A program made the position numbers and the translations under genes. Below are positions 1 through 64,000 of a stretch of 64,000 nucleotides of DNA, in pieces. The notes under the pieces were generated by a model, which saw only the letters and a program-made list of their open reading frames with translations, was not told the origin of the DNA and made no database searches. Origin of the DNA: Colwellia sp. BRX10-3 (GTDB lineage Bacteria; Pseudomonadota; Gammaproteobacteria; Enterobacterales; Alteromonadaceae); assembly GCF_014077505.1 (NCBI RefSeq), contig NZ_JACGWA010000004.1, forward strand, positions 124,001-188,000, read 5' to 3'. The number at the start of each line of letters is the position of its first letter. Position 1 is the first letter of the stretch.

Positions 1-392
1 GGGATACTTTTCAACGTGTCGGCCCAAGTGAAGGTGAACGTGCCATAGCGCAAGCTACTGTTTATATGGCATTAGCACCAAAAAGTAATGCTGTTTATAT
101 GGCGTTTAACCAAGCAAAAGCCTTGGCAGCTTCAACCTGCGATATGGATGTACCAATACATTTAAAAAACTCTACTAGCGCTATTACAAAAGAGTTGGGG
201 CACGGCGATGAGTATCGCTATGCGCATGACGAAGTAGGGGGCTTTGCTGCAGGCGAGAATTACTTTCCAGAAGAAATAGCCCAAACTACATTTTATCAGC
301 CAACTGATCGAGGGCTAGAAAAACAACTGCGTGAGAAGCTCAATTATTTAAACCAGTTAAACCAACAAAGTGACCAACGTCGATATGACTAA
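1..392 (+). CDS. rarA: Replication-associated recombination protein A (RarA/MgsA), C-terminal part
   Basis: This is the 3' end of a gene that begins before the window; the first complete codon is at position 3. The roughly 129 visible residues match the C-terminal tetramerisation region of RarA, an AAA+ ATPase related to clamp loaders and RuvB that acts at stalled replication forks. Recognisable family signatures are APKSNAVY, a DVPIHLKN stretch, the YRYAHDE motif, YFPEE and the RGLEKQL segment near the end. The stop codon overlaps the start of crcB (ATGACTAA at 385-392), so the two are probably translationally coupled. The order rarA-crcB-serS is usual in gammaproteobacteria. The ATPase core is not visible. 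Confidence 0.93.
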
Positions 393-786
393 TACTATAA
401 GTAACTTCACTTTATACCTATTTGTAGCCTTGGGTGGTGCTTTTGGCGCTAGCTTTCGATTTTATATTTCACAATTAATTTTAAATTGGCTCGGAAAAGG
501 ATTCCCTTTTGCGACGCTGGCGGTTAATATTTCCGGCTCCCTGATCATGGGGACACTTTATGGGTTAATTGAACAAGGTGTTATAGAGGTAAGTGTTTAT
601 CGAACACTGATTGGTATTGGCTTTTTAGGCGCATTTACCACCTTTTCAACCTTCTCATTAGACACGTTGTTATTAATTCAACAAGGTGACATATTTAAAG
701 CGACAATAAACATATTACTTAATGTTTGCTTATGCATTTTTGCAGCAGCGTTAGGCATGTATATTGTATCTATTTTTAACAAGTAA
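385..786 (+). CDS. crcB: Fluoride ion channel CrcB/Fluc
   Basis: A small inner-membrane protein of 133 residues with four hydrophobic segments, matching the Fluc/CrcB family, whose dual-topology dimers export fluoride. Family motifs are [10 protein letters not shown] near the N-terminus, the [11 protein letters not shown] stretch with its conserved Asn, and [12 protein letters not shown], which contains the Phe-box and Thr residues lining the fluoride pathway. I chose the ATG at 385, which overlaps the rarA stop. An in-frame GTG at 370 would add five residues (MTNVD) and cannot be excluded. No fluoride riboswitch is visible upstream, which fits expression as part of the rarA operon. Confidence 0.93.
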
Positions 787-806
787 ATAACAAAGAAAAC
801 ACGTGA

Positions 807-2096
<1,290 letters not shown>

Positions 2097-2119
2097 TTAG
2101 TTAATGTGAGCTTGTTAAA

Positions 2120-2149
2120 AATCCAATACCCTAGGTATTGGATTTTTTT
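2120..2149 (+). terminator. Rho-independent terminator after serS
   Basis: A perfect 11-bp stem (AATCCAATACC paired with GGTATTGGATT) with a CTA loop is followed by a run of seven T. It starts 24 bp after the serS stop codon. Confidence 0.92.
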
Positions 2150-2286
2150 ATGTACAGGATGTACGGTATGTCGCGGTGCATGGATGCAAAAGATCGATAT
2201 TAATAATCAGAAAATAAGTCAAAAAATAAAACCGGGTTATTTATAGACTCGTTACCTTAATCAACTTCAAATAAGTGAATTCAAAA

Positions 2287-2493
2287 ATGGATAGTTCATC
2301 AATAATGCTTTGGAGTGTTTTGTTTGGCGGCATTGGCATAGGTTATTTCTTGTATGGAAAAAAACAAAAAGCGATTGTTCCACTTTGTACTGGTTTAGCC
2401 CTTTTCGTCTTCCCATATTTTATGTCTAGTGTAATCATGTTGCTTATTGTTGGTGTTATTTTAGTAGCGATACCTTATTTTATTAAAATTTAA
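2287..2493 (+). CDS. Small two-helix membrane protein
   Basis: A 68-residue protein consisting almost wholly of hydrophobic segments: one helix near residues 5-22, a short KKQK basic turn, and a second long hydrophobic region with a FPYF break. Short proteins of this kind, with a GxGYFxYGKKQ motif, are widespread in marine gammaproteobacteria and are sometimes labelled amino acid transport protein, but I know of no proven function. The ATG at 2287 is preferred because it fits the MDSSS-type N-terminus of such proteins; an in-frame GTG at 2275 would add four residues. It stands alone between the serS terminator and a gene on the other strand. Confidence 0.7.
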   Translation: MDSSSIMLWSVLFGGIGIGYFLYGKKQKAIVPLCTGLALFVFPYFMSSVIMLLIVGVILVAIPYFIKI

Positions 2494-2700
2494 AGCTCGC
2501 TATACTTTTAACATCCTAATCCTATACAAAATACAGTAATAATAAACACCCTGTAATATGGTGGATTTGTTGGTATCTCAATATTAAAATTAGCTATTTT
2601 CTGTTCTTTAAATAGCACGTATGCCAAATAATATATCTTTATGAAAGTGGACCTTATGCTGGTGTTGTTTAAATTACATTCAAATTCAGTGGATTAGGCT

Positions 2701-3507
2701 CTATTTAGTTACTGGTGTCGATTCTTTCGTGTGTATTTTTTCTATGGTGTCGGCGGTCAAATAGCGATCAAATATTTTTTGATATTTTCCCGTTGCTTTA
2801 AGTTTTTGTAACTGCGTATTAAATTTATCGCGCATGGCTTCTGATTTAAATAAGAAGCCATTCGGACTTGCACCAAATAATGCAAAGCGGTCAACTTTTT
2901 GAGTGGTATCTATTTTATCCGAATTTGCTGCTTTAGCACGATAATAGTCAAATATATTGACATCCATTTGTATTACTTCAACTTTATCTAAAAATAGCAG
3001 TTTCACCTGCACTGATTGATCAAATGTTTCGCTGTATTGAGGGTTGTTATTTGCCATTTCAGCATAGGTTGCACCTAAATGAATCGCAGCATCTTGCCAT
3101 GATAATAAACTATAATTTTTTAGATCACTTATTTGCCTAAAATTAAAGTTTTTGTTATGTAAACTAAAGGCGAAATTTTCGTAAGAATAGGCTGTGTCGG
3201 AAAGATATCCTTTGAGGCTATGTCCTTGTATGGTGTTTAAATTTACGTCAGATACGACATCAACCCCTCCTGCTTTATAAGACTTAGTTCGTCGTGCATA
3301 AGGTAAATAAAGATGCTCTATTTCGTAACCTAAAGGAGTCATTGCCGCTTCAATTATATCGACAATAATTCCTTCGTTAGTCTCTGATAATACCCAAGGC
3401 GCTAATTTCTCTCCAAATGCGACAGTAATTTTTTCGCTTGCACTCACTAAACTGGAAAATGAAAACAGCAGCACTGCAGATGTTATAACTAACGATTTCA
3501 TACTCAT
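2701..3507 (-). CDS. Periplasmic substrate-binding protein, SBP_bac_3 type
   Basis: A 268-residue secreted protein with a clear signal peptide (hydrophobic residues 4-20, cleavage probably after VSA). The mature part follows the family 3 extracellular solute-binding fold: an early ITVAFGEKLAPWV strand, an IIVDIIEAAM helix, and a C-terminal LKATGKYQKIFDRYL segment typical of amino-acid-binding members. No ABC permease or ATPase is adjacent, so it may be a stand-alone sensor or binding protein of the kind common in Alteromonadales. The ligand cannot be read from the sequence. A second ATG two codons inside the chosen start is equally possible. It has a distant relative in this window at 14065-14820. 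Confidence 0.85.
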   Translation of the reverse strand: MSMKSLVITSAVLLFSFSSLVSASEKITVAFGEKLAPWVLSETNEGIIVDIIEAAMTPLGYEIEHLYLPYARRTKSYKAGGVDVVSDVNLNTIQGHSLKGYLSDTAYSYENFAFSLHNKNFNFRQISDLKNYSLLSWQDAAIHLGATYAEMANNNPQYSETFDQSVQVKLLFLDKVEVIQMDVNIFDYYRAKAANSDKIDTTQKVDRFALFGASPNGFLFKSEAMRDKFNTQLQKLKATGKYQKIFDRYLTADTIEKIHTKESTPVTK

Positions 3508-3987
3508 TTTTTGCCGAATTACTGATTAAATCTTACTTTTATAGTAACTATTATATTAGGTTCTAACAAGCAAGGTATAAAACTAAGGCTGTTTTTATGA
3601 ATAACAAATGAAGTTTAGGCCAGCAGCTACTCTAGTGGATACACAATAAGCGCTAATCGAGTAGTAATACAATATGGCGTAGCGAAAGGTTATGGGTATT
3701 TAAGCTAATGAATGTTATGTTTATTAACACCATTTTTAGCCAGCAATATAACTCCCAGAAGAGATGAGAAAGTTTTCTAGTGCTATTTTTCCATGGATAG
3801 TAATTAAAGATGCATGTCACTTTCTATTATTCTGATATAAAAATATAGACCAGCTAATATGTTATTTATCATTATTTACAGCTCATTTGGATACAAAAAA
3901 TTACTTTTATTACATGGTGTTTTTGTACTTATCAATTTAAATTTTTGGTAGAATTTCGATATTTAAATTTAGACAAGGAATCGACTT
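3508..3987. other. Intergenic region between binding protein and SulP gene
   Basis: An A/T-rich 480-bp divergent intergenic stretch, which should hold the promoters of both flanking genes. I see no open frame with a ribosome binding site, no RNA gene and no strong hairpin. Confidence 0.5.
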
Positions 3988-5661
3988 TTGTTTGGTGAAC
4001 GCTTTAATGATATAAGTTTCAAAGGTGATATTTTTGGTGGCGTCACAACGGCTATAGTTTCTTTACCTTTGGCGCTCGCTTTCGGTGTAGCTTCAGGAGC
4101 TGGTGCTGAAGCTGGCCTTTGGGGCGCCATATTAGTTGGCTTTTTTGCTGCTCTTTTTGGTGGTTCAACATCTCTTATCTCAGAGCCAACTGGGCCGATG
4201 ACCGTGATCATGACCGCCGTTCTCACCAGTATGATGGCAAAATATCCTGAATCAGGCATGGCAATGGCATTTACCGTTGTGATGATGGCTGGTGCATTCC
4301 AAATACTCATTGGCTCACTTAAGCTCGGTAAATATATTACCTTGATGCCCTATAGTGTCATATCTGGTTTTATGTCAGGCATAGGCGTTATCTTAATTAT
4401 TTTACAACTTTCTCCCCTTTTAGGCCAAGAGGCTCCTGCCGGTGGCGTTTTAGGTACTATATCAGCACTACCTAATATTATATCCAACATCAATTTTGGT
4501 GAATTATTACTGGGTATACTGACCTTAGTGGTTTTATTTTTCTTTCCGAAACAATATCGAAAATACGTACCTGCACAGCTTATTGCTTTAGTCGCCGTTA
4601 CTTTATTCTCCATCTTATTTTTCGACATCGACAGTATTCGCCGTATTGGAGAAATTCCTGCAGGTTTACCTTCTTTAGTTATGCCGCACTTTACTGCTGA
4701 TATGTTTATTACCATGGTTGTTGATGCGCTGGTATTAGGTACGCTTGGCTGTATTGATACTTTGTTGACAGCTGTTATTGGCGATTCACTCACCCGTAAA
4801 GAACATGACTCAGATAAAGAGCTGCGTGGGCAAGGGCTAGCAAATATGATCTCAGGATTATTTGGGGCTTTACCTGGCGCAGGCGCGACTATGGGTACAG
4901 TAACTAATATTCAAGTTGGCGCGCGATCGCCTTTATCAGGCATGGTTAGGGCGTTAATTTTAGCACTGGTGGTTTTAATTGCAGGCTCTCTAACTGAACC
5001 TATTCCCATGGCTGTATTAGCTGGTATTGCGGTTTATGTTGGTTTTAATATTTTAGATTGGAGTTTTATACAGCGCGCGCACAAAGTTAGCCTACAAGGC
5101 ATGATGATTATGTATGGCGTAATGCTACTAACCGTTTTTGTTGATTTAATTGTTGCGGTAGGGCTCGGGGTATTTATTTCTAATATTATTATTATTGAAC
5201 AATTGAGCCGAGCGCAAGCACAGCAAGTAAAAGCGATTAGTGATACCGATCAAGATGTTGTACCACTAACTGATAGCGAACGCGTGTTATTGGATCGCGC
5301 AAATGGCAAAGTGCTATTTTTTTACCTGTCTGGGCCGATGATTTTTAGTGTTTCAAAAGCTATTGCTCGCCAACATAGTAGTGTAGGAGATTACCAAGCG
5401 ATGATCCTTGATTTAACCGATGTGCCTATGTTCGATGTCACTGTTGGATTAGCACTGGAAAATGCCATTAAAGATGCACAGGAGGCAAAGTGTGAAGTAT
5501 TTTTGCTCTGCCCAAATCAACAAACCCGTCAGCAATTAGAAAAATTTGAATTATTAGCTATGGTGCCTAAAGAAAACAGTTATACATATCGCCATGAAGC
5601 ACTACAAGCCGCATTAAATTATGTTGAAAATAGAGCAGCAGAAACTCCATTAATCGTCTAA
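3988..5661 (+). CDS. SulP/SLC26 family inorganic anion transporter with STAS domain
   Basis: A 557-residue inner-membrane protein. The first ~400 residues hold 10 or more hydrophobic segments with SulP signatures: the GGVTTAIVSLPLALAFGVASGAG entrance region, SEPTGPMTV, and a GLANMISGLFGALPGAGATMGT stretch. Residues ~430-545 form a cytoplasmic STAS domain (VLFFYLSGPMIFS, then ILDLTDVPMFDVTV). Relatives carry sulfate, bicarbonate or dicarboxylates; the substrate here is unknown. The start is a TTG at 3988, supported by an AAGGA ribosome binding site 8 bp upstream and by the family N-terminus beginning immediately after it; no suitable ATG exists nearby. Confidence 0.9.
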   Translation: MFGERFNDISFKGDIFGGVTTAIVSLPLALAFGVASGAGAEAGLWGAILVGFFAALFGGSTSLISEPTGPMTVIMTAVLTSMMAKYPESGMAMAFTVVMMAGAFQILIGSLKLGKYITLMPYSVISGFMSGIGVILIILQLSPLLGQEAPAGGVLGTISALPNIISNINFGELLLGILTLVVLFFFPKQYRKYVPAQLIALVAVTLFSILFFDIDSIRRIGEIPAGLPSLVMPHFTADMFITMVVDALVLGTLGCIDTLLTAVIGDSLTRKEHDSDKELRGQGLANMISGLFGALPGAGATMGTVTNIQVGARSPLSGMVRALILALVVLIAGSLTEPIPMAVLAGIAVYVGFNILDWSFIQRAHKVSLQGMMIMYGVMLLTVFVDLIVAVGLGVFISNIIIIEQLSRAQAQQVKAISDTDQDVVPLTDSERVLLDRANGKVLFFYLSGPMIFSVSKAIARQHSSVGDYQAMILDLTDVPMFDVTVGLALENAIKDAQEAKCEVFLLCPNQQTRQQLEKFELLAMVPKENSYTYRHEALQAALNYVENRAAETPLIV

Positions 5662-5914
5662 TGATGTAATCATCATTAGACAGCTATCCTCATTTTACTC
5701 AATGTAATTCACAGTAATTAACTGAATTTATGGCGATAATTGCTATTCAGTTATTGTTATAAACTTTTGTTTTTTTAAGCGTAATTATTTGATATTACTT
5801 ACTGTTGATAATTGTTGTATAAATTAAGCTAAACCAAAGCTATTTCAGTTTGTGCTTTTATTTTAATACTTGCATGAACATTTAACAAAAAGCTTCCGCA
5901 ATTTTATGCTTTAA

Positions 5915-5942
5915 CCTATACTGTTTAAATGTACAGTATAGG
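5915..5942. promoter_or_regulatory. LexA (SOS) operator before umuDC
   Basis: A near-perfect 28-bp palindrome has outer arms CCTATACTG and CAGTATAGG. Its core, at 5919-5938, is TACTG-N10-CAGTA, matching the gammaproteobacterial LexA consensus CTG-N10-CAG. It ends 9 bp before the umuD start codon, so bound LexA would cover the start of transcription or translation. Confidence 0.92.
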
Positions 5943-5951
5943 TTGTGTTTT

Positions 5952-6365
5952 ATGAAAGTTATTCCCATTTTTATTGAGGCTGGTATATCTGGCTTTGAAT
6001 CTCCTGCGGCTGAATATAAAGAGCTTGGCTTATCACTTGATCAGTTGTTAATTTCAAACCCTGACGCAACATTTATTGGCTTAGCCCAGGGGCCTTCTAT
6101 GCAAGATGTTGGTATTTTTGATGGCGATTTACTACTAGTTGACCGCAGTGAGCCTGTAAAAGATGGTGACGTTATTGTCGCTAACTACAACGGTTGTTTT
6201 ACCTGCAAACTTATTGATAAAAAGAACGCTAGGTTATTATCTGCATCGTTCAAGCATCAGCCGGTTAATATTACCCCAGAAGATGAATTTCAAATAGAGG
6301 GCGTTGTTACGCGCTCAATACGATTACATCGACCAGCAAGGGAACTGAGCGCATGTATGCGTTAG
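5952..6365 (+). CDS. umuD: UmuD-type translesion polymerase V autoprotease
   Basis: A 137-residue S24-family protein that, after RecA-stimulated self-cleavage, forms UmuD' and partners UmuC in DNA polymerase V. The catalytic Ser is Ser49 in GPSMQD and the Lys is Lys86 in TCKLID; their 37-residue spacing equals that of E. coli Ser60/Lys97. The region before SPAAEY, where E. coli has Cys24-Gly25, reads Ser13-Gly14 here, and the N-terminal arm is about 11 residues shorter. The ATG at 5952 is used; a TTG at 5943 would lie against the operator. The gene overlaps umuC by 13 bp and is preceded by a LexA box, so SOS control is very likely. Confidence 0.93.
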   Translation: MKVIPIFIEAGISGFESPAAEYKELGLSLDQLLISNPDATFIGLAQGPSMQDVGIFDGDLLLVDRSEPVKDGDVIVANYNGCFTCKLIDKKNARLLSASFKHQPVNITPEDEFQIEGVVTRSIRLHRPARELSACMR

Positions 6366-7609
6366 TTGATGCCATCTCGTTCTACGCGTCTTGTGAGAAG
6401 GTGTTTGACCCTTTAATTAGAAATAGGCCAGTAGTCGTGCTAACCAATAATGACGGCTGTATATGCGCTGTTTGCCCCATTGGCCGGCGTTTAGGTATTC
6501 CAAAGTTTAAACCTTATTTTCAAATCAAACACTTCTTGGCAAAACACAATGTGGTTATTCGCTCATCCAATTATGAGTTATATGCCGATTTGAGTGAGAA
6601 GATGATGAATGTTATTGGCCGCTTTTGTGATAACCAATATATTTACTCGATTGATGAGTCTTTTTTACAATTCAAAAAATATAACCACATTATTAACGAT
6701 TGGCATAAATACGGCCATGAAATACGACGTGCCGTATGGAAAGAAACGCGTTTGCCCGTTGGTGTGGGTTTTGGCTCAACACCCACACTAGCAAAAGCGG
6801 CTAATCATGCTGCTAAAAAATTACCGGGTTATAACGGTGTCGCGATTGTTGACGATGCTGCATCACGCAAAGAAGTATTATCAAAAATGACAGTAACTGA
6901 CGTGTGGGGTATTGGTAGCAGATTAGGAAAACGTTTAAACGTATTAGGTATAGCTACCGCTTGGGATTTAGCGAACCAGTCACCCAAAATAATGCGTAGC
7001 CAATTTAGCGTATTGGTTGAACGAACGATTAACGAGTTAAATGGCATTACTTGTTTAAATTGGGATGAGGTTAAACAACTTAAGAAAGAAATATTTTCCA
7101 CGAGAAGTTTTGGACAACGTGTTAACGAAAGTCATCACTTGAAAGCAGCGCTAGTTAGCCATGGGGTAGTTGTAGCGCGTAAATTAAGGCAACAGCATTC
7201 ACGCGTTAAAAAGCTTGCTATATTTGCCGCTAGTTCGCCTCATGACGATAATTACTATAATAAATCGATAATGTGTGAATTTCCGGTGGCAACAGATAAT
7301 ACGCTCAGTATTGCCAATGCAATATCAGCCGCCTTTGATTGTATTTATGCCAGTGGTGTTAATTTTTATCGCTGTGGCGTGGGGGCCATTGAGCTTGAGA
7401 ATAGTGATTTTCAACAACATGATTTATTTTCGCTAAATGAGGACGATCCAGAGCTGATGCTTTGTTATGACGGTATTAACCATCGTTATGGTAATGACAC
7501 CTTGCAATTAGCGGCACAAGGTAGAATTGAGAAGTGGCATATGCGACGTGAGTTTCTTTCGCCAAGCTTTACGAGTAAATGGCGAGATATACCAAAGATT
7601 ATTTGTTAG
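6353..7609 (+). CDS. umuC: DNA polymerase V catalytic subunit UmuC
   Basis: Y-family translesion DNA polymerase of 418 residues, close to the E. coli length. The N-terminal palm strand MYALVDAISFYASCE supplies catalytic Asp6, and the YSIDESF motif supplies Asp101 and Glu102, at the same numbers as in E. coli UmuC. Helix-hairpin-helix residues lie near VWGIGSRLGKRL (~185). The C-terminal part (~235-350) is the little-finger domain, followed by the UmuC-specific tail. The start lies inside umuD, overlapping by 13 bp, which ensures coupled synthesis. Induction with umuD from the LexA-controlled promoter at 5915-5942 is expected. Confidence 0.95.
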   Translation: MYALVDAISFYASCEKVFDPLIRNRPVVVLTNNDGCICAVCPIGRRLGIPKFKPYFQIKHFLAKHNVVIRSSNYELYADLSEKMMNVIGRFCDNQYIYSIDESFLQFKKYNHIINDWHKYGHEIRRAVWKETRLPVGVGFGSTPTLAKAANHAAKKLPGYNGVAIVDDAASRKEVLSKMTVTDVWGIGSRLGKRLNVLGIATAWDLANQSPKIMRSQFSVLVERTINELNGITCLNWDEVKQLKKEIFSTRSFGQRVNESHHLKAALVSHGVVVARKLRQQHSRVKKLAIFAASSPHDDNYYNKSIMCEFPVATDNTLSIANAISAAFDCIYASGVNFYRCGVGAIELENSDFQQHDLFSLNEDDPELMLCYDGINHRYGNDTLQLAAQGRIEKWHMRREFLSPSFTSKWRDIPKIIC

Positions 7610-7742
7610 GGATATGTTGGTTTTGAGTTTCCACTATCAATTACTTTAATTTTATAAACCTGTAATTAAGTTTTAAGTTAAAAAAGATAATTCACTTTAG
7701 GTTAATAAGTTAGACATACGTTAGATATTGGATAAACAGGTA

Positions 7743-7785
7743 CAAAAAAGCCACTTAAGAGTTTTTGTTTACTCTATAAGTGGCT
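7743..7785 (-). terminator. Terminator after tRNA-Pro
   Basis: Read on the minus strand, arms AGCCACTTATAGAGT and ACTCTTAAGTGGCT pair with one bulged base, followed by six T. It lies 18 bp beyond the 3' end of tRNA-Pro and also faces the end of umuC. Confidence 0.85.
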
Positions 7786-7803
7786 GATTTATATTACTTA
7801 ATG

Positions 7804-7880
7804 TGGTCGGAGTAGCAAGATTCGAACTTGCGACCTCACGTCCCCCAGACGCACGCGCTACCAAGCTGCGCTATACCCCG
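7804..7880 (-). tRNA. tRNA-Pro (anticodon GGG)
   Basis: A 77-nt cloverleaf on the minus strand with encoded CCA. The acceptor stem is CGGGGTA/TACTCCG with wobble pairs, the D-arm is GCGCAGCTTGGTAGCGC, the anticodon loop is CTGGGGG (anticodon GGG, Pro) and the T-arm contains GTTCGAATC. The 5' CGGGG start is typical of bacterial tRNA-Pro. It lies downstream of yejM on the same strand and could be read through from it. Confidence 0.95.
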
Positions 7881-7979
7881 AATAATAAGCTTAATGGGGA
7901 TAAAAGCTTATGCGGGATATATTAATGATTTATGGGTCGAATGCAATTAAAAAACACATCACCTTAGCCAAGCGACTAA

Positions 7980-9689
7980 TTATTGTACGTTATGTGCTTG
8001 TTTACTGAATTGCTTAATAAAATTTACCCCATCAATCATTAATGGAAAATCAGGTTTTGCCGTAATAGGCGCAGCTAGCTGGATAGAATAACTTTGAAAG
8101 TTACCATTTTGATCAACAAACATTGATTTGTCTTTATTAAATACCACAATGCCATTGTCCATAGTATTAGCAATAATACGGTCATTGTTTAAGCCTTTAA
8201 TATCAGCACCATTACTATAGCTTTTTGCTTTGATATCACAGTTTAACCAATTTTTAATTAGCGTGGGTTGCATATCCATATGGCTAGTCAGTTTGTTGAT
8301 AGAGCTATTTTTACTTTCAGGTAAAACAAGTAATGCAGGTTTAATCGATAAACTGGTATCGATTGTGCTGTTACCAATAGAGCTAATCCAAAGAATATCG
8401 TTGCTTTGTTTATCATCTTGTTTCTTGTTTTGTGCTGACATTAAGGCGTCTAAAAACAGTTCAAATTGATAGCTATTGTTACCTTTAAAATAAAATACGT
8501 GTAAACCAGGGGCGTAACTATTGAGTTTATCGGCAAATATCAAACTTGATATATCTTCAAGTTTTGTCGTTGCTGGGAATAATTCATTGGTTAAGCTTAG
8601 TAATGCATTCGAATTAATTACCGCAGCTTCAGTGGTATCTTCACCCACAATGGTGAATGATTTTGCTAAGTTTTTCTGTGCAATAATTTGGAATAGTAGT
8701 GGTTGTGCATGCTGCTCGGTTAACGATTTTTTATAAATACTAGGCAAGCTGTAAAATAAATTAAACCATGCATCTTTTGGTAACGCGTTATCAATATGAT
8801 TATCTAACGAGAGTATGCCACGCTTAGCTCTCTGCTTAATTTTATCTATTTGTTGAATGTGCAATGTTTGATCTGTAATTACCATGAAAACAGATTGTTT
8901 TAACGCAGATTGATTTGGGCATTGGCCTTGATAAACTGGGTATTGAGGTACCGCATCAGTAAAGGCAAGTGGGCTAGTACGACGGGCTATATAATCAACC
9001 TCATCAAACATACCATATTTAGTTAATAGCGTTTTTGCCGTTGATGGATAAGACAATGGTAATACAGTGTCTTGACGCAAAACGTCATATTCAAGATTGG
9101 CATCGGCCCAAATGTGAATAATATGACTAAAAAAGAAAAAGCTGACAAGAGGGATAACAATAAAGCGCGCAAAGATGGTTTTTTGTAATTCCTTTAGGTG
9201 TTTCCATGCGTAGTTTGAGGTTATCAGCTCAAACGATAATATAAGCATGGTCAACACTAAGCTAATAAACCAGAACGCTCGACTATTTTGCTGAATTTCG
9301 TTACTAATAAGTTCAAGTATTGGCGCACTTGATGAAATATTTAAATGATAACCTAAACGGGTATAAATAAAGGCGTCTAGTAATAACAGCAATAACTCGA
9401 CGGTAAAAATAATAGAAGCGACAACCCGAATAAAACGTGTTCGGGGGAATAATATGGTGATCGGAAACAAAATTAGTACAAAACTGATGAAAGTTAAGAA
9501 AGCCATATGGCTTAACCAAGTGGTTACTAAATAAGTTTGACCTAACAAAGTGTCAGGCATTGATTCACTAAATACATAAATTGACGATAATAATATCGCC
9601 GCAATAATATTAAAAAAAGTGAACCAGTGACTCCAGCTAACTAACTGTAATAGGCGCTTACTATAGGGTTTTGATTCAAATGAAGCCAT
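7980..9689 (-). CDS. yejM: YejM/PbgA-family inner-membrane protein (DUF3413 plus sulfatase-like domain)
   Basis: A 569-residue protein matching YejM/PbgA, the essential inner-membrane regulator that links periplasmic lipopolysaccharide to LpxC proteolysis in enterobacteria. The N-terminal ~200 residues hold five transmembrane helices and the DUF3413 signatures LVSWSHWFTFFN and HIIHIWADANLEYDVLRQDTVLPLSYP, the latter being the interfacial motif after helix 5. The remainder is a periplasmic alkaline-phosphatase/sulfatase-like domain. It is divergent, in keeping with the non-enzymatic role known for the family. Synteny with yejL just upstream on the same strand and with yejK divergently supports the call. 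A tRNA-Pro gene follows at 7880. Confidence 0.87.
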   Translation of the reverse strand: MASFESKPYSKRLLQLVSWSHWFTFFNIIAAILLSSIYVFSESMPDTLLGQTYLVTTWLSHMAFLTFISFVLILFPITILFPRTRFIRVVASIIFTVELLLLLLDAFIYTRLGYHLNISSSAPILELISNEIQQNSRAFWFISLVLTMLILSFELITSNYAWKHLKELQKTIFARFIVIPLVSFFFFSHIIHIWADANLEYDVLRQDTVLPLSYPSTAKTLLTKYGMFDEVDYIARRTSPLAFTDAVPQYPVYQGQCPNQSALKQSVFMVITDQTLHIQQIDKIKQRAKRGILSLDNHIDNALPKDAWFNLFYSLPSIYKKSLTEQHAQPLLFQIIAQKNLAKSFTIVGEDTTEAAVINSNALLSLTNELFPATTKLEDISSLIFADKLNSYAPGLHVFYFKGNNSYQFELFLDALMSAQNKKQDDKQSNDILWISSIGNSTIDTSLSIKPALLVLPESKNSSINKLTSHMDMQPTLIKNWLNCDIKAKSYSNGADIKGLNNDRIIANTMDNGIVVFNKDKSMFVDQNGNFQSYSIQLAAPITAKPDFPLMIDGVNFIKQFSKQAHNVQ

Positions 9690-9745
9690 AGCGTAGTTTA
9701 ATTCTCTTATTATTGTTTATGAATGTCGCTTATTATTTATACGTT

Positions 9746-9967
9746 TTACTTAGAATTTTGTATAGATTGTTTTAATGCGCTGGTAAAATTGTTTACTATT
9801 GCTTCTCGTTCCTTTTTTGGCACATTATTTACAATAATTTCTGTTAGGGTATTTCCTAGGCACATCAGTGCTAAATCAGGGGTTGCAGACTCGTTGACGA
9901 GTACATCAAGCAAATCTTTAATAATTTTTTCTACACGTTCGTTGGAATACTTGGATACAATGGGCAT
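9746..9967 (-). CDS. yejL: YejL-family protein (UPF0352/DUF1414)
   Basis: A 73-residue protein matching the YejL family: it begins MPIVSKYS, continues with [11 protein letters not shown], and has the conserved [16 protein letters not shown] core. No molecular function is established; structures of relatives show small all-alpha dimers. The ATG at 9967 gives the standard family N-terminus (MPxxSxYS); a GTG three codons earlier is possible but unlikely. It lies 56 bp upstream of yejM on the same strand and divergent from ndpA, as in many gammaproteobacteria. An overlapping frame on the plus strand (9723-9986) is a shadow. Confidence 0.9.
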
Positions 9968-10045
9968 CTTAAACACTTATTGGTAATTTAATAAACAAAC
10001 TTAAGTTTATCAAATGCCCGAACAATATAATACTGACCTTTATCT

Positions 10046-11185
10046 ATGAGCTTAATAATTTCGAATATAACACTGCATTTTTTATCAAAAAAAGAAGAAA
10101 CTGGTGAAGTTGTACTCAGGTTAGGGCCTGAAAATGTTGCGGCTAGTAGCAAAATTGAAAGTTTTGTTGATGCACTGCATAAAATTTACAATAGCAAAGG
10201 AAGTAAGGCGTACGGACATTTTTCATCAATGCCAGCCGCAGGTGAAAGTGCCCGATTTGTAGATATTATGGAAAGCTATTTAGGTGATACGCAAACTTTT
10301 CATCAATTTAGTAGTCAAGCCGGTAATTTACTTAAAAATGAATTAGAAAAATATGACCTGGCTGAAACTGGTTATTTAATTGTTTGTCATTACGAGTATA
10401 TGGGCGGGCGCTATTTACTGGTAGCGATCATTCCTATTTCTGAACATTATTCTGTTGACGGTGAGTTAAACATTTCAGCAGATCAACATCTTGATACGAA
10501 TAAGTTGCAGTTAGCGGCTCGTATCGACTTATTTGATTATAAAAATAATGTTGAAGGTAATCGCTACATTTCATTTATTAAAGGTCGCGCCGGTAGAAAA
10601 GTGTCTGACTTTTTCTTAGACTTTTTAAGCTGTGAAGAAGGCTTGAATTCAAAAGAACAAACCCAAACCTTAGTGCAAGCGGTTGAAGACTATGTGTCTG
10701 TTAATCAATTTGACGCTAATGAAAAGCAACAATCCCGTAAAGAGCTACTGAGTTACTGCAAAGAGCAAAAAGAGTCGGCGCAAGACGTTTCATTACAAGA
10801 AATAGGTAATGTTATTAAAACGGAAGAAAGCGGACAAGACTTTTACAAATTTTGCCAAGAGCAATCATACCCGATTGAAGAGTCATTCCCACATGATCAA
10901 GCCGTAGTAAATAAAGTCACTAAATACGCGGGTTATGGCAATGGGATCAGTTTAAGTTTCGAACGCAGCCATTTTGGGCAAGATGTTGTTTATAATCAGG
11001 CCAATGAAAGTATTACTATTTATAAAGTGCCGCCAAACTTAAAAGATCAACTATTAGCCTTAATAGAAAGTAATGCTAAACAAAGCGCGAACCAAAATGG
11101 TAGTCAAAGCCAAACAATGGCGACAGAGCAGAATAACGAAAGCTCAAACTTAGATAATGAAGATAATTCACTAAACGAATTTTAA
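10046..11185 (+). CDS. ndpA: Nucleoid-associated protein YejK/NdpA
   Basis: A 379-residue member of the YejK/NdpA family, which localises to the nucleoid and binds DNA. Diagnostic stretches are the N-terminal MSLIISNITLHFL, VCHYEYMGGRYLLVA, the RIDLFDYK segment, and FIKGRAGRKVSDFFLDFL followed by EGLNSKEQTQTL. The end contains the FPHDQAVVNKVTKYAG and PPNLKDQL motifs. It is about 45 residues longer than E. coli YejK because of a Gln/Asn/Ser-rich acidic tail (~residues 345-379), which is low in complexity and probably disordered. The gene is divergent from yejL-yejM. Its distance to pyrC (81 bp) leaves co-transcription uncertain. Confidence 0.95.
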   Translation: MSLIISNITLHFLSKKEETGEVVLRLGPENVAASSKIESFVDALHKIYNSKGSKAYGHFSSMPAAGESARFVDIMESYLGDTQTFHQFSSQAGNLLKNELEKYDLAETGYLIVCHYEYMGGRYLLVAIIPISEHYSVDGELNISADQHLDTNKLQLAARIDLFDYKNNVEGNRYISFIKGRAGRKVSDFFLDFLSCEEGLNSKEQTQTLVQAVEDYVSVNQFDANEKQQSRKELLSYCKEQKESAQDVSLQEIGNVIKTEESGQDFYKFCQEQSYPIEESFPHDQAVVNKVTKYAGYGNGISLSFERSHFGQDVVYNQANESITIYKVPPNLKDQLLALIESNAKQSANQNGSQSQTMATEQNNESSNLDNEDNSLNEF

Positions 11186-11272
11186 GCCTTGTTACAAGAA
11201 AGGTTCGTAAGATATAAATCATGTTGCCCGCTAACGGTAATAGAAAATGAATAGATTAAATTAGGAATGAAA

Positions 11273-12301
11273 ATGACCACATTAACGATTACTCGACCAG
11301 ACGACTGGCATGTACATTTGCGTGATGGCGAAGTCTTAAATAATACCGTTGCTGATATTAGCCGCTACTTTGGTCGCGCTATTATTATGCCAAACCTTGT
11401 GCCGCCAGTGACCAATGCTGAATTAGCTAACCAATACCATCAGCGTATTATGGCTGCTAACCCGAGTAAACAGTTTCAAGCTTTAATGGTGTTGTATTTA
11501 ACAGATCAAACTACGGCTGAAGATATTAAAGCCGCAAAAGCATCTGGTATTGTATACGCGGCTAAGCTTTACCCTGCAGGTGCAACCACAAATTCTTCAT
11601 CCGGTGTAACCAACGTTGATAACATTGCGTCAGTATTAGCCGCAATGGAAGAAGTGAACATGCCATTATTAGTGCACGGTGAAGTTACCGATCATGATAT
11701 TGATATTTTTGATCGTGAAGCCGTCTTTATCGATACCATATTGCGTCCGTTAGTAGCAAAGTACTCAACATTAAAAATAGTGTTAGAGCACATTACGACC
11801 AAAAATGCCGTTGACTTTGTTAAAGCAGCAGGGGCAAATGTAGCCGCTACTATTACGGTTCATCATTTATTATTTAACCGCAATCACATGTTAGTGGGGG
11901 GTATTCGTCCACATTATTATTGTTTGCCAATTCTAAAGCGCAATATTCACCAACATGCATTAGTGGAAGCAGCAACAAGTGGTAGCGAGAAGTTTTTCTT
12001 AGGTACTGATTCTGCGCCGCATCCACAAGGAGCTAAAGAAGCCGCTTGCGGGTGCGCTGGTGCCTATACAGCACATGCTGCGATTGAGTTATATGCTGAA
12101 GCTTTTGAACAAGCTGGTGCACTTGATAAACTTGAAGGCTTTGCCAGTTTACATGGCCCTAAATTTTATAACTTACCGGTAAACAGTGACAAAATAACCC
12201 TAGTAAAAGAAGCATGGGACGTACCTGCAACCATGGCATTTGGCAGCGACCAAGTGGTGCCAATTCGAGCAAATGAAACCATTGCTTGGCAAGTGAAATA
12301 G
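11273..12301 (+). CDS. pyrC: Dihydroorotase
   Basis: Class II dihydroorotase, 342 residues, catalysing the reversible cyclisation of carbamoyl-aspartate to dihydroorotate in pyrimidine synthesis. Metal-site residues are visible: the DWHVHLRDG His pair near residue 15, the Lys of KLYPAGATT that is carboxylated in the family, His in LVHGEV, His in LEHITT, and Asp in GTDSAPH. The ATG at 11273 is chosen because the ribosome binding site TAGGA at 11262-11266 lies 6 bp before it; the ATG at 11267 is too close to that site. A gene for a PTPS-like protein follows after 16 bp and is probably co-transcribed. Confidence 0.95.
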
Positions 12302-12317
12302 TAGGGGATTAGAATAA

Positions 12318-13199
12318 ATGCAGTTATTTGTAAATGATTTAACCGTAATCGACTTCTCATATTGTTGTGCGGCACGTGGTATTGTTGGTGAAAGTTGGAT
12401 TGTAGATGTTTTACTCGATGGCAGCTTAAACGAAATGAGCATGGTGCTTGATTTTGCCGTGGTTAAAAAGCAAATTAAGGCTATTATTGATGATGCTGTC
12501 GATCATAAATTATTATTACCGATGCAAGATAATGCGATTAGCGTTGAGGTTTCAACTGAACGTTCAGGGCATGAGTTTGTAAACTTCTCTTCAAAACAGG
12601 GTGCTTACTATTTACAATCACCTAGTTGTGCATTTGCAAAAATAGACACTAAGCAAATAGATATTGCTTCGATAACCGAATATTTAACCAAGATAATTCT
12701 GACGCATTTACCAAAAAATGTTCAGGGTTTAACGTTAAATTTGCGACCAGAAGTCATTGATGGTGCCTACTATCACTATACTCATGGTTTGAAGCTGCAC
12801 GATGGTAATTGCCAACGTATCGCCCATGGTCATCGCTCTAAAATTCATATCTATAAAAATGGTCAACGCTCAGCTGCGCTGGAAGAAGTTTGGAGTTTAC
12901 GCTGGCAAGATATTTACTTAGCCAGTGAAGCTGACCGTATGGCGTTAAGCGATATAGAATTATCTGAAACAGCTATTGCTAACTTAACTCCAAAACACCA
13001 ATTATTTTCTTACTTTGCGCCGCAAGGACGATTTGATATTGCCGTACCAAATACAATTTTAGATGTAGTTGATTGCGACTCAACGGTTGAGTTGTTGGCA
13101 GACTTTATTGTTCGCCAACTTAAGAAACAATCACCGATTGATGAATTTAAAGTCGTTGCCTTTGAAGGTGTTGCTAAAGGAGCCATTGCTAATGGTTAA
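12318..13199 (+). CDS. Fused double-domain 6-pyruvoyl-tetrahydropterin synthase/QueD-like protein
   Basis: A 293-residue protein made of two PTPS/QueD-like halves. The N-terminal half keeps the MVLDFAVVKKQI and AVDHKLLLP motifs (the catalytic Asp/His part of the family), but the zinc-binding His positions are replaced (FSYCCAARGIVGES). The C-terminal half keeps the zinc site, with THGLKLHDGNC followed by AHGHRSKI, and ends in a family-like STVELLADFI helix. The canonical enzyme is about 120 residues and has all of these in one chain. Relatives make 6-carboxy-tetrahydropterin (queuosine path) or pyruvoyl-pterin; the substrate here is uncertain. The stop overlaps the following M23 peptidase gene by 8 bp, and pyrC is 16 bp upstream. 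Confidence 0.8.
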   Translation: MQLFVNDLTVIDFSYCCAARGIVGESWIVDVLLDGSLNEMSMVLDFAVVKKQIKAIIDDAVDHKLLLPMQDNAISVEVSTERSGHEFVNFSSKQGAYYLQSPSCAFAKIDTKQIDIASITEYLTKIILTHLPKNVQGLTLNLRPEVIDGAYYHYTHGLKLHDGNCQRIAHGHRSKIHIYKNGQRSAALEEVWSLRWQDIYLASEADRMALSDIELSETAIANLTPKHQLFSYFAPQGRFDIAVPNTILDVVDCDSTVELLADFIVRQLKKQSPIDEFKVVAFEGVAKGAIANG

Positions 13200-14022
13200 A
13201 CAGTGTACTTTATTATTAAAACTTTCGTTTATTACTGGCTTATTAATTTCGCAAGCCCTGTCAGCTAAAACACTTCTTAGCGAGCAGTTTTTCCAAGGCG
13301 CATTAATTGTTGGAAAAACATCGCCCGACAATAAAGTAACGCTTAATGGTAAATCAATCAAAGTCTCTAAAAACGGAGATTATGCTTTAGGTTTTAGCCG
13401 AGACGAAAAAAATAATAGCGAACTCATAATTCTTAGCCCAAATGGCGCAGCTGAAAAGCGAATATTAAAGCCGCTAAAGCGTGAATACAACATTCAACGG
13501 GTTGAAGGCATCGCTAAAAGCATTATGAACCCGAACAAAAAGGCAAATATCCGTGTTGGGGAAGATAATAAAAAAATAAAAGCTGCTCGAAAAGTTGATA
13601 GTAACTTAACTGCATTTGCTAAGGGTTTTGTTGCTCCAATCGAGGGTATAATTACGGGCGTATATGGTAGTCAACGTTACTATAACGGCGTACCTAAAAC
13701 GCCACACTATGGCTTAGATTACGCAGGAAAAACTGGCGACCCAGTTAAATCACCTGCAGACGGCACCATACTGATGTTTGTACCTGATATGTTTTATTCT
13801 GGCGGCACTATGATCATAGATCACGGCCATGGCGTTAGCTCAACATTTTTGCATTTAAGCGATTCGTATGTCAGTGTTGGTGATAAAGTGAGTAAGGGAC
13901 AGCTTGTCGCTGCGGTTGGCGCAAGTGGCAGGGCTACAGGCCCACACTTAGATTGGCGTATAAACTGGTTTAACATGAGATTAGACCCCGAGTTAGTGTT
14001 AAAGCTTAAGCCTTTAAAGTAA
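13192..14022 (+). CDS. Secreted M23-family metallopeptidase
   Basis: A 276-residue exported peptidase with a signal peptide (MVKQCTLLLKLSFITGLLIS, cleavage near ALSA). A beta-rich N-terminal part (~25-130) precedes the LytM/M23 domain (~145-270). Zinc-site motifs are HYGLDYAG (HxxxD), FLHLSD and GPHLDWRINW; the last is a common variant of the HxH motif in this subfamily. Such enzymes cut peptidoglycan cross-bridges or activate amidases in the periplasm. The ATG at 13192 was chosen because it follows an AAAGGAG ribosome binding site and begins the signal peptide; the frame extends upstream but without export features. It overlaps the PTPS-like gene, so the two are coupled. Confidence 0.9.
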   Translation: MVKQCTLLLKLSFITGLLISQALSAKTLLSEQFFQGALIVGKTSPDNKVTLNGKSIKVSKNGDYALGFSRDEKNNSELIILSPNGAAEKRILKPLKREYNIQRVEGIAKSIMNPNKKANIRVGEDNKKIKAARKVDSNLTAFAKGFVAPIEGIITGVYGSQRYYNGVPKTPHYGLDYAGKTGDPVKSPADGTILMFVPDMFYSGGTMIIDHGHGVSSTFLHLSDSYVSVGDKVSKGQLVAAVGASGRATGPHLDWRINWFNMRLDPELVLKLKPLK

Positions 14023-14064
14023 ATAAACAATAATAATTTAACAAAGGCTATTAGTCAGGATATT

Positions 14065-14820
14065 ATGAAAAATTTTCTACTTTTAATTTGTTTAATTATA
14101 AACTTCACTAGTCATGCTAAAGATCTTCAAGTTGGATGGGAGCTATGGTTTCCATATCAATATAGAAATAGCCAGCAAGAGCTTGTTGGCTTAGACTTCG
14201 AAATTTTCAACACAATACTTGCCAAAGTTGGTTATACAACAGCGTACACAGAGTTACCCTGGAAGCGACACTTACACTATTTAAAAACTGGTGAAATGGA
14301 TGTTGCTATGGGCGCATCAAAAAGTGAAGAACGTCTTCGTTATGCTATGTATAGCCAATCATATCGACAAGAAACCGTGAATTTATTTGTTAGAAATGGC
14401 GAAGCTAATACCATTAAATTAGTCACATTAAATGAACTCGCTGGTAGCGATTACATGATTGGAATCGAAAGTGGTTATTATTATGGTGACGAATACAAAG
14501 CACTGATGAAAACGGCTGAATTTCAAGAGCATATTATTGAGGTTGTTGATATTGAAGAGAATGTAACTTTACTATTAGCAGGGCACATTGATGGTTTTCT
14601 TGTTGATCCTACCACCATAAAAGCGTTCTCTAACAAGTATAAAATGAATGGAGAGTTTGAAAAACATTCATTAAATATTTACCAAGCAGAGATTCATATG
14701 ATGTTTAGCAAAAAATCAGTTAAACCCACAGTTGTTAAAGCTATAGATCAAGCCATTAGTGATTTAAAAAAATCTGGTGAGTTAGATAATATTATTAATA
14801 AGTGGAGTAAATTAAATTAA
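14065..14820 (+). CDS. Periplasmic substrate-binding protein, SBP_bac_3 type
   Basis: A 251-residue secreted protein with signal peptide (residues 1-18, cleavage near SHA). The mature chain has family 3 solute-binding features: QVGWELWFPYQY, GLDFEIFNTIL, a WKRHLHYLKTGEMDVAMGAS stretch, and the C-terminal AIDQAISDLKKSGELDNIINKW motif. It resembles amino-acid/opine-binding proteins that occur without ABC partners in Alteromonadales and Vibrionales. It lies 42 bp after the M23 peptidase gene and may share its transcript. The ligand is unknown. It has the same fold family as 2701-3507 but is clearly divergent. Confidence 0.85.
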   Translation: MKNFLLLICLIINFTSHAKDLQVGWELWFPYQYRNSQQELVGLDFEIFNTILAKVGYTTAYTELPWKRHLHYLKTGEMDVAMGASKSEERLRYAMYSQSYRQETVNLFVRNGEANTIKLVTLNELAGSDYMIGIESGYYYGDEYKALMKTAEFQEHIIEVVDIEENVTLLLAGHIDGFLVDPTTIKAFSNKYKMNGEFEKHSLNIYQAEIHMMFSKKSVKPTVVKAIDQAISDLKKSGELDNIINKWSKLN

Positions 14821-15055
14821 GTTGTACCACTATTAAACAACAAAGAGTGTTATCTACCCGTTAAACTTTAGATAAATATAGTCGTAAACTCCTCCATCCT
14901 TATTGTATTCATTATACTCATCGTAGTTCCCCTAAAGCTTGAATGATAAATTTAACGCACCTATAGTGGTGGATAAAAGTACTTAAATAATTACTTAGCC
15001 TAGTTTTTATAAACTTGGTATTCATAAACTTTCATATAAGAGAAAAGGACAAAAA

Positions 15056-15370
15056 ATGGCTGGCCAATATCCTGATAGAATAAAGCAACTGCCTCTTTAT
15101 GATGGTCGATTTGATGCTTACAAATTAGCAGCAAATGGTAGCGAAGTGTTGTTTGCATCATATCCTGCGAGCACAGATATACCATCACATAAGCACGATA
15201 CAGACAATTATGGTGTAATTACGCGTGGTGAATTAATTTTAACTATGCAAGGTGAAACTCAACGAATAACAACAGGCCAGTGATATCATGTACCTGCTAA
15301 TGTCGAACACAGCGCTGTATTTGAGCAGGCAACGGATGAAATAGAAATATGGTTTCATGCAACATCATAA
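15056..15370 (+). pseudogene. Cupin-domain protein interrupted by one in-frame TGA
   Basis: A good ribosome binding site (AAAGGA) precedes the ATG at 15056. The reading frame runs 75 codons, meets TGA at 15281-15283, then continues open for 28 codons to TAA at 15370. Together the two parts make a ~104-residue single-domain cupin: the first metal motif PSHKHDTDNYGVITRGE lies before the stop, and the second motif (YHVPANVEHSA) lies directly after it. The TGA sits where related cupins commonly have Trp (G-x-W-Y-H-V-P), so a single TGG to TGA change explains it. The truncated product would lack the second cupin motif. It may be a real nonsense mutation or a sequencing error. Confidence 0.8.
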
Positions 15371-15463
15371 AGTTAAAAAAATACTACTGAACCTCATTTT
15401 CTTATAACATTGAATGCTTGCATAAAATAATTATAAAAATTTACGATAAAACTAGGGAATAGC

Positions 15464-15790
15464 ATGAATACATCGGTTTTTTGCCGTTATTGTGGTGATC
15501 ATATAATTGATAGCGCTCCGGATTGTGAACATTGTGGCGCAGAACAACACTTACCCAGTGCTTTTGGTGGTGTTTCCAGTAAAAATGTTCAAGGATTTTT
15601 TGCCTTTATATATTGTTTACTTCTGGGGGTATTTGGCGTTCATCGTTTTGTGTATGGGAGAAAGCGCAGTGGTTTTTTTATGTTATTTACCTTAGGTGGT
15701 GTCGGTATTTGGTGGTTGGCTGATTTAATTACCATACTTGCTGGCCGATTTGAAGATGCTGACGGCAATATACTAAGTCCAATATTTTAA
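15464..15790 (+). CDS. TM2-domain membrane protein with N-terminal zinc ribbon
   Basis: A 108-residue protein. Residues 7-24 form a zinc ribbon (CRYCGD and CEHCGA, two CxxC knuckles). Residues ~40-95 are a TM2 domain: a hydrophobic helix, the LLGVFGVHRFVYGRKRSGF connecting motif and a second helix with GGVGIWWLADLITIL. TM2 proteins are widespread, with no general function established. It is flanked by the broken cupin gene and a terminator-like hairpin at 15976, and is probably monocistronic. The start is the first ATG and has a weak AGGGAAT ribosome binding site. Confidence 0.88.
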   Translation: MNTSVFCRYCGDHIIDSAPDCEHCGAEQHLPSAFGGVSSKNVQGFFAFIYCLLLGVFGVHRFVYGRKRSGFFMLFTLGGVGIWWLADLITILAGRFEDADGNILSPIF

Positions 15791-15975
15791 TAATTAACTT
15801 TATGTATAACAATATTTTATATTCCAGTAGTGAGCCCTGAACATTAGTGTTTACAAAAAAGTATAGTTAATTAATTAGACAGTAACATAAGAAGAAAATT
15901 ATACTCAAGAATATATTTTATAATGTCAACTAAGCCTTATATCTAAACAGGTTTTTATATATGTTAACCGCGTTT

Positions 15976-16020
15976 AATAAACCGATAGTGTGTTTACCCG
16001 TGCTATCGGTTTATTATTTT
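15976..16020 (+). terminator. Terminator-like hairpin after the TM2 gene
   Basis: A perfect 13-bp stem (AATAAACCGATAG with CTATCGGTTTATT) around a 14-nt loop is followed by ATTTT. It lies ~185 bp after the TM2 gene and before the radical SAM gene. Confidence 0.65.
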
Positions 16021-16086
16021 ATCTGGCTAAATCTAATGCCTTGAATACAATGCTCCAATATTGTTGTACCTAAGAGACGATTTATC

Positions 16087-16989
16087 ATGTACCCATTAAG
16101 TTATATTGAACCTGTATTTAGACCTCCTAGTGAGTGGAAAAGCCTAATTTTACAAGTTACTAATGGCTGTTCTTGGAATAAATGTACATTTTGTGACATG
16201 TATACCAGCGATAGTAAAAAATTCAAACCCAAAAAACTTGAACTCATAGAGCAAGAAATACTGACTATAGTTGCATCTAACTTACCGGTTGGCAGGGTTT
16301 TTTTAGCCGATGGCGACGCCATGATGCTGCCGTTCAATCGTTTAAAAGCTATTTTAGGTTTAATCAAACAATATTTACCCAATGTGACACGAGTGTCGAG
16401 TTACTGTTTACCTAGAAATTTAGGCAATAAAACCGTGGAACAATTATCTGAGCTGCAAGCTTTAGGGTTAACCTTGGTATATGTTGGTTGTGAAAGCGGT
16501 GATAACGAGGTACTTGAGTTAATTGAAAAAGGTGAAACTTATCAAAGTTCATTAGTCGCGTTAAATAAACTAAAGCAAGCGGGTATGAAATCATCAGTGA
16601 TGATTTTAAATGGCTTAGGCGGCCCCGCATTATCGAAGCAACATGCCATTAACTCTGCGCGCTTAATGAATGAAGCCCAACCTGATTATTTATCTACTTT
16701 GGTGGTTAGTTTTCCTTTAGGGATAGAGCGTTTTGCCAAGAACTTTAGTGAACGTAAAGGTCAAGAATTTCGACTACTGCATCAACAGGAATTGTTTCAT
16801 GAAATGAAAATTTTATTATCCGAACTTAAATTAGATAAAACAATTTTTAGATCTGATCATGCATCCAATTATTTAGTCTTGAAGGGTGTTTTAGGTAAGG
16901 ATAAAGCAAAATTAGTTAATACAGTACAAATGGCGATAGAACAATCTAAAAGTATTCCCATCAGGCAAGAATGGGAAAGAGGGTTATAA
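16087..16989 (+). CDS. Radical SAM protein of unknown specificity
   Basis: A 300-residue cytoplasmic enzyme with a radical SAM core. The iron-sulfur motif is NGCSWNKCTFCDMY, a CX4CX2C spacing rather than the usual CX3CX2C; this GCSxNKCTFC form recurs in one uncharacterised COG1032-like family. Further signs are the FLADGDAM strand and the VYVGCESGDNEVLELIEKG segment (SAM-binding GxE-like motif). There is no B12-binding or SPASM-type extension. The gene stands alone and converges with the LysR gene at a shared terminator (17041-17077). The reaction is not predictable from sequence or neighbours. Confidence 0.85.
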   Translation: MYPLSYIEPVFRPPSEWKSLILQVTNGCSWNKCTFCDMYTSDSKKFKPKKLELIEQEILTIVASNLPVGRVFLADGDAMMLPFNRLKAILGLIKQYLPNVTRVSSYCLPRNLGNKTVEQLSELQALGLTLVYVGCESGDNEVLELIEKGETYQSSLVALNKLKQAGMKSSVMILNGLGGPALSKQHAINSARLMNEAQPDYLSTLVVSFPLGIERFAKNFSERKGQEFRLLHQQELFHEMKILLSELKLDKTIFRSDHASNYLVLKGVLGKDKAKLVNTVQMAIEQSKSIPIRQEWERGL

Positions 16990-17040
16990 ACTAAGGTATT
17001 TGTAGTAAACCCATGTTTATAGCATTTGCCAAGCGCTAAA

Positions 17041-17077
17041 AAAACACGGCGTAACTAACATACCGTGTTTTCATTTT
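17041..17077. terminator. Bidirectional terminator between radical SAM and LysR genes
   Basis: A 9-bp perfect stem (AAAACACGG with CCGTGTTTT) with a 13-nt loop. T-runs on both strands suit the convergent genes on either side. Confidence 0.85.
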
Positions 17078-17101
17078 TTACCTATGTTATTAAATGTGCA
17101 T

Positions 17102-18001
17102 TTATATATTTGATGTGGTTTGAATAATTTGATTTCTTAACCATTTGTTTGCAGGATCGAAATCTACATTAGTATGCCAATATAAATGCACATCAATATC
17201 GTGCAAACTAACTGGCAAAGGAAATACCACCAAATCAAGTACCTCGCTGTACATTTTAGCTGTTGTTTCAATAAGCGTTAGCAACATGTTGTTCTCAGCA
17301 ATTACTTTACATGCCGAAAATGCGTGTTGACACCTTAAACCAATTTTACGTTGCAGCCCTAATCGGCCTAACTCAAAATCTTCAATACTAGGTCCCGTTG
17401 TGCGAGACGAAACTAGTACGTGATCTTGTGCGAGATAGGTATCTAAGTCGAGCGTAGACTTTACAATAGGGTGGTTTTTTCGTGCAAGCACCACCAATTT
17501 ATTTTGATCTAACTGTGTGTGCAAAATATTGTCACTCACTGGGACTAGAGTATCTATCGCTAAATCAATATCGCCACTAGCAAGTTTATTTTCCAACTCA
17601 CTACGATTAACTCGCCGGCTACTTTGTAAATTAATTAAAGGTGCCTCTTTTTTGATACGTTGCATTAACGGCGGTAAATATGACGCTTCTAAACCGCCAT
17701 GTAGCGAAACATTAAAGTTATTACGAGAAACCAAAGGTTCAAATTGTCTAGACTGAGCTAAACAAACTTTTAATTGCTGTAATGCTTCACGTACATCAGC
17801 AATAACATTATTGGCAACCGGTGTGGGTCGCATCTCGTTACCTTGACGTATAAACAAAGCATCATCAAAATTATGGCGAAGTTTACTCAACGAATGACTG
17901 ACAGCCGGTTGCGATAAATTAAGCGCTGAGGCCGCTTTAGTAATATTGCCTTCGCAATAAATCGCTTCAAACACTACAAATAAATTTAAGTCTACCTTCA
18001 T
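17102..18001 (-). CDS. LysR-family transcriptional regulator of the adjacent catabolic block (proposed)
   Basis: A 299-residue LysR-type regulator. The N-terminal winged helix-turn-helix (residues ~3-62) shows NITKAASALNLSQPAVSHSLSKLRHNFDDALFIR, and the remainder is a periplasmic-binding-like effector domain. The gene is divergent from the acyl-CoA catabolic block that begins at 18685. A perfect inverted repeat with the LysR T-N11-A pattern lies 48 bp upstream of its start (18049-18069), and a second copy of the same element lies before the catabolic block. This makes autoregulation and control of that block the simplest proposal. The effector is unknown; an acyl-CoA or free acid would fit. 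Confidence 0.9.
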   Translation of the reverse strand: MKVDLNLFVVFEAIYCEGNITKAASALNLSQPAVSHSLSKLRHNFDDALFIRQGNEMRPTPVANNVIADVREALQQLKVCLAQSRQFEPLVSRNNFNVSLHGGLEASYLPPLMQRIKKEAPLINLQSSRRVNRSELENKLASGDIDLAIDTLVPVSDNILHTQLDQNKLVVLARKNHPIVKSTLDLDTYLAQDHVLVSSRTTGPSIEDFELGRLGLQRKIGLRCQHAFSACKVIAENNMLLTLIETTAKMYSEVLDLVVFPLPVSLHDIDVHLYWHTNVDFDPANKWLRNQIIQTTSNI

Positions 18002-18048
18002 ACTTTCCCCATTAGGTTTGCCAATAATTAATCAAATAATTTACTCAT

Positions 18049-18118
18049 ATTATTCATCATATGAATAATGGGTTGTTAATTCTATTCATTTTTTTAATTT
18101 AATAGCTGCAGATAGCAT
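18049..18118 (+). promoter_or_regulatory. LysR-type operator element, copy 1
   Basis: The perfect inverted repeat ATTATTCAT-CAT-ATGAATAAT (18049-18069) contains TTATTC-N7-GAATAA with T-N11-A. Exactly 12 bp later comes CTATTCATTT at 18082, followed by TTTAATTT, and TAGCAT at 18113. The repeat resembles a LysR recognition site with a secondary activation half-site. It lies just upstream of the LysR gene (minus strand). Confidence 0.6.
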
Positions 18119-18287
18119 AGTCAAGTAGTACAAAATTTGTGCTGTACAAATCATTAGAATTTAACAAATGGTGATAATTAAGTAATATTTGAAAATCGAT
18201 CAAATGTACTTAAATAATAATTCATGTTTAAACAATATATATGAAAAGCAATTTACGTATCCTTAACTTTTAACCATAGATATTAAT

Positions 18288-18319
18288 ACAGCCTTGCAAT
18301 ATTTTTATTGCAAGGCTGT
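18288..18319 (+). terminator. Strong hairpin inside the divergent regulatory region
   Basis: A perfect 14-bp stem (ACAGCCTTGCAATA with TATTGCAAGGCTGT) with a TTTT loop, followed by only a short T-rich stretch (TTATTAAT). It would stop transcripts starting near operator copy 1, or could stabilise an RNA end. No gene is obviously served. Confidence 0.55.
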
Positions 18320-18475
18320 TTATTAATAGGGTTGTCATCAGCAATATTGATGATCACACTTATCATCACAGCTTATGCTTTGCTCTATATCATTCCTCTT
18401 TATATTGTAACTGCATATATTCAGCCATTATCTTTAATAATTTCCAGCTCTATTTATTATTAACTCATACTTGAT

Positions 18476-18538
18476 GTTATTCGTATATTGAATAACAGGT
18501 CATAATAACTATTCATTTGTTTAATTTGTCCATAGCAT
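18476..18538 (+). promoter_or_regulatory. LysR-type operator element, copy 2
   Basis: The perfect inverted repeat GTTATTC-N7-GAATAAC (18476-18496) shares TTATTC-N7-GAATAA with copy 1. Again exactly 12 bp later comes CTATTCATTT (18509), followed by GTTTAATTT, then TAGCAT at 18533. It lies ~150-210 bp upstream of the first catabolic gene, in the same orientation as that gene. Confidence 0.6.
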
Positions 18539-18684
18539 TTAGCATGGATTGATCGCCTATATCTGATGTGTGACCATCGCAGTAGTCATTTAACTAGTAA
18601 TTAAAAGTGGTAAGTAAGCAATGATAAAAAGAGTATGTTTTAATTTACATAAAAATCAAGACGATATGGAGCTGGTTTAGTTTC

Positions 18685-19407
18685 ATGTCTGCTATTTATC
18701 TTATCCGTCACGGGCAAGCTTCATTTGGTAAAGCTGATTATGATCAATTGTCTGAAAAAGGCGATAGGCAATCGCAATTACTAGGTAAGTTCTGGCAAGC
18801 TCTTCCGGCGCCTAACAAAATCTTTTCAGGTGATTTACTGCGCCATGAACAAACATTAGATAATTTTTTGCAAGGTTATCAGGGCATTAAACCCTCCACG
18901 GTTTTACATTCAGGTTTCAATGAATTTAACCATGTTGATATGTTGACCCGTTACGATGCCCAGTGGGAAAACTTTGTTGTTATGGCAGCAAAAATTAGCC
19001 AACAACCTGACGCGAACCGTTTTTTACAAAAAGAATTCTCCCTCGCACTCAAACGTTGGGTGAGTGGCAAGTACGACGGTGATTATATTGAAAGCTGGTC
19101 ACAATTTAAAAAACGTTGTATAGCTGCTTTACAAGATGTGGTTACCCAAGAATTAACCATTAAAAAGTCTTTTGGAAGTGTTAATCCATCAAAAAACATA
19201 TGTATTTTTACATCAGGGGGCACTATCTCCGTACTTGTTCAGCATATATTAGGTTTATCTGATGAAAATACCTTAGCGGTAATTCAGCAATTACGTAATA
19301 CCAGTGTCACCAAATTATTTTTTTCAAAAAACAAGTTCAGTATCGATTATTTGAATAATTATGCTCATTTAACCCAAGCGGGTGCTGATTGGGTAACGTT
19401 CAGATAA
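18685..19407 (+). CDS. Histidine phosphatase family protein
   Basis: A 240-residue protein with the branch-1 histidine phosphatase signature LIRHGQASFG at the N-terminus (catalytic His in RHG), a SGDLLRHEQT segment providing the second phosphate-binding Arg, and an acidic FNEFNHVDM stretch. At the place of the usual second catalytic His (VSHGG) this chain reads FTSGGTIS. I recall this substitution from a subgroup of these proteins, but it should be checked. It is the first gene of the catabolic block, 40 bp before an SDR gene. Substrates in this family are diverse; here a phospho-acyl intermediate or a regulator are both possible. Confidence 0.85.
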   Translation: MSAIYLIRHGQASFGKADYDQLSEKGDRQSQLLGKFWQALPAPNKIFSGDLLRHEQTLDNFLQGYQGIKPSTVLHSGFNEFNHVDMLTRYDAQWENFVVMAAKISQQPDANRFLQKEFSLALKRWVSGKYDGDYIESWSQFKKRCIAALQDVVTQELTIKKSFGSVNPSKNICIFTSGGTISVLVQHILGLSDENTLAVIQQLRNTSVTKLFFSKNKFSIDYLNNYAHLTQAGADWVTFR

Positions 19408-19446
19408 GAAATAACAAATACAAAATTTATACATAGGAAGGTAGAT

Positions 19447-20214
19447 ATGAGTACCAATTTATTTGATTTAACAGGAAAGGTTGCTTTAGTTACTGGAGCA
19501 AGTCGTGGCATTGGCGAGCAAATAGCAAAATTACTAGCACAAAACGGCGCGCATGTCATTGTATCGAGTCGTAAAATTGAAGGGTGCCAAGCCGTTGTCG
19601 ATCAAATTATAGCCGCAGGCGGCAGTGCACAAGCTATTAGCTGTCACATTGGTGAAATGGCACAAATAGAAAGCATTTTTGAGCAAATTTCAACAGAGCA
19701 CGGTAAGTTAGATATATTAGTGAATAACGCCGCTACAAACCCGTACTTTGGTCATGTATTAGATACAGATTTAGCCGCATTTCAAAAGACTGTCGACGTT
19801 AATATTCGTGGTTACTTTTTCATGTCAACGATTGGCGCTAAATTAATGAAAGCTAACGAAGGTGGTGCGATTGTTAACGTTGCTTCTATCAATGGCGTTA
19901 TACCCGGTGATTATCAAGGGATATATTCCATTACCAAAGCCGCGGTTATTTCCATGACCAAAACCTTCGCTAAAGAATGCGCGCAATTTAATATTCGTGT
20001 TAATGCTTTATTACCCGGAGGAACAGACACTAAATTTGCCTCAACTTTAGTCAATAATCCCAAAATATTAGAACAATTGTTACATCACGTACCAATGAAG
20101 CGTGTAGCACAGCCTGAAGAAATGGCAGGTACTGTTTTGTACTTGGTTTCAAATGCCTCTAGCTACACCACAGGTACAGCAATTAATGTCGATGGCGGTT
20201 ATTTAATCGGATAG
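19447..20214 (+). CDS. SDR-family NAD(P)-dependent oxidoreductase
   Basis: A 255-residue classical short-chain dehydrogenase/reductase. It has the cofactor motif TGASRGIG at residues ~16-23, the NNAAT structural motif (~93), a catalytic Ser in NVASING, and YSITK providing Tyr/Lys (~158-162). A RALLPGG-like segment and the C-terminal TGTAINVDGGYLIG follow. It resembles 3-oxoacyl reductases and the LvaD-type reductases that act on keto-acyl-CoA, but the sequence does not fix the substrate. An AGGAAGG ribosome binding site precedes the ATG. It lies between a histidine phosphatase and an old-yellow-enzyme reductase in one transcription direction. Confidence 0.9.
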   Translation: MSTNLFDLTGKVALVTGASRGIGEQIAKLLAQNGAHVIVSSRKIEGCQAVVDQIIAAGGSAQAISCHIGEMAQIESIFEQISTEHGKLDILVNNAATNPYFGHVLDTDLAAFQKTVDVNIRGYFFMSTIGAKLMKANEGGAIVNVASINGVIPGDYQGIYSITKAAVISMTKTFAKECAQFNIRVNALLPGGTDTKFASTLVNNPKILEQLLHHVPMKRVAQPEEMAGTVLYLVSNASSYTTGTAINVDGGYLIG

Positions 20215-20332
20215 TAGTATTCATTGAAATATGTTTAACATTGTTTGCATGCAGTAAACCTTGTTTCAGATGTTCTGCAGTCACGCTAGTTACAGAACAT
20301 TAGCAATTAAAAAAGAGAGTTTAGGAAATAAC

Positions 20333-21454
20333 ATGAGTAACAATAATGCAGCAACGGCAAAACTTTTTCAGTCATTTACGACAGGCGGTTTAACGCTAAG
20401 AAATCGTACGGTTATGGCACCAATGACCCGTACTTTTTCACCAAATTATGTACCCAATGCCGATGTAGCTAAATATTATCGTCGCAGAGCCGAAGGTAAT
20501 GTCGGTTTAATTATTACTGAAGGTACTTTTATTTCGCATAAAGCGGCCAATGGTTATGAACGTGTCCCCGCCATTTTTGGCGAAGAAGCACTAGCAGGCT
20601 GGAAACATGTAGTTGATGAAGTGCATGCTGCAGGCGGAAAAATAGCACCACAGCTATGGCATGTTGGCTCAGTACGTAAAGAAGGTATTGGTCCAGATAA
20701 AGCAATTCCTGCCTATAGTCCATCAGGTTTATATAAGCCGGGCGCACCAAACGGTGTGGCGATGAGCCAAGCAGATATCGATGAAGTCGTTGCCTCGTTT
20801 GCTCAAGCTGCAGCTGATTCCAAAGCTATTGGCTTTGATGCGATTGAAGTGCATGGCGCGCATGGCTATTTGGTTGATCAATTCTTTTGGGAAGGTACAA
20901 ACCAACGTAGCGATAAATATGGTGGCTCATTAGAAAATAGAGCGCGTTTCGCTGTTGAAATAGTTGAGGCTATTCGCCTTGCTGTCGGTGAAGACTTTCC
21001 TATCATATTTAGGTTTTCTCAATGGAAGCAGCAAGATTACAACGCTAAGCTTTGCCAAACACCCAAAGAATTAGCAACATTCCTATCTTTACTCAGCAAT
21101 GCCGGTGTTGACGTGTTTCATGCCAGCACCCGCCGTTTTTGGTTACCTGAGTTTGAAGGTTCAGAGTTAAACCTTGCCGGTTGGACCAAAAAGCTTACCA
21201 ATAAGCCCGTTATCACCGTAGGTAGTGTTGGCTTAGATAGCGACTTTACTGGTGAAGGTAGCACTGACCTTGGAGGTACCTCTAACCCAATGGGTATTGA
21301 AGGTTTATTAATACGTTTAAATAATGATGAATTTGATCTGGTGGCCATTGGCCGCGCGTTGTTAGTTGACCCTGAATGGGTAAACAAAATTCAGCACAAT
21401 AAAGACGACGAAATAGCGCCATTTAATAAAGATGCGCTGATGAAATTAAGTTAA
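20333..21454 (+). CDS. NADH:flavin oxidoreductase, old yellow enzyme family
   Basis: A 373-residue FMN-dependent TIM-barrel enzyme of the old yellow enzyme family, which reduces the C=C bond of alpha,beta-unsaturated aldehydes and ketones. Visible motifs: NRTVMAPMTRTF near the N-terminus, ITEGTFIS, the IEVHGAHGYLVDQFF substrate-binding His pair, SDKYGGSLENRARF, and the AIGRALLVDPEWVNKI phosphate-binding end. The ATG at 20333 has an AGGAA ribosome binding site; the frame extends upstream to a TTG at 20261 without family resemblance. Its place beside acyl-CoA enzymes suggests detoxifying or channelling of oxidised lipid enones. Confidence 0.9.
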   Translation: MSNNNAATAKLFQSFTTGGLTLRNRTVMAPMTRTFSPNYVPNADVAKYYRRRAEGNVGLIITEGTFISHKAANGYERVPAIFGEEALAGWKHVVDEVHAAGGKIAPQLWHVGSVRKEGIGPDKAIPAYSPSGLYKPGAPNGVAMSQADIDEVVASFAQAAADSKAIGFDAIEVHGAHGYLVDQFFWEGTNQRSDKYGGSLENRARFAVEIVEAIRLAVGEDFPIIFRFSQWKQQDYNAKLCQTPKELATFLSLLSNAGVDVFHASTRRFWLPEFEGSELNLAGWTKKLTNKPVITVGSVGLDSDFTGEGSTDLGGTSNPMGIEGLLIRLNNDEFDLVAIGRALLVDPEWVNKIQHNKDDEIAPFNKDALMKLS

Positions 21455-21533
21455 TAAACGCCATTTATGTCTATATAACTATTGGCATGAATGGCGACAT
21501 AAAAAACGGCATTTAAAAATATAAGGATTTCCC

Positions 21534-22742
21534 ATGGATTTTGAATACAGCGACAAGGTTAAAGAACTAATTGCACGTGTAACCGTGTTTATGGATGAGC
21601 ATGTTTATCCTGTTGAAGCGAAAATGCATGAGCAAGTAGCTCAAAATCAATGGTCAACGCCACCGTTAATGGAAGCACTTAAAGCCAAAGCAAAAGCGCA
21701 AGGCTTATGGAATTTATTTTTACCGGTAAGTTACGGTAAATATAGTGCCGGGTTAACTAACTTAGAATATGCACCGCTTGCTGAAATTATGGGTAAAGTG
21801 ATGTGGGCACCTGAAGTGTTTAATTGTGCTGCGCCTGATACCGGTAATATGGAAGTATTAGCGAAATATGGTAACGAAGCGCAGAAAAAACAATGGTTAG
21901 AGCCGCTACTTGAAGGCAAAATTCGTTCAGCTTTTGCTATGACAGAGCCAGAAGTAGCCTCGAGCGATGCGACTAACATTGAACTACGTATTGAACGTGA
22001 TGGTGATGAATATGTCATCAATGGTCGAAAATTTTATATTAGCGGCGCATGTCGCAAACAATGTGAAATTATGATCGTGATGGGCAAAACAGACCCAGGT
22101 AATAGCAACCGATATATTCAGCAGTCTCAAGTTCTAGTGCCGATGAATACACCGGGTGTAACTATGGTGCGACCAATGCAAGTCTTTGGTTATAACGACG
22201 CACCAGAAGGGCATGCTGAAATCACCTTTGAAAATGTTCGTGTACCCGTTACAAACATTATTGTTGGTGAAGGTAAAGGTTTTGAAATTGCACAAGGTCG
22301 CCTAGGTCCAGGACGTATTCATCATTGCATGCGCTCAGTTGGTATTGCACAACGCGCCTTAGATTTAATGTGTAAGCGGGTTAACGAGCGAATTGTTTTT
22401 GGCCGCCCGATGATCAAGCAACAATCTGTGCGTGAAGATATTGCAATTTCTGCTTGTCAAATTGAACAGGCACGTCTGATGACTTTAAAAGCAGCGCAAA
22501 AGATGGATACAGAGGGTAATAAAGCCGCTAAAGATATTATCGCGATGATAAAGATTGTTGCACCAAATATGTCACTTGATGTCATAGATCGCGCTATTCA
22601 ATGCCATGGCGCTGTGGGTGTCAGTCAAGATACCTTTTTAGCTCATGCGTATGCCGGACAAAGAACACTGCGTTTAGCTGATGGCCCTGATCAAGTACAC
22701 ATGATGCAACTAGGCCGAGATTTAGTGAAAAAGTCGACGTAA
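21534..22742 (+). CDS. Acyl-CoA dehydrogenase, ACAD10/11-like
   Basis: A 402-residue flavoprotein of the acyl-CoA dehydrogenase family, resembling the ACAD10/ACAD11 branch (and LvaC of levulinate catabolism). Features include the N-terminal helical domain, [17 protein letters not shown] (FAD and substrate contact), [13 protein letters not shown], the [13 protein letters not shown] stretch typical of this branch, and the C-terminal [15 protein letters not shown] and [14 protein letters not shown]. Members of this branch eliminate phosphate from 4-phospho-acyl-CoA, moving the hydroxyl to C3. The next gene is an APH-like kinase, the expected partner. In animals both activities are fused in one protein. 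Confidence 0.9.
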
Positions 22743-22797
22743 TAGCAGCTACTTTGAAGCAATGAGAAGAGATAAACCAATTGAAGAGAAAAAACCT

Positions 22798-23838
22798 ATG
22801 ACTGCAACGGTTACATTTGATGTAGAAAAATTAACTCAATACCTTGAGTCTCATGTCGCTGGTTTTATTGGCCCGATCACCTTAACAAAGTTTACTGGTG
22901 GGCAATCAAATCCTACCTATAAAGTAACAGCCAAATCAGGCTTGTATGTACTGCGCAGCCAGCCGCCGGGAAAATTATTAAAATCTGCCCATGCTGTTGA
23001 CCGAGAATATCAAGTGCTTAATGCACTAAAAGATACAGACGTTGCCGTTGCTCAGGTCTATCACCTTTGTCGTGATACCAGCCTTATTGGTGCTATGTTT
23101 TACCTGATGGAGTTTTGTGATGGCGCTGTTTACTGGAGCGCATCATTACCTGAAATTTCAACCAATGCTTATCGTAGCCAAATGTATGATGCGATGAATA
23201 AATCATTAGTCGCGCTGCACAGTGTTGATATAGATGCTGTCGGTTTACAAGACTACGGAAAGGCGGGTAATTATTTTGAACGACAATTTGGCCGTTGGAC
23301 TTCGCAATACCGTACAACAGAACTACAAAAAATTCCTGCCATGGATCAACTAATACTCTGGCTTGAGAAACATCTACCAGAAGATGATGGCAAAGTTTGT
23401 TTGGTTCATGGTGATTTTCGCTTAGACAATATGATGTTCGCCAAAGATAAACCTGAAGTTATGGCGGTGCTCGATTGGGAGTTGTCCACCTTAGGACATC
23501 CATTTTCTGATTTAGCTTATCAATGTATGCAATTACGTATGCCACAAGGCATGGGCACTATCGATGGCTTAAAAGGCGTTGATAGAGCAAGTTTAGGCAT
23601 ACCGACAGAAGAAGAATATGTCGGGGATTACTGTCAACGCATGGGTATTGATGGTATCCAAAATTGGAGCTTCTACCTTGCGTTTAGCTTTTTTAGGTTA
23701 GCGGCAATAGTGCAAGGTGTGGCAAAACGAGCATCAGAGGGTAATGCCTCAAATGAACATGCCAATAAAGTTGGGGCATTTGTCGAACCTCTAGCGCAAA
23801 TGGCTTTAAGTATTATTAAAAATTCAGACGAGCCATAA
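22798..23838 (+). CDS. Phosphotransferase (APH) family protein, ACAD10/11 kinase-like
   Basis: A 346-residue aminoglycoside-phosphotransferase-fold kinase. The N-lobe has FTGGQSNPTYKV and the LRSQPPGKLLKSAHAVDREYQVL Lys/Arg region; the catalytic loop is LVHGDFRLDNMMF and the Mg-binding motif is VLDWELSTLGHPFSDLAY. This matches the kinase domain fused to ACAD10/ACAD11 in animals and LvaA in Pseudomonas, which phosphorylates 4-hydroxyacyl-CoA. The preceding gene encodes the matching dehydrogenase. The ATG at 22798 starts the conserved part; an in-frame ATG at 22762 would add 12 charged residues. No obvious LvaB-like small partner is adjacent. Confidence 0.88.
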   Translation: MTATVTFDVEKLTQYLESHVAGFIGPITLTKFTGGQSNPTYKVTAKSGLYVLRSQPPGKLLKSAHAVDREYQVLNALKDTDVAVAQVYHLCRDTSLIGAMFYLMEFCDGAVYWSASLPEISTNAYRSQMYDAMNKSLVALHSVDIDAVGLQDYGKAGNYFERQFGRWTSQYRTTELQKIPAMDQLILWLEKHLPEDDGKVCLVHGDFRLDNMMFAKDKPEVMAVLDWELSTLGHPFSDLAYQCMQLRMPQGMGTIDGLKGVDRASLGIPTEEEYVGDYCQRMGIDGIQNWSFYLAFSFFRLAAIVQGVAKRASEGNASNEHANKVGAFVEPLAQMALSIIKNSDEP

Positions 23839-23881
23839 ATTAGTTTTATATCAAACAATATTTGTAATGTAAGGAAGTAAC

Positions 23882-24643
23882 ATGGATCCACTATTAGATT
23901 TTACCGGGAAAGTAGCTGTTATAACAGGTGCAGCGCAAGGCTTTGGCCAGCTGTTAGCTGAAGAGCTAGCCAAACGTGGCGCAAAATTAGTGATCAGTGA
24001 TATTAACAAATCTGGCGTGCTAAAAGTGGCTGATGATATTGCAGCAACTGGCGCTTCAGTTATTGCCATGGCATGTGACGTTTCAAAAAATGATGATTGT
24101 AAAGCAATGGTAGATACCGCAATTGAAAACTTTGGTCGTGTCGATATTGGGGTTAACAACGCCGGTGTTGCTCATGAGTTTATGCCACTGCACGAAATTG
24201 ACGAGTCAATAATGGACAGCCAATTTGCCATTAACGTTAAAGGTGTGCAATTTGGTATGCGCCATCAAATACAACAAATGTTGCAACAAGGTGAAGGCGC
24301 TATTCTTAATGTCAGTTCTATGGCGGGTATCAGCGGTGCAGCAAGAGGCAGTGCTTATGCTATGGCTAAACATGCGGTTATTGGTTTAACCAAAACAGGT
24401 GCTGTTGAGTATGGTCGCAACAATATTCGTATAAACGCTATTTGCCCGTTTTTTACCTTAACGCCTATGGTGACTAATTTTGCTGACCAAGAACAACAAA
24501 AAAGAATGAGCAAAGGCGCCCCTATGAACCGTTTAGGTCAGCCGAAAGAAATTGTTGCCATGATGCTGATGATGCTATCGCCAGCCAATACTTATATGAC
24601 CGGACAATGTATCGCCATAGATGGCGGTGTTTCTGCTCAGTAA
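23882..24643 (+). CDS. SDR-family oxidoreductase
   Basis: A 253-residue classical short-chain dehydrogenase. The cofactor loop is TGAAQGFGQ (~16), followed by an acidic VISDINKSG that suggests NAD(H) preference, NNAGVAHE, a catalytic Ser in NVSSMAG, and SAYAMAKHA with Tyr/Lys. The C-terminal TGQCIAIDGGVSAQ is standard. It probably oxidises a hydroxyacyl-CoA intermediate or reduces a keto form. An AAGGAAG ribosome binding site lies just before the ATG. It lies 43 bp after the kinase gene and 91 bp before an acyl-CoA dehydrogenase gene, in one direction, so it is likely in the same operon. Confidence 0.9.
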   Translation: MDPLLDFTGKVAVITGAAQGFGQLLAEELAKRGAKLVISDINKSGVLKVADDIAATGASVIAMACDVSKNDDCKAMVDTAIENFGRVDIGVNNAGVAHEFMPLHEIDESIMDSQFAINVKGVQFGMRHQIQQMLQQGEGAILNVSSMAGISGAARGSAYAMAKHAVIGLTKTGAVEYGRNNIRINAICPFFTLTPMVTNFADQEQQKRMSKGAPMNRLGQPKEIVAMMLMMLSPANTYMTGQCIAIDGGVSAQ

Positions 24644-24734
24644 TCTGTAATTGCTATGAGTAAAACGCACCGGTTAACCAATAAGCAAAAAACTCGGTGT
24701 TATTTAGAAAAGTAAAAAGATGAGAAGCTAATTT

Positions 24735-26540
24735 ATGTCTGCAACATTAATGAATGAACGTGATCTTGAATTCATGCTCTATGAACTTTTTGATAGTGAG
24801 TCACTGATAAAAAGGCAGCGCTATCAAGATCATGACCGTCAAACCTTCAATGAAGTTATTAATACCGCTAAAGCGATAGCTGAGAAACACTTCTTACCTA
24901 TTCGACAAAAGCTAGATACTCATCAACCCACATTCGACGGTAAAAACGTCAGCCTTATCCCTGAATTAAAACCGGCCATTGAAGCGGTGATAGCCTCGGG
25001 TATTTCGTCAGCTACGGCAGATTACGAATCAAACGGCATGCAGTTACCGCCTATTATTGCCAGTGCTGCTAGCACGTATTTAACCGCTGCAGGTGGTGTG
25101 GGTTTAGGTTACAACATGTTGACCAACGCTAATGCAAATTTACTTGAAGCCTATGGTAGCAAGGCGCTTATAGATAAATGGGTTAAACCTATGCGTTCAG
25201 GCCGATTTATGGGCACCATGGCGATGACAGAACCTGGCAGTGGTTCAGGGCTTGGCGATTTAATTACTAAAGCAGTGAAGTCTGAAGATGGCACATATCG
25301 TATTAGCGGTAATAAAATTTATATTTCTGGTGGCGATCATGACTTAAGTGAAAACATTGTTCATCTTGTTCTTGCCCGAGTTCAAGGCGCGCCTAGAGGC
25401 GTTAAAGGTATTTCGTTGTTTGTGGTGCCTAAGTTTTTAGTGAGTGATGACGGCATTGTGGGTGATGATAACGAAGTTGCTCTTGCGGGCTTATTCCACA
25501 AAATGGGTGGTCGTGCGCAAACATCAACGGCATTAAGTTTCGGTGAGAAAAATGGCTCAATAGGTTATTTGGTGGGAGAAGAAAACCAAGGACTTAAGTA
25601 CATGTTTCATATGATGAATGAGGCACGTATTATGGTAGGTACAAGTGGTGCAACACTGGCGATTGCAGGGTATCAATACGCGCTAGATTACGCTAAAAAT
25701 CGTCCACAAGGGCGCTTGCCATCTTGTAAAGATCCGCTTTCTCCTATTGTTAATATTATAGAACATGCCGATGTTCGCCGGATGTTATTAGCGCAAAAAA
25801 CTTATGCTGAAGGCGCACTTTCGTTAGTACTTTACGGCTCACAACTAAGCGATGACGAAAAAACCGCCCCAACAGTTGAAGCGAGAGAGCACGCACACGT
25901 GTTATTAGACTTCCTAACGCCTATTATTAAAACTTGGCCGTCTGAATATGGCACCAAAGCGAACGATTTAGCGATTCAAGTACTCGGCGGTCATGGTTAT
26001 ATCAACGAACATCCTGTCGAGTTGTTTTATCGAGATAATCGCTTAAACGCTATACATGAAGGCACTACAGGTATTCAGTCGTTAGACTTATTAACCCGAA
26101 AAGTACCGATGCATAAAATGGCCGGATACACGGCAACACTAGGCGAAATTTATAAAACAATCGAAGCAGCAAAACAATGTAAAAATCTAGATGAATTTTC
26201 CACACAACTTATCGAGGCCGTTAATACCTTAAAGCAAACAACAGAAAGTGTGTTAGGCGCAATGTCGACCCGTAATATAGATTTAGCGTTAGCAAATTCT
26301 GTCAAATACCTAGAACTATTTGGTCACGTTATTGTGGCGTGGTTATGGTTAAAGCAGGGTATTGTTGCAAGCCAAGCACTGGGTAAGCATCCGCATCAAG
26401 CAGATGAGAATTTTTATAACGGAAAACTTCAAGCATTGCAGTATTTTTATCGTTTTGAGCTACCAAAGATAGCGTTATGGTCAAACATTTTACACAACAC
26501 TGACAGTACAACGTATGACATGAAAGCAGACTGGTTTTAA
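24735..26540 (+). CDS. Long-form acyl-CoA dehydrogenase with C-terminal extension
   Basis: A 601-residue acyl-CoA dehydrogenase of the long bacterial type. After a leading segment come the FAD/substrate motif GTMAMTEPGSGSGLGDL, the ISGGDHDLSENIVHLVLARV and FVVPKF strands, and the NEARIMVGTSGATLAI region. Next are QVLGGHGYINEHPVELFYRDNRLNAIHEGTTGIQSLDLL, typical of FadE5-like enzymes, and a C-terminal ~130-residue helical domain. It introduces the alpha,beta double bond in beta-oxidation. A paralogue of the same architecture lies at 39915-41708, outside the main operon. It is followed by a MaoC-type hydratase. Confidence 0.92.
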   Translation: MSATLMNERDLEFMLYELFDSESLIKRQRYQDHDRQTFNEVINTAKAIAEKHFLPIRQKLDTHQPTFDGKNVSLIPELKPAIEAVIASGISSATADYESNGMQLPPIIASAASTYLTAAGGVGLGYNMLTNANANLLEAYGSKALIDKWVKPMRSGRFMGTMAMTEPGSGSGLGDLITKAVKSEDGTYRISGNKIYISGGDHDLSENIVHLVLARVQGAPRGVKGISLFVVPKFLVSDDGIVGDDNEVALAGLFHKMGGRAQTSTALSFGEKNGSIGYLVGEENQGLKYMFHMMNEARIMVGTSGATLAIAGYQYALDYAKNRPQGRLPSCKDPLSPIVNIIEHADVRRMLLAQKTYAEGALSLVLYGSQLSDDEKTAPTVEAREHAHVLLDFLTPIIKTWPSEYGTKANDLAIQVLGGHGYINEHPVELFYRDNRLNAIHEGTTGIQSLDLLTRKVPMHKMAGYTATLGEIYKTIEAAKQCKNLDEFSTQLIEAVNTLKQTTESVLGAMSTRNIDLALANSVKYLELFGHVIVAWLWLKQGIVASQALGKHPHQADENFYNGKLQALQYFYRFELPKIALWSNILHNTDSTTYDMKADWF

Positions 26541-26643
26541 AGTTTTACGATAGCGCTAATCCATAGTGAATAGGGCTATATCTTAACTTTAAGTAAAGCT
26601 TAACTAGATGAATCTAGCTAAAACAGTTAAATGGAGACTAACT

Positions 26644-27105
26644 ATGCCAACCATAATAAAAAAAGATGTAATAGCAAATTACATTGGTTTTGAAGCCGAA
26701 CCCACCCCTTGGCACGAGATAACGCAAGCGCAAATTAATCAATTTGCAGATTGTACTCTCGATCATCAATTTATCCATGTTGATGAAGAAAAGGCTAAAG
26801 CAACACCTTTCGGTTCAACCATCGCACATGGGTTTTTATCTTTATCAATGCTTTCTCATTTTGCTGAAGATTTCAGTGTCATTATTGAAGGTTTTTATAT
26901 GGGCTTAAATGCTGGGTTTGATAAGGTCAGGTTCCTACAAGCTGTCAAAGTAAATAGTCGTGTTAGAGCACACGCTAAAATCTTAGTCATTGAAGAGAAA
27001 AAACCAGGGCAATATCGTTTATGTACACAAGTAACGGTTGAAATTGAAGATTGTGACACGCCAGCATTAGTTGCAGAGTGGGTTTCAGTTCAAATGGTGA
27101 AGTAA
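26644..27105 (+). CDS. MaoC-family dehydratase (hotdog-fold enoyl-CoA hydratase)
   Basis: A 153-residue hotdog-fold protein with the R-specific hydratase signature: FADCTLDHQFIHVDEEKAKATPFGSTIAHGFLSLSM, in which the Asp and His of DHQFIH form the catalytic pair. Such enzymes hydrate trans-2-enoyl-CoA to (R)-3-hydroxyacyl-CoA. The ATG at 26644 is preceded by GGAGA at 26633-26637; an upstream ATG at 26608 lacks a comparable site. The next gene encodes an SDR resembling the dehydrogenase part of peroxisomal multifunctional enzyme type 2, so the pair would form an R-specific beta-oxidation route. Confidence 0.92.
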   Translation: MPTIIKKDVIANYIGFEAEPTPWHEITQAQINQFADCTLDHQFIHVDEEKAKATPFGSTIAHGFLSLSMLSHFAEDFSVIIEGFYMGLNAGFDKVRFLQAVKVNSRVRAHAKILVIEEKKPGQYRLCTQVTVEIEDCDTPALVAEWVSVQMVK

Positions 27106-27156
27106 AGCCATATATCGTCTATACATTGTTTATAAAAAAAGTTTTAAGGAAGTATT

Positions 27157-28071
27157 ATGTCAATTAATTTTGCAGGAAAGGTCGCCATAGTTACCGGCGC
27201 AGGTAACGGTTTAGGTCGCTCTCACGCATTAGCACTTGCGGCACGTGGCGCAAAAGTGGTGGTTAACGATTTAGGCGGCGCTCGCGATGGCAGCGGTGCA
27301 TCGTCAGCAGCCTCTCAAGAAGTTGTGCGTTTAATTGTAGAAAATGGCGGTGAAGCTATCAGCCACGGTGCTAACGTTGCAAACTTTGATGAAGTGCAAG
27401 ACATGGTTAATCAAGCCATGGAAAAATGGGGTCGTGTTGATATTCTTATTAACAATGCTGGCATTTTACGTGATAAATCTTTTTCAAAAATGACTTTGGA
27501 TGATTTTAAATTGGTGATGGATGTTCATGTCATGGGCTCTGTTAACTGCACGAAAGCGGTTTGGGAAATCATGCGCGCACAAAACTATGGTCGTATCGTG
27601 ATGACCACATCTTCCAGTGGCATGTACGGTAATTTCGGACAATCAAATTACGGTGCTGCAAAAATGGCGGTACTAGGATTGATGAATACCTTAGTACTAG
27701 AAGGGGCAAAAAACAATATTCGGATAAATGCACTCGCACCAACAGCGGGTACACGTATGACAGAAGATTTAATGCCTCCAGAAATTGTGCAAAAATTTGC
27801 ACCTGAAGCTGTAACCGCAGGACTTTTGACACTGTGTGATGACGACGCACCTAATCGTTTTATTTTATGTGCTGGCGCAGGCGGTTATTCAAGTGCCAGT
27901 ATATTTGAAACCGAAGGTTGTTTTATTCCCCAGCATAACCAAAGCCCTGAAGCCGTGCGTGAGCAATGGCAGGAACTAACACAGCAAACAGGCCAAGCGA
28001 CATTAGCGTCAGGGGCAAAACAAGGTGAAAAGTTTGTTTTAAAAGCAATGGCCTTCATGAAATCACAATAA
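27157..28071 (+). CDS. SDR dehydrogenase resembling the (R)-3-hydroxyacyl-CoA dehydrogenase domain of MFE-2
   Basis: A 304-residue short-chain dehydrogenase longer than the classical type. TGAGNGLGRSHALALAARGAKVVVNDLGG is the hallmark N-terminus of the D-bifunctional (MFE-2/HSD17B4) dehydrogenase domain. NNAGILRDKSF, TTSSSGMYGNFGQSNYGAAK (Ser, Tyr, Lys) and INALAPTAGTRMTEDLMPP follow. It lacks the fused hydratase and SCP2 domains of the eukaryotic protein; the separate MaoC protein encoded 51 bp upstream could supply the hydratase step. The expected reaction is NAD-dependent oxidation of (R)-3-hydroxyacyl-CoA to 3-ketoacyl-CoA. Confidence 0.9.
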   Translation: MSINFAGKVAIVTGAGNGLGRSHALALAARGAKVVVNDLGGARDGSGASSAASQEVVRLIVENGGEAISHGANVANFDEVQDMVNQAMEKWGRVDILINNAGILRDKSFSKMTLDDFKLVMDVHVMGSVNCTKAVWEIMRAQNYGRIVMTTSSSGMYGNFGQSNYGAAKMAVLGLMNTLVLEGAKNNIRINALAPTAGTRMTEDLMPPEIVQKFAPEAVTAGLLTLCDDDAPNRFILCAGAGGYSSASIFETEGCFIPQHNQSPEAVREQWQELTQQTGQATLASGAKQGEKFVLKAMAFMKSQ

Positions 28072-28151
28072 AAATAGTCACGCGTAACTGTTTTTAATGC
28101 AAAGTTATCTAGCTAATTTTAATTTATTCAGCAAGTTAAAAGGAATCAGTC

Positions 28152-29333
28152 ATGAGAGAAGCAGTGATAGTATCAGTAGCACGTACGCCAATTGGTAAAG
28201 CATACCGAGGAGCATTTAATGATTTATCAGCACCAACACTTGCTGCTGTGGCGGTAAAAGCTGCGGTAGAACGGGCAGGAATCGATGCCAATGAAATTGA
28301 AGACTGTATTTTTGGTGCAGCATTAACGCAAGGTAATCAAGGCATGAACTTTGGTCGACAAGTAGCGATGGCGGCTGAATTACCAGTATCTGTTGCCGGT
28401 ATGACTATTGATCGACAATGTTCATCTGGTTTAATGTCGATAGCTACAGCCGCCAATCATATTGTTTGTGATGGCGCACAAGTGATGGTTGCTGGTGGTT
28501 GTGACTCAATCAGTTTAGTGCAAAATGATAAAATGAATATTTATCGCTTGGTTGATCCCAGTGTTAAAACCTATCGTCCAGCGATATATATGCCTATGCT
28601 AGATACTGCAGAAGTCGTTGCCAATCGTTATGATATTTCAAGAGCGGCACAAGATGCCTATGCGCTTAAATCTCAACAACGTACAGCTGATGCACAAGCA
28701 GCAAACAAGTTTGACGATGAAATTGTCCCGGTTACGGCAACAAAATTGGTTATGGATAAAGCGACTGGTGATATCAGTAAAGAAGAAGTTACCTTAACGC
28801 AAGATGAGGGGAACCGCCCATCGACCAATATTGAAGGTTTGTCAGCATTAAAAACCGTGAAAGATAATGGTTCTATCACAGGTGGAAATGCATCACAGTT
28901 GTCTGATGGTGCAGCCGCTGTTGTATTAATGGAGCGTGAATTAGCAGAGCAGCGCGGCCTAAAACCGTTAGGCGCATATCGCGGTATGGTGGTTACGGGT
29001 TGTGAACCTGATGAAATGGGCATAGGCCCTATTTTTGCGATACCAAAATTACTGGCGCGTAATAATTTAACTATGGACGATATTGGTTTATGGGAAATTA
29101 ACGAAGCATTTGCTGTGCAAGTTATCTATTGCGCAGAAAAGTTAGGGATTCCAGAACATCGCCTTAATGTAAATGGTGGGGCTATTTCAATTGGTCATCC
29201 ATACGGTATGAGCGGAACACGTATGGTTATGCATGCGTTAATTGAAGGTAAACGCCGTGGTGTAAAATATGTTGTGATCAGCATGTGTATTGGTGGTGGT
29301 CAAGGTGCTGCAGGTTTATTTGAAGTACTTTAA
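28152..29333 (+). CDS. Acetyl-CoA acetyltransferase / 3-ketoacyl-CoA thiolase
   Basis: A 393-residue thiolase, the usual length for the family. The acyl-accepting Cys lies in [13 protein letters not shown] (~90), and a conserved NxG loop lies in [17 protein letters not shown]. Next come NEAFAVQ, the His motif [17 protein letters not shown] (~349) and the second Cys in [15 protein letters not shown] (~379). It catalyses the last beta-oxidation step, cleaving 3-ketoacyl-CoA with CoA. It lies 80 bp after the MFE-2-like dehydrogenase and 86 bp before the acyl-CoA ligase, all in one direction. An AAAAGGAATC ribosome binding site precedes the ATG. Confidence 0.94.
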
Positions 29334-29419
29334 TCGATACAGCAAAGTAGAGCGACATCAAAAATAATAATAATGTCACTTATTAAATTCCATAAAATGA
29401 GTAAGCGGGGAGATATACG

Positions 29420-31078
29420 ATGGAAAAAATTTGGCTTGAGAAGAGTTATCCACCAGGTGTTGAATGGGAAATAGACCCAGACAAATATATTTCTTTGGCG
29501 GATTTATTTTCAAAATACACTAAGCTTTACGAGAACAATACGGCATTTATTAATATGGGTGCCAGTATTTCCTATCAAGAATTAGAGCAACAAGCGACTG
29601 ACTTCGCGGCTTATTTACAACAAGGTTTAGGCTTAGTAAAAGGCGATAAATTTGCCATTATGATCCCTAACCTTTTGCAATATCCAGTGGCACTATTTGG
29701 TGCTCTTATTGCCGGATTAACCGTGGTTAATGTTAATCCGCTATACACAGCGCGTGAGTTACAACACCAATTGAAGGACTCTGGTGCAAAATCTATTCTT
29801 ATTCTTGAAAATTTTGCGCACGTACTGGAAGCGGTTATTGATAAAACTGATGTAGAACACGTTATTCTTACCGGTGTTGGTGACAGGCTAAGTAAAGTCA
29901 AAGGCCTGATGGTTAATTTCGTACTCAAGTACGTAAAAAAACAAGTACCAGCGTATAACTTATCAAAAGCAATAACATTTAATAATGCATTGGCTAGTGG
30001 CGCAACACTTAACTTTAACCCCGTTGAAATTGTGGGTTCTGATCTCGCTTTTTTACAGTATACCGGTGGTACAACCGGTCCTTCAAAAGGGGCGATGTTA
30101 ACGCATCGCAATATGATCGCGAACCTAGAACAATCTAACGCAGCCACTAAAAATGTCTATGAAGTTGGCAAAGAAATTATGGTAACAGCTTTACCGCTTT
30201 ATCATATCTTTGCGCTAACCTCTAACTGCCTGTGTTTTATGCCGTTTGGTGGAACTAACCTATTAATTACCAATCCTAGAGATATGCCCGGTTTTGTTAA
30301 AGAGCTCGCTAAGTATCCTTTCACCGCCATAACCGGCGTTAACACTTTATTTAATGGCTTATTGCATACCCCAGGCTTTGATAAACTTGATTTTAGTCCA
30401 TTAAAACTTGGTTTTGCTGGTGGTATGTCAGTGCAGCGTCCTGTAGCTGAATTATGGGAAAAAGTGACAGGGACACGTTTATTGGAAGGTTATGGTTTAA
30501 CGGAATGTGCACCATTAGTGACCATGAGCCCTTACAACCAAGAAAGTTACAATGGTTCAATAGGTCTTCCTGCTCCCTCAACAGATATTCGTTTAATTGG
30601 TGATGATGGTGAAGAAGTCACATTAGGCCAACCCGGCGAAATGTGGGTTAAAGGCCCACAAGTCATGAAAGGATATTACAATCGCCAAGACGCAACCGAT
30701 GAGGTATTAAAAGACGGTTGGTTAGCGACGGGCGATATTGCCACCATGGATGAAAATGGTTTTTTCAACATTGTAGACCGCAAAAAAGATATGATCATCG
30801 TCTCTGGCTTTAACGTTTTTCCCAATGAAATAGAAGAAGTGCTTGTGATGCATGCTGGTGTGCTTGAAGCCGCGGCCATTGGTGTGAAACATGATGCTAG
30901 CGGTGAAGCGGTAAAAGTGTTCATTGTTAAAAAAGATCCAAATTTAACCGAAAAAGATGTTTTCGATCACTGCCATAAATTGCTGACTAATTATAAATGT
31001 CCAAAATTTGTTGAGTTTATGGATGATTTACCAAAAACCAATGTTGGTAAAGTATTAAGAAAAGAATTACGAAAATAA
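29420..31078 (+). CDS. Long-chain-fatty-acid--CoA ligase (FadD-like)
   Basis: A 552-residue ANL-superfamily adenylate-forming ligase. The phosphate-binding loop is [16 protein letters not shown] (~213), followed by [10 protein letters not shown], the [10 protein letters not shown] motif, [13 protein letters not shown] and [23 protein letters not shown] (the FACS signature and hinge). The catalytic Lys lies in [13 protein letters not shown] at the C-terminus. It activates a carboxylic acid to acyl-CoA at the inner membrane. Clustered with acyl-CoA dehydrogenases, hydratase, dehydrogenase and thiolase genes, it supplies the entry step of this pathway. The natural acid may be modified (hydroxy or oxo) rather than a plain fatty acid. 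Confidence 0.92.
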
Positions 31079-31266
31079 GCAGTTAAACTGCAACTATTTG
31101 CCAATATTGGCTTTATAAGATTAACAACTTCTTTATCTAATTTTAAAGCTTGGTAACCAAGTGCTGTGATACGCGTCTTGATTATTAGGTATTATTTATT
31201 AAGTAGTGTTCATTAAGCATGTTCATTAGCCTTTTTTATTGGATAAAGAAAACAACAAAGAGAAAC

Positions 31267-32268
31267 ATGATGACAACTTATACCGCAATTAATTTAATCG
31301 CTCGTCCAACTGGCGGCCCAATTGGTCCAGAACTATTTGAAATAGTTGAAAAAGAGCTGCCAAGTATTGGCAAAGGACAATTTTTAGTTAAACAAAACCA
31401 TATGTCACTTGATCCTGCTATGTTTGGTTGGATGAGCCCTGATACAGAAAGTTATATTCCGCCCGTTGCATTAGGTGATGTTATGCGTAGCTCAGGCATA
31501 GGTGAAGTTGTAGAGAGTAACCATGAAGGTTTCCAAGTTGGCGATCGTGTCATGGGCATGATGGGATGGACAGAGTATTACTTAAGTGACGGCGCAGGTT
31601 TGAACAAAGTTGCTGCGCCACTGCCAGACGAAGCCGTTCTATCGGTGTTCGCTCTACCAGGTTTAACAGCCACACAAGGCTTGTACAGTATCGGTAAGCC
31701 AAAAAGTGGTGAAACACTGGTTGTTTCTGGCGCTGCTGGCTCGGTTGGCTCAATTGTGGGTCAGTTAGCTAAAGCCGATGGTTTAACCGTTATTGGTATT
31801 GTGGGTAGTGATGAAAAAGCTGATTGGATTATTAATGAATTAGGCTTTGACGGCGCAGTTAATTATAAAACAGATAACTTAGCTGAAAAGTTAGCTGAAC
31901 TAACACCACGCGGTATTGACGTTTACTTTGAAAATACTGGCGGACCAATACAGCACCATGTATATGAAAGAATGAATGCCCATGGTCGTATTGCCGTTTG
32001 TGGCATGATTGCTGATTATTCTAAGCAAACTCCTGATTTAGCACCAAGCTGGATTAATATCATTAAAAAACGCCTGACGATACAAGGTTTTACCATGCCA
32101 GATCATTTTGGTGAAATTCCGGCGTTATTAACAAAACTTACGCCTTACGTTATGCAGGGGAAAATAAAGCATCGTGCGCATGTTTTAGAAGGACTAGAAT
32201 CTGCAATGACAGGTTTGAACTTGTTTTTTACGGGTAAAAATAAAGGTAAGTTAATCGTTAAACTTTAA
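31267..32268 (+). CDS. NADP-dependent oxidoreductase, MDR superfamily (prostaglandin/alkenal reductase-like)
   Basis: A 333-residue zinc-free medium-chain reductase of the PTGR/leukotriene-B4-dehydrogenase type (bacterial CurA-like). Family marks: the GPIGPELFEIVE N-terminal segment, NHMSLDPAMFGWM, the FALPGLTATQGLYSIGKPK stretch, the nucleotide-binding GAAGSVGSIVGQLAK, VYFENTGGP and GRIAVCGMIADY. These enzymes reduce the double bond of enals and enones, including lipid-peroxidation products. The ATG at 31267 (or the adjacent one at 31270) follows AAAGAGA; the frame extends upstream to 31219 with a non-homologous stretch. It fits beside the old yellow enzyme in the same block. Confidence 0.88.
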   Translation: MMTTYTAINLIARPTGGPIGPELFEIVEKELPSIGKGQFLVKQNHMSLDPAMFGWMSPDTESYIPPVALGDVMRSSGIGEVVESNHEGFQVGDRVMGMMGWTEYYLSDGAGLNKVAAPLPDEAVLSVFALPGLTATQGLYSIGKPKSGETLVVSGAAGSVGSIVGQLAKADGLTVIGIVGSDEKADWIINELGFDGAVNYKTDNLAEKLAELTPRGIDVYFENTGGPIQHHVYERMNAHGRIAVCGMIADYSKQTPDLAPSWINIIKKRLTIQGFTMPDHFGEIPALLTKLTPYVMQGKIKHRAHVLEGLESAMTGLNLFFTGKNKGKLIVKL

Positions 32269-32374
32269 ACAGTTAGTTAAAAATATACCCTTAAAATATA
32301 TGTTATTGAACCACATGCTATAGCAAAATAATAATACACCTTGGCTATAGCATTATATTAAATTGGAAATAAAT

Positions 32375-33055
32375 ATGTGTCAAAAATTGATAAATAATGT
32401 CCTCAGCAGCTTGGTAATGTCGCTTACTTTAACCATATTTTCTGTTAATGCAGAAACTAAAGTCATAACTGAAACAACTGTTCAGGAAATTACTGTTGCT
32501 GAAGTTGTTGCAAAACCAACCGCGGTTAATGTCGATGAATCTAGTTTTAGTTGTATACGAGAAATGACACCAGTAAGGCACTTTTATGTTGATAACCTTT
32601 TAGGTGACATAAAAAGTACGCTAGCGGCTGCTAATGCACCTGAAGGGGCAATATATCCAGCAGGCTCAGTAGTACAGCTTGTGCCAACAGAAGTGATGGT
32701 TAAGCGCGAGTCAGGCACTTTTCCTGCTACAGGAGATTGGGAATTCTTCGAACTTGAAGTCAATGAAGCGGGTTCGAAAATTGCAAAACGCGGATTTGTT
32801 GATGTGGTGAACCGTTTTGATGGCAACTGTTTTGCTTGTCATGTACCGGCTCGTGAACCTTGGGACTTTATCTGTGAGTCAGGTCATGGCTGCGATACTA
32901 TCCCAATTGACCATAAAATGACCGGTGCACTGCAACGTTCAGATCCACGTTGTGGAGACGCCGTACCAGAAGATGGTGACTGGATGGCACTTTTCAAACT
33001 TAAAAGCATGGTTACTATTGGTTTAACTAAAAAATGGTTTGAAGAAAAGTTTTAA
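32375..33055 (+). CDS. Secreted cytochrome P460-domain protein
   Basis: A 226-residue exported protein: a signal peptide (LVMSLTLTIFSVNAETK, cleavage near NAE), a linker, then a cytochrome P460-like domain. A single c-type heme motif CFACH is at Cys152-Cys155-His156, and the last third has several further Cys residues (FICESGHGC, DPRCGD). P460 proteins are periplasmic hemoproteins that oxidise hydroxylamine or react with NO in some bacteria; in most hosts the role is unknown. The ATG at 32375 follows TTGGAAA; a TTG at 32363 is in frame but not needed. It precedes the molybdopterin oxidoreductase gene. Confidence 0.82.
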   Translation: MCQKLINNVLSSLVMSLTLTIFSVNAETKVITETTVQEITVAEVVAKPTAVNVDESSFSCIREMTPVRHFYVDNLLGDIKSTLAAANAPEGAIYPAGSVVQLVPTEVMVKRESGTFPATGDWEFFELEVNEAGSKIAKRGFVDVVNRFDGNCFACHVPAREPWDFICESGHGCDTIPIDHKMTGALQRSDPRCGDAVPEDGDWMALFKLKSMVTIGLTKKWFEEKF

Positions 33056-33137
33056 CGTAAATTTAAGGAATCTATAATGCCTACATCGATTGGTAAAACA
33101 GCACTAACCAATGTAGTCATTAAGTTAGGCAATATTT

Positions 33138-35255
33138 ATGAGCGAAATTAAAACACATTACCGAAATTGTAATATTTGTGAAGCCATGTGTGGTTTGGAA
33201 ATTAAATATCAAGATAAAAATATAATTTCCATTAAAGGTGATCAAAATGACCCTTTTAGTAAAGGATACAATTGCCCTAAAGCCATTGCCTTACAAGATT
33301 TTTACGAAGATAAAGATCGTTTGAAAACGCCTATCAGACGCACAGCAACAGGTTGGGAAGATATTTCTTGGGAAGAAGCATACACAGAGATTGCTGAAAA
33401 ATTTAAGGCTATCCAAACTAAGTACGGAAAAAATTCATTGGCCTTGTATTTAGGAAATCCCAATGCCCACAACCTTGGTAACACGCTATTTTTAAAACCC
33501 TTTATGAAATCCTTAGGCACCATAAATCGTTTTAGCTCAGCTTCAACTGACCAAATGCCACACCATGTTGCCTCTAACTTTATGTTTGGTGCGGGCATGT
33601 TAATTCCGGTTCCCGATATAGACCGTACCGATTTTATGTTAATTATTGGTGGTAATCCTGTTGTTTCAAATGGCAGTATGATGACAGCACCTAACGTTAT
33701 TGGTCGTTTGAAAGCGATTCAAAAGCGTTCAGGTAAAGTTGTGGTGATAGATCCTCGTAGAACCCATACTGCAAAAGTAGCGGATAAACATTTGTTTATT
33801 CGTCCAGAGAAAGATGCACTATTACTGCTTGCCTTGATCAACCGTGTTTTCGCGACTAATGCTGTTAACTTACGCCATTTAAATAATCTGGTTGAAGGTA
33901 TAGACGGTCTTGAGAAATTAGTAAAAGCTTATTCTGCTGAGTCTGTTGCTGAATTTGTAGGCATTGACGCTAAAGAAATTTGTACCTTAGCGGACGAGTT
34001 TTTGGCGGCTAATTCGGCTGTATGCTACAGCCGCATGGGCGCTTCAACACAAACATTTGGTGGCTTATGTCAATGGCTTACCAACGTGCTAAATATCATT
34101 ACCGGTAATTTTGACCGTGCTGGCGGGGCGATGTTTCCTCAACCGGCTTTTGATCTTTTAAGAAATCATAAAAAAGGCTATAAAAGTACATTTGGGCAGC
34201 ACCATACGCGCGTGCGAAAACTGCCATTTTTTAATGGCGAATTTCCAGTCGCTGCACTAGCTGAAGAAATACAAACAGCAGGTGAAGGTCAAATTAAAAG
34301 TTTGATCACAGTTGCAGGTAATCCGGTACTTTCAAGCCCTAGTGGTCATAAATTAGCAGAAGCGTTTAAAAGCTTGGACTATATGGTTAGCGTTGATATT
34401 TATTTAAACGAAACAACCAAATACGCTAATATTATTTTACCGGCGACAACCGGTATTGAAAATTCGCACTATGATATTTTCTTTAATTCTTTTTCAGTAC
34501 GCAATACCGTAAAATATTCAGCGCCATTGTTTGCAAGAGAAGAATACCAACGTAACGACTATGAAATATTAAAAGCACTAACAGAAAGAATGACTGACGA
34601 AGTTATTCCTGCGCATTTAAAAAATATTACGCCTGAAATTATATTAGATATGGAATTGAAAAACGGCCCTTATGGTGAGCAAGGATTTAGTTTACAAAAA
34701 CTTATCGATAATCCTCACGGTATAGATATTGGGCCTTTAATGCCGTGTTTAGCAGCGCGGATCAAAACGGCTGACGGTAAAATCAATTTAGTGCCTCAAC
34801 TCTATATTGATGATTTACCACGGTTAAATTCGGTAATGTCAAAGCCGCCTCGCGATAATGACTTTCCCTTTGATTTAATTGGTCGACGATTAGTGAAAAG
34901 TCATAACACTTGGACACAAAACTCTGCTCGTTTAGTTAAAGGTAAAAATCCGTGTACGTTAGAAGTTCATCCTGACGATGCAAAACAATTGGGTATATCA
35001 AACGGGCATCTATTAAGCGTTAGCTCGATCTCGGGCGAAGTATTAATTAATGCAGTTATTACCGATGATATTCAACAAGGCGTGGTCAGTATGCCGCAAG
35101 GATGGGGGCATAATCAAAAAGACACTAATATGTCAGTAGCAGCAACACAGCCAGGAGTTAGCATTAATGACTTAACGGATGTAAATCGAGTTGATTTGCT
35201 CACAGGCAATGCAGCGCTTAATGGCACGCCAGTAGCAATAAAAATTGCTACCTAG
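33138..35255 (+). CDS. Molybdopterin-dependent oxidoreductase with N-terminal [4Fe-4S] cluster
   Basis: A 705-residue catalytic subunit of the DMSO-reductase superfamily. Cys11, Cys14, Cys18 and Cys46 form the [4Fe-4S] site, followed by molybdopterin-guanine-dinucleotide binding regions (GGNPVVSNGSM, VVIDPRRTHTAKVADKHLFIRP) and a C-terminal cap (LIGRRLVKSHNTWTQNSARL). There is no Tat signal, so it is cytoplasmic. At the usual metal-ligand position I see FSSASTDQMPHH without Cys or selenocysteine, so Asp or Ser may ligate the metal. No small electron-transfer subunit is adjacent. A 24-codon frame with a good ribosome binding site overlaps its start (33077-33151). The substrate is unknown. Confidence 0.88.
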   Translation: MSEIKTHYRNCNICEAMCGLEIKYQDKNIISIKGDQNDPFSKGYNCPKAIALQDFYEDKDRLKTPIRRTATGWEDISWEEAYTEIAEKFKAIQTKYGKNSLALYLGNPNAHNLGNTLFLKPFMKSLGTINRFSSASTDQMPHHVASNFMFGAGMLIPVPDIDRTDFMLIIGGNPVVSNGSMMTAPNVIGRLKAIQKRSGKVVVIDPRRTHTAKVADKHLFIRPEKDALLLLALINRVFATNAVNLRHLNNLVEGIDGLEKLVKAYSAESVAEFVGIDAKEICTLADEFLAANSAVCYSRMGASTQTFGGLCQWLTNVLNIITGNFDRAGGAMFPQPAFDLLRNHKKGYKSTFGQHHTRVRKLPFFNGEFPVAALAEEIQTAGEGQIKSLITVAGNPVLSSPSGHKLAEAFKSLDYMVSVDIYLNETTKYANIILPATTGIENSHYDIFFNSFSVRNTVKYSAPLFAREEYQRNDYEILKALTERMTDEVIPAHLKNITPEIILDMELKNGPYGEQGFSLQKLIDNPHGIDIGPLMPCLAARIKTADGKINLVPQLYIDDLPRLNSVMSKPPRDNDFPFDLIGRRLVKSHNTWTQNSARLVKGKNPCTLEVHPDDAKQLGISNGHLLSVSSISGEVLINAVITDDIQQGVVSMPQGWGHNQKDTNMSVAATQPGVSINDLTDVNRVDLLTGNAALNGTPVAIKIAT

Positions 35256-35361
35256 TAATAACAAACCGCCGGCCTGATTTCTAGCCGTATAAATATATAA
35301 TCCATCATTCAATTTTTACGGATGCCCAAAAGTAACGGGCATCATCTTTATAGGTAAATAC

Positions 35362-36195
35362 ATGTTTAAAAGTACAGAGAATTATATTGCATCAGACGAA
35401 CTTCGCTTAGCCGTTAATGCAGCAATTACTTTAGAGAAACCATTATTGATCAAAGGCGAACCTGGTACGGGTAAAACCCAGCTTGCGGAAGAGTTAGCAA
35501 AATCACTTAATTGTAAATTATATCAATGGCATATTAAATCGACTACTAAAGCACAGCAGGGGCTTTACGAATACGACGCGGTATCGCGGTTACGAGATAG
35601 TCAATTGGGCGATGAAAAAGTTAATGATATTTCAAATTACATTATTAAAGGCAAACTTTGGCAGGCATTTGAAGAAGAACAACGACCGATATTATTAATT
35701 GATGAAATAGACAAAGCTGATATAGAGTTTCCAAACGATTTATTGCAAGAACTTGATAAAATGGAGTTTTTTGTATATGAAACTCAACAAGTGATCAAAG
35801 CAAAACAACGTCCAATCATTATTATTACGTCGAATAATGAAAAAGAACTGCCTGATGCCTTTTTACGCCGCTGTTTCTTTCATTACATTAAATTCCCGAC
35901 CAAAGTAGAGATGGAACAAATTATTGCTGTCCATCATCCTCGCGTAAAACAAGACTTGCTAGCGCATACCTTAGAAGTGTTCTTTAATCTTAGAGACTTG
36001 CAAGGGATTAAGAAAAAGCCGTCAACGTCAGAGTTAATAGATTGGTTAAAACTACTGGTTGCTGACGATGTTGCTCAAGACGTATTAATTAATAAAAAGT
36101 CAGACATAATCCCTTTATTTGGTGCCTTACTTAAGAATGAGCAAGATGTGTCATTACTTGAAAAGCTTGCCTTTATCAGTCGCAGAAACAGGTAG
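35362..36195 (+). CDS. MoxR-family AAA+ ATPase
   Basis: A 277-residue AAA+ ATPase of the MoxR type. Walker A is GEPGTGKTQLAEELA (~33-40), Walker B is ILLIDEIDKAD, sensor 1 is IIITSNNEKELPDAFLRRCFF with the Arg finger region, and an alpha-helical lid follows. MoxR ATPases with VWA partners act as chaperones inserting metal cofactors or assembling complexes (for example CoxD/CoxE for CO dehydrogenase). The VWA protein gene follows after 5 bp. The position directly after a molybdopterin oxidoreductase suggests, but does not prove, maturation of that enzyme. Confidence 0.92.
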   Translation: MFKSTENYIASDELRLAVNAAITLEKPLLIKGEPGTGKTQLAEELAKSLNCKLYQWHIKSTTKAQQGLYEYDAVSRLRDSQLGDEKVNDISNYIIKGKLWQAFEEEQRPILLIDEIDKADIEFPNDLLQELDKMEFFVYETQQVIKAKQRPIIIITSNNEKELPDAFLRRCFFHYIKFPTKVEMEQIIAVHHPRVKQDLLAHTLEVFFNLRDLQGIKKKPSTSELIDWLKLLVADDVAQDVLINKKSDIIPLFGALLKNEQDVSLLEKLAFISRRNR

Positions 36196-36200
36196 AAAAC

Positions 36201-37373
36201 GTGTTTATAGATTTATTTCTAACCCTGAGAAAACACAAAGTCCCAGTAAGTTTGCGTGAGCTATTAGATCTTATTGCACTATTAAAAAAAGGTGTTGTGT
36301 TTGCCGATGTTGAAGCTTTTTATCATTTAGCAAAAATAGTGATGGTTAAAGACGAAATTCATTACGATAAATTCGATGGTGCGTTCGCTGAATATTTTGA
36401 CGGTGTACAAAAAATCGATATTTTTGATAACGTTATTCCTGAAGAGTGGCTCAGGAAAAAGTTTGAAAACGAGCTAAGTCAGGAAGAAAAAGATAAGTTA
36501 AAGGCGCTAGGCGGTCTTGACGAATTAATGAAAACATTAAAGGAGCGTCTTGCAGAACAAGAGAAACGACACGAAGGTGGCAGTAAATGGGTTGGCACTG
36601 GCGGTAAATCACCGTTTGGCGCTTATGGCTATAATCCAGAAGGCATTCGTGTTGGCCAAGACGGCAATCGAAATAACCGCGCGGTAAAAGTGTGGGATAA
36701 ACGAGAGTTTAAAAATTTCGACCAAGATAGAGAGCTAGGTACACGTAATATAAAACTAGCGCTTAAAAAACTGAGAAAATTTGCCCGAACGGGTGCAAGT
36801 GAGAAGCTTGATATCAACACCACCATTCGCTCTACCGCAAAAAATGGTGGTTTACTCGATGTGCATATGGAACCAGAGCGCCATAATTCAGTAAAAGTAT
36901 TAATGTTTTTTGATATTGGCGGCTCTATGGATGAATACATTCATACCTGTGAAGAGTTGTTTTCAGCGGCACATACTGAATTTAAACACCTAGAATTTTT
37001 CTATTTTCATAATTGTGTTTACGAGCGGTTATGGAAAGACAATAGCCGTCGTCGCCATGATACCGTTGATTTAGAGGAAATAATAAGAACTTTTGGTAGC
37101 GATTATAAAGTTATTTTTGTTGGTGATGCCACTATGGGACCTTATGAAATTATCGCACCTGGTGGCAGTGTTGAACATTGGAATGAAAAACCAGGCGTAG
37201 ATTATATGCAGCGAATATTGGGGCACTTTAATAAAGTAGCATGGTTAAACCCGCAGCCAGAAAATCAATGGGATTATTTTCAGTCAATATCAATGATTAA
37301 AGACTTGATCGACAACAAAATGTTTCCACTAACGGTTGACGGCATTGGTCGAGCGATTAAAGAAGTTAGCTAA
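36201..37373 (+). CDS. VWA domain-containing protein, CoxE-like
   Basis: A 390-residue cytoplasmic protein starting at GTG 36201, five bases after the MoxR stop. The N-terminal third is helical (VSLRELLDLIALLKKGVVF), a Lys/Glu-rich middle follows, and a von Willebrand A domain begins near residue 230. Its metal-ion adhesion motif is MFFDIGGSMDEY (DxGxS), and GDATMGPYEI lies near the end. This is the usual partner of MoxR ATPases in cofactor insertion modules. The two genes are tightly linked and almost certainly co-transcribed; a terminator follows at 37440. Confidence 0.9.
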   Translation: MFIDLFLTLRKHKVPVSLRELLDLIALLKKGVVFADVEAFYHLAKIVMVKDEIHYDKFDGAFAEYFDGVQKIDIFDNVIPEEWLRKKFENELSQEEKDKLKALGGLDELMKTLKERLAEQEKRHEGGSKWVGTGGKSPFGAYGYNPEGIRVGQDGNRNNRAVKVWDKREFKNFDQDRELGTRNIKLALKKLRKFARTGASEKLDINTTIRSTAKNGGLLDVHMEPERHNSVKVLMFFDIGGSMDEYIHTCEELFSAAHTEFKHLEFFYFHNCVYERLWKDNSRRRHDTVDLEEIIRTFGSDYKVIFVGDATMGPYEIIAPGGSVEHWNEKPGVDYMQRILGHFNKVAWLNPQPENQWDYFQSISMIKDLIDNKMFPLTVDGIGRAIKEVS

Positions 37374-37386
37374 TACCAATTGGTAT
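37373..37386. repeat. Short perfect palindrome at the end of the VWA gene
   Basis: The 14-bp palindrome ATACCAATTGGTAT begins at the last base of the stop codon. From memory, such TACCAATTGGTA palindromes are frequent between genes in Alteromonadales; no function can be given. Confidence 0.4.
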
Positions 37387-37439
37387 AAATTTTATTAAAA
37401 ACAACTATGGCAGTTAGGGTTAAATATTACAAAATACAT

Positions 37440-37471
37440 AAGTGAGCACTGATGAGATGCTCACTTTTGTT
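37440..37471 (+). terminator. Terminator after the MoxR/VWA genes
   Basis: A 9-bp stem (AAGTGAGCA with TGCTCACTT) with a 9-nt loop is followed by TTTTGTT. It lies 66 bp after the VWA stop and closes the plus-strand block. Confidence 0.82.
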
Positions 37472-37545
37472 AAATGATATAAACCGCGTGTATTAATTTA
37501 CGTAATTTAACTAAATCACTACCTATATATCGCAAAATATACCGG

Positions 37546-38238
37546 CTATAAAGAGATAACCATTGCAGAATCAAGTTCGATTGCTGCATCTAGTGCCGCT
37601 AAAATATCTTTTCTTTCTTTTAATTTAGTGCCGTGATGCGCTTTCATATTCAAGGTTAGCATTTGATTAGCAACACTCTTAGCGGTTGCCATTAACTGCT
37701 CTGGTTCAACTAAGGTATCTAAAAACCCAGCTAAAACAGCTGTTTCTGGCGAGAATAATTCTGCATTAATCACCGAGCGTGTTAAATAGTTAATCGGCAT
37801 ACGATTACGCGCTATTTCAATACCCGCTTGGTGCATAGTCATACCAATAGCCACTTCATTTAGGCCAATTTTAAATTGGCCTAAACTGCCGATACGGTGG
37901 TCACAGCTGAGCAATAAAAATGCGCCTTTAGCGATAGCATGGCCAGTACAAGCGCCAATAATAGGGAACTGAAATGACAACATACGACGAGATAAAGTAG
38001 AACCTGCAGTAACCAAGGCTACCGCCGAATCTGAACTTTCTTTCATTGTTTTTAAGTCAAAGCCAGCAGAGAATATCCCAGGTTGACCCGTTAAAATAAC
38101 GACAGCACCGGCTGATTCAGCTTGATCTAAAGCGTCATTTATTTCTGCAATTACTTGGTGAGAAATAGCGTTAACTTTGCCATTTTTTAAAGTGATGGTT
38201 GCAATTTGTTCACTAATTTCAAAATCGATTAATTCCAC
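37546..38238 (-). CDS. Crotonase (enoyl-CoA hydratase/isomerase) family protein
   Basis: A 230-residue crotonase-fold protein, somewhat short for the family. The oxyanion-hole segments are IFSAGFDLKTM (~65) and GACTGHAIAKGAFLLLSCDHRIG (~103). In typical hydratases the second reads GGGCEL, with catalytic Glu; here Phe replaces that Glu. The second catalytic-type Glu is retained in GLNEVAIGM. It may therefore be an isomerase or another crotonase rather than a standard hydratase. It is on the minus strand, outside the plus-strand operon, next to a decayed glutathione transferase. Confidence 0.85.
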   Translation of the reverse strand: MELIDFEISEQIATITLKNGKVNAISHQVIAEINDALDQAESAGAVVILTGQPGIFSAGFDLKTMKESSDSAVALVTAGSTLSRRMLSFQFPIIGACTGHAIAKGAFLLLSCDHRIGSLGQFKIGLNEVAIGMTMHQAGIEIARNRMPINYLTRSVINAELFSPETAVLAGFLDTLVEPEQLMATAKSVANQMLTLNMKAHHGTKLKERKDILAALDAAIELDSAMVISL

Positions 38239-38279
38239 GGTTTTTCCTAAAGTTATCTAATTTTAATAAAATCGTCTTG

Positions 38280-38620
38280 CTAACCAAAACTTGCTGCTTT
38301 TTGATAGGCAGGTCTTTGTTTAATGTTCGCAAGATAGGCTTTGGTTATTTCTCTACTTTTAATAACCCAAGATTTTCAGCAATTTCTAATACAATCGTCA
38401 ACATGATATCAGCGGCACTTAAACAATCGCCAGCAAAATATGATCGTTTGCTTAAAGTATTTTCAATATATGAAAAGTCCAGCTGTATTTCTTTCGCTAT
38501 ATAACCATCAAGTGAGCTTGAGTCATCACACGTTTCCATTGACATCAGTAAGGTTATAATTATTGGAAAAATAAAATTATAGCCAAGCTTACTATCATTT
38601 AAGGTTGGACTCGCCGATAT
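38280..38620 (-). pseudogene. Glutathione S-transferase remnant with frameshift
   Basis: On the minus strand, a frame entering at 38620 after a TAG reads the C-terminal helical domain of a GST: DFSYIENTLSKRSYFAG, then LSAADIMLTIVLEIAENLGLL. It hits TAA at 38345-38347. One base out of frame, immediately after, the typical GST end TKAYLANIKQRPAYQKAASFG continues to a stop at 38280. A one-base loss near 38347 explains the break. The N-terminal thioredoxin-like domain is not visible upstream, so the gene is also 5'-truncated. It is decayed and probably not functional. Confidence 0.75.
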
Positions 38621-38692
38621 CTAATGAATGTTAACGTTGTCTATAATAACGTCTTTGCTTTCAAGTTACGTTGTTAGCATTTAGTGTTAATT

Positions 38693-39355
38693 TTAGCTAA
38701 AAAATGCAACGGCATTATTGATATCTTCACGATCAGTACGCGTGTTATTGACTGCTGCACTTTCATCTGCATAACCGAATGACATACCAAATAAAATTCC
38801 GCGCGTGTCGGGTAAGTTAAGTGCTTTTTTTATAGGATCTGGAAACTGACCTAGAGCGCCTTGCATACAACAAGATAAACCATGCTCTGCGAGTATTAAT
38901 GACAGAGTTTGTGCGTAAATGCCTAAATCAACCGCGCCCATAATGTCTAAATATTTATCCATAGTGAAAAAAACAACGTGTGGCGCATCAAAAAATTGCC
39001 AGTTACGAATCATTGCCATTTGACGGCCTTGCTTATCTTCCCGGCTGACACCAATAGAACTGTAAAGAGCATTAGCTGAACCAAATTGACGATCGCGATG
39101 TACACCTTCATATTTTGGTAGCCAGTTAAAATCAGGATTAGGTGCTACACCTTTCATCACTGCGGAGACCAAGTCGCTTTTTAATTGCTCTTTCTTTTCA
39201 CCTGAAACCACACAGGTTTGCCATGGCTGCACATTACAGTTCGACGGCGATTGTTGTGCCTGTTTAAAAATGGCTTCGAGTAATGCTTGTCGAACAGGTT
39301 TATTTAAATAAGCACGGGTAGAATATCGTTTTTCTAACAGGGCAGTCACTGACAT
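38693..39355 (-). CDS. Nitroreductase family protein
   Basis: A 220-residue FMN-dependent nitroreductase-fold enzyme. The family N-terminus LLEKRYSTRAYLNKPV, the QSPSNCNVQPWQTCVVSG segment (FMN contacts), a DLGIYAQTLSLILAEHGLSCCMQGALG helix and the C-terminal LPDTRGILFGMSFGYAD are all present. Such enzymes reduce nitro groups, quinones or enones with NAD(P)H. The gene is divergent from the acyl-CoA dehydrogenase at 39915 across 559 bp that carry two candidate regulatory sites. Its neighbours suggest a role in handling reactive lipid-derived compounds, but this is only inference. Confidence 0.9.
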   Translation of the reverse strand: MSVTALLEKRYSTRAYLNKPVRQALLEAIFKQAQQSPSNCNVQPWQTCVVSGEKKEQLKSDLVSAVMKGVAPNPDFNWLPKYEGVHRDRQFGSANALYSSIGVSREDKQGRQMAMIRNWQFFDAPHVVFFTMDKYLDIMGAVDLGIYAQTLSLILAEHGLSCCMQGALGQFPDPIKKALNLPDTRGILFGMSFGYADESAAVNNTRTDREDINNAVAFFS

Positions 39356-39620
39356 AGGTAAACCTCTATAAATTGCAAATAAGTTTTGTTAATTAAATAA
39401 AATTTACAATAACTTAAGAGTGAGTATGTGTAATTATTTATATCATTTATGCTAAGCCGATACTTTTACAACACCAATGAATAATTATTATGAACTTGTA
39501 TTCTTAAAACATATAGTTTGTGTTAATCATGAATAAAATCATCTCTGCTCTTGGCTACAGCGTAATATTACAGAAGTGCTTTTTATCACGCTAAAATATA
39601 GTTATATAACAGTAACTCAT

Positions 39621-39690
39621 AGTATACGAATATCTAATAGTAAGTGATAAAAAATATTCATTTGTTTTATACCTACCATGTCAATAGCAT
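39621..39690 (+). promoter_or_regulatory. LysR-type operator element, weaker copy 3
   Basis: TATTCATTTGTTT at 39655 matches the second box of the elements at 18082 and 18509. TAGCAT follows at 39685, the same 31-bp offset as in copy 1. At the place of the inverted repeat the sequence is only partly conserved (GTATAC-N7-TAATAG). Confidence 0.35.
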
Positions 39691-39760
39691 GTAAATTACA
39701 TAATTTTATAACGAGTGACTAGCAGAAACTGTTAAATAAATAGTGCTAACTCATATTAAA

Positions 39761-39776
39761 TTTAGAACGTTCTAAA
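39761..39776. promoter_or_regulatory. Perfect 16-bp palindrome, candidate operator
   Basis: TTTAGAACGTTCTAAA lies about 140 bp before the acyl-CoA dehydrogenase start. Such a short perfect palindrome could bind a dimeric regulator (for example TetR type), but no binding protein is assigned. Confidence 0.4.
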
Positions 39777-39914
39777 AGCGACTCAAATTTAACAGCTAGG
39801 TTATTCGTTATAAAAGTAATCTTAAATGTTCAATAACACGTATTTAAACGAGCTGATTAATTAAAATTGGTAGTAAACAATAAATGTTTGTCAAAAATAA
39901 CGCGGAGAAAATAA

Positions 39915-41708
39915 ATGCCTGAGTATAAAGCCCCGATTCGAGATATTAAATTTGTAATGAAAGAGTTGCTAGATTGCGACAAACATTACCATCAACTGGG
40001 TTACGACGATGCTACTGAAGACATGGTAGATGCTATTCTCTTAGAAGCTGCCAAATTTACTGAGCAGGTTATTGCGCCAATCAACCAAATTGGTGATCAA
40101 CAAGGATGTACATGGACAGATGGTGTAGTCACCACACCCGACGGCTTTAAAGATGCCTATAAACAGTATGTTGATGGCGGTTGGCCAACATTGTCACAAA
40201 ATGTAGAATTTGGCGGGCAAGGGCTACCACATTCTCTTAATGCCGCAATCAGTGAAATGATGTCAGCAGCAAATCATAGTTTTGCTATGTATCCAGGTTT
40301 AAGTCATGGCGCATTAGCAACCATTGAAGCGCATGGTACAGACAAACAAAAACAACAATTTATACCTAAGCTTGTTGAAGGTAGTTGGACCGGTACCATG
40401 TGTTTAACTGAGTCACATTGTGGTACCGATTTAGGTATGCTGCGCACAAAAGCTGAACTAAGTGATGACGGAAGTTATTCATTAACAGGTACAAAAATAT
40501 TTATTTCAGCTGGTGATCACGACTTATCTGACAATATTGTGCATATTGTTATCGCACGTATTCCTGGTTCGCCTGAAGGTAGTAAGGGTATTTCTCTTTT
40601 TATCGTACCAAAATTCAATGTTAACGATGACGGTTCAATAGCAGATAGAAACGCTGTTAGCTGTGGCTCTATTGAACATAAAATGGGCATTAATGCTAAT
40701 GCGACCTGTGTCATTAATTTTGATAATGCCAAAGGGTACTTAATTGGCGAAGTTAATCGTGGCTTAAACTGTATGTTTACCTTTATGAATGCAGCACGTC
40801 TAGCCGTAGCGCTTGAAGGAACAGCAGCAACAGAAGCGGCATTTCAAGGATCATTAGCTTATGCTAAGGATCGTTTGCAAATGCGTTCAATTAGCGGCAT
40901 TAAAAACCCAAATGGCCCAGCAGATCCGATTATAGTGCATCCAGATGTGCGCAGAATGTTGTTAACACAAAAATCTATTGCTGAGGGTGGTCGAGCACTA
41001 ATAGGTTATTTATCACAATTAGTGGATATAACCCATGTGGAAAAAGATGAAGCTAAAAGAGCTGAAGCCGATACCACACTGGCCTTACTAACACCGATAG
41101 CAAAAGCATTATTAAGTGAGTTAGGCTTTGAATGTACTAGTCATGGTGTACAAATATTTGGCGGCCATGGTTTCATAAAAGAATGGGGCATGGAACAATT
41201 AATGCGTGATACCAAAATTAGTTGTTTATACGAAGGTACGACTGGTATTCAAGCATTAGATTTACTTGCCCGTAAAATTTTAGGTAGCAAAGGCAAAATT
41301 TTACAACCATTTATGACTGATATTGGTGCGTTTTGTCAAGAAAACGCAGGTAATCCAGCCATGACACAGCACATACAAGCTTTAGGTACATACGTTAAGC
41401 AATGGCAAGAGATAACCGCTAATGTTGGTAAAAAAGCGATGGGCAACGCCGATGAAATTGGCGGCGCATCGGTGGATTATTTGATGTTTGCAGGTTATGT
41501 TACTTTAGCTTATTTCTGGGCTAGAATGGCAGCAGTGGCTCACAGTAAATTAGAAAACGGTGATGATAAAGCGTTTTATCAAGCTAAAATACACACCTGT
41601 GAGTTTTACTTTAAACGCATACTACCACGTGCTCAAGGGCATGCAGCTTGTATCGAAGGTGGTGTTGATTCAATGATGGCACTTCCGAGTGAAGATTTTG
41701 CTTTTTAA
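39915..41708 (+). CDS. Long-form acyl-CoA dehydrogenase with C-terminal extension (second copy)
   Basis: A 597-residue acyl-CoA dehydrogenase with the same architecture as 24735-26540. GTMCLTESHCGTDLGMLRTKA is the FAD/substrate motif, followed by ISAGDHDLSDNIVHIVIARIPG, FIVPKFNVNDDG, the NAARLAVALEGTAATE region and QIFGGHGFIKEWGMEQLMRDTKISCLYEGTTGIQALDLL. A C-terminal helical domain ends the chain. It catalyses the first beta-oxidation step. It stands alone on the plus strand, preceded by a GGAGA ribosome binding site and by candidate operators. It may be co-regulated with the main block by the LysR protein. Confidence 0.93.
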   Translation: MPEYKAPIRDIKFVMKELLDCDKHYHQLGYDDATEDMVDAILLEAAKFTEQVIAPINQIGDQQGCTWTDGVVTTPDGFKDAYKQYVDGGWPTLSQNVEFGGQGLPHSLNAAISEMMSAANHSFAMYPGLSHGALATIEAHGTDKQKQQFIPKLVEGSWTGTMCLTESHCGTDLGMLRTKAELSDDGSYSLTGTKIFISAGDHDLSDNIVHIVIARIPGSPEGSKGISLFIVPKFNVNDDGSIADRNAVSCGSIEHKMGINANATCVINFDNAKGYLIGEVNRGLNCMFTFMNAARLAVALEGTAATEAAFQGSLAYAKDRLQMRSISGIKNPNGPADPIIVHPDVRRMLLTQKSIAEGGRALIGYLSQLVDITHVEKDEAKRAEADTTLALLTPIAKALLSELGFECTSHGVQIFGGHGFIKEWGMEQLMRDTKISCLYEGTTGIQALDLLARKILGSKGKILQPFMTDIGAFCQENAGNPAMTQHIQALGTYVKQWQEITANVGKKAMGNADEIGGASVDYLMFAGYVTLAYFWARMAAVAHSKLENGDDKAFYQAKIHTCEFYFKRILPRAQGHAACIEGGVDSMMALPSEDFAF

Positions 41709-42314
41709 CTGCCATATAATTTTATGACAATTCAATAGCATTTGTTCTTTATTAATTACAAATCTTCAAAATATCATTAGCGTAGAAAAGCAATTTTCTG
41801 CGTTAATGAGCAAATACTTAAATAGCTACCTTGTCAAATTCACCGCTTATTATCTTCTAATAAATACACTTTAGAAGCTTAACGTATCGACATATTTCAA
41901 CATTACAGAACTCAACAGAACTAAATAGAACTAAATAGAACTCAACAATACTTTAGCCTTCAAATGTAAAAATCAATCACCAATACCACATGTTTTCTAA
42001 GTGTTAGCAACTATATCTTAAAGATAGCCAGTTATGTTCAAGATAAGTGTGTTGATAAACAATGAAAATTTTGAACATTGTGCTTAATATATTGCTATTG
42101 TTATGATAATTAATTATTTATTTTTTAATTTATTTAAAGTAACTTAATCACACAGGGTGATTTAAATTTAATCTCCCGTTCATAAGTTAAGTTTATTAAG
42201 TTGCTGCCAATTAGGCTATATATTAAGCAACACTCTTGAATAAATATAAATCGAACGATAGTTTATTGATCGTATATGTAAAAAATATAAAGAGATTAAA
42301 GGAATAATTTATTC
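41709..42314. other. Intergenic region with a hairpin and 10-bp tandem repeats
   Basis: No gene is seen in 606 bp. An imperfect 14-bp hairpin (ATTAGCGTAGAAAA with TTTTCTGCGTTAAT, 41776-41807) may end the acyl-CoA dehydrogenase transcript although it lacks a T-run. Four 10-bp repeats lie at 41907-41946. The remainder is very A/T-rich and should hold the promoter of the hemerythrin gene. Confidence 0.5.
41907..41946. repeat. Four tandem 10-bp units
   Basis: Units in order: AGAACTCAAC, AGAACTAAAT, AGAACTAAAT, AGAACTCAAC. The outer pair and the inner pair are each identical. The 10-bp period is close to one turn of DNA. Confidence 0.75.
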
Positions 42315-43916
42315 ATGAAGCCGGTGAAATCAACTAACCACCCAGATATTGTCATGATCTATCAAGATCGGGATAGTGTTGAGCCTGCAATTCAGCAAAT
42401 TATGGAATTAGGACTGGATTTTAAAGCTTATAAATACAACCCAAGAAAATTAAATAGTTTAACCGCAATGAAGCCAAAAGTTTTGTTGCTATCGTCAAAT
42501 AACATCAAAAGTACTATTGAATTTTATATTAATTATTTAGAAGAATATAAACAAAATATAGCACCTCATAGTGCCATTTTACTGATCAACAACCGTGAAA
42601 CTTTTCGAGCATATTTAGCTTGTGAAAATGGTTTATTTGATGACTACGCCATTATAAATCCCTTAAATGAGCCTTATCGCTTAAAGCTAGCATTACTACA
42701 AGAACTTAAATTAATTGAAAATCGTAATAATGAGAGCTTAGAGCAACTTATTAATGATGGTGAAGATGAACTTGCCTCATGTATAGAACATGGCGTAGCA
42801 CTTAAAAAGTCTTTTATAACTAAAGTTAATCAATGTGAAAAAGATATTTTATCGGCGACAAATATTGCATTAGATAACGATGACGCGAAAATAGTATTAC
42901 AAAATATTATTGGTTTATCTATTGACGAAATGAACGAAAGCGTCTCAGGCAGTATACAAAATATTTTAGATCAACTACTTGAATTAAAAGCAAGTAATCA
43001 AGTACTAAAAGAAAACTTTGCCAAGATTAACCTACCGCAAGATAAAACCATTGTTGGTGTAAATACTGAGCTATTAATCTCTGAACATGAAAGTTTCGAA
43101 CATCCACAAACTGCTTGTTATAAAGTGCTTATAGCCGAACCCTCAGATATGTTCACCCTTGTTATTGATAAAATTTTTTCTGGCACGGTATTCAAATATG
43201 TTTTAGTTAATGATGGTCAAACTGCACTGGAAAAAATTCACGACTTTCAACCCGACGTTGTACTTTTAGCCTATGACTTGCCTACTATTAATGGCATAGA
43301 AATTACCAAAATAATTCGTCAAGAGGGTAATCAAGTTCCTGTTATCGCTTACACGCAATATCGTGATAGAGAAGCAATTAAGCGTTGGTTCCCACTAGGC
43401 TTAAGTGGCTATTTAATAAAACCTTCAAAGAAAAGTGCCATATTAAAAAGTATTCACAAAGCAATTTCAGCACCTACTGAAGTACTTGAATATCATGAAA
43501 AAGAAGTTACTAATATAATTAAATGGTTGCCAAATTACGCAGTAGGCAATAAAGAGATTGATGAACAACATCAAGTAATATTTACCATGCTGAATGATTT
43601 TTATCATAAAGATAATAAGCAGTCAGCCATCATGCTATTTCAACATTTATCTTCATATATTGATTTGCAATTTGAGTCTGAGGAAGCTTTACTAAGACAA
43701 ATTAATTACCCTGATACTGCCGAACATATAAAGGAACATCTGGAATTAAAAGAGAAGCTTGTAATGTTTTTAAATAAACTTGATGATTATGATCTCGATT
43801 TACAACATAAAATAGCCATGTTTATTCACGCTTGGCTTACTCAGCATATTTTAAAGTCAGATATGGCAATTAAGACTTATGCGCTATCGATAGAAGAAGA
43901 AAGCTTTATGGAGTAA
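42315..43916 (+). CDS. Degenerate-receiver protein with C-terminal hemerythrin domain
   Basis: A 533-residue cytoplasmic protein. The first ~130 residues resemble a degenerate receiver fold, ~140-250 are helical, ~268-390 form a receiver-like domain, and ~405-525 form a bacteriohemerythrin domain. In the receiver, the phospho-acceptor Asp is Ala319 (VVLLAYDLP) and the acidic pair is EP; Thr and Lys (LIKPSK) remain. In the hemerythrin, ligand motifs EIDEQH, ESEE, YPDTAEHIKEH and WLTQHILKSD are present, but the His of HFxxEE is Gln452. It is probably an oxygen- or redox-linked signalling protein that does not use phosphorylation. No kinase or output gene is adjacent. Confidence 0.85.
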   Translation: MKPVKSTNHPDIVMIYQDRDSVEPAIQQIMELGLDFKAYKYNPRKLNSLTAMKPKVLLLSSNNIKSTIEFYINYLEEYKQNIAPHSAILLINNRETFRAYLACENGLFDDYAIINPLNEPYRLKLALLQELKLIENRNNESLEQLINDGEDELASCIEHGVALKKSFITKVNQCEKDILSATNIALDNDDAKIVLQNIIGLSIDEMNESVSGSIQNILDQLLELKASNQVLKENFAKINLPQDKTIVGVNTELLISEHESFEHPQTACYKVLIAEPSDMFTLVIDKIFSGTVFKYVLVNDGQTALEKIHDFQPDVVLLAYDLPTINGIEITKIIRQEGNQVPVIAYTQYRDREAIKRWFPLGLSGYLIKPSKKSAILKSIHKAISAPTEVLEYHEKEVTNIIKWLPNYAVGNKEIDEQHQVIFTMLNDFYHKDNKQSAIMLFQHLSSYIDLQFESEEALLRQINYPDTAEHIKEHLELKEKLVMFLNKLDDYDLDLQHKIAMFIHAWLTQHILKSDMAIKTYALSIEEESFME

Positions 43917-44032
43917 TGGTTTTCGTTTAAAAATCAATCTACTATTTTGTTAACATATGAAAAGTTAGCGAAAGCTTGTTCTGTATAACTATTAAAAAAA
44001 CATTCAACATTACAATTTAAGAGAGCTATTTA

Positions 44033-44773
44033 TTATGCATTTTGGTTCTGTTGAATAATCTTTTTTATGGTGTTTTCTGACAAGAGTAAAAATATCACCG
44101 CAGAAAGTATCGCCGAGGCGAAAATCATACACATCACTATTATTTGATACCGGGCAGCAATTAAGGGTGAAACGCCTGATAATATTTGCCCTGTCATCAT
44201 GCCAGGTAATGAAACTAACCCAACAGCAAACAATGAATTAACTACCGGTATGGTCGCAGCGTTAAGCGCTTGCTTTCGCGCTATTGGAAAGGGCGTTTTA
44301 TTTCCAATCTCTGAAAATATTCTTTCTGCACATAGACTAATACTATTCATAGCGGTAGCGAATATCATACCGGCCAGTGGAATAATAACTTGTGGTTGAT
44401 ACCATGGAGTTATTGACATTGCACCTTGGCTGATAACAAATAGCGTAAAACCACCACCAGATAATATAGCAATAAACCCATACTTAAATAGTACCAAACG
44501 GTGTTTAGGCAGAGTTCGTAAAGCTATCCAACACGAAATACAGACCATCGCCAATAATATTGATGAAATTAGCCAAGCATTGTCAGAATAAAAAATATAG
44601 CTTAATACATAACCAATGAGTAATAGCTGAACAAGCATACGTGAGAGCGCATAGCTGGCTTCTTTTATATTTAACGAGCATAAATATAAAAAACCTAGCG
44701 CAATTATTACTGGAATAAAAGCAACCGACAGATCAGCCAAACTGATCATTTGCAGGGTATCATTCATGGGCAT
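44033..44773 (-). CDS. FetB-like ABC transporter permease (UPF0014 family)
   Basis: A 246-residue inner-membrane protein with about seven hydrophobic segments, matching the YbbM/FetB family (iron-export permease in E. coli, paired with the ATPase FetA). Signatures are AGMIFATAMNSISLCAERIF, KQALNAATIPVVNSLFAVGLVSLPGMMTGQILSG and PLIAARYQIIVM. The partner ATPase gene, normally adjacent, is absent on both sides: a hemerythrin gene lies downstream and hupE upstream in the opposite direction. It may use an ATPase encoded elsewhere. The start could also be the ATG two codons inside. Confidence 0.88.
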   Translation of the reverse strand: MPMNDTLQMISLADLSVAFIPVIIALGFLYLCSLNIKEASYALSRMLVQLLLIGYVLSYIFYSDNAWLISSILLAMVCISCWIALRTLPKHRLVLFKYGFIAILSGGGFTLFVISQGAMSITPWYQPQVIIPLAGMIFATAMNSISLCAERIFSEIGNKTPFPIARKQALNAATIPVVNSLFAVGLVSLPGMMTGQILSGVSPLIAARYQIIVMCMIFASAILSAVIFLLLSENTIKKIIQQNQNA

Positions 44774-45079
44774 TGATAATATTAATAATAGGTGCGGTTA
44801 TTATTTATCATTTTTGTTACAGGGTATACAGCATAAAACATTAACTTTGTAAGTTTAGTGATGTCACTAGGTGTTTACCAACAATAGTCAAATATTGTTG
44901 ACACAACATGTCTGAGTTTGACAGCATATAATTACCTTTGTTTGCAGGCATAGTGTATAAACCTTGTGATGCAAAGACAGAAGTAGCTTAAGATTAGTAA
45001 CAGTTTTTATTATCTATGACGAAGCTTAAGTACATATAAATAAAAAGTTGGTGATGCTATCAACATCAAGGACCCATCT
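44774..45079. other. Divergent intergenic region between the FetB-like gene and hupE
   Basis: A 306-bp region that should hold both promoters. A small inverted repeat, TGTTG-ACA-CAACA (44896-44908), is the only structure seen. Confidence 0.4.
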
Positions 45080-45775
45080 GTGAGTAAAACCGTTAAACAT
45101 TCGTTACAATTACTGTTAATAATTTCAGGATTTTTTGCTTCATTTTCACTGTTAGCACATGGTGTAGACGATGCAACAAAACAGTTTTTAGAAGCTAACC
45201 AAGGCGCAGCAATATTCCCCTTTATTTATATTGGTGCTAAACATATGCTAACAGGCTACGACCACTTATTATTTCTGGTTGGCGTGGTGTTCTTTTTGTT
45301 TCGAAGTAAAGATGTACTGCTTTATGTGAGTTTATTTACCTTAGGACACAGTTTAACTTTACTCTATGGTGTATTTAGCAATATTGAAATTAATCCCTAT
45401 ATTATTGACGCCATAATAGGGCTATCTGTTGTCTATAAAGGTTTTGACAATTTAGGCGGTTTTAAACGTGTATTTAACTACCAACCCAATACAAAAATTG
45501 CTGTAACAATATTTGGTTTATTTCATGGCTTTGGTTTAGCCACTAAAATACAGGAATTTCAGTTACCCAGTAATGGTTTGATTAGCAACATAATATCATT
45601 CAATATTGGCGTTGAAATAGGTCAGTTTTTAGCGCTTGGTCTAGTGTTAATCATATTAAATTTTTGGCGCAGACATAGCAGCTACTTAAACTTTGCAACA
45701 GTCACAAACACCGCCTTAATGAGTGCCGGCTTTATGCTAATCGGTTTACAGCTTACTGGCTATTTTATCAATTAG
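45080..45775 (+). CDS. HupE/UreJ family membrane protein
   Basis: A 231-residue protein with a signal-like first helix (LLLIISGFFASFSLLAHG) and six further hydrophobic segments. Conserved HupE marks are GAKHMLTGYDHLLFL, LFTLGHSLTLLYG and FGLFHGFGLATK, whose His and Asp residues are thought to bind nickel or cobalt. Members are proposed Ni/Co permeases or accessory proteins, yet many, like this one, have no hydrogenase or urease nearby. The start is GTG 45080, supported by AAGGA at 45067-45071. It is followed by an anchor protein gene 98 bp later, a pairing I recall from related genomes. Confidence 0.85.
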   Translation: MSKTVKHSLQLLLIISGFFASFSLLAHGVDDATKQFLEANQGAAIFPFIYIGAKHMLTGYDHLLFLVGVVFFLFRSKDVLLYVSLFTLGHSLTLLYGVFSNIEINPYIIDAIIGLSVVYKGFDNLGGFKRVFNYQPNTKIAVTIFGLFHGFGLATKIQEFQLPSNGLISNIISFNIGVEIGQFLALGLVLIILNFWRRHSSYLNFATVTNTALMSAGFMLIGLQLTGYFIN

Positions 45776-45873
45776 TACCGGTTGTTTCTTTCGCTAATAC
45801 TAGGAATAGCTAGTGGTCAATTTAGCTTTTAACATTCATACAATAAACAAAATGAAAACATTTAGGATTTAAC

Positions 45874-46410
45874 ATGAACAAATTTAATGTACCTGTACAT
45901 AGCACCAAAACATTAATTAAAGCAGGTGTAATTGCAATTTTAGTCGCTATAACGTTACTTGTTACCTGTATTCTACCAGCAGAATACAATATTGACCCAA
46001 CGGGGATAGGTAAAACATTAGGGCTGACCGCCATTGCTGAAGCGTCAGAGAAGTCGCCCACCTTAGTAATAGAGCGAGGTGACCAAAATGATCTATTACG
46101 CACTGACAATGTTGAAATCATAATTCTGGCAGGTAAAGGTTTAGAATACAAACTCAACATGGATAAACATGCTCATGTTGAATATGAATGGAAAACCGAT
46201 GGTGAACCACTTTATTTTGACTTTCATGGTGAACCAGCAGGGGATAAAACAGGGTATTTTGAAAGCTTTTCAATTACCACCTCAAACCATATGCAAGGTT
46301 CGCTTACCACGCCATTTAAAGGTTCGCATGGTTGGTATTGGAAAAACAAAAGTCAGCAGCCCATAACTGTTTCATTATCTATGAAAGGTTATTACACCAT
46401 TAAAGGCTAA
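45874..46410 (+). CDS. Single-pass membrane-anchored protein next to hupE
   Basis: A 178-residue protein with a short cytoplasmic N-terminus, one transmembrane helix (~residues 16-36) and a periplasmic beta-rich domain (~60-175). The conserved-looking end contains DFHGEPAG, a SHGWYWKN segment and GYYTIKG. Proteins of this type are usually called transmembrane anchor protein and accompany HupE/UreJ-like genes; no biochemical role is established. The AAACATTTAGGATTT leader contains a usable AGGA site. It ends at a bidirectional terminator shared with the MATE gene. Confidence 0.8.
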   Translation: MNKFNVPVHSTKTLIKAGVIAILVAITLLVTCILPAEYNIDPTGIGKTLGLTAIAEASEKSPTLVIERGDQNDLLRTDNVEIIILAGKGLEYKLNMDKHAHVEYEWKTDGEPLYFDFHGEPAGDKTGYFESFSITTSNHMQGSLTTPFKGSHGWYWKNKSQQPITVSLSMKGYYTIKG

Positions 46411-46424
46411 GCTGTGCTGTCATA

Positions 46425-46460
46425 AAAAAGCCATTAATAATTTTTTATTAATGGCTTTTT
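46425..46460. terminator. Bidirectional terminator between anchor protein and MATE genes
   Basis: A 16-bp stem (AAAAAGCCATTAATAA with TTATTAATGGCTTTTT) with a 4-nt loop. T-runs on both strands serve the convergent genes. Confidence 0.92.
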
Positions 46461-46462
46461 AT

Positions 46463-47947
46463 TCAAGGTTTACAATTATCAGGTACTTTACCTTCTAACG
46501 GTAATTTTTGTATTCGTTCATGACTCATTAGTTCGAAGCAGTCATTGGCTTCTTGGCAATCTATTCGCTCATTAATACTGGGTTCATGCACCGCAAATTC
46601 TTCAATATACACACCTTTGCTGCGCCATATTCCAGTATTCCAACGTTTAAAGGCGATAATACCGCGAATACATTCATCTAAGCTGGTAGCTAACCAAATA
46701 CCCACCAAGCCATAGGCAAAATGCAGTCCCAAAAGCCAAGCCAATGGTAGGGCGATAAACCACATAATACCAAAGCCGAACATTGACACATATCGAGCAT
46801 CTCCAGACGCCCGTAATGACGCACCTACAATCAAGTTAAAGCTGCGACCAAGCTCTCCCATTATGGCAACAAATAATATCAGCTTACCCAAAGCCCATAT
46901 ATCAGTGTTACTAGTAAATATAGCGAATAATTGATCCGAAAATGCCAGTAAGGTGAAAACAAAAAACATCGCGCCAGCTATACCCAGCTTGAGACCTAAC
47001 ATCAGTTGTTTATGAGCGTCATCAAATCGTTTAGCACCAATAAAATGGGCAACTTTAATTTGTACGCCGGCACTGACAGCAAAACCATAAAGAATAGCGG
47101 TAAAGAGTAAGTTAAAGCTATAAATACGGGTCGCTAGGGCAAGTTCGCCCATAGTAACTATCATCACCGTCATTAATATTTGAGTAAGTTGCCATGACAT
47201 AGGGTCTAATACTGACGGCATTGCAATTTTCAAAATAGGGGCGCTATCTTTTTTAAATAACAGCCAACTTTTAGGTAAAGTAATCTTGATATGTAAATGT
47301 TTGAAGATGATAAACAGAGTAAAACACAAACTGACAAGCCAAGCGATAACTGATGCATAGGCGACACCTTGTACTCCTAAGTCAGGAAACCCGTACTTAC
47401 CGTCGATTAATAAGTAGTTAAATAATATATTTACTATGGTCATCACAAAAGTTGACCACATGTTCCAATGTGTTTTACCTTGAGACGTTAAAACGGCTGC
47501 GGCTGCAAAACGAACAGCTAATATCCAAGTACCCATGCCAATTGTGCTTAGATAAATACTAGCCATAGCAGCCATATCATCTGTTAAACCCATCCACTGG
47601 GCGAAGGTTGGCGAAAAAGTCAGCATGATGATAGTTAATAAAATGCCACCAAATAAAAGAATGGCAAACAGCACACCATAAGTAGTGGCGAGTTTGTTAA
47701 AATCTCCTGCACCTATACATTGTGAAGCTACACTACTGCCACCTTGGTGTAACGTACTATAAAGTGCAAATGCAATACCCAAAATAGGCATAATAGCGCC
47801 AATAGATGCTGCAGCAGTATCAGATATACGACTTAAAAACCAAGCGTCAGCAACATTAATCATAAAAATGAAAAATAGATCAATAAAAATTGGCCAAGTT
47901 AAACTTAACAGACTTCTATCAGCAACTGATTGACTAGATTTTGGCAC
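46463..47947 (-). CDS. MATE-family efflux transporter
   Basis: A 494-residue inner-membrane protein with about 12 transmembrane helices in two repeats, matching the multidrug and toxin extrusion family. The first helix region reads LTWPIFIDLFFIFMINVADAWFLSRIS; a second-repeat start is AMPSVLDPMSWQLTQIL. A ~45-residue hydrophilic C-terminal tail with two Cys follows the last helix. Such pumps export cationic compounds using Na+ or H+ gradients; the substrate is unknown. The gene is single, on the minus strand. Confidence 0.93.
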   Translation of the reverse strand: MPKSSQSVADRSLLSLTWPIFIDLFFIFMINVADAWFLSRISDTAAASIGAIMPILGIAFALYSTLHQGGSSVASQCIGAGDFNKLATTYGVLFAILLFGGILLTIIMLTFSPTFAQWMGLTDDMAAMASIYLSTIGMGTWILAVRFAAAAVLTSQGKTHWNMWSTFVMTIVNILFNYLLIDGKYGFPDLGVQGVAYASVIAWLVSLCFTLFIIFKHLHIKITLPKSWLLFKKDSAPILKIAMPSVLDPMSWQLTQILMTVMIVTMGELALATRIYSFNLLFTAILYGFAVSAGVQIKVAHFIGAKRFDDAHKQLMLGLKLGIAGAMFFVFTLLAFSDQLFAIFTSNTDIWALGKLILFVAIMGELGRSFNLIVGASLRASGDARYVSMFGFGIMWFIALPLAWLLGLHFAYGLVGIWLATSLDECIRGIIAFKRWNTGIWRSKGVYIEEFAVHEPSINERIDCQEANDCFELMSHERIQKLPLEGKVPDNCKP

Positions 47948-48223
47948 AATACCTCCCGAAAAATTCGCAATAGTCTAGTATAACAGTCGAATAAGTATTT
48001 ACTGATGAATACGATTGTTACAAATCGTACTGACAAAGCTAAATATATAAAGAAGCGTTAATAATAAGAAAATGTCGGTGGCAAATCATTATTTGATGGT
48101 TTATTCAGCACTTAATAGCAAAAATCAATTAAAATGCCCATTATTGGCAATTAGCACTTTACAAAGTAGTGAACAGTATTTATTATTCGCCCCGTTCTGA
48201 AGCAGCAATGCTTTTTAACTTCA

Positions 48224-48314
48224 GGTGAGATGGCTGAGTGGTCGAAAGCACTGGTCTTGAAAACCAGCAAGGGTTTATAGCCCTTCTAGAGTTCAAATCT
48301 CTATCTCACCGCCA
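48224..48314 (+). tRNA. tRNA-Ser (anticodon TGA)
   Basis: A 91-nt class II tRNA with encoded CCA. Acceptor stem GGTGAGA/TCTCACC, D-arm with GAGTGGTCGAAAGCA, anticodon loop CTTGAAA (anticodon TGA, Ser), a long variable arm (CAAGGGTTTATAGCCCTT) and T-arm GAGTTCAAATCTC. The long variable arm confirms the serine type. A terminator follows 10 bp later. Confidence 0.95.
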
Positions 48315-48324
48315 CATTCTAAAA

Positions 48325-48352
48325 AACCGCTAATTTATTAGCGGTTTTTTTT
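48325..48352 (+). terminator. Terminator after tRNA-Ser
   Basis: A 9-bp stem (AACCGCTAA with TTAGCGGTT) with a 4-nt loop is followed by a T-run. Confidence 0.9.
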
Positions 48353-48405
48353 CGTCTGGTGTTTACCAAACCCGATAATTGGGTTTGTAGCATAGTACCT
48401 ACTTG

Positions 48406-48437
48406 TAGAGTTCAAATCTCTATCTCATAGCCACATT
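48406..48437 (+). pseudogene. Truncated tRNA-Ser 3' fragment
   Basis: 32 nt match the T-arm, acceptor 3' strand, CCA and 4 nt of flank of the tRNA-Ser just upstream (48287-48318) with two differences, CC to TA, in the acceptor strand. Nothing before it folds as a tRNA 5' half. It is followed by its own terminator, so it looks like the remains of a tandem tRNA-Ser copy. Confidence 0.8.
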
Positions 48438-48440
48438 AAG

Positions 48441-48475
48441 AAAAGCCCGCTAATCGAAAGATTAGCGGGCTTTTT
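48441..48475 (+). terminator. Terminator after the tRNA-Ser fragment
   Basis: A 15-bp perfect stem (AAAAGCCCGCTAATC with GATTAGCGGGCTTTT), GAAA tetraloop and T-run. A close relative of this hairpin lies at 62121-62180. Confidence 0.92.
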
Positions 48476-48964
48476 GCTTTCTGTAATTTATGTTTTTAAG
48501 TTTGCTTTATAATACCACCATCAAACTCACAATTATGAAAAGACGGCTTTTAGTAATAGCCCCTAATTCATCTTTGCCATCTGTAATATGGGTATATCTA
48601 TGGGCTAATTATATCATTGTGATGCAAGGAGTTGACCGAAGCCAATAATTTCTCTGAAAAACCCTAATGTACATGGCCTACCAAAGAATGTTCAATTCTG
48701 CTTAATAGTTTTTAACATCAAGGATTAAGCTTTATAAATTACTAACGCTCTATCTTTGTTAGTGATCTTTATTCGGGGTGCAGTGTATTTTGAAATTCAA
48801 TTCAGTAGGACAAAACTCAAAAACTCACTCAATATTAATTAGTCTGATAACAATATTCAGGGTTTAAAGTAAGCCTGTGTAGATTACATTTTGAAGTATA
48901 CATAGGCCTTGATAAGAGAATTATGACTATATTTTGAGCTTCAAAGGACAATTTATGCCTGTCC
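48476..48964. other. Intergenic region after the tRNA-Ser unit
   Basis: A 489-bp A/T-rich region before the 3' end of the DEAD-box gene (minus strand). No open frame with supporting signals, hairpin or RNA gene is seen. Confidence 0.45.
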
Positions 48965-50179
48965 TTATTTTCTCTTTTTTCGCGTGCTATGTGTTTTTTT
49001 AACCGGTTTCTTTTTCTTGTTTTGTATAGGCGCTTTTGAAAACACTTTATGGAAAGGCTGCTGCGTAACAACAGCAATGACTTGCCCTATGCTATTTTCA
49101 ATATTAGTTAATTGTCTTATATCATTTTCTACAGCAAATGAAATGGCTATGCCACTGTTGCCGGCACGAGCAGTTCGCCCTATACGGTGTATGTAGTTTC
49201 TGGGATCTTCAGGAAGGTTATAGTTAATAACTAACGTAATATTATCAACATCAATGCCACGAGCAGCAACATCAGTGGCAACCAATACTCTTAAATTAGC
49301 ATCTTTAAAGTTTTGTAAGGCTTCTTCTCTAACAGCTTGAGTTTTACCACTGTGAAGGCTCGCGGCAGTTATTGATGCTTTTTCTAACTCTTTAACAATG
49401 ATGTCAGCGCCATACTTTGTTTTGCAAAAAATGAGCACTTTTTTATAGTCATGATTTTCGAGAATATTAAAGAGTAAAGGTACTTTATTCGACTTATCAA
49501 GGTGGTATACACTTTGATTAACCAAGTCGATGGTAATCGTTTCTGCAGCAATCTGCACTTTGGTTGGATCGGTTAATATAGCTTGTGCAAGAATCTCTAT
49601 TTCAGCGGGCATAGTCGCTGAAAATAATAGTGTTTGTCGCTTCTTTGGCAGTTTAGATATGATGCTTTGAACATCGTTAAAGAACCCCATATCAAGCATT
49701 GTATCTGCTTCATCTAATACAAATACTTCTAACGCCTCAAAATTTATATCGCCCGTTGCAATTAAATCCAATAACCTGCCAGGGGTGGCCACTAAAATAT
49801 CCAGGCCAAGCGCGATAGCGTCTACTTGCGCTTGTCTTCCAACACCACCATAAACCACCTTAGTTTTAAGGCCTAAACCTTCAGCGTAGTCGTCAATGTT
49901 TTGCATTATTTGCGAGGCAAGCTCTCTCGTAGGCGTTAATATCAGCGAACGCGTGCTCTTAGCTTTACTATCTATTTTGTTCCGGCCAAAATTATTGATA
50001 ATAGGCAATGAAAAGGCGGCGGTTTTACCTGTTCCCGTTTGGGCTATACCAAGAAGATCACTTCCGTTAATAAGCGCTGGAATACATTCTTTTTGGATCG
50101 GTGTGGGTTGTTCATAGCCTTTAAGACTAACACGGTCAATAATTGACTCTAAAAGTGAAAATTCTTTAAATTCTGACAT
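48965..50179 (-). CDS. DEAD-box ATP-dependent RNA helicase, RhlE-like
   Basis: A 404-residue RNA helicase with all superfamily 2 motifs in order: Q motif (GYEQPTPIQKECIPALI), AQTGTGKTAAF (I), PTRELASQI (Ia), ATPGRLLD (Ib), DEAD (II), SAT (III), ATDVAARGIDV (V) and HRIGRTARAG (VI). The last ~30 residues are highly basic (KKKKPVKKTHSTRKKRK), as in RhlE-type proteins that bind RNA through a Lys/Arg tail. In cold-adapted bacteria such helicases help ribosome assembly and RNA turnover at low temperature. The gene is single, with no cold-shock leader recognised. Confidence 0.93.
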   Translation of the reverse strand: MSEFKEFSLLESIIDRVSLKGYEQPTPIQKECIPALINGSDLLGIAQTGTGKTAAFSLPIINNFGRNKIDSKAKSTRSLILTPTRELASQIMQNIDDYAEGLGLKTKVVYGGVGRQAQVDAIALGLDILVATPGRLLDLIATGDINFEALEVFVLDEADTMLDMGFFNDVQSIISKLPKKRQTLLFSATMPAEIEILAQAILTDPTKVQIAAETITIDLVNQSVYHLDKSNKVPLLFNILENHDYKKVLIFCKTKYGADIIVKELEKASITAASLHSGKTQAVREEALQNFKDANLRVLVATDVAARGIDVDNITLVINYNLPEDPRNYIHRIGRTARAGNSGIAISFAVENDIRQLTNIENSIGQVIAVVTQQPFHKVFSKAPIQNKKKKPVKKTHSTRKKRK

Positions 50180-50465
50180 GCTGTCTCGGTATTCTTAAAT
50201 CAATAGCCGACTATTCTAACAGAATGCTTTAACATGTTTAAGATGTATTCAAGTAGGCTGTTTCTGACAAATCTCCTCAAAACATCTCTCGAAAAAATAG
50301 TTCAGTAATGAAGTGTTCTGACGCCTTTATCTTTCTTTCACGTTTTTTTAAGGGGTTAGATAATTTGAAAATGGAGTTTGTTGTTCTATATATTCGAGTA
50401 GAAAGTAAATGCTACACAATTTGTGCATTAAAGAATGGTTTATTTAAATAAAACAAATGTAAAAA

Positions 50466-53432
50466 TTAGAAATCCCACCCCATACGAAGGTAATAATGAC
50501 CACCGTTAAAGCTAGCAGGGGAGTTTAAAGGATAAATAGCACCTAAAAAGCCAGAGGTACGGCCATCACTAAATTCTTTCGGATAGGCATCAAAGACATT
50601 TTTTACACCTAAAGCAACAACTAAGTCATCTGTAATATCATAGGAAAACTCTACGTCAGTTATAATGAGAGGGCTAACTTTTTCAATGAGAGATACGTCA
50701 TTAAATTGTGCGTTATAAAAGCTACCATAATAATTAATACGCACCATCGCACTAATATCTTCTTGAGAAAAAGAGTAAGTTAATACAGAGCGCGTTTTTG
50801 GTATTCCTTCCTCCCGCTCTCTAAGTACATTAATATCTGTAATTGGACTTTTAGGATTGGTTACCGCTAGTTGTGTGTCTGTGAAATTAAAGGCTAATGA
50901 TAAAGAATCATTTTCTCCGATAAAACTTAATGGTAAACTTACAACTAAATCAACACCTTGAGTCGTTGAATTAAAATCATTAGTATAATATTGAATATTG
51001 GTTACATTCGAATCAATCTCAGAGTCTGCTAACAATGGTGCATCACTTGCCACTATTTCACTGGAAAATAATGATAGCCGATCATCTACTTCAATATAAA
51101 AATAATCTAAAGTAATATTAATTGGCCCTATCTCTGATAATACGCCGAAACTAAAGCTTGATGCAGTTTCTGGTTCAAGTTCCCCTCCAGAACGTGCGGT
51201 TGCAATTGGGCTCAAAGCACTAACCAATTGTGATCTTTGCTGTACAACTCTATCATTTACAATAGAGTTTGAGGTCGATATACGTTGGAGAGTGGATTGA
51301 GCAACTGTAGGAGCTCGGAACCCTGAACTAAGTGTTGAACGTAATGCAATTTCATCAGTTACTTGTAACCGAGCTGAAAGTTTTCCATCAAAACTATTCC
51401 CTATTGCGCCTATATCTTCATATCGCATTGCAAGTGATATTGAGAAATCCTCAGTGATGTCGGTTTCCAAATCTAAATATACGGCGTTCGATTTACGATC
51501 ATTCTTGCCAGCAGTATCGGGGGAGAAACCCGGAAAACCATTCGCACCTATTGCTTCACCATTGCTTGAAAAAGTACCTATCTCATAAGATGCGCTATCT
51601 CCAGCAACGACTTCAAATTGTTCGAAATGATGTTGAAAACCAAAGGCTATATTCAACTCCGATTCAAAACCAACGTAAACGGGATAAGTAAAATCTGTAT
51701 TAAATATACGTTCAGTTTGAATTTGTGAGCCCAATTCGAAGATGCTTGGTGAGTTTTCACCTAATGATGCATTTACGCTATTACGTAAGCCATAATCAAT
51801 ATAATTTCTACCGACTACCATACTAATGTCATAAGTTAATTCAGCACGATTGTTATCTATAGAGCCTCGAAAACCAGCGACTATACTGCTATCATTTATT
51901 TTGCCGCTAAACCTTGGGGTAAACCCTCCAGGAAAACGTTCATTAAAAGCAAAGCAATTCACATTGCTAAAAACGGTCTTTAAGGCTTCAACATCTCCCG
52001 TAGTTCCTGGAATTGTAGGCGTAGGACAGTTACCTGAATTATTATTAGTCATGTCAAAAAATAGGCGGGTACCATCATTGGGGTTGGTAAATATACCTGC
52101 ACGTGTATTAGGGTGGCGATAAAAAAAACTACCATCAACGGTGCGTTGTGCCCAGTTACCAAAAAGATAAAGCTGTTTATAATTACTGTTACCTGCAATA
52201 TCCATTTCAATATTGCCCACTAGCTTTACATTGTTAGTAATTTTAGGAGCACCCCAAATAACAACAGGGTCTTGTATATCATTTATATTAATACCACTAT
52301 CTATTAAGTTCTGTACTGCAGGATCTTGAATCCCGCGAGAAGTAGCATCGCTTTCTGATAGTTCGAATGAAAAGTTGGCCGTTCCACTTTCAGAAAAATT
52401 TGTTCCTAAAATACCTGACAGTTCAAACTTTGTGCCATCACCTTGATAATATTGGCCTGTTCGCATTTCAATACGGTTGACATCTGCACTGTTTTCTAAA
52501 CGAAAATTAATAACCCCTGCGATGGCGTCAGAGCCATATTGAGCGGCAGCGCCATCTCTTAAAACCTCGACACTTTTAAGTGCAATACTCGGAATAGGTT
52601 CTAAATCTACTCCGTGTGCACCGACATTTAATCCAGATATATATTCATAAATAACACTACTACGGTGACGGCGTTTGCCATTGACTAATATTAAGATACT
52701 GTCTGTGGGTAAACCTCTAAGATTAGCCGGTCTTACCAAAGTACCAGCGTCACTAATTGCTTCCTGCGTTGAGTTATATGAGGGAATAACACTTGATAGC
52801 GTAGAAATAATATCGCTATTACTGCGCGTTTTTAAATCTTGCTTATTAATTATATCTAAAGGCGCTAATGCATATCTAGGTGAACGATTTATTCGACGTG
52901 AACCTATAATTTGAATACGTTCAGCTTCAATTACATTATGTTCATTTTTTGATTTTAATTCAGCTGTATTTTGAAAGGTAATTGACGGTACATTAACATC
53001 AATATTTAAAATATCATTAAATTGGCGATTTAATTCAATTTTCAACAGTAACTTGGTGTTAAAGTGCTCTGAGTAACTGTCGTAATTAGTTAATGTTGAA
53101 GATACTGCAATCACATGTTTTTCAGTGGCAATAGCATTAATTGGGGTATTTAAAAGAATTTTGGCTAAGGCATCGGGAAGTGAATAAGTGCCAAATAGTG
53201 GATTGGTTTGTACGATTATAGAATCACCAAATGGATATAAAAGTGAATATCCAGATATATCTGCCAACTTATCTAAAGCTTCAGCAGCATTCATAGCGGG
53301 TAACTTAAATTCGTAATATTCAGTGGCTTGACATACGAAAGTATTACCTGACAATAACAAGCTAAATACAATATAGAATGAACTGTATCTGTGCTTTTTA
53401 TAGTTTATTAACCGACTGAATATTTTATACAT
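50466..53432 (-). CDS. TonB-dependent receptor with N-terminal STN signalling domain
   Basis: A 988-residue outer-membrane receptor. An N-terminal signal sequence (~1-36) is followed by an STN (secretin/TonB short N-terminal) domain at ~40-112 (ALDKLADISGYSLLY, then SLPDALAKILLNTPINAI). A spacer, the plug domain (~170-300, RPANLRGLPTDSILILVNGKRRHRSSV, AAAQYGSDAIAGVINFRL) and a 22-strand-type barrel ending in Phe (GWDF) complete it. STN domains contact FecR-type anti-sigma proteins, and fecR/fecI genes lie ~3.3 kb upstream. It is a paralogue of 53830-56418, which has no STN. The substrate is unknown. Confidence 0.9.
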   Translation of the reverse strand: MYKIFSRLINYKKHRYSSFYIVFSLLLSGNTFVCQATEYYEFKLPAMNAAEALDKLADISGYSLLYPFGDSIIVQTNPLFGTYSLPDALAKILLNTPINAIATEKHVIAVSSTLTNYDSYSEHFNTKLLLKIELNRQFNDILNIDVNVPSITFQNTAELKSKNEHNVIEAERIQIIGSRRINRSPRYALAPLDIINKQDLKTRSNSDIISTLSSVIPSYNSTQEAISDAGTLVRPANLRGLPTDSILILVNGKRRHRSSVIYEYISGLNVGAHGVDLEPIPSIALKSVEVLRDGAAAQYGSDAIAGVINFRLENSADVNRIEMRTGQYYQGDGTKFELSGILGTNFSESGTANFSFELSESDATSRGIQDPAVQNLIDSGININDIQDPVVIWGAPKITNNVKLVGNIEMDIAGNSNYKQLYLFGNWAQRTVDGSFFYRHPNTRAGIFTNPNDGTRLFFDMTNNNSGNCPTPTIPGTTGDVEALKTVFSNVNCFAFNERFPGGFTPRFSGKINDSSIVAGFRGSIDNNRAELTYDISMVVGRNYIDYGLRNSVNASLGENSPSIFELGSQIQTERIFNTDFTYPVYVGFESELNIAFGFQHHFEQFEVVAGDSASYEIGTFSSNGEAIGANGFPGFSPDTAGKNDRKSNAVYLDLETDITEDFSISLAMRYEDIGAIGNSFDGKLSARLQVTDEIALRSTLSSGFRAPTVAQSTLQRISTSNSIVNDRVVQQRSQLVSALSPIATARSGGELEPETASSFSFGVLSEIGPINITLDYFYIEVDDRLSLFSSEIVASDAPLLADSEIDSNVTNIQYYTNDFNSTTQGVDLVVSLPLSFIGENDSLSLAFNFTDTQLAVTNPKSPITDINVLREREEGIPKTRSVLTYSFSQEDISAMVRINYYGSFYNAQFNDVSLIEKVSPLIITDVEFSYDITDDLVVALGVKNVFDAYPKEFSDGRTSGFLGAIYPLNSPASFNGGHYYLRMGWDF

Positions 53433-53829
53433 ATCTTATTGTCTGATAGCTTTTTCTTAAAATAACGATCATAGTGAGCATCTTCCGATCATTACTTGGT
53501 TTGGATTTATAAGTTTTTCCTTGTTATTACTGGAGATTATTTAAATCAGTAACTGCAATTGCTTCTTTAAATAGTATAGTAACAATGTGTTAGCTACTGA
53601 TATTGTCATAGTAGTATCACAAAAGTCTATCGAACTATCCCAATAGTTTTAATTAGTTGTATTAATGTTACCGCGCTTTCATCGTTTTATAATGTGTGTG
53701 GTAAGTTATTAGAGCGTTGGCTTTGCTTTATATCCTTCATCAGCTACAAATTTTATGAGATTTTTTTATTTTTAAATAAAAAAATCCCAGCAAAAGCTGG
53801 GATTTATATTTGAATATAACGCTTGTAGT
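53433..53829. other. Intergenic region between the two TonB receptors
   Basis: A 397-bp region containing the terminator of the 53830 gene (53777-53803) and, nearer 53433, the presumed promoter of the 50466 gene. I found no copy of the shared ECF element (CTCTTTAG type) here. Confidence 0.5.
53777..53803 (-). terminator. Terminator after the 862-residue TonB receptor
   Basis: On the minus strand, stem ATCCCAGC with GCTGGGAT and a TTTT loop, followed by T7. It separates transcription of the two receptors. Confidence 0.9.
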
Positions 53830-56418
53830 TTAGAAGTTATATGTTGCCTTCAAGTAGTAGAAACCACCATTAAAGCCAAATGGAGATGTTTCATAGTACT
53901 TACCACCCCAACTATTATTTGCTGCACCCGTTTGTTGCTCAAAATCAAGCTCATTCGGGTATTCGTCAAATATATTTTGTGCGCCAATACTTACTTTAAG
54001 ATCTTCCATTACATGATAGCTAACTTCAACATCAACAGTAACTTCTGAGTCAGCAACAATTTCTGTACCTGGCTCTGCTGGAGAACCTATCCAATCAACG
54101 TGCACGCCTTGGTATTCACCGTAGTAGTTTACACGGGTAAACATACTGACATTGTCCCAACTTTGTGACCACGTGAATGTTGCACGATGATTTGGTAAAT
54201 CATTTTCTAAGCGAGAAACTTTACCATCACCTGTAATTTCAGTGTAAGCATCAACGGTTGTTTCATTCCAGTTATAAGCTAAACCAAATGTGGTATCACC
54301 ATCTAACAAACTCGTTGAATAGTTAGCCACAAAATCAATACCTTCAGTTGTAGTATCAAAATCATTGGTAAAGAAGCTTACTTGTTGGATAGAGTCTACG
54401 TTCGGTACACCATCAGCCTTTAACTTAACTTTATCATCAGCGGTTAAGTTATATTTAGTTGACTGAGAAACACGATCAGTTACTTCAATATTGTAATAAT
54501 CAAGTGTGAAATGGATACCTTCTATTTCCCAAACCGCACCAAATGCTATGCTTTGAGATTCTTCAGGCGTTAATTCTTTTGCACCTAACTGAATAGCAAT
54601 AGGGTTAGACGCTGGTAGTAAAGCAGAATCAACTAACTCACCGCCATCTAAAGAGGTTTGCACATTAGCATAGTTAGCTTGACCAACCGTAGGTGCACGG
54701 AAGCCTGAACTTACCGAGCCACGTACTGAAAAATCATCAGTAACATTATATTGTGCGGTGATTTTATAATTCGTGGTATTACCAAAAGTACTGTAATCTT
54801 CAAAACGTAGGGCATACCCCATTAAGAAGTCTTCAGTGTATTGTGCTTCAACATCAAGATAAAGCGCATAGTTTTGACGAGAAAATGAACCTGCAGCTGC
54901 TGGTTTAAAACCAGGAAAACCATTAGAACCAATACCAAAGCCTTGCTCTGTATATGGACCAGCGGTAAAAGATGCTTCGTCACCTGCAGTCACTTCAAAG
55001 GTTTCTTGATGGTATTCATAACCACCAGCAATAATTAGTGGCATCTCCAGACCTACTTCAAGTTCTTTAACTAAATCAATGTTAAAGAATTTTTCAAGTT
55101 GAACGTGGCTGCCTGGATTAAAGTCACGTGGTGTTTCAGGGCCTAAAGACGCATTCAACGTGTCATAAATAACATAACTTGATTCGTTACGACCTACAGA
55201 ACCACTGACGTCATAAGACAAAGTGTCATCAAACTGACCACGTGTTCCCATGGTTATTGATGTATCAACGATGTTACCACCAAAATTAGGTGTAAAACCG
55301 CCTGGTAACATTTCATTAAAGGCAAAACAATTATCATTATTTGCGACATTGTTAATATAGTCGTCTTGAGTTAACACGTTTTCTGAGGTTACATTAACAG
55401 GGCTACAAGAACCACCAGTATCTAAACCATCTAAATCGGCAATCAGTAAATTGCTAACACCATCACCATCTGTATCGCCATTACTGTAAACACCACCACG
55501 AGTATGAGGGTTACGATAATAGAAACCGCCACGAACATCACGTTCTGAGAAGTTACCAAACATGTAAATTTCACGGTCGTTACCGATATCTAAACCGAAG
55601 TTACCAAAAATGGTGATGTCGTCATTAACTTCAGGAGAACCCCAAATTTGAGCAGGATCACCCACACCTGGCACACCAGCGTCAATAAAAGCGGCTGCAT
55701 CTGGACGTTGTACACTACGGCTTGTAGCATCAGCATTTTTATATTGGAAGCTCAGGTTAGCAAAACCATCATCAGTAAGTGCCATACCAATATTACCATT
55801 GACTTCAGTAGTATCGCCGTCACCTTCATAATATGAACCATGACGCACTGTTAATGAACCACCATCTGCATCATCTTTTAAGACAAAGTTCATTACACCT
55901 GCGATAGCATCTGAACCGTATTGCGCCGCAGCACCGTCGCGTAACACTTCCACTTGTTTTAGTGCCGCACTAGGAATAACTGAAATGTCAGGGCCTTGAG
56001 CACCATCATTAATACCACCACCTAATAAGGCAATAACAGAAGCACGATGACGACGTTTACCATTGACAAGTATCAAGGTGCTGTCTGAAGAAAGACCTCG
56101 AAGGTTAGCTGGTTTAACTAAGCTGGCTGCATCAGATATAGGGTTACTTTGCACGTTAAATGAAGGCACAGTGCCTTTTAATAATTCAAGCATATCGGTG
56201 TTACCCGATTTCTCTAGTTCCTCAGAGCCTATTAAATCAATAGGAACGGGTGAAGCATCTACTGAACGAGGTGCACCGCGAGAGCCTACTACGGCAATAC
56301 GCTCAACTTCTTCTTTTTTAACTTTGCCTGCATCGTTTTCAGCAGCATATGATTGAACAGTACCTAACGCTAAACTTACAGATAGCGCTAAAGTTGTAAT
56401 TTTAAATGTTGACGACAT
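53830..56418 (-). CDS. TonB-dependent receptor without STN domain
   Basis: An 862-residue outer-membrane receptor: signal peptide (residues 1-25, ending SYA), plug domain (~35-165; KPANLRGLSSDSTLILVNGKRRHRASV, QVEVLRDGAAAQYGSDAIAGVMNFVL) and a beta-barrel ending in a terminal Phe (ATYNF). Imported substrates of this branch are mostly unknown. It is clearly homologous to the receptor at 50466-53432 but begins directly with the plug region. A promoter-like element shared with the sigma-factor operon and the PutP-like gene lies at 56499-56530, 80 bp upstream. A terminator follows, so it is its own transcript. Confidence 0.92.
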   Translation of the reverse strand: MSSTFKITTLALSVSLALGTVQSYAAENDAGKVKKEEVERIAVVGSRGAPRSVDASPVPIDLIGSEELEKSGNTDMLELLKGTVPSFNVQSNPISDAASLVKPANLRGLSSDSTLILVNGKRRHRASVIALLGGGINDGAQGPDISVIPSAALKQVEVLRDGAAAQYGSDAIAGVMNFVLKDDADGGSLTVRHGSYYEGDGDTTEVNGNIGMALTDDGFANLSFQYKNADATSRSVQRPDAAAFIDAGVPGVGDPAQIWGSPEVNDDITIFGNFGLDIGNDREIYMFGNFSERDVRGGFYYRNPHTRGGVYSNGDTDGDGVSNLLIADLDGLDTGGSCSPVNVTSENVLTQDDYINNVANNDNCFAFNEMLPGGFTPNFGGNIVDTSITMGTRGQFDDTLSYDVSGSVGRNESSYVIYDTLNASLGPETPRDFNPGSHVQLEKFFNIDLVKELEVGLEMPLIIAGGYEYHQETFEVTAGDEASFTAGPYTEQGFGIGSNGFPGFKPAAAGSFSRQNYALYLDVEAQYTEDFLMGYALRFEDYSTFGNTTNYKITAQYNVTDDFSVRGSVSSGFRAPTVGQANYANVQTSLDGGELVDSALLPASNPIAIQLGAKELTPEESQSIAFGAVWEIEGIHFTLDYYNIEVTDRVSQSTKYNLTADDKVKLKADGVPNVDSIQQVSFFTNDFDTTTEGIDFVANYSTSLLDGDTTFGLAYNWNETTVDAYTEITGDGKVSRLENDLPNHRATFTWSQSWDNVSMFTRVNYYGEYQGVHVDWIGSPAEPGTEIVADSEVTVDVEVSYHVMEDLKVSIGAQNIFDEYPNELDFEQQTGAANNSWGGKYYETSPFGFNGGFYYLKATYNF

Positions 56419-56756
56419 GGTATTACCTTCCCAATATATTTATAGTTTTATAATTATCTTTTTCAGCTGCTATTTGATTAAATTTTTTGCAACTTACACT
56501 AAAGAGTTAGTTTGTTTGTAAAACCGTAAAGAAAATTTGTTTTTTCTTTAATTAATTTATAAATAGTTGTATTTACCGCTTTTTACCGCTTTATATTTAA
56601 TTTTAATTTTTTATTAACAGAGGTAATAATAGAGCTGATAACGGGGTTTTCAGGAGGGTATGAGGTATTATCATTCATTTTCAATGATAAAACCTCAACA
56701 CATAACTAAAATAAACATTTAGGCGTCTTGAGTTTACTTTTATTTAAACTAAGCCG
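56419..56756. other. Region between fecR-like gene and TonB receptor
   Basis: 338 bp with two notable structures: the ECF-type promoter element (56499-56530) and, next to the end of the fecR-like gene, a 15-bp hairpin with one mismatch (56661-56675 with 56683-56697). The hairpin lacks a clear T-run and may act as an attenuator or RNA end. Confidence 0.55.
56499..56530 (-). promoter_or_regulatory. ECF-type promoter element before the TonB receptor
   Basis: Read on the minus strand: TTACGG, 16 bp, ACTCTTTAG, preceded in the spacer by CAAAC. The TTAYGG-N16-ACTCTTTAG pattern is shared with 58395-58426 and 58609-58640, always pointing at the downstream gene. Distance to the receptor start is 80 bp. 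Confidence 0.65.
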
Positions 56757-57794
56757 TTATATTTTTTTAGTGAGTAATACTTTATTTGAACCAATGCGTT
56801 CAGACTTCATATTAAATGAAAGTTCTATCGCTTCTATTAACGCTTCACTGTCTTTTAGATCAAAACGTCCACTGATAGGAATATCGTGTAGAGTAGGATC
56901 ATTTAAGACAATCTCAATTTCTACATAACGATTAATCTCTTCAATAACATCAGATAATTCTTCATTAACAAAAATTAATTTACCGTTAAGCCATGAAAGT
57001 TCACGAGCCATATTTTCTGCTTTGATGAATGTTAGGGTAGGTGTTTTATCTTGAGTTACAACTACCTTTTCACCTTTAATAATATAAACATCATCTTTTT
57101 GAATCGCTGTATTAGTTAAATCGTTAATATCGGTTAATGTTGTATTTAGTGCCACTTTTGACATCTTAACTTTACCGTCAGTTACCGTGACTTGAATATC
57201 TTCGGATTTTAAATGTACAACAAATTTTGTTCCAATAGCTTGTACTAGACGATCACCAGCATAAACAATAAATGGACGATTAGGATCATGAGCGACTTCA
57301 AATAAAGCCTCACCTTTTACTAATTTTATGATGCGCTTATTGTCAGAAAACTCAGTTTCAATGTGAGTATTGGTATTTAAATGTATAATTGAGCCATCAT
57401 CAAATGTTGCATCCATCTGCTGACCAATTAATGTAGCATATGAGTTTTTATGTACGTCATTAGGCATTCCTACCCAAAGCAGCAGTGCCATAAAACTTAT
57501 ACTTGCTGCCAACATGACAGGCTTAAATATAGGTTTTAATATCGGCCATATAGATACCTTTACCGATGAATCTTTATTATCAATAATCATCAGTATCTCA
57601 TCCATATCATCCCAGACATCGGCCATAGCTTTTAATGCTACTGGGTGCCTTTTATCTGCAGATAACCAAGTCTTCAATTCTTTTCTTGATTGATCAGATA
57701 AATTACCATTGTCTAGTTTAACTAACCAAATGGACGCTTCGTCATCAATCGTATTTAAGGTACGAAGTGGAATTACTTTATTACTATTATTCAT
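56757..57794 (-). CDS. FecR-family anti-sigma factor/sigma regulator
   Basis: A 345-residue single-pass inner-membrane protein. The N-terminal cytoplasmic part (~15-55, ASIWLVKLDNGNLSD and LKTWLSADKRHPVALKAM) is the FecR N-terminal sigma-binding domain. One transmembrane helix follows (~93-110, MLAASISFMALLLWVG), then the periplasmic FecR domain (ATFDDGSIIHLNTNTHI to AIGTKFVV). The STN-like C-terminal domain (LSWLNGKLIFVNEELSDVIEEINRYVEIEIVL) ends the chain. The start codon overlaps the sigma-factor stop (ATGA), so both are made together. It should relay the loaded state of an STN receptor to the sigma factor. Confidence 0.92.
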   Translation of the reverse strand: MNNSNKVIPLRTLNTIDDEASIWLVKLDNGNLSDQSRKELKTWLSADKRHPVALKAMADVWDDMDEILMIIDNKDSSVKVSIWPILKPIFKPVMLAASISFMALLLWVGMPNDVHKNSYATLIGQQMDATFDDGSIIHLNTNTHIETEFSDNKRIIKLVKGEALFEVAHDPNRPFIVYAGDRLVQAIGTKFVVHLKSEDIQVTVTDGKVKMSKVALNTTLTDINDLTNTAIQKDDVYIIKGEKVVVTQDKTPTLTFIKAENMARELSWLNGKLIFVNEELSDVIEEINRYVEIEIVLNDPTLHDIPISGRFDLKDSEALIEAIELSFNMKSERIGSNKVLLTKKI

Positions 57795-58366
57795 TTTGTT
57801 TGCTCTTCGCTTGATTGATTCAGATGTACCGGAAGTTTGAGTTCATCAACTTCATATCCTTGAGCACAAAGTGACTGTTTGCATTGTTTTAAACCTTGCG
57901 CAATGTACTTTTCAATGGAACTTACAGATACATCCATTTTCTTTGCTATTTCCTTATGACTTAAACAATAGAGCTTTCTTAATAGTATCGCGCGGCGATG
58001 CTTTTCTGGTAATGAACTTAATACTTTATTAAAACGCTCAAATTTTAGCTTTTGATATAAGTCTTTCTCAACCGTATTCTCATCGTCATCTTCTATTAGT
58101 GCATCATCTAATTCTGTATGTATTTCTTTTGATTGTTGCATTAACTTTTTAAGCACTAAGTTTCTTGAAACAACAAATAAATATCCTTTTGGGGATTTAA
58201 TTTGTTGTTTAGCATCAGAGTCTAAAACTCTAATAAAAGTTTCCTGTAAAATATCATCAACATCTTGCTGCTCTACACTCATCTTCATAATAGAGCGCAC
58301 TAAACCATCCCTACATGACTGGAAAGCTGTTAAAACTCTATTGTTCGATTGCTTGTTTATTAGCAT
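57791..58366 (-). CDS. ECF RNA polymerase sigma factor, FecI-like
   Basis: A 191-residue extracytoplasmic-function sigma factor. Region 2 includes VEQQDVDDILQETFIRVLDSD and PKGYLFVVSRNLVLK; region 4 is LPEKHRRAILLRKLYCLSHKEIAKKMDVSVSSIEKYIAQGLKQCK with its helix-turn-helix. The C-terminus is hydrophilic. The gene overlaps the fecR-like gene by four bases (ATGA). An element with -35/-10-like spacing lies 28 bp upstream at 58395-58426 and recurs before the TonB receptor and the PutP-like symporter genes, suggesting autoregulation and a small regulon. Confidence 0.92.
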   Translation of the reverse strand: MLINKQSNNRVLTAFQSCRDGLVRSIMKMSVEQQDVDDILQETFIRVLDSDAKQQIKSPKGYLFVVSRNLVLKKLMQQSKEIHTELDDALIEDDDENTVEKDLYQKLKFERFNKVLSSLPEKHRRAILLRKLYCLSHKEIAKKMDVSVSSIEKYIAQGLKQCKQSLCAQGYEVDELKLPVHLNQSSEEQTK

Positions 58367-58394
58367 TTAATGTTTCCGTTAATACGCGCTTTAA

Positions 58395-58426
58395 CTAAAG
58401 AGTCTGTTTGTCATGTAATCCATAAC
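58395..58426 (-). promoter_or_regulatory. ECF-type promoter element before the sigma-factor operon
   Basis: Read on the minus strand: GTTATGGATTA, 6 bp, AAACAGACTCTTTAG. It matches the copy at 58609-58640 at 25 of 32 positions with identical spacing and ends 28 bp before the start codon. Confidence 0.68.
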
Positions 58427-58608
58427 AATTTTAGACAAAAGATAAGATAACATCCTTTTTGTCCCAACTTGTATAAATTATAACCGCGTTATTATTCTTT
58501 ACTTGTCTATTTTACCAATTGAATTAATGGATTTAATTGATGCTAAACAGCATAAAGTTGAATGATGCATCTTATGAAAAATAATGTTCATGAAGTTTTT
58601 AGTAAAAA

Positions 58609-58640
58609 GTTATGGATTATCGCTTAAACAAACTCTTTAG
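58609..58640 (+). promoter_or_regulatory. ECF-type promoter element before the PutP-like gene
   Basis: Plus strand: GTTATGGATTA, 6 bp, AAACAAACTCTTTAG. Same layout and orientation relative to its gene as the two other copies. It ends 57 bp before the TTG start. Confidence 0.68.
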
Positions 58641-58697
58641 CGGTATCGATGAATTAATTTACTAGCACAATAAAAAAATATAACGGTGGAAATTATT

Positions 58698-60185
58698 TTG
58701 GAATTTGAAACTCTTTTCTCTTTAGGTCTTTATTTTAGTGCGATGCTTGGTATTGGTTTGTATGCGTATCGTAAATCAACCAGTGATGTCGCAGGTTATA
58801 TGCTTGGTGGTAGGAGCTTAAGTCCTAGTGTTGCAGCGCTTTCTGCAGGGGCATCTGATATGAGTGGTTGGATGCTAATGGGCTTACCTGGCGCTATGTA
58901 TATTTCAGGTGTTAGTAGTTTATGGATTGCTATTGGTTTAGTCGTTGGTGCTTTTTTAAATTACCTTATTGTTGCTCCTCGCCTTAGAACCTATACCGAA
59001 GTGGCTAATGACTCTATAACCTTACCTGATTTTTTTGAAAATAGGTTTAATGATAAATCACGTATGTTAAGAATAGTTTCATCGGTTGTGATTGTGGTGT
59101 TTTTCACTCTTTATACTTCGAGCGGTATAGTTGCTGGCGGCAAACTATTTGAAAGTTCTTTTGGTATAAATTATGAAGTAGGCTTGTATGTTACTGCGGG
59201 CGTAGTTGTTGCATATACGCTCTTTGGTGGTTTTTTAGCGGTGAGCTTAACTGATTTTGTTCAAGGTTGTATTATGTTTGTTGCTTTAGTATTAGTGCCT
59301 ATAGTGGCTATTGGTGAAGTGGGTGGTATATCTGAACTGCACGCAAGCATTAGTACCATAAATCCTGCATTATTAGATGTTTTTAGTGGTGTCAGCTTAA
59401 TCGGTATTATTTCTGCACTGGCATGGGGGTTAGGGTACTTTGGTCAACCCCATATTATTGTACGCTTTATGGCGATACGCAGCATTAAAGACATACCGGC
59501 AGCTCGTCGAATAGGAATGAGTTGGATGATCGTTTCTATTATTGGCGCTATGGCAACTGGCTTTGCTGGTATTGCTTATGTTGCTAAAACAGGATTAAAA
59601 CTTGATGACGCTGAAACTATTTTTATTGTTTTATCTCAAATATTATTTAGCCCGTTAATTGCAGGTTTTTTATTGGCGGCAATCTTAGCGGCCATTATGA
59701 GTACTATTTCTTCTCAGTTATTGGTTACATCAAGTTCATTGACTGAAGATTTTTATAAAACATTTTTGCATCGAGACGCTAGCGATAAGCAACAAGTGCT
59801 GGTAGGACGAATTGCGGTATTTTTAGTTGCTTTGGTGGCAATTTATCTAGCCTATGATCGTAACTCATCTATTTTATCATTAGTCAGTAATGCTTGGGCA
59901 GGTTTTGGGGCGGCTTTTGGTCCTGTGGTTATTGGGAGTTTATTTTGGAAAGAAATGACTAGAAATGCCGCTTTAGCCGGAATGATAACAGGGGCGTTAA
60001 CGGTATTGTTGTGGATTTACGTACCTATCAGTATTAATGGTCAATCATTAAGTTCAGTAATGTATGAATTAGTGCCAGGCTTTATTCTATGTTCAAGCGT
60101 TATCTATGTAGTAACTAAAATGGCCCCACAAGATGATGCAAAGGTTTTAGCTAAACATGATGAAATGTTAACGCATCATGTTTAA
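58698..60185 (+). CDS. putP: Sodium:proline symporter-like SSS-family transporter
   Basis: A 495-residue inner-membrane transporter of the sodium:solute symporter family with ~13 hydrophobic helices. It matches PutP closely: GYMLGGRSLSPSVAALSAGASDMSGWMLMGLPGAMY near the N-terminus, a GFLAVSLTDFVQG segment, WGLGYFGQPHIIVRFMAIRS and SSQLLVTSSSLTEDFYK (Na+ site Ser/Thr). The likely substrate is proline or a related amino acid. The TTG at 58698 is chosen because GGTGGA lies 7 bp upstream; a GTG at 58686 would add four residues but lacks a ribosome site. An ECF-type element lies before it. An inverted repeat (CCCTAACAG/CTGTTAGGG, 60225-60262) follows the stop. Confidence 0.9.
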   Translation: MEFETLFSLGLYFSAMLGIGLYAYRKSTSDVAGYMLGGRSLSPSVAALSAGASDMSGWMLMGLPGAMYISGVSSLWIAIGLVVGAFLNYLIVAPRLRTYTEVANDSITLPDFFENRFNDKSRMLRIVSSVVIVVFFTLYTSSGIVAGGKLFESSFGINYEVGLYVTAGVVVAYTLFGGFLAVSLTDFVQGCIMFVALVLVPIVAIGEVGGISELHASISTINPALLDVFSGVSLIGIISALAWGLGYFGQPHIIVRFMAIRSIKDIPAARRIGMSWMIVSIIGAMATGFAGIAYVAKTGLKLDDAETIFIVLSQILFSPLIAGFLLAAILAAIMSTISSQLLVTSSSLTEDFYKTFLHRDASDKQQVLVGRIAVFLVALVAIYLAYDRNSSILSLVSNAWAGFGAAFGPVVIGSLFWKEMTRNAALAGMITGALTVLLWIYVPISINGQSLSSVMYELVPGFILCSSVIYVVTKMAPQDDAKVLAKHDEMLTHHV

Positions 60186-60813
60186 TTTTAAGATTTACTG
60201 AATTTATTTTCAAAACATTTAAACCCCTAACAGATCTAACAACTAAGTTTGACCTGTTAGGGTAATAGTACAATAAATCCAATTATACTTAACTCCAAAA
60301 CACTATTTAATATTTTGAGGAAAAGCATATGCTTTTTAATGGTCCGTTTATCTCAGATTGCCCAACTCGTCAAAAAATCCGTGAATTATGTGCGTTTGTC
60401 TAGAACAGCTTTACATCCTTTAGTTGTCTTAAGCTGGGCAATAGCTAAATAAATAATCATTGACAAAGCGGACGTTCCTAACATCGGTTTTGAGACTATT
60501 TCAGGGTATAAAAAAACAAAATGAAATTATAGAATGAAAACAAAACCTATGACGGCTGCAAGTTCATAGTTTTAGTTGGCATTCCATCTATAGATGCTAA
60601 TTTCTGCTACAAAACAGTCATACTGCATTATTTAATAGATTCTAATGACTGGTCAGCTTTGGGATAAGAAAACTGACAGTTATATATTTCAGTATTTTAT
60701 AGTCGATGGTAAGAAGCAGACATTCGTATACTAAATGTAACATTAACTTATTGAATGAAGAGCTAAACTTTATAGTAAGTTAAAAGTTTAGCTCTGAATT
60801 TTCAATATGCAAT
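60186..60813. other. Gene-poor region after the PutP-like gene
   Basis: 628 bp without a recognisable gene. It holds a 9-bp inverted repeat (60225-60262) that may end putP transcription. A 24-codon open frame at 60329-60403 has a TGAGGAAAA leader but no recognised homology. A 12-bp hairpin (AGAGCTAAACTT with AAGTTTAGCTCT, 60759-60795) lies at the 3' end of the DUF3718-like gene. Confidence 0.5.
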
Positions 60814-61215
60814 TTATTTAGCCGAGCCAACATAAATGATTTTAGTATCTTCATTTTTGCGATTAAAAACGGCGGCAATATCTTTTATTTCGACACTTGT
60901 GGTAGGTATTTTATCTTTTTTGGAGGTGAAATGGTTTAAATACGAAAAGGTATCTAACGCATCATATTTATGGGCAAAATGCGCCATTACCATATCATTA
61001 CAAGTAATAGAATTAACAGCAAAGCGTTTTGAATTAATCGCAGAACTCCTCGAACTTAATCTTAGTGCATTTTTTAATCCATCTTTATTATTACTGCCAG
61101 CAAATACACACATTTTTGTCTCAATACTACTATCTGTTGCAATAAACTCGTACTTGGTAGCATTAGAATTGAAAGATAATAATACGAACACTACTGCCAA
61201 TGTTAAAGTTTTCAT
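60814..61215 (-). CDS. Secreted DUF3718-like small protein
   Basis: A 133-residue exported protein. The ATG at 61215 has an AAGGAG ribosome binding site immediately upstream and opens a signal peptide (KTLTLAVVFVLLSFNSNA). The mature chain begins KYEFIATDSSIETKMCVFAGSNNKDGLKNAL and contains a second conserved Cys in NSITCNDMVMAHFAHKY; these fit the DUF3718 family, small periplasmic proteins of Alteromonadales and Vibrionales with unknown role. The two Cys may form a disulfide. The frame extends 29 codons upstream of this start without export features. A long plus-strand frame over the same bases (60836-61273) is taken as a shadow. Confidence 0.75.
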   Translation of the reverse strand: MKTLTLAVVFVLLSFNSNATKYEFIATDSSIETKMCVFAGSNNKDGLKNALRLSSRSSAINSKRFAVNSITCNDMVMAHFAHKYDALDTFSYLNHFTSKKDKIPTTSVEIKDIAAVFNRKNEDTKIIYVGSAK

Positions 61216-62335
61216 AATTGACTCCTTTATCGTTGCAAGTACCCGGTACAACTTAACTAAAACTCTCGAATAGTTAACGGGAGATAGGAAGCTATTTAAC
61301 ACATCCTTATCCGTACTGTTATAGGCATTTTTTGCGCCATTCAGAATTGGTAAAGCCTAATTGTATGAATACAAGGCGGTTAAAATGTGTAACTAAAAGT
61401 AATATTGATTTTGAAATAATAAGTGTAAAAAAATCTGACACTGGCTAATAAAAAACTCAAAATATAGAGAGAAATCTAGTGTTAAATTTGGAAATATACA
61501 TATTTAGAGACAAAGCATCATATTTGTAGAATCAAAGCTTTATATTTGCAGTGTAATGTATTATAAACTGTAAAAAATGCTGACATTAAAGTCCGCTTTA
61601 CACAAAGTGGACGAGCTGTAAAAAGTCATGCAATACAACTATGTGAACGATCGCAATGGTGGTTTTGTTCGCATTCAGGCGTAATGGAGTGGCATAGTTA
61701 ATTTGGCCACTACATAAAGGGTTATTGGCAAAAAATCATCATCTAGGGATACATTTTTTCATCTATAGCGAATGTCATCTATCAGGAACCTGTTAACTTA
61801 TTATGGTTATTCAACAATACCCACTGTAGATCAAAGCATGCTACTATACTCTAGGAACGCTCAAATGATAACGTATTAAAAGTGATACAAGTGATCATTA
61901 GAAGCCATTATCATATAGTGGTTGGGAGTCTCAAACATTATGCGTAGTTACATAAATGAGAATGCTGAGAAATATTATCAGCACTGACGAGATTAACCAG
62001 TAAACAAAATTAACTTATTTTATCGACTGTTTAATGTATACGCCTTAGTTTTCTATAATATATACTCTCAGGGCAATTTTAATGAATAAAACCAGTGCTC
62101 ATACTCGTCCCATTCTTCCCGTCACATTATAGAGAAGGCGCTAATCGAAAGGTAGCGCCTTTTTGCAATTTATGTGGTTAATTATAGAAACAAGGTTTGT
62201 TATTTTAAAGCTATTTAGAGAATCAAAAATTTGAAATATCATCGCAGTCACAAACTTTTCATTATTATCATGAACAAAAAAATCACTAATCCGGTCTTAG
62301 TTATTACCTTATAACATCTTTAGGAAGTTACTATC
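61216..62335. other. Long gene-poor region
   Basis: About 1.1 kb with no supported gene on either strand. The only clear structures are a TATAAT-like box at 62054-62059 and the hairpin module at 62121-62180, which resembles the terminator of the tRNA-Ser remnant. Stop codons are frequent in all frames. It may be decayed sequence or carry small RNAs. Confidence 0.5.
62135..62165 (+). terminator. Terminator-like hairpin in the gene-poor region
   Basis: A 9-bp stem (AAGGCGCTA with TAGCGCCTT) with a 9-nt loop ends in TTTTT. Its flanks match those of the terminator at 48441-48475 (CACATTA before, AATTTATGT after). No upstream gene is recognised. Confidence 0.75.
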
Positions 62336-62821
62336 TTGTTGCGCAGCTTATTAATACAAATATCTGTTTTTTTATTAATTTTTAATGCCATAGCAATGTT
62401 ACGAGAAACTAGCATGTTGTCTACTAGTGCCAATATTGTTCCTGCAAATCACCAACTAAAAACCTTGATGAACAATGATATAACACTAGAAGCCGGTGGT
62501 AAGAAAACCATTATTTATTTTTTTGCTCCATGGTGTCAGGTGTGTAATTTTAGTATTGATAATTTGCAAAATATTTATCTAAAAAATGCTGATATAAATG
62601 TAATTGCTGTCGCATTAGATTTTGTCGATGTAGAAGAAGTCAAAAAATTCACTAACAATCATCAATTAACCTTTCCTATTGCGCTAGGGAATGAGTCAGT
62701 AAAAGCTGATTTTCAAGTAATAGGTTATCCCAGTTATTATGTTTTAAATGAAGAAAATACCATTATCGCGCGATCACTTGGCTATTCGTCGGAAATAGGC
62801 CTGTATTTAAGGAGTTTTTAG
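62336..62821 (+). CDS. Membrane-anchored thioredoxin-fold protein (TlpA/redoxin-like)
   Basis: A 161-residue protein with an N-terminal membrane anchor (LLIQISVFLLIFNAIAML) and a periplasmic thioredoxin-like domain. The active-site motif is FFAPWCQVC (WCxxC, ~Cys69/Cys72) and the cis-Pro loop is VIGYPSYYVL. It resembles TlpA/DsbE-type thiol reductases acting on periplasmic proteins; the client is unknown. The start is TTG at 62336 (or the next codon, also TTG), supported by AGGAAG at 62322-62327; no ATG is available before the anchor. It is 65 bp before the M14 carboxypeptidase gene, with which it may be co-transcribed. Confidence 0.83.
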   Translation: MLRSLLIQISVFLLIFNAIAMLRETSMLSTSANIVPANHQLKTLMNNDITLEAGGKKTIIYFFAPWCQVCNFSIDNLQNIYLKNADINVIAVALDFVDVEEVKKFTNNHQLTFPIALGNESVKADFQVIGYPSYYVLNEENTIIARSLGYSSEIGLYLRSF

Positions 62822-62886
62822 ACTTCTGATCTTTTGCTGGTTTGTGTACACTAAGGCAATCAAAACAATAATGAGCAGAATGCCTT

Positions 62887-64000
62887 ATGCAAATTTCAGC
62901 AAACTTTGACTCGGGTAATATCGATGTTATCTCAACTCAAGAACCCAGCAATATTCAACTAGCCATTAAAAAAGACCATCAGTCAGAATTCTACCAGTGG
63001 TTTCATTTTAAACTTCACAATACTGAACATACTGAACATGTTATGCATTTAACCAATGCAGGCAAGTCGGCTTACACCGAAGGTTGGAAAGACTATCAAG
63101 CCGTTGCTTCTTACGATCGTCAGCATTGGTTTCGCGTACCGACAGAATTTGATGGCGAAAAGCTCTCAATTACCTTCACACCAGAATATGACTCAACATA
63201 TTTTGCTTATTTTGCACCGTACAGTTACGAACGTCACCAAGACTTAATTCATAGTGCACAATTAGATATAGATTGTCAGTTACAAGTGCTAGGCCAAACT
63301 CTAGATGGTCGTGATATGTCGGTATTAAAAGTAGGTGAAGAGGGCGAAGGTAAAAAAGTTATTTGGATAACAGCTCGCCAACATCCGGGTGAAACCATGG
63401 CAGAGTGGTTTATGGAAGGTTTTATCGACCGCTTATTAGATGAAGACGACGGTGTCGCACGCTCATTATTAAATAGCGCCGTATTTTATTTGGTACCAAA
63501 CATGAATCCTGATGGTTCTGCTCGGGGCCACCTTCGTACAAATGCCAAAGGTGTTAATTTGAACAGAGAATGGCAAACGCCTTCAATGGAAAATAGCCCT
63601 GAAGTTTACCTAGTTCGTGAAATGATGCTTGCGACAGGCGTAGATATGCATCTAGATATTCATGGTGATGAAGCTTTGCCGTTTAATTTTGTCGCCGGTA
63701 GTGAAGGCGTTCCTTCATACAACGATCGTATTAAAGGACTTGAAGACAAATTTAAAAATGTACTTTTAGCGATAACACCAGAATTTCAAGATGACAAAGG
63801 CTACGACAAAGATGAGCCAGGTAAAGCTAACTTAACGGTTGCTGCTAATTGGGTGGGTGAACAATTTAACTGTTTAGCCTATACAGTTGAAATGCCATTT
63901 AAAGACAACAATTTATTACCCGACTATAGCGTCGGTTGGTCAGATGAGCGCAGTAGCTTATTTGGACGAGACTTTCTAACGGCAATTTACCATGTGGTGG
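62887..64000 (+). CDS. M14-family (cytosolic-type) zinc carboxypeptidase, N-terminal part
   Basis: This frame starts at ATG 62887 and runs off the window edge open, with 371 residues visible. An N-terminal beta-sandwich domain (~1-135; FYQWFHFKL, then YFAYFAPYSYERH) precedes the M14 peptidase domain. Its motifs are TARQHPGETMAEWFMEG (zinc His/Glu), NMNPDGSARGHLRTNAKGVNLNREW (substrate Asn/Arg), LDIHGDE (third zinc His) and TVEMPFKDN, the catalytic Glu region. This layout is the cytosolic carboxypeptidase type (AGBL/CCP-like), with no signal peptide. Bacterial members have no settled substrate. No internal stop is present; only the C-terminus is missing. Confidence 0.9.
   Translation, partial: MQISANFDSGNIDVISTQEPSNIQLAIKKDHQSEFYQWFHFKLHNTEHTEHVMHLTNAGKSAYTEGWKDYQAVASYDRQHWFRVPTEFDGEKLSITFTPEYDSTYFAYFAPYSYERHQDLIHSAQLDIDCQLQVLGQTLDGRDMSVLKVGEEGEGKKVIWITARQHPGETMAEWFMEGFIDRLLDEDDGVARSLLNSAVFYLVPNMNPDGSARGHLRTNAKGVNLNREWQTPSMENSPEVYLVREMMLATGVDMHLDIHGDEALPFNFVAGSEGVPSYNDRIKGLEDKFKNVLLAITPEFQDDKGYDKDEPGKANLTVAANWVGEQFNCLAYTVEMPFKDNNLLPDYSVGWSDERSSLFGRDFLTAIYHVV

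Follow-up and report, generated by a model that had tools for sequence, protein, structure and literature searches.

A FecI-like ECF sigma factor of Colwellia appears to serve three promoters: its own and those of an outer-membrane receptor gene and putP

Comparison of sequences suggests that a dedicated sigma factor of Colwellia sp. BRX10-3 activates no more than three promoters, namely its own, that of an outer-membrane importer and that of an inner-membrane sodium/proline importer. The genes concerned lie in the window, by which is meant the whole stretch of 64,000 nucleotides that was analysed (Table 1). The original prediction was of a promoter-like element in three copies, before the genes of an ECF sigma factor, a TonB-dependent receptor of 862 residues and PutP, and an exact copy was found at all three positions. 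On the evidence taken together, we put at about 75% the probability that this element is the promoter of the sigma factor and that a surface-signalling unit drives its own operon, the 862-residue receptor gene and putP.

Table 1. Features of the sigma locus in window coordinates
Feature	Position	Strand	Basis or remark
ECF sigma factor, FecI-like, 191 aa	57791..58366	-	Pfam Sigma70_r2 and r4_2 (regions 2 and 4)
FecR-type anti-sigma factor, 345 aa	56757..57794	-	Pfam DUF4880, FecR and FecR_C, all above gathering cut-off
TonB-dependent receptor, 862 aa	53830..56418	-	Pfam Plug and barrel; plug from residue 54
Intrinsic terminator separating the two receptor genes	53782..53805	-	hairpin and T-run
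TonB-dependent receptor, 988 aa	50466..53432	-	Pfam Plug and barrel; N-terminal STN signalling domain
STN region of the 988-aa receptor	53085..53339	-	alignment and Pfam PF07660
putP, sodium/proline symporter, 499 aa	58686..60185	+	TIGR02121, 714.5 bits against cut-off 515.5
putA remnant, first 20 codons	60329..60388	+	tblastn, 85% over 20 residues
Element of sigma/anti-sigma operon	58396..58425	-	TTATGGATT-N13-ACTCTTTA; predicted ECF-type promoter, ~29 bp before sigma start
Element of 862-aa receptor gene	56500..56529	-	TTACGGTTT-N13-ACTCTTTA; predicted ECF-type promoter, ~81 bp before start
Element of putP	58610..58639	+	TTATGGATT-N13-ACTCTTTA; predicted ECF-type promoter, ~46 bp before GTG start

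On the minus strand the order of transcription is sigma, anti-sigma, 862-residue receptor and 988-residue receptor, and putP is divergent on the plus strand. The sigma protein exceeded the cut-off of the NCBIfam model sigma70-ECF (TIGR02937) and stayed below those of the FecI models; the anti-sigma protein did not reach that of the NCBIfam FecR equivalog model (105.4 against 385), nor did PutP reach that of a second model, PRK15419 (532.8 against 955). No STN match was found with Pfam in the 862-residue receptor, whose closest solved relatives, matched over the plug, are receptors for siderophores, colicin I and B12. The STN region of the 988-residue receptor matched PF07660 at 8.9e-6, its 25.9 bits falling short of the gathering cut-off (28.4). 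STN was matched in 17/17 orthologous N-termini (E values up to 1, the best 9.2e-9), and no other family was matched in all of them. The AlphaFold model of this region was poor (pLDDT 43.7) and was given no weight. Behind putP, the DNA from 60186 to 60387 shares 88% identity with the stretch that joins putP to putA in genome G163, and on this comparison putA is lost from this place, its first 20 codons being left as a remnant.

Written as TTAYGG-N16-ACTCTTTAG, the element has exact matches in the window at 56499-56529 (minus), 58395-58425 (minus) and 58610-58640 (plus), and the remaining six window matches have three mismatches each. The distances to the start codons had been given as 28 to 80 bp, and ours agree with them to within one base. 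Agreement between two copies at 25 of 32 positions, also part of the original prediction, holds for the sigma and putP 32-mers, while both other pairs agree at 22/32. The motif CAAAC or AAACA had been assigned to the spacer; it does occur in the window spacers, but conservation in relatives is lacking, and it was therefore rejected as part of the element. Base composition predicts about 0.0004 exact matches per 64 kb, against three observed. All three sites sit inside 2.2 kb, as might be expected if their similarity were due to chance or to functionless shared ancestry of duplicated intergenic DNA. A chance origin was rejected on the expected count of 4e-4, and duplication is opposed by the divergence of spacers and flanks, and not of the boxes, over 20 loci; we consider this explanation practically negligible.

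The element is not frequent in the genome, where a scan found three copies, all at this locus. Searching the whole 3.87 Mb with TTAYGG-N16-ACTCTTTAG returned the same three copies at zero mismatches, none at one, and 19 at two mismatches against 19 in a reversed control. With the refined TTAYGGWTT-N13-ACTCTTTA there were three matches at zero mismatches, none at one and 11 at two, and the total at up to three mismatches (98) equalled that of the control (98). The loosest form, TTRYGGNTT-N13-RCTCTTTA, gave three exact matches in the window's genome and two one-mismatch matches elsewhere, against four in the control. Further members elsewhere in this genome were rejected, as the 11 two-mismatch sites are at background level. 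The two intact putA copies and the second putP of the genome have no gene-facing element at up to two mismatches. One two-mismatch site was found elsewhere in L155.

Comparison of relatives yielded the consensus TTRYGGNTT-N13-RCTCTTTA, and the element is conserved in relatives that keep the genes. Twenty loci were compared, with sigma factors 72-98% identical to that of the window: the window itself, L099, L150, L105, L151, L051, L052, L053, L061, L055, L100, L056, L057, L101, L059, L102, L060, L062, L185 and L186. Left out of this count were L054, a near copy of L053, and L183 and L184, whose contigs are those of L053 and L061. The element stands upstream of sigma at 20/20 loci (19 exact, L055 with one mismatch), is exact upstream of the 862-residue receptor gene at 20/20, and is exact upstream of putP at all 18 of the 18 loci having putP there. 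At L061 and L056 putP does not adjoin sigma, and at L056 its usual place, at the contig end, is taken by the beginning of the gene for the STN receptor. The consensus was loosened to this form only after 18 of the 20 loci had been inspected; at L185 and L186, which were added once the pattern was fixed, 6/6 sites were exact. Since the loci are related, L059 and L102 for example having identical stretches upstream of sigma and of putP, the 58 sites do not amount to 58 independent events. A first alignment was made of 43 distinct sites, in which the identical stretches of L059 and L102 were counted once each at sigma, at the receptor gene and at putP, the putP site of L051 was omitted (its gene start being misplaced) and one site of the sister locus L103 was included. 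There, TT.YGGWTT and CTCTTTA hardly varied, while their spacer of 13 bases was free, and the sigma element lay 28-29 bp from the start codon at 16/16 proline-type loci.

The occurrence of the element is tied to that of the sigma gene. A sigma orthologue (E 6.7e-56 or better) was found in 14 of 196 genomes of the family, the window's genome included, with Colwellia maritima, Thalassotalea species and Cognaticolwellia sediminilitoris among the named records. At least two elements with no more than one mismatch were present in 14/14 genomes having sigma, against 7/182 genomes lacking it (Fisher p 1.3e-16). Exact matches to TTRYGGNTT-N13-RCTCTTTA in 15 sigma genomes fell at this locus in 43 cases out of 43, with three per genome, but two in G101 and two in G039 (the third with one mismatch). 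The same 15 genomes have 13 one-mismatch matches away from the locus, which are background given 33 control matches at up to one mismatch. Within the genus (17 genomes), sigma occurs in five, and a frame of 989 codons that matches the STN receptor was seen in the same five; eight genomes encode a receptor with 77% or more identity to the 862-residue protein. The exact element is absent genome-wide from G200, G201 and G202, which have the receptor (86-91%) and no sigma, and which show two one-mismatch matches each against 1, 2 and 1 in the control. The receptor gene of these three genomes has other neighbours and other DNA upstream, so that relocation is a confounder for the loss of the element. 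At 16 loci of other FecI-like sigma factors (30-36% identical, about 1.5 kb searched on each side) no site with up to one mismatch was found, and one with two. Among 394 genomes of the order, in a draw that omitted most known carriers, three had sigma at E up to 1e-35, all of them members of this family. The interpretation as a dedicated regulon is thus supported, because the element is rare genome-wide, is conserved at the locus in relatives, has its exact matches confined to that locus in 15 sigma genomes, follows the sigma gene and has no exact copy in three sigma-less genomes.

The element could in principle be the operator of a conventional transcription factor, for instance a proline-responsive regulator, and not a sigma promoter. 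In PMC5343134, a proline/hydroxyproline regulon of Proteobacteria under the GntR-type regulator HypR is predicted to include putA in some taxa; proline utilisation of Alteromonadales is placed under HypR, with a TonB-dependent transporter included in several of them. By predicted membership, that regulon resembles the present one in joining proline genes with a TonB-dependent transporter, but HypR, as described there, is a one-component repressor, whereas here an ECF sigma factor with surface signalling is found. The PutA of a relative matches the Pfam family "DNA-binding domain of Proline dehydrogenase", which would also suit an operator; however, putA is missing beside putP at 9/19 loci. The shape of the element, with two unlike half-boxes, a fixed gap of 13 bases and, by eye, no dyad symmetry, argues against an operator, as does its occurrence, which follows this sigma gene. 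Sigma is moreover the sole gene of a known DNA-binding type among the five sought per locus, and a sister sigma factor with different cargo has the same element. Operator function therefore seems very unlikely to us. Two boxes at fixed spacing, before the sigma gene and its putative targets and co-occurring with sigma, were found, as in an ECF-sigma-dependent promoter.

The 988-residue receptor, which bears the STN domain and is the likely sensor, was not in the set of genes originally proposed. No element stands before its gene: in the 400 bp upstream of the STN receptor gene, the best match had at least four mismatches at 20/20 loci. A hairpin with a T-run separates the two receptor genes at 16/17 loci, a count made without a shuffled control. 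The STN receptor gene would accordingly not be a sigma target. It might still be expressed from the element in the manner of a canonical unit, by read-through of the terminator or RNA processing, as in the window it lies downstream on the same strand with a gap of 397 bp, at L052 a convincing terminator is absent, and in the sister clade the STN receptor gene follows sigma, fecR and a sulfatase gene on one strand. Such shared expression is unlikely in view of the hairpin and T-run at the other 16 loci, the 1351-bp gap at L051, the additional ORF between the two receptor genes at L185, and the position of the STN receptor gene at L056 on the other strand, divergent from sigma. As the STN receptor gene lacks the element and has a terminator ahead of it, sensor and transporter seem to be uncoupled; from this arrangement, the 988-residue protein is the probable sensor and the 862-residue protein probably an inducible transporter.

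For the element as sigma promoter, we propose the following mechanism. TTAYGGWTT would be the -35 box and RCTCTTTA the -10 box of the adjacent FecI-like ECF sigma factor, with 13 unconstrained bases between them. Sigma, the FecR anti-sigma factor and the STN-bearing TonB receptor would form a surface-signalling unit, in which binding of a ligand to the STN receptor would relieve FecR and make sigma active at the three promoters. The first target would be the operon of sigma itself, giving positive feedback; the second the STN-less TonB receptor, moving the substrate over the outer membrane; and the third putP, providing the inner-membrane step, with putA for proline catabolism behind it at about half of the loci. 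The gene of the sensor would be expressed independently of sigma, as it has no element and probably receives little read-through.

As for the substrate, proline had been suggested with other compounds in place of iron, and this guess gains from putA, which follows putP at 10 of 19 loci (the near copies L053 and L054 both counted) and is absent as a neighbour at the other nine. The window's genome has two intact proline-dehydrogenase genes elsewhere, neither facing an element. The search for signs of iron control was negative: between 52.5 and 59 kb no convincing Fur site, that is, none with fewer than 5 mismatches of 19, was found. Because the putP element is kept at 18/18 loci, putA adjoins at 10/19, no Fur-like site was seen and a proline/hydroxyproline regulon with a TonB transporter is predicted for Alteromonadales under a different regulator, proline or proline-containing peptides would be the likeliest substrate, and rather a probable one. 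It is quite possible, if less probable, that the promoter regulon is right and that the substrate is instead a peptide or some other amino compound, or else an iron chelate, with PutP as a secondary member. The nearest solved relatives of the 862-residue receptor, which handle ferric siderophores, colicin I and B12, and the nine loci lacking putA beside putP would agree with this. Against it stand the score of PutP above the proline-symporter cut-off (TIGR02121), the constancy of the putP element, the putA neighbours at 10/19 loci and the negative Fur search.

A sister clade carries the same element beside different genes. In G003 the sigma factor is 57% identical to that of the window (region 2, 40/65; region 4, 36/53; linker, 10/30), and its locus comprises sigma, fecR, a sulfatase and a TonB receptor that bears STN; an alpha-L-fucosidase and a GH97 gene are close by. 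This genome has 15 exact elements, and 20 at up to one mismatch against three in the control. All 15 lie outside called ORFs, and each faces an ORF at a distance of 34-317 bp. Encoded by the ORFs that come first after them are sigma, a GH3 protein, a G8/CEMIP-like protein, an ethylbenzene-dehydrogenase-like cytochrome, three large CBM4_9 proteins (one above and two below gathering), an FG-GAP protein, two TonB receptors, an outer-membrane barrel, a TPR protein and a metallophosphatase, and two are without any family. Sulfatases of G003 stand behind two additional one-mismatch copies. When 395 genomes were searched with the G003 sigma, close kin of it (80-86%) were found in G717 and G602, where the locus is again of the sulfatase type and sigma is preceded by an exact element; more proline-type loci were also obtained. 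None of the 22 matching genomes has both locus types, which is expected by chance with only 3 and 19 carriers. With the same element beside sulfatase and glycan genes in the sister clade, the promoter code has apparently been kept while the cargo changed.

The locus is a variant of FecI/FecR surface signalling and not another kind of system. As in FecI-FecR-FecA of Escherichia coli, an ECF sigma factor, an anti-sigma factor with DUF4880, FecR and FecR_C, and a TonB receptor whose N-terminus carries a signalling domain are present. According to PMC9249621, fecIR of E. coli is not autoregulated and the STN receptor gene fecA is the target of FecI; HemI of Stenotrophomonas is likewise described in PMC12772443 as not autoregulated, and transducer genes usually count among the sigma targets according to PMC11637429. 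Here, in contrast, the element is at the sigma gene and not at the STN receptor gene, so that the arrangement is reversed. An STN-less receptor and an inner-membrane symporter bear the element, unlike in E. coli Fec, and, unlike iron-type Fec members, the locus yielded no Fur-like site. Among the literature matches listed, no title was of a proline- or amino-acid-directed FecI/FecR system, and the word "proline" is absent from the main text of PMC3400609. The glycan-utilisation loci of Bacteroidetes are served by ECF sigma/FecR units that respond to a nutrient and not to iron, with an STN receptor as sensor. The sister clade resembles them in sitting with sulfatases and glycoside hydrolases; the present units differ in their gammaproteobacterial host and, in the proline-type loci, in adjoining putP, and no SusD family member was found among the 27 G003 proteins scanned with Pfam.

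The locus would thus offer a complete, very small and testable three-promoter regulon for a FecI-type sigma factor outside iron uptake, and together with the sister clade a natural comparison of one promoter code with two different diets. More tentatively, and with odds that we put somewhat short of even, it may represent split-receptor signalling for an amino acid or its peptides, in which two homologous TonB receptors share the work, an STN receptor expressed independently acting purely as sensor and an inducible STN-less one as transporter, the latter tied by one ECF sigma factor to the matching inner-membrane symporter. The promoter code of such a system would have survived a full exchange of the regulon, namely proline import in one clade and breakdown of sulfated glycans in the sister clade. 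If the split between sensor and transporter is true, signalling and transport, which are the jobs of one protein in the textbook system, would be separable by gene deletion, and marine bacteria would have a way to sense amino compounds at the cell surface.

Among the three genes of the window that are preceded by the predicted ECF-type promoter element, the box RGTTGCAAA was confined in the aligned sites to the gene of the 862-residue TonB-dependent receptor. In the alignment of upstream regions it was conserved at the equivalent place in 15 distinct sites, and it presumably lies within the 5' untranslated region of the receptor gene. By-eye inspection of the inverted repeat behind the anti-sigma gene fecR showed pairing that extends into the flanks and no T-run.

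Features in and outside the window
Feature	Location	Context	Basis
Box RGTTGCAAA	window, about 56486-56494	shortly past the element of the 862-residue receptor	site alignment
Inverted repeat TTATCATT - 7 bases - AATGATAA	window, about 56662-56696	just behind fecR	by eye
putA remnant	window, 60186-60403	behind putP	DNA comparison with relative
Second PutP, 74% identical	G000:C50:263041-264513 (L153)	element absent	sequence comparison

Window DNA 60186-60387 matched the putP-putA junction in a relative's genome at 88% identity, and beyond this stretch the match broke off; putA is gone from its place behind putP. It was likewise missing there in another relative, G196 (locus L150). The second PutP adjoins an ORF distantly similar to an ECF sigma factor (20% identity, 38.9 bits), which overlaps one more ORF, and a similar gene group was seen at locus L119 of genome G003.

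Three same-genus genomes without the sigma gene carried receptors 85-90% identical to the 862-residue one (L147, L148, L149). Their different gene neighbourhood and differing upstream region suggest that the receptor gene left the regulon by transfer or relocation.

The sister sigma/FecR unit was accompanied by a sulfatase and a receptor with the signalling domain STN at loci L103, L181 and L182. A genome-wide search of G003, which carries the sister sigma, found 15 exact elements before genes of glycan-related and unknown secreted proteins, and these genes are a candidate sulfated-glycan regulon.
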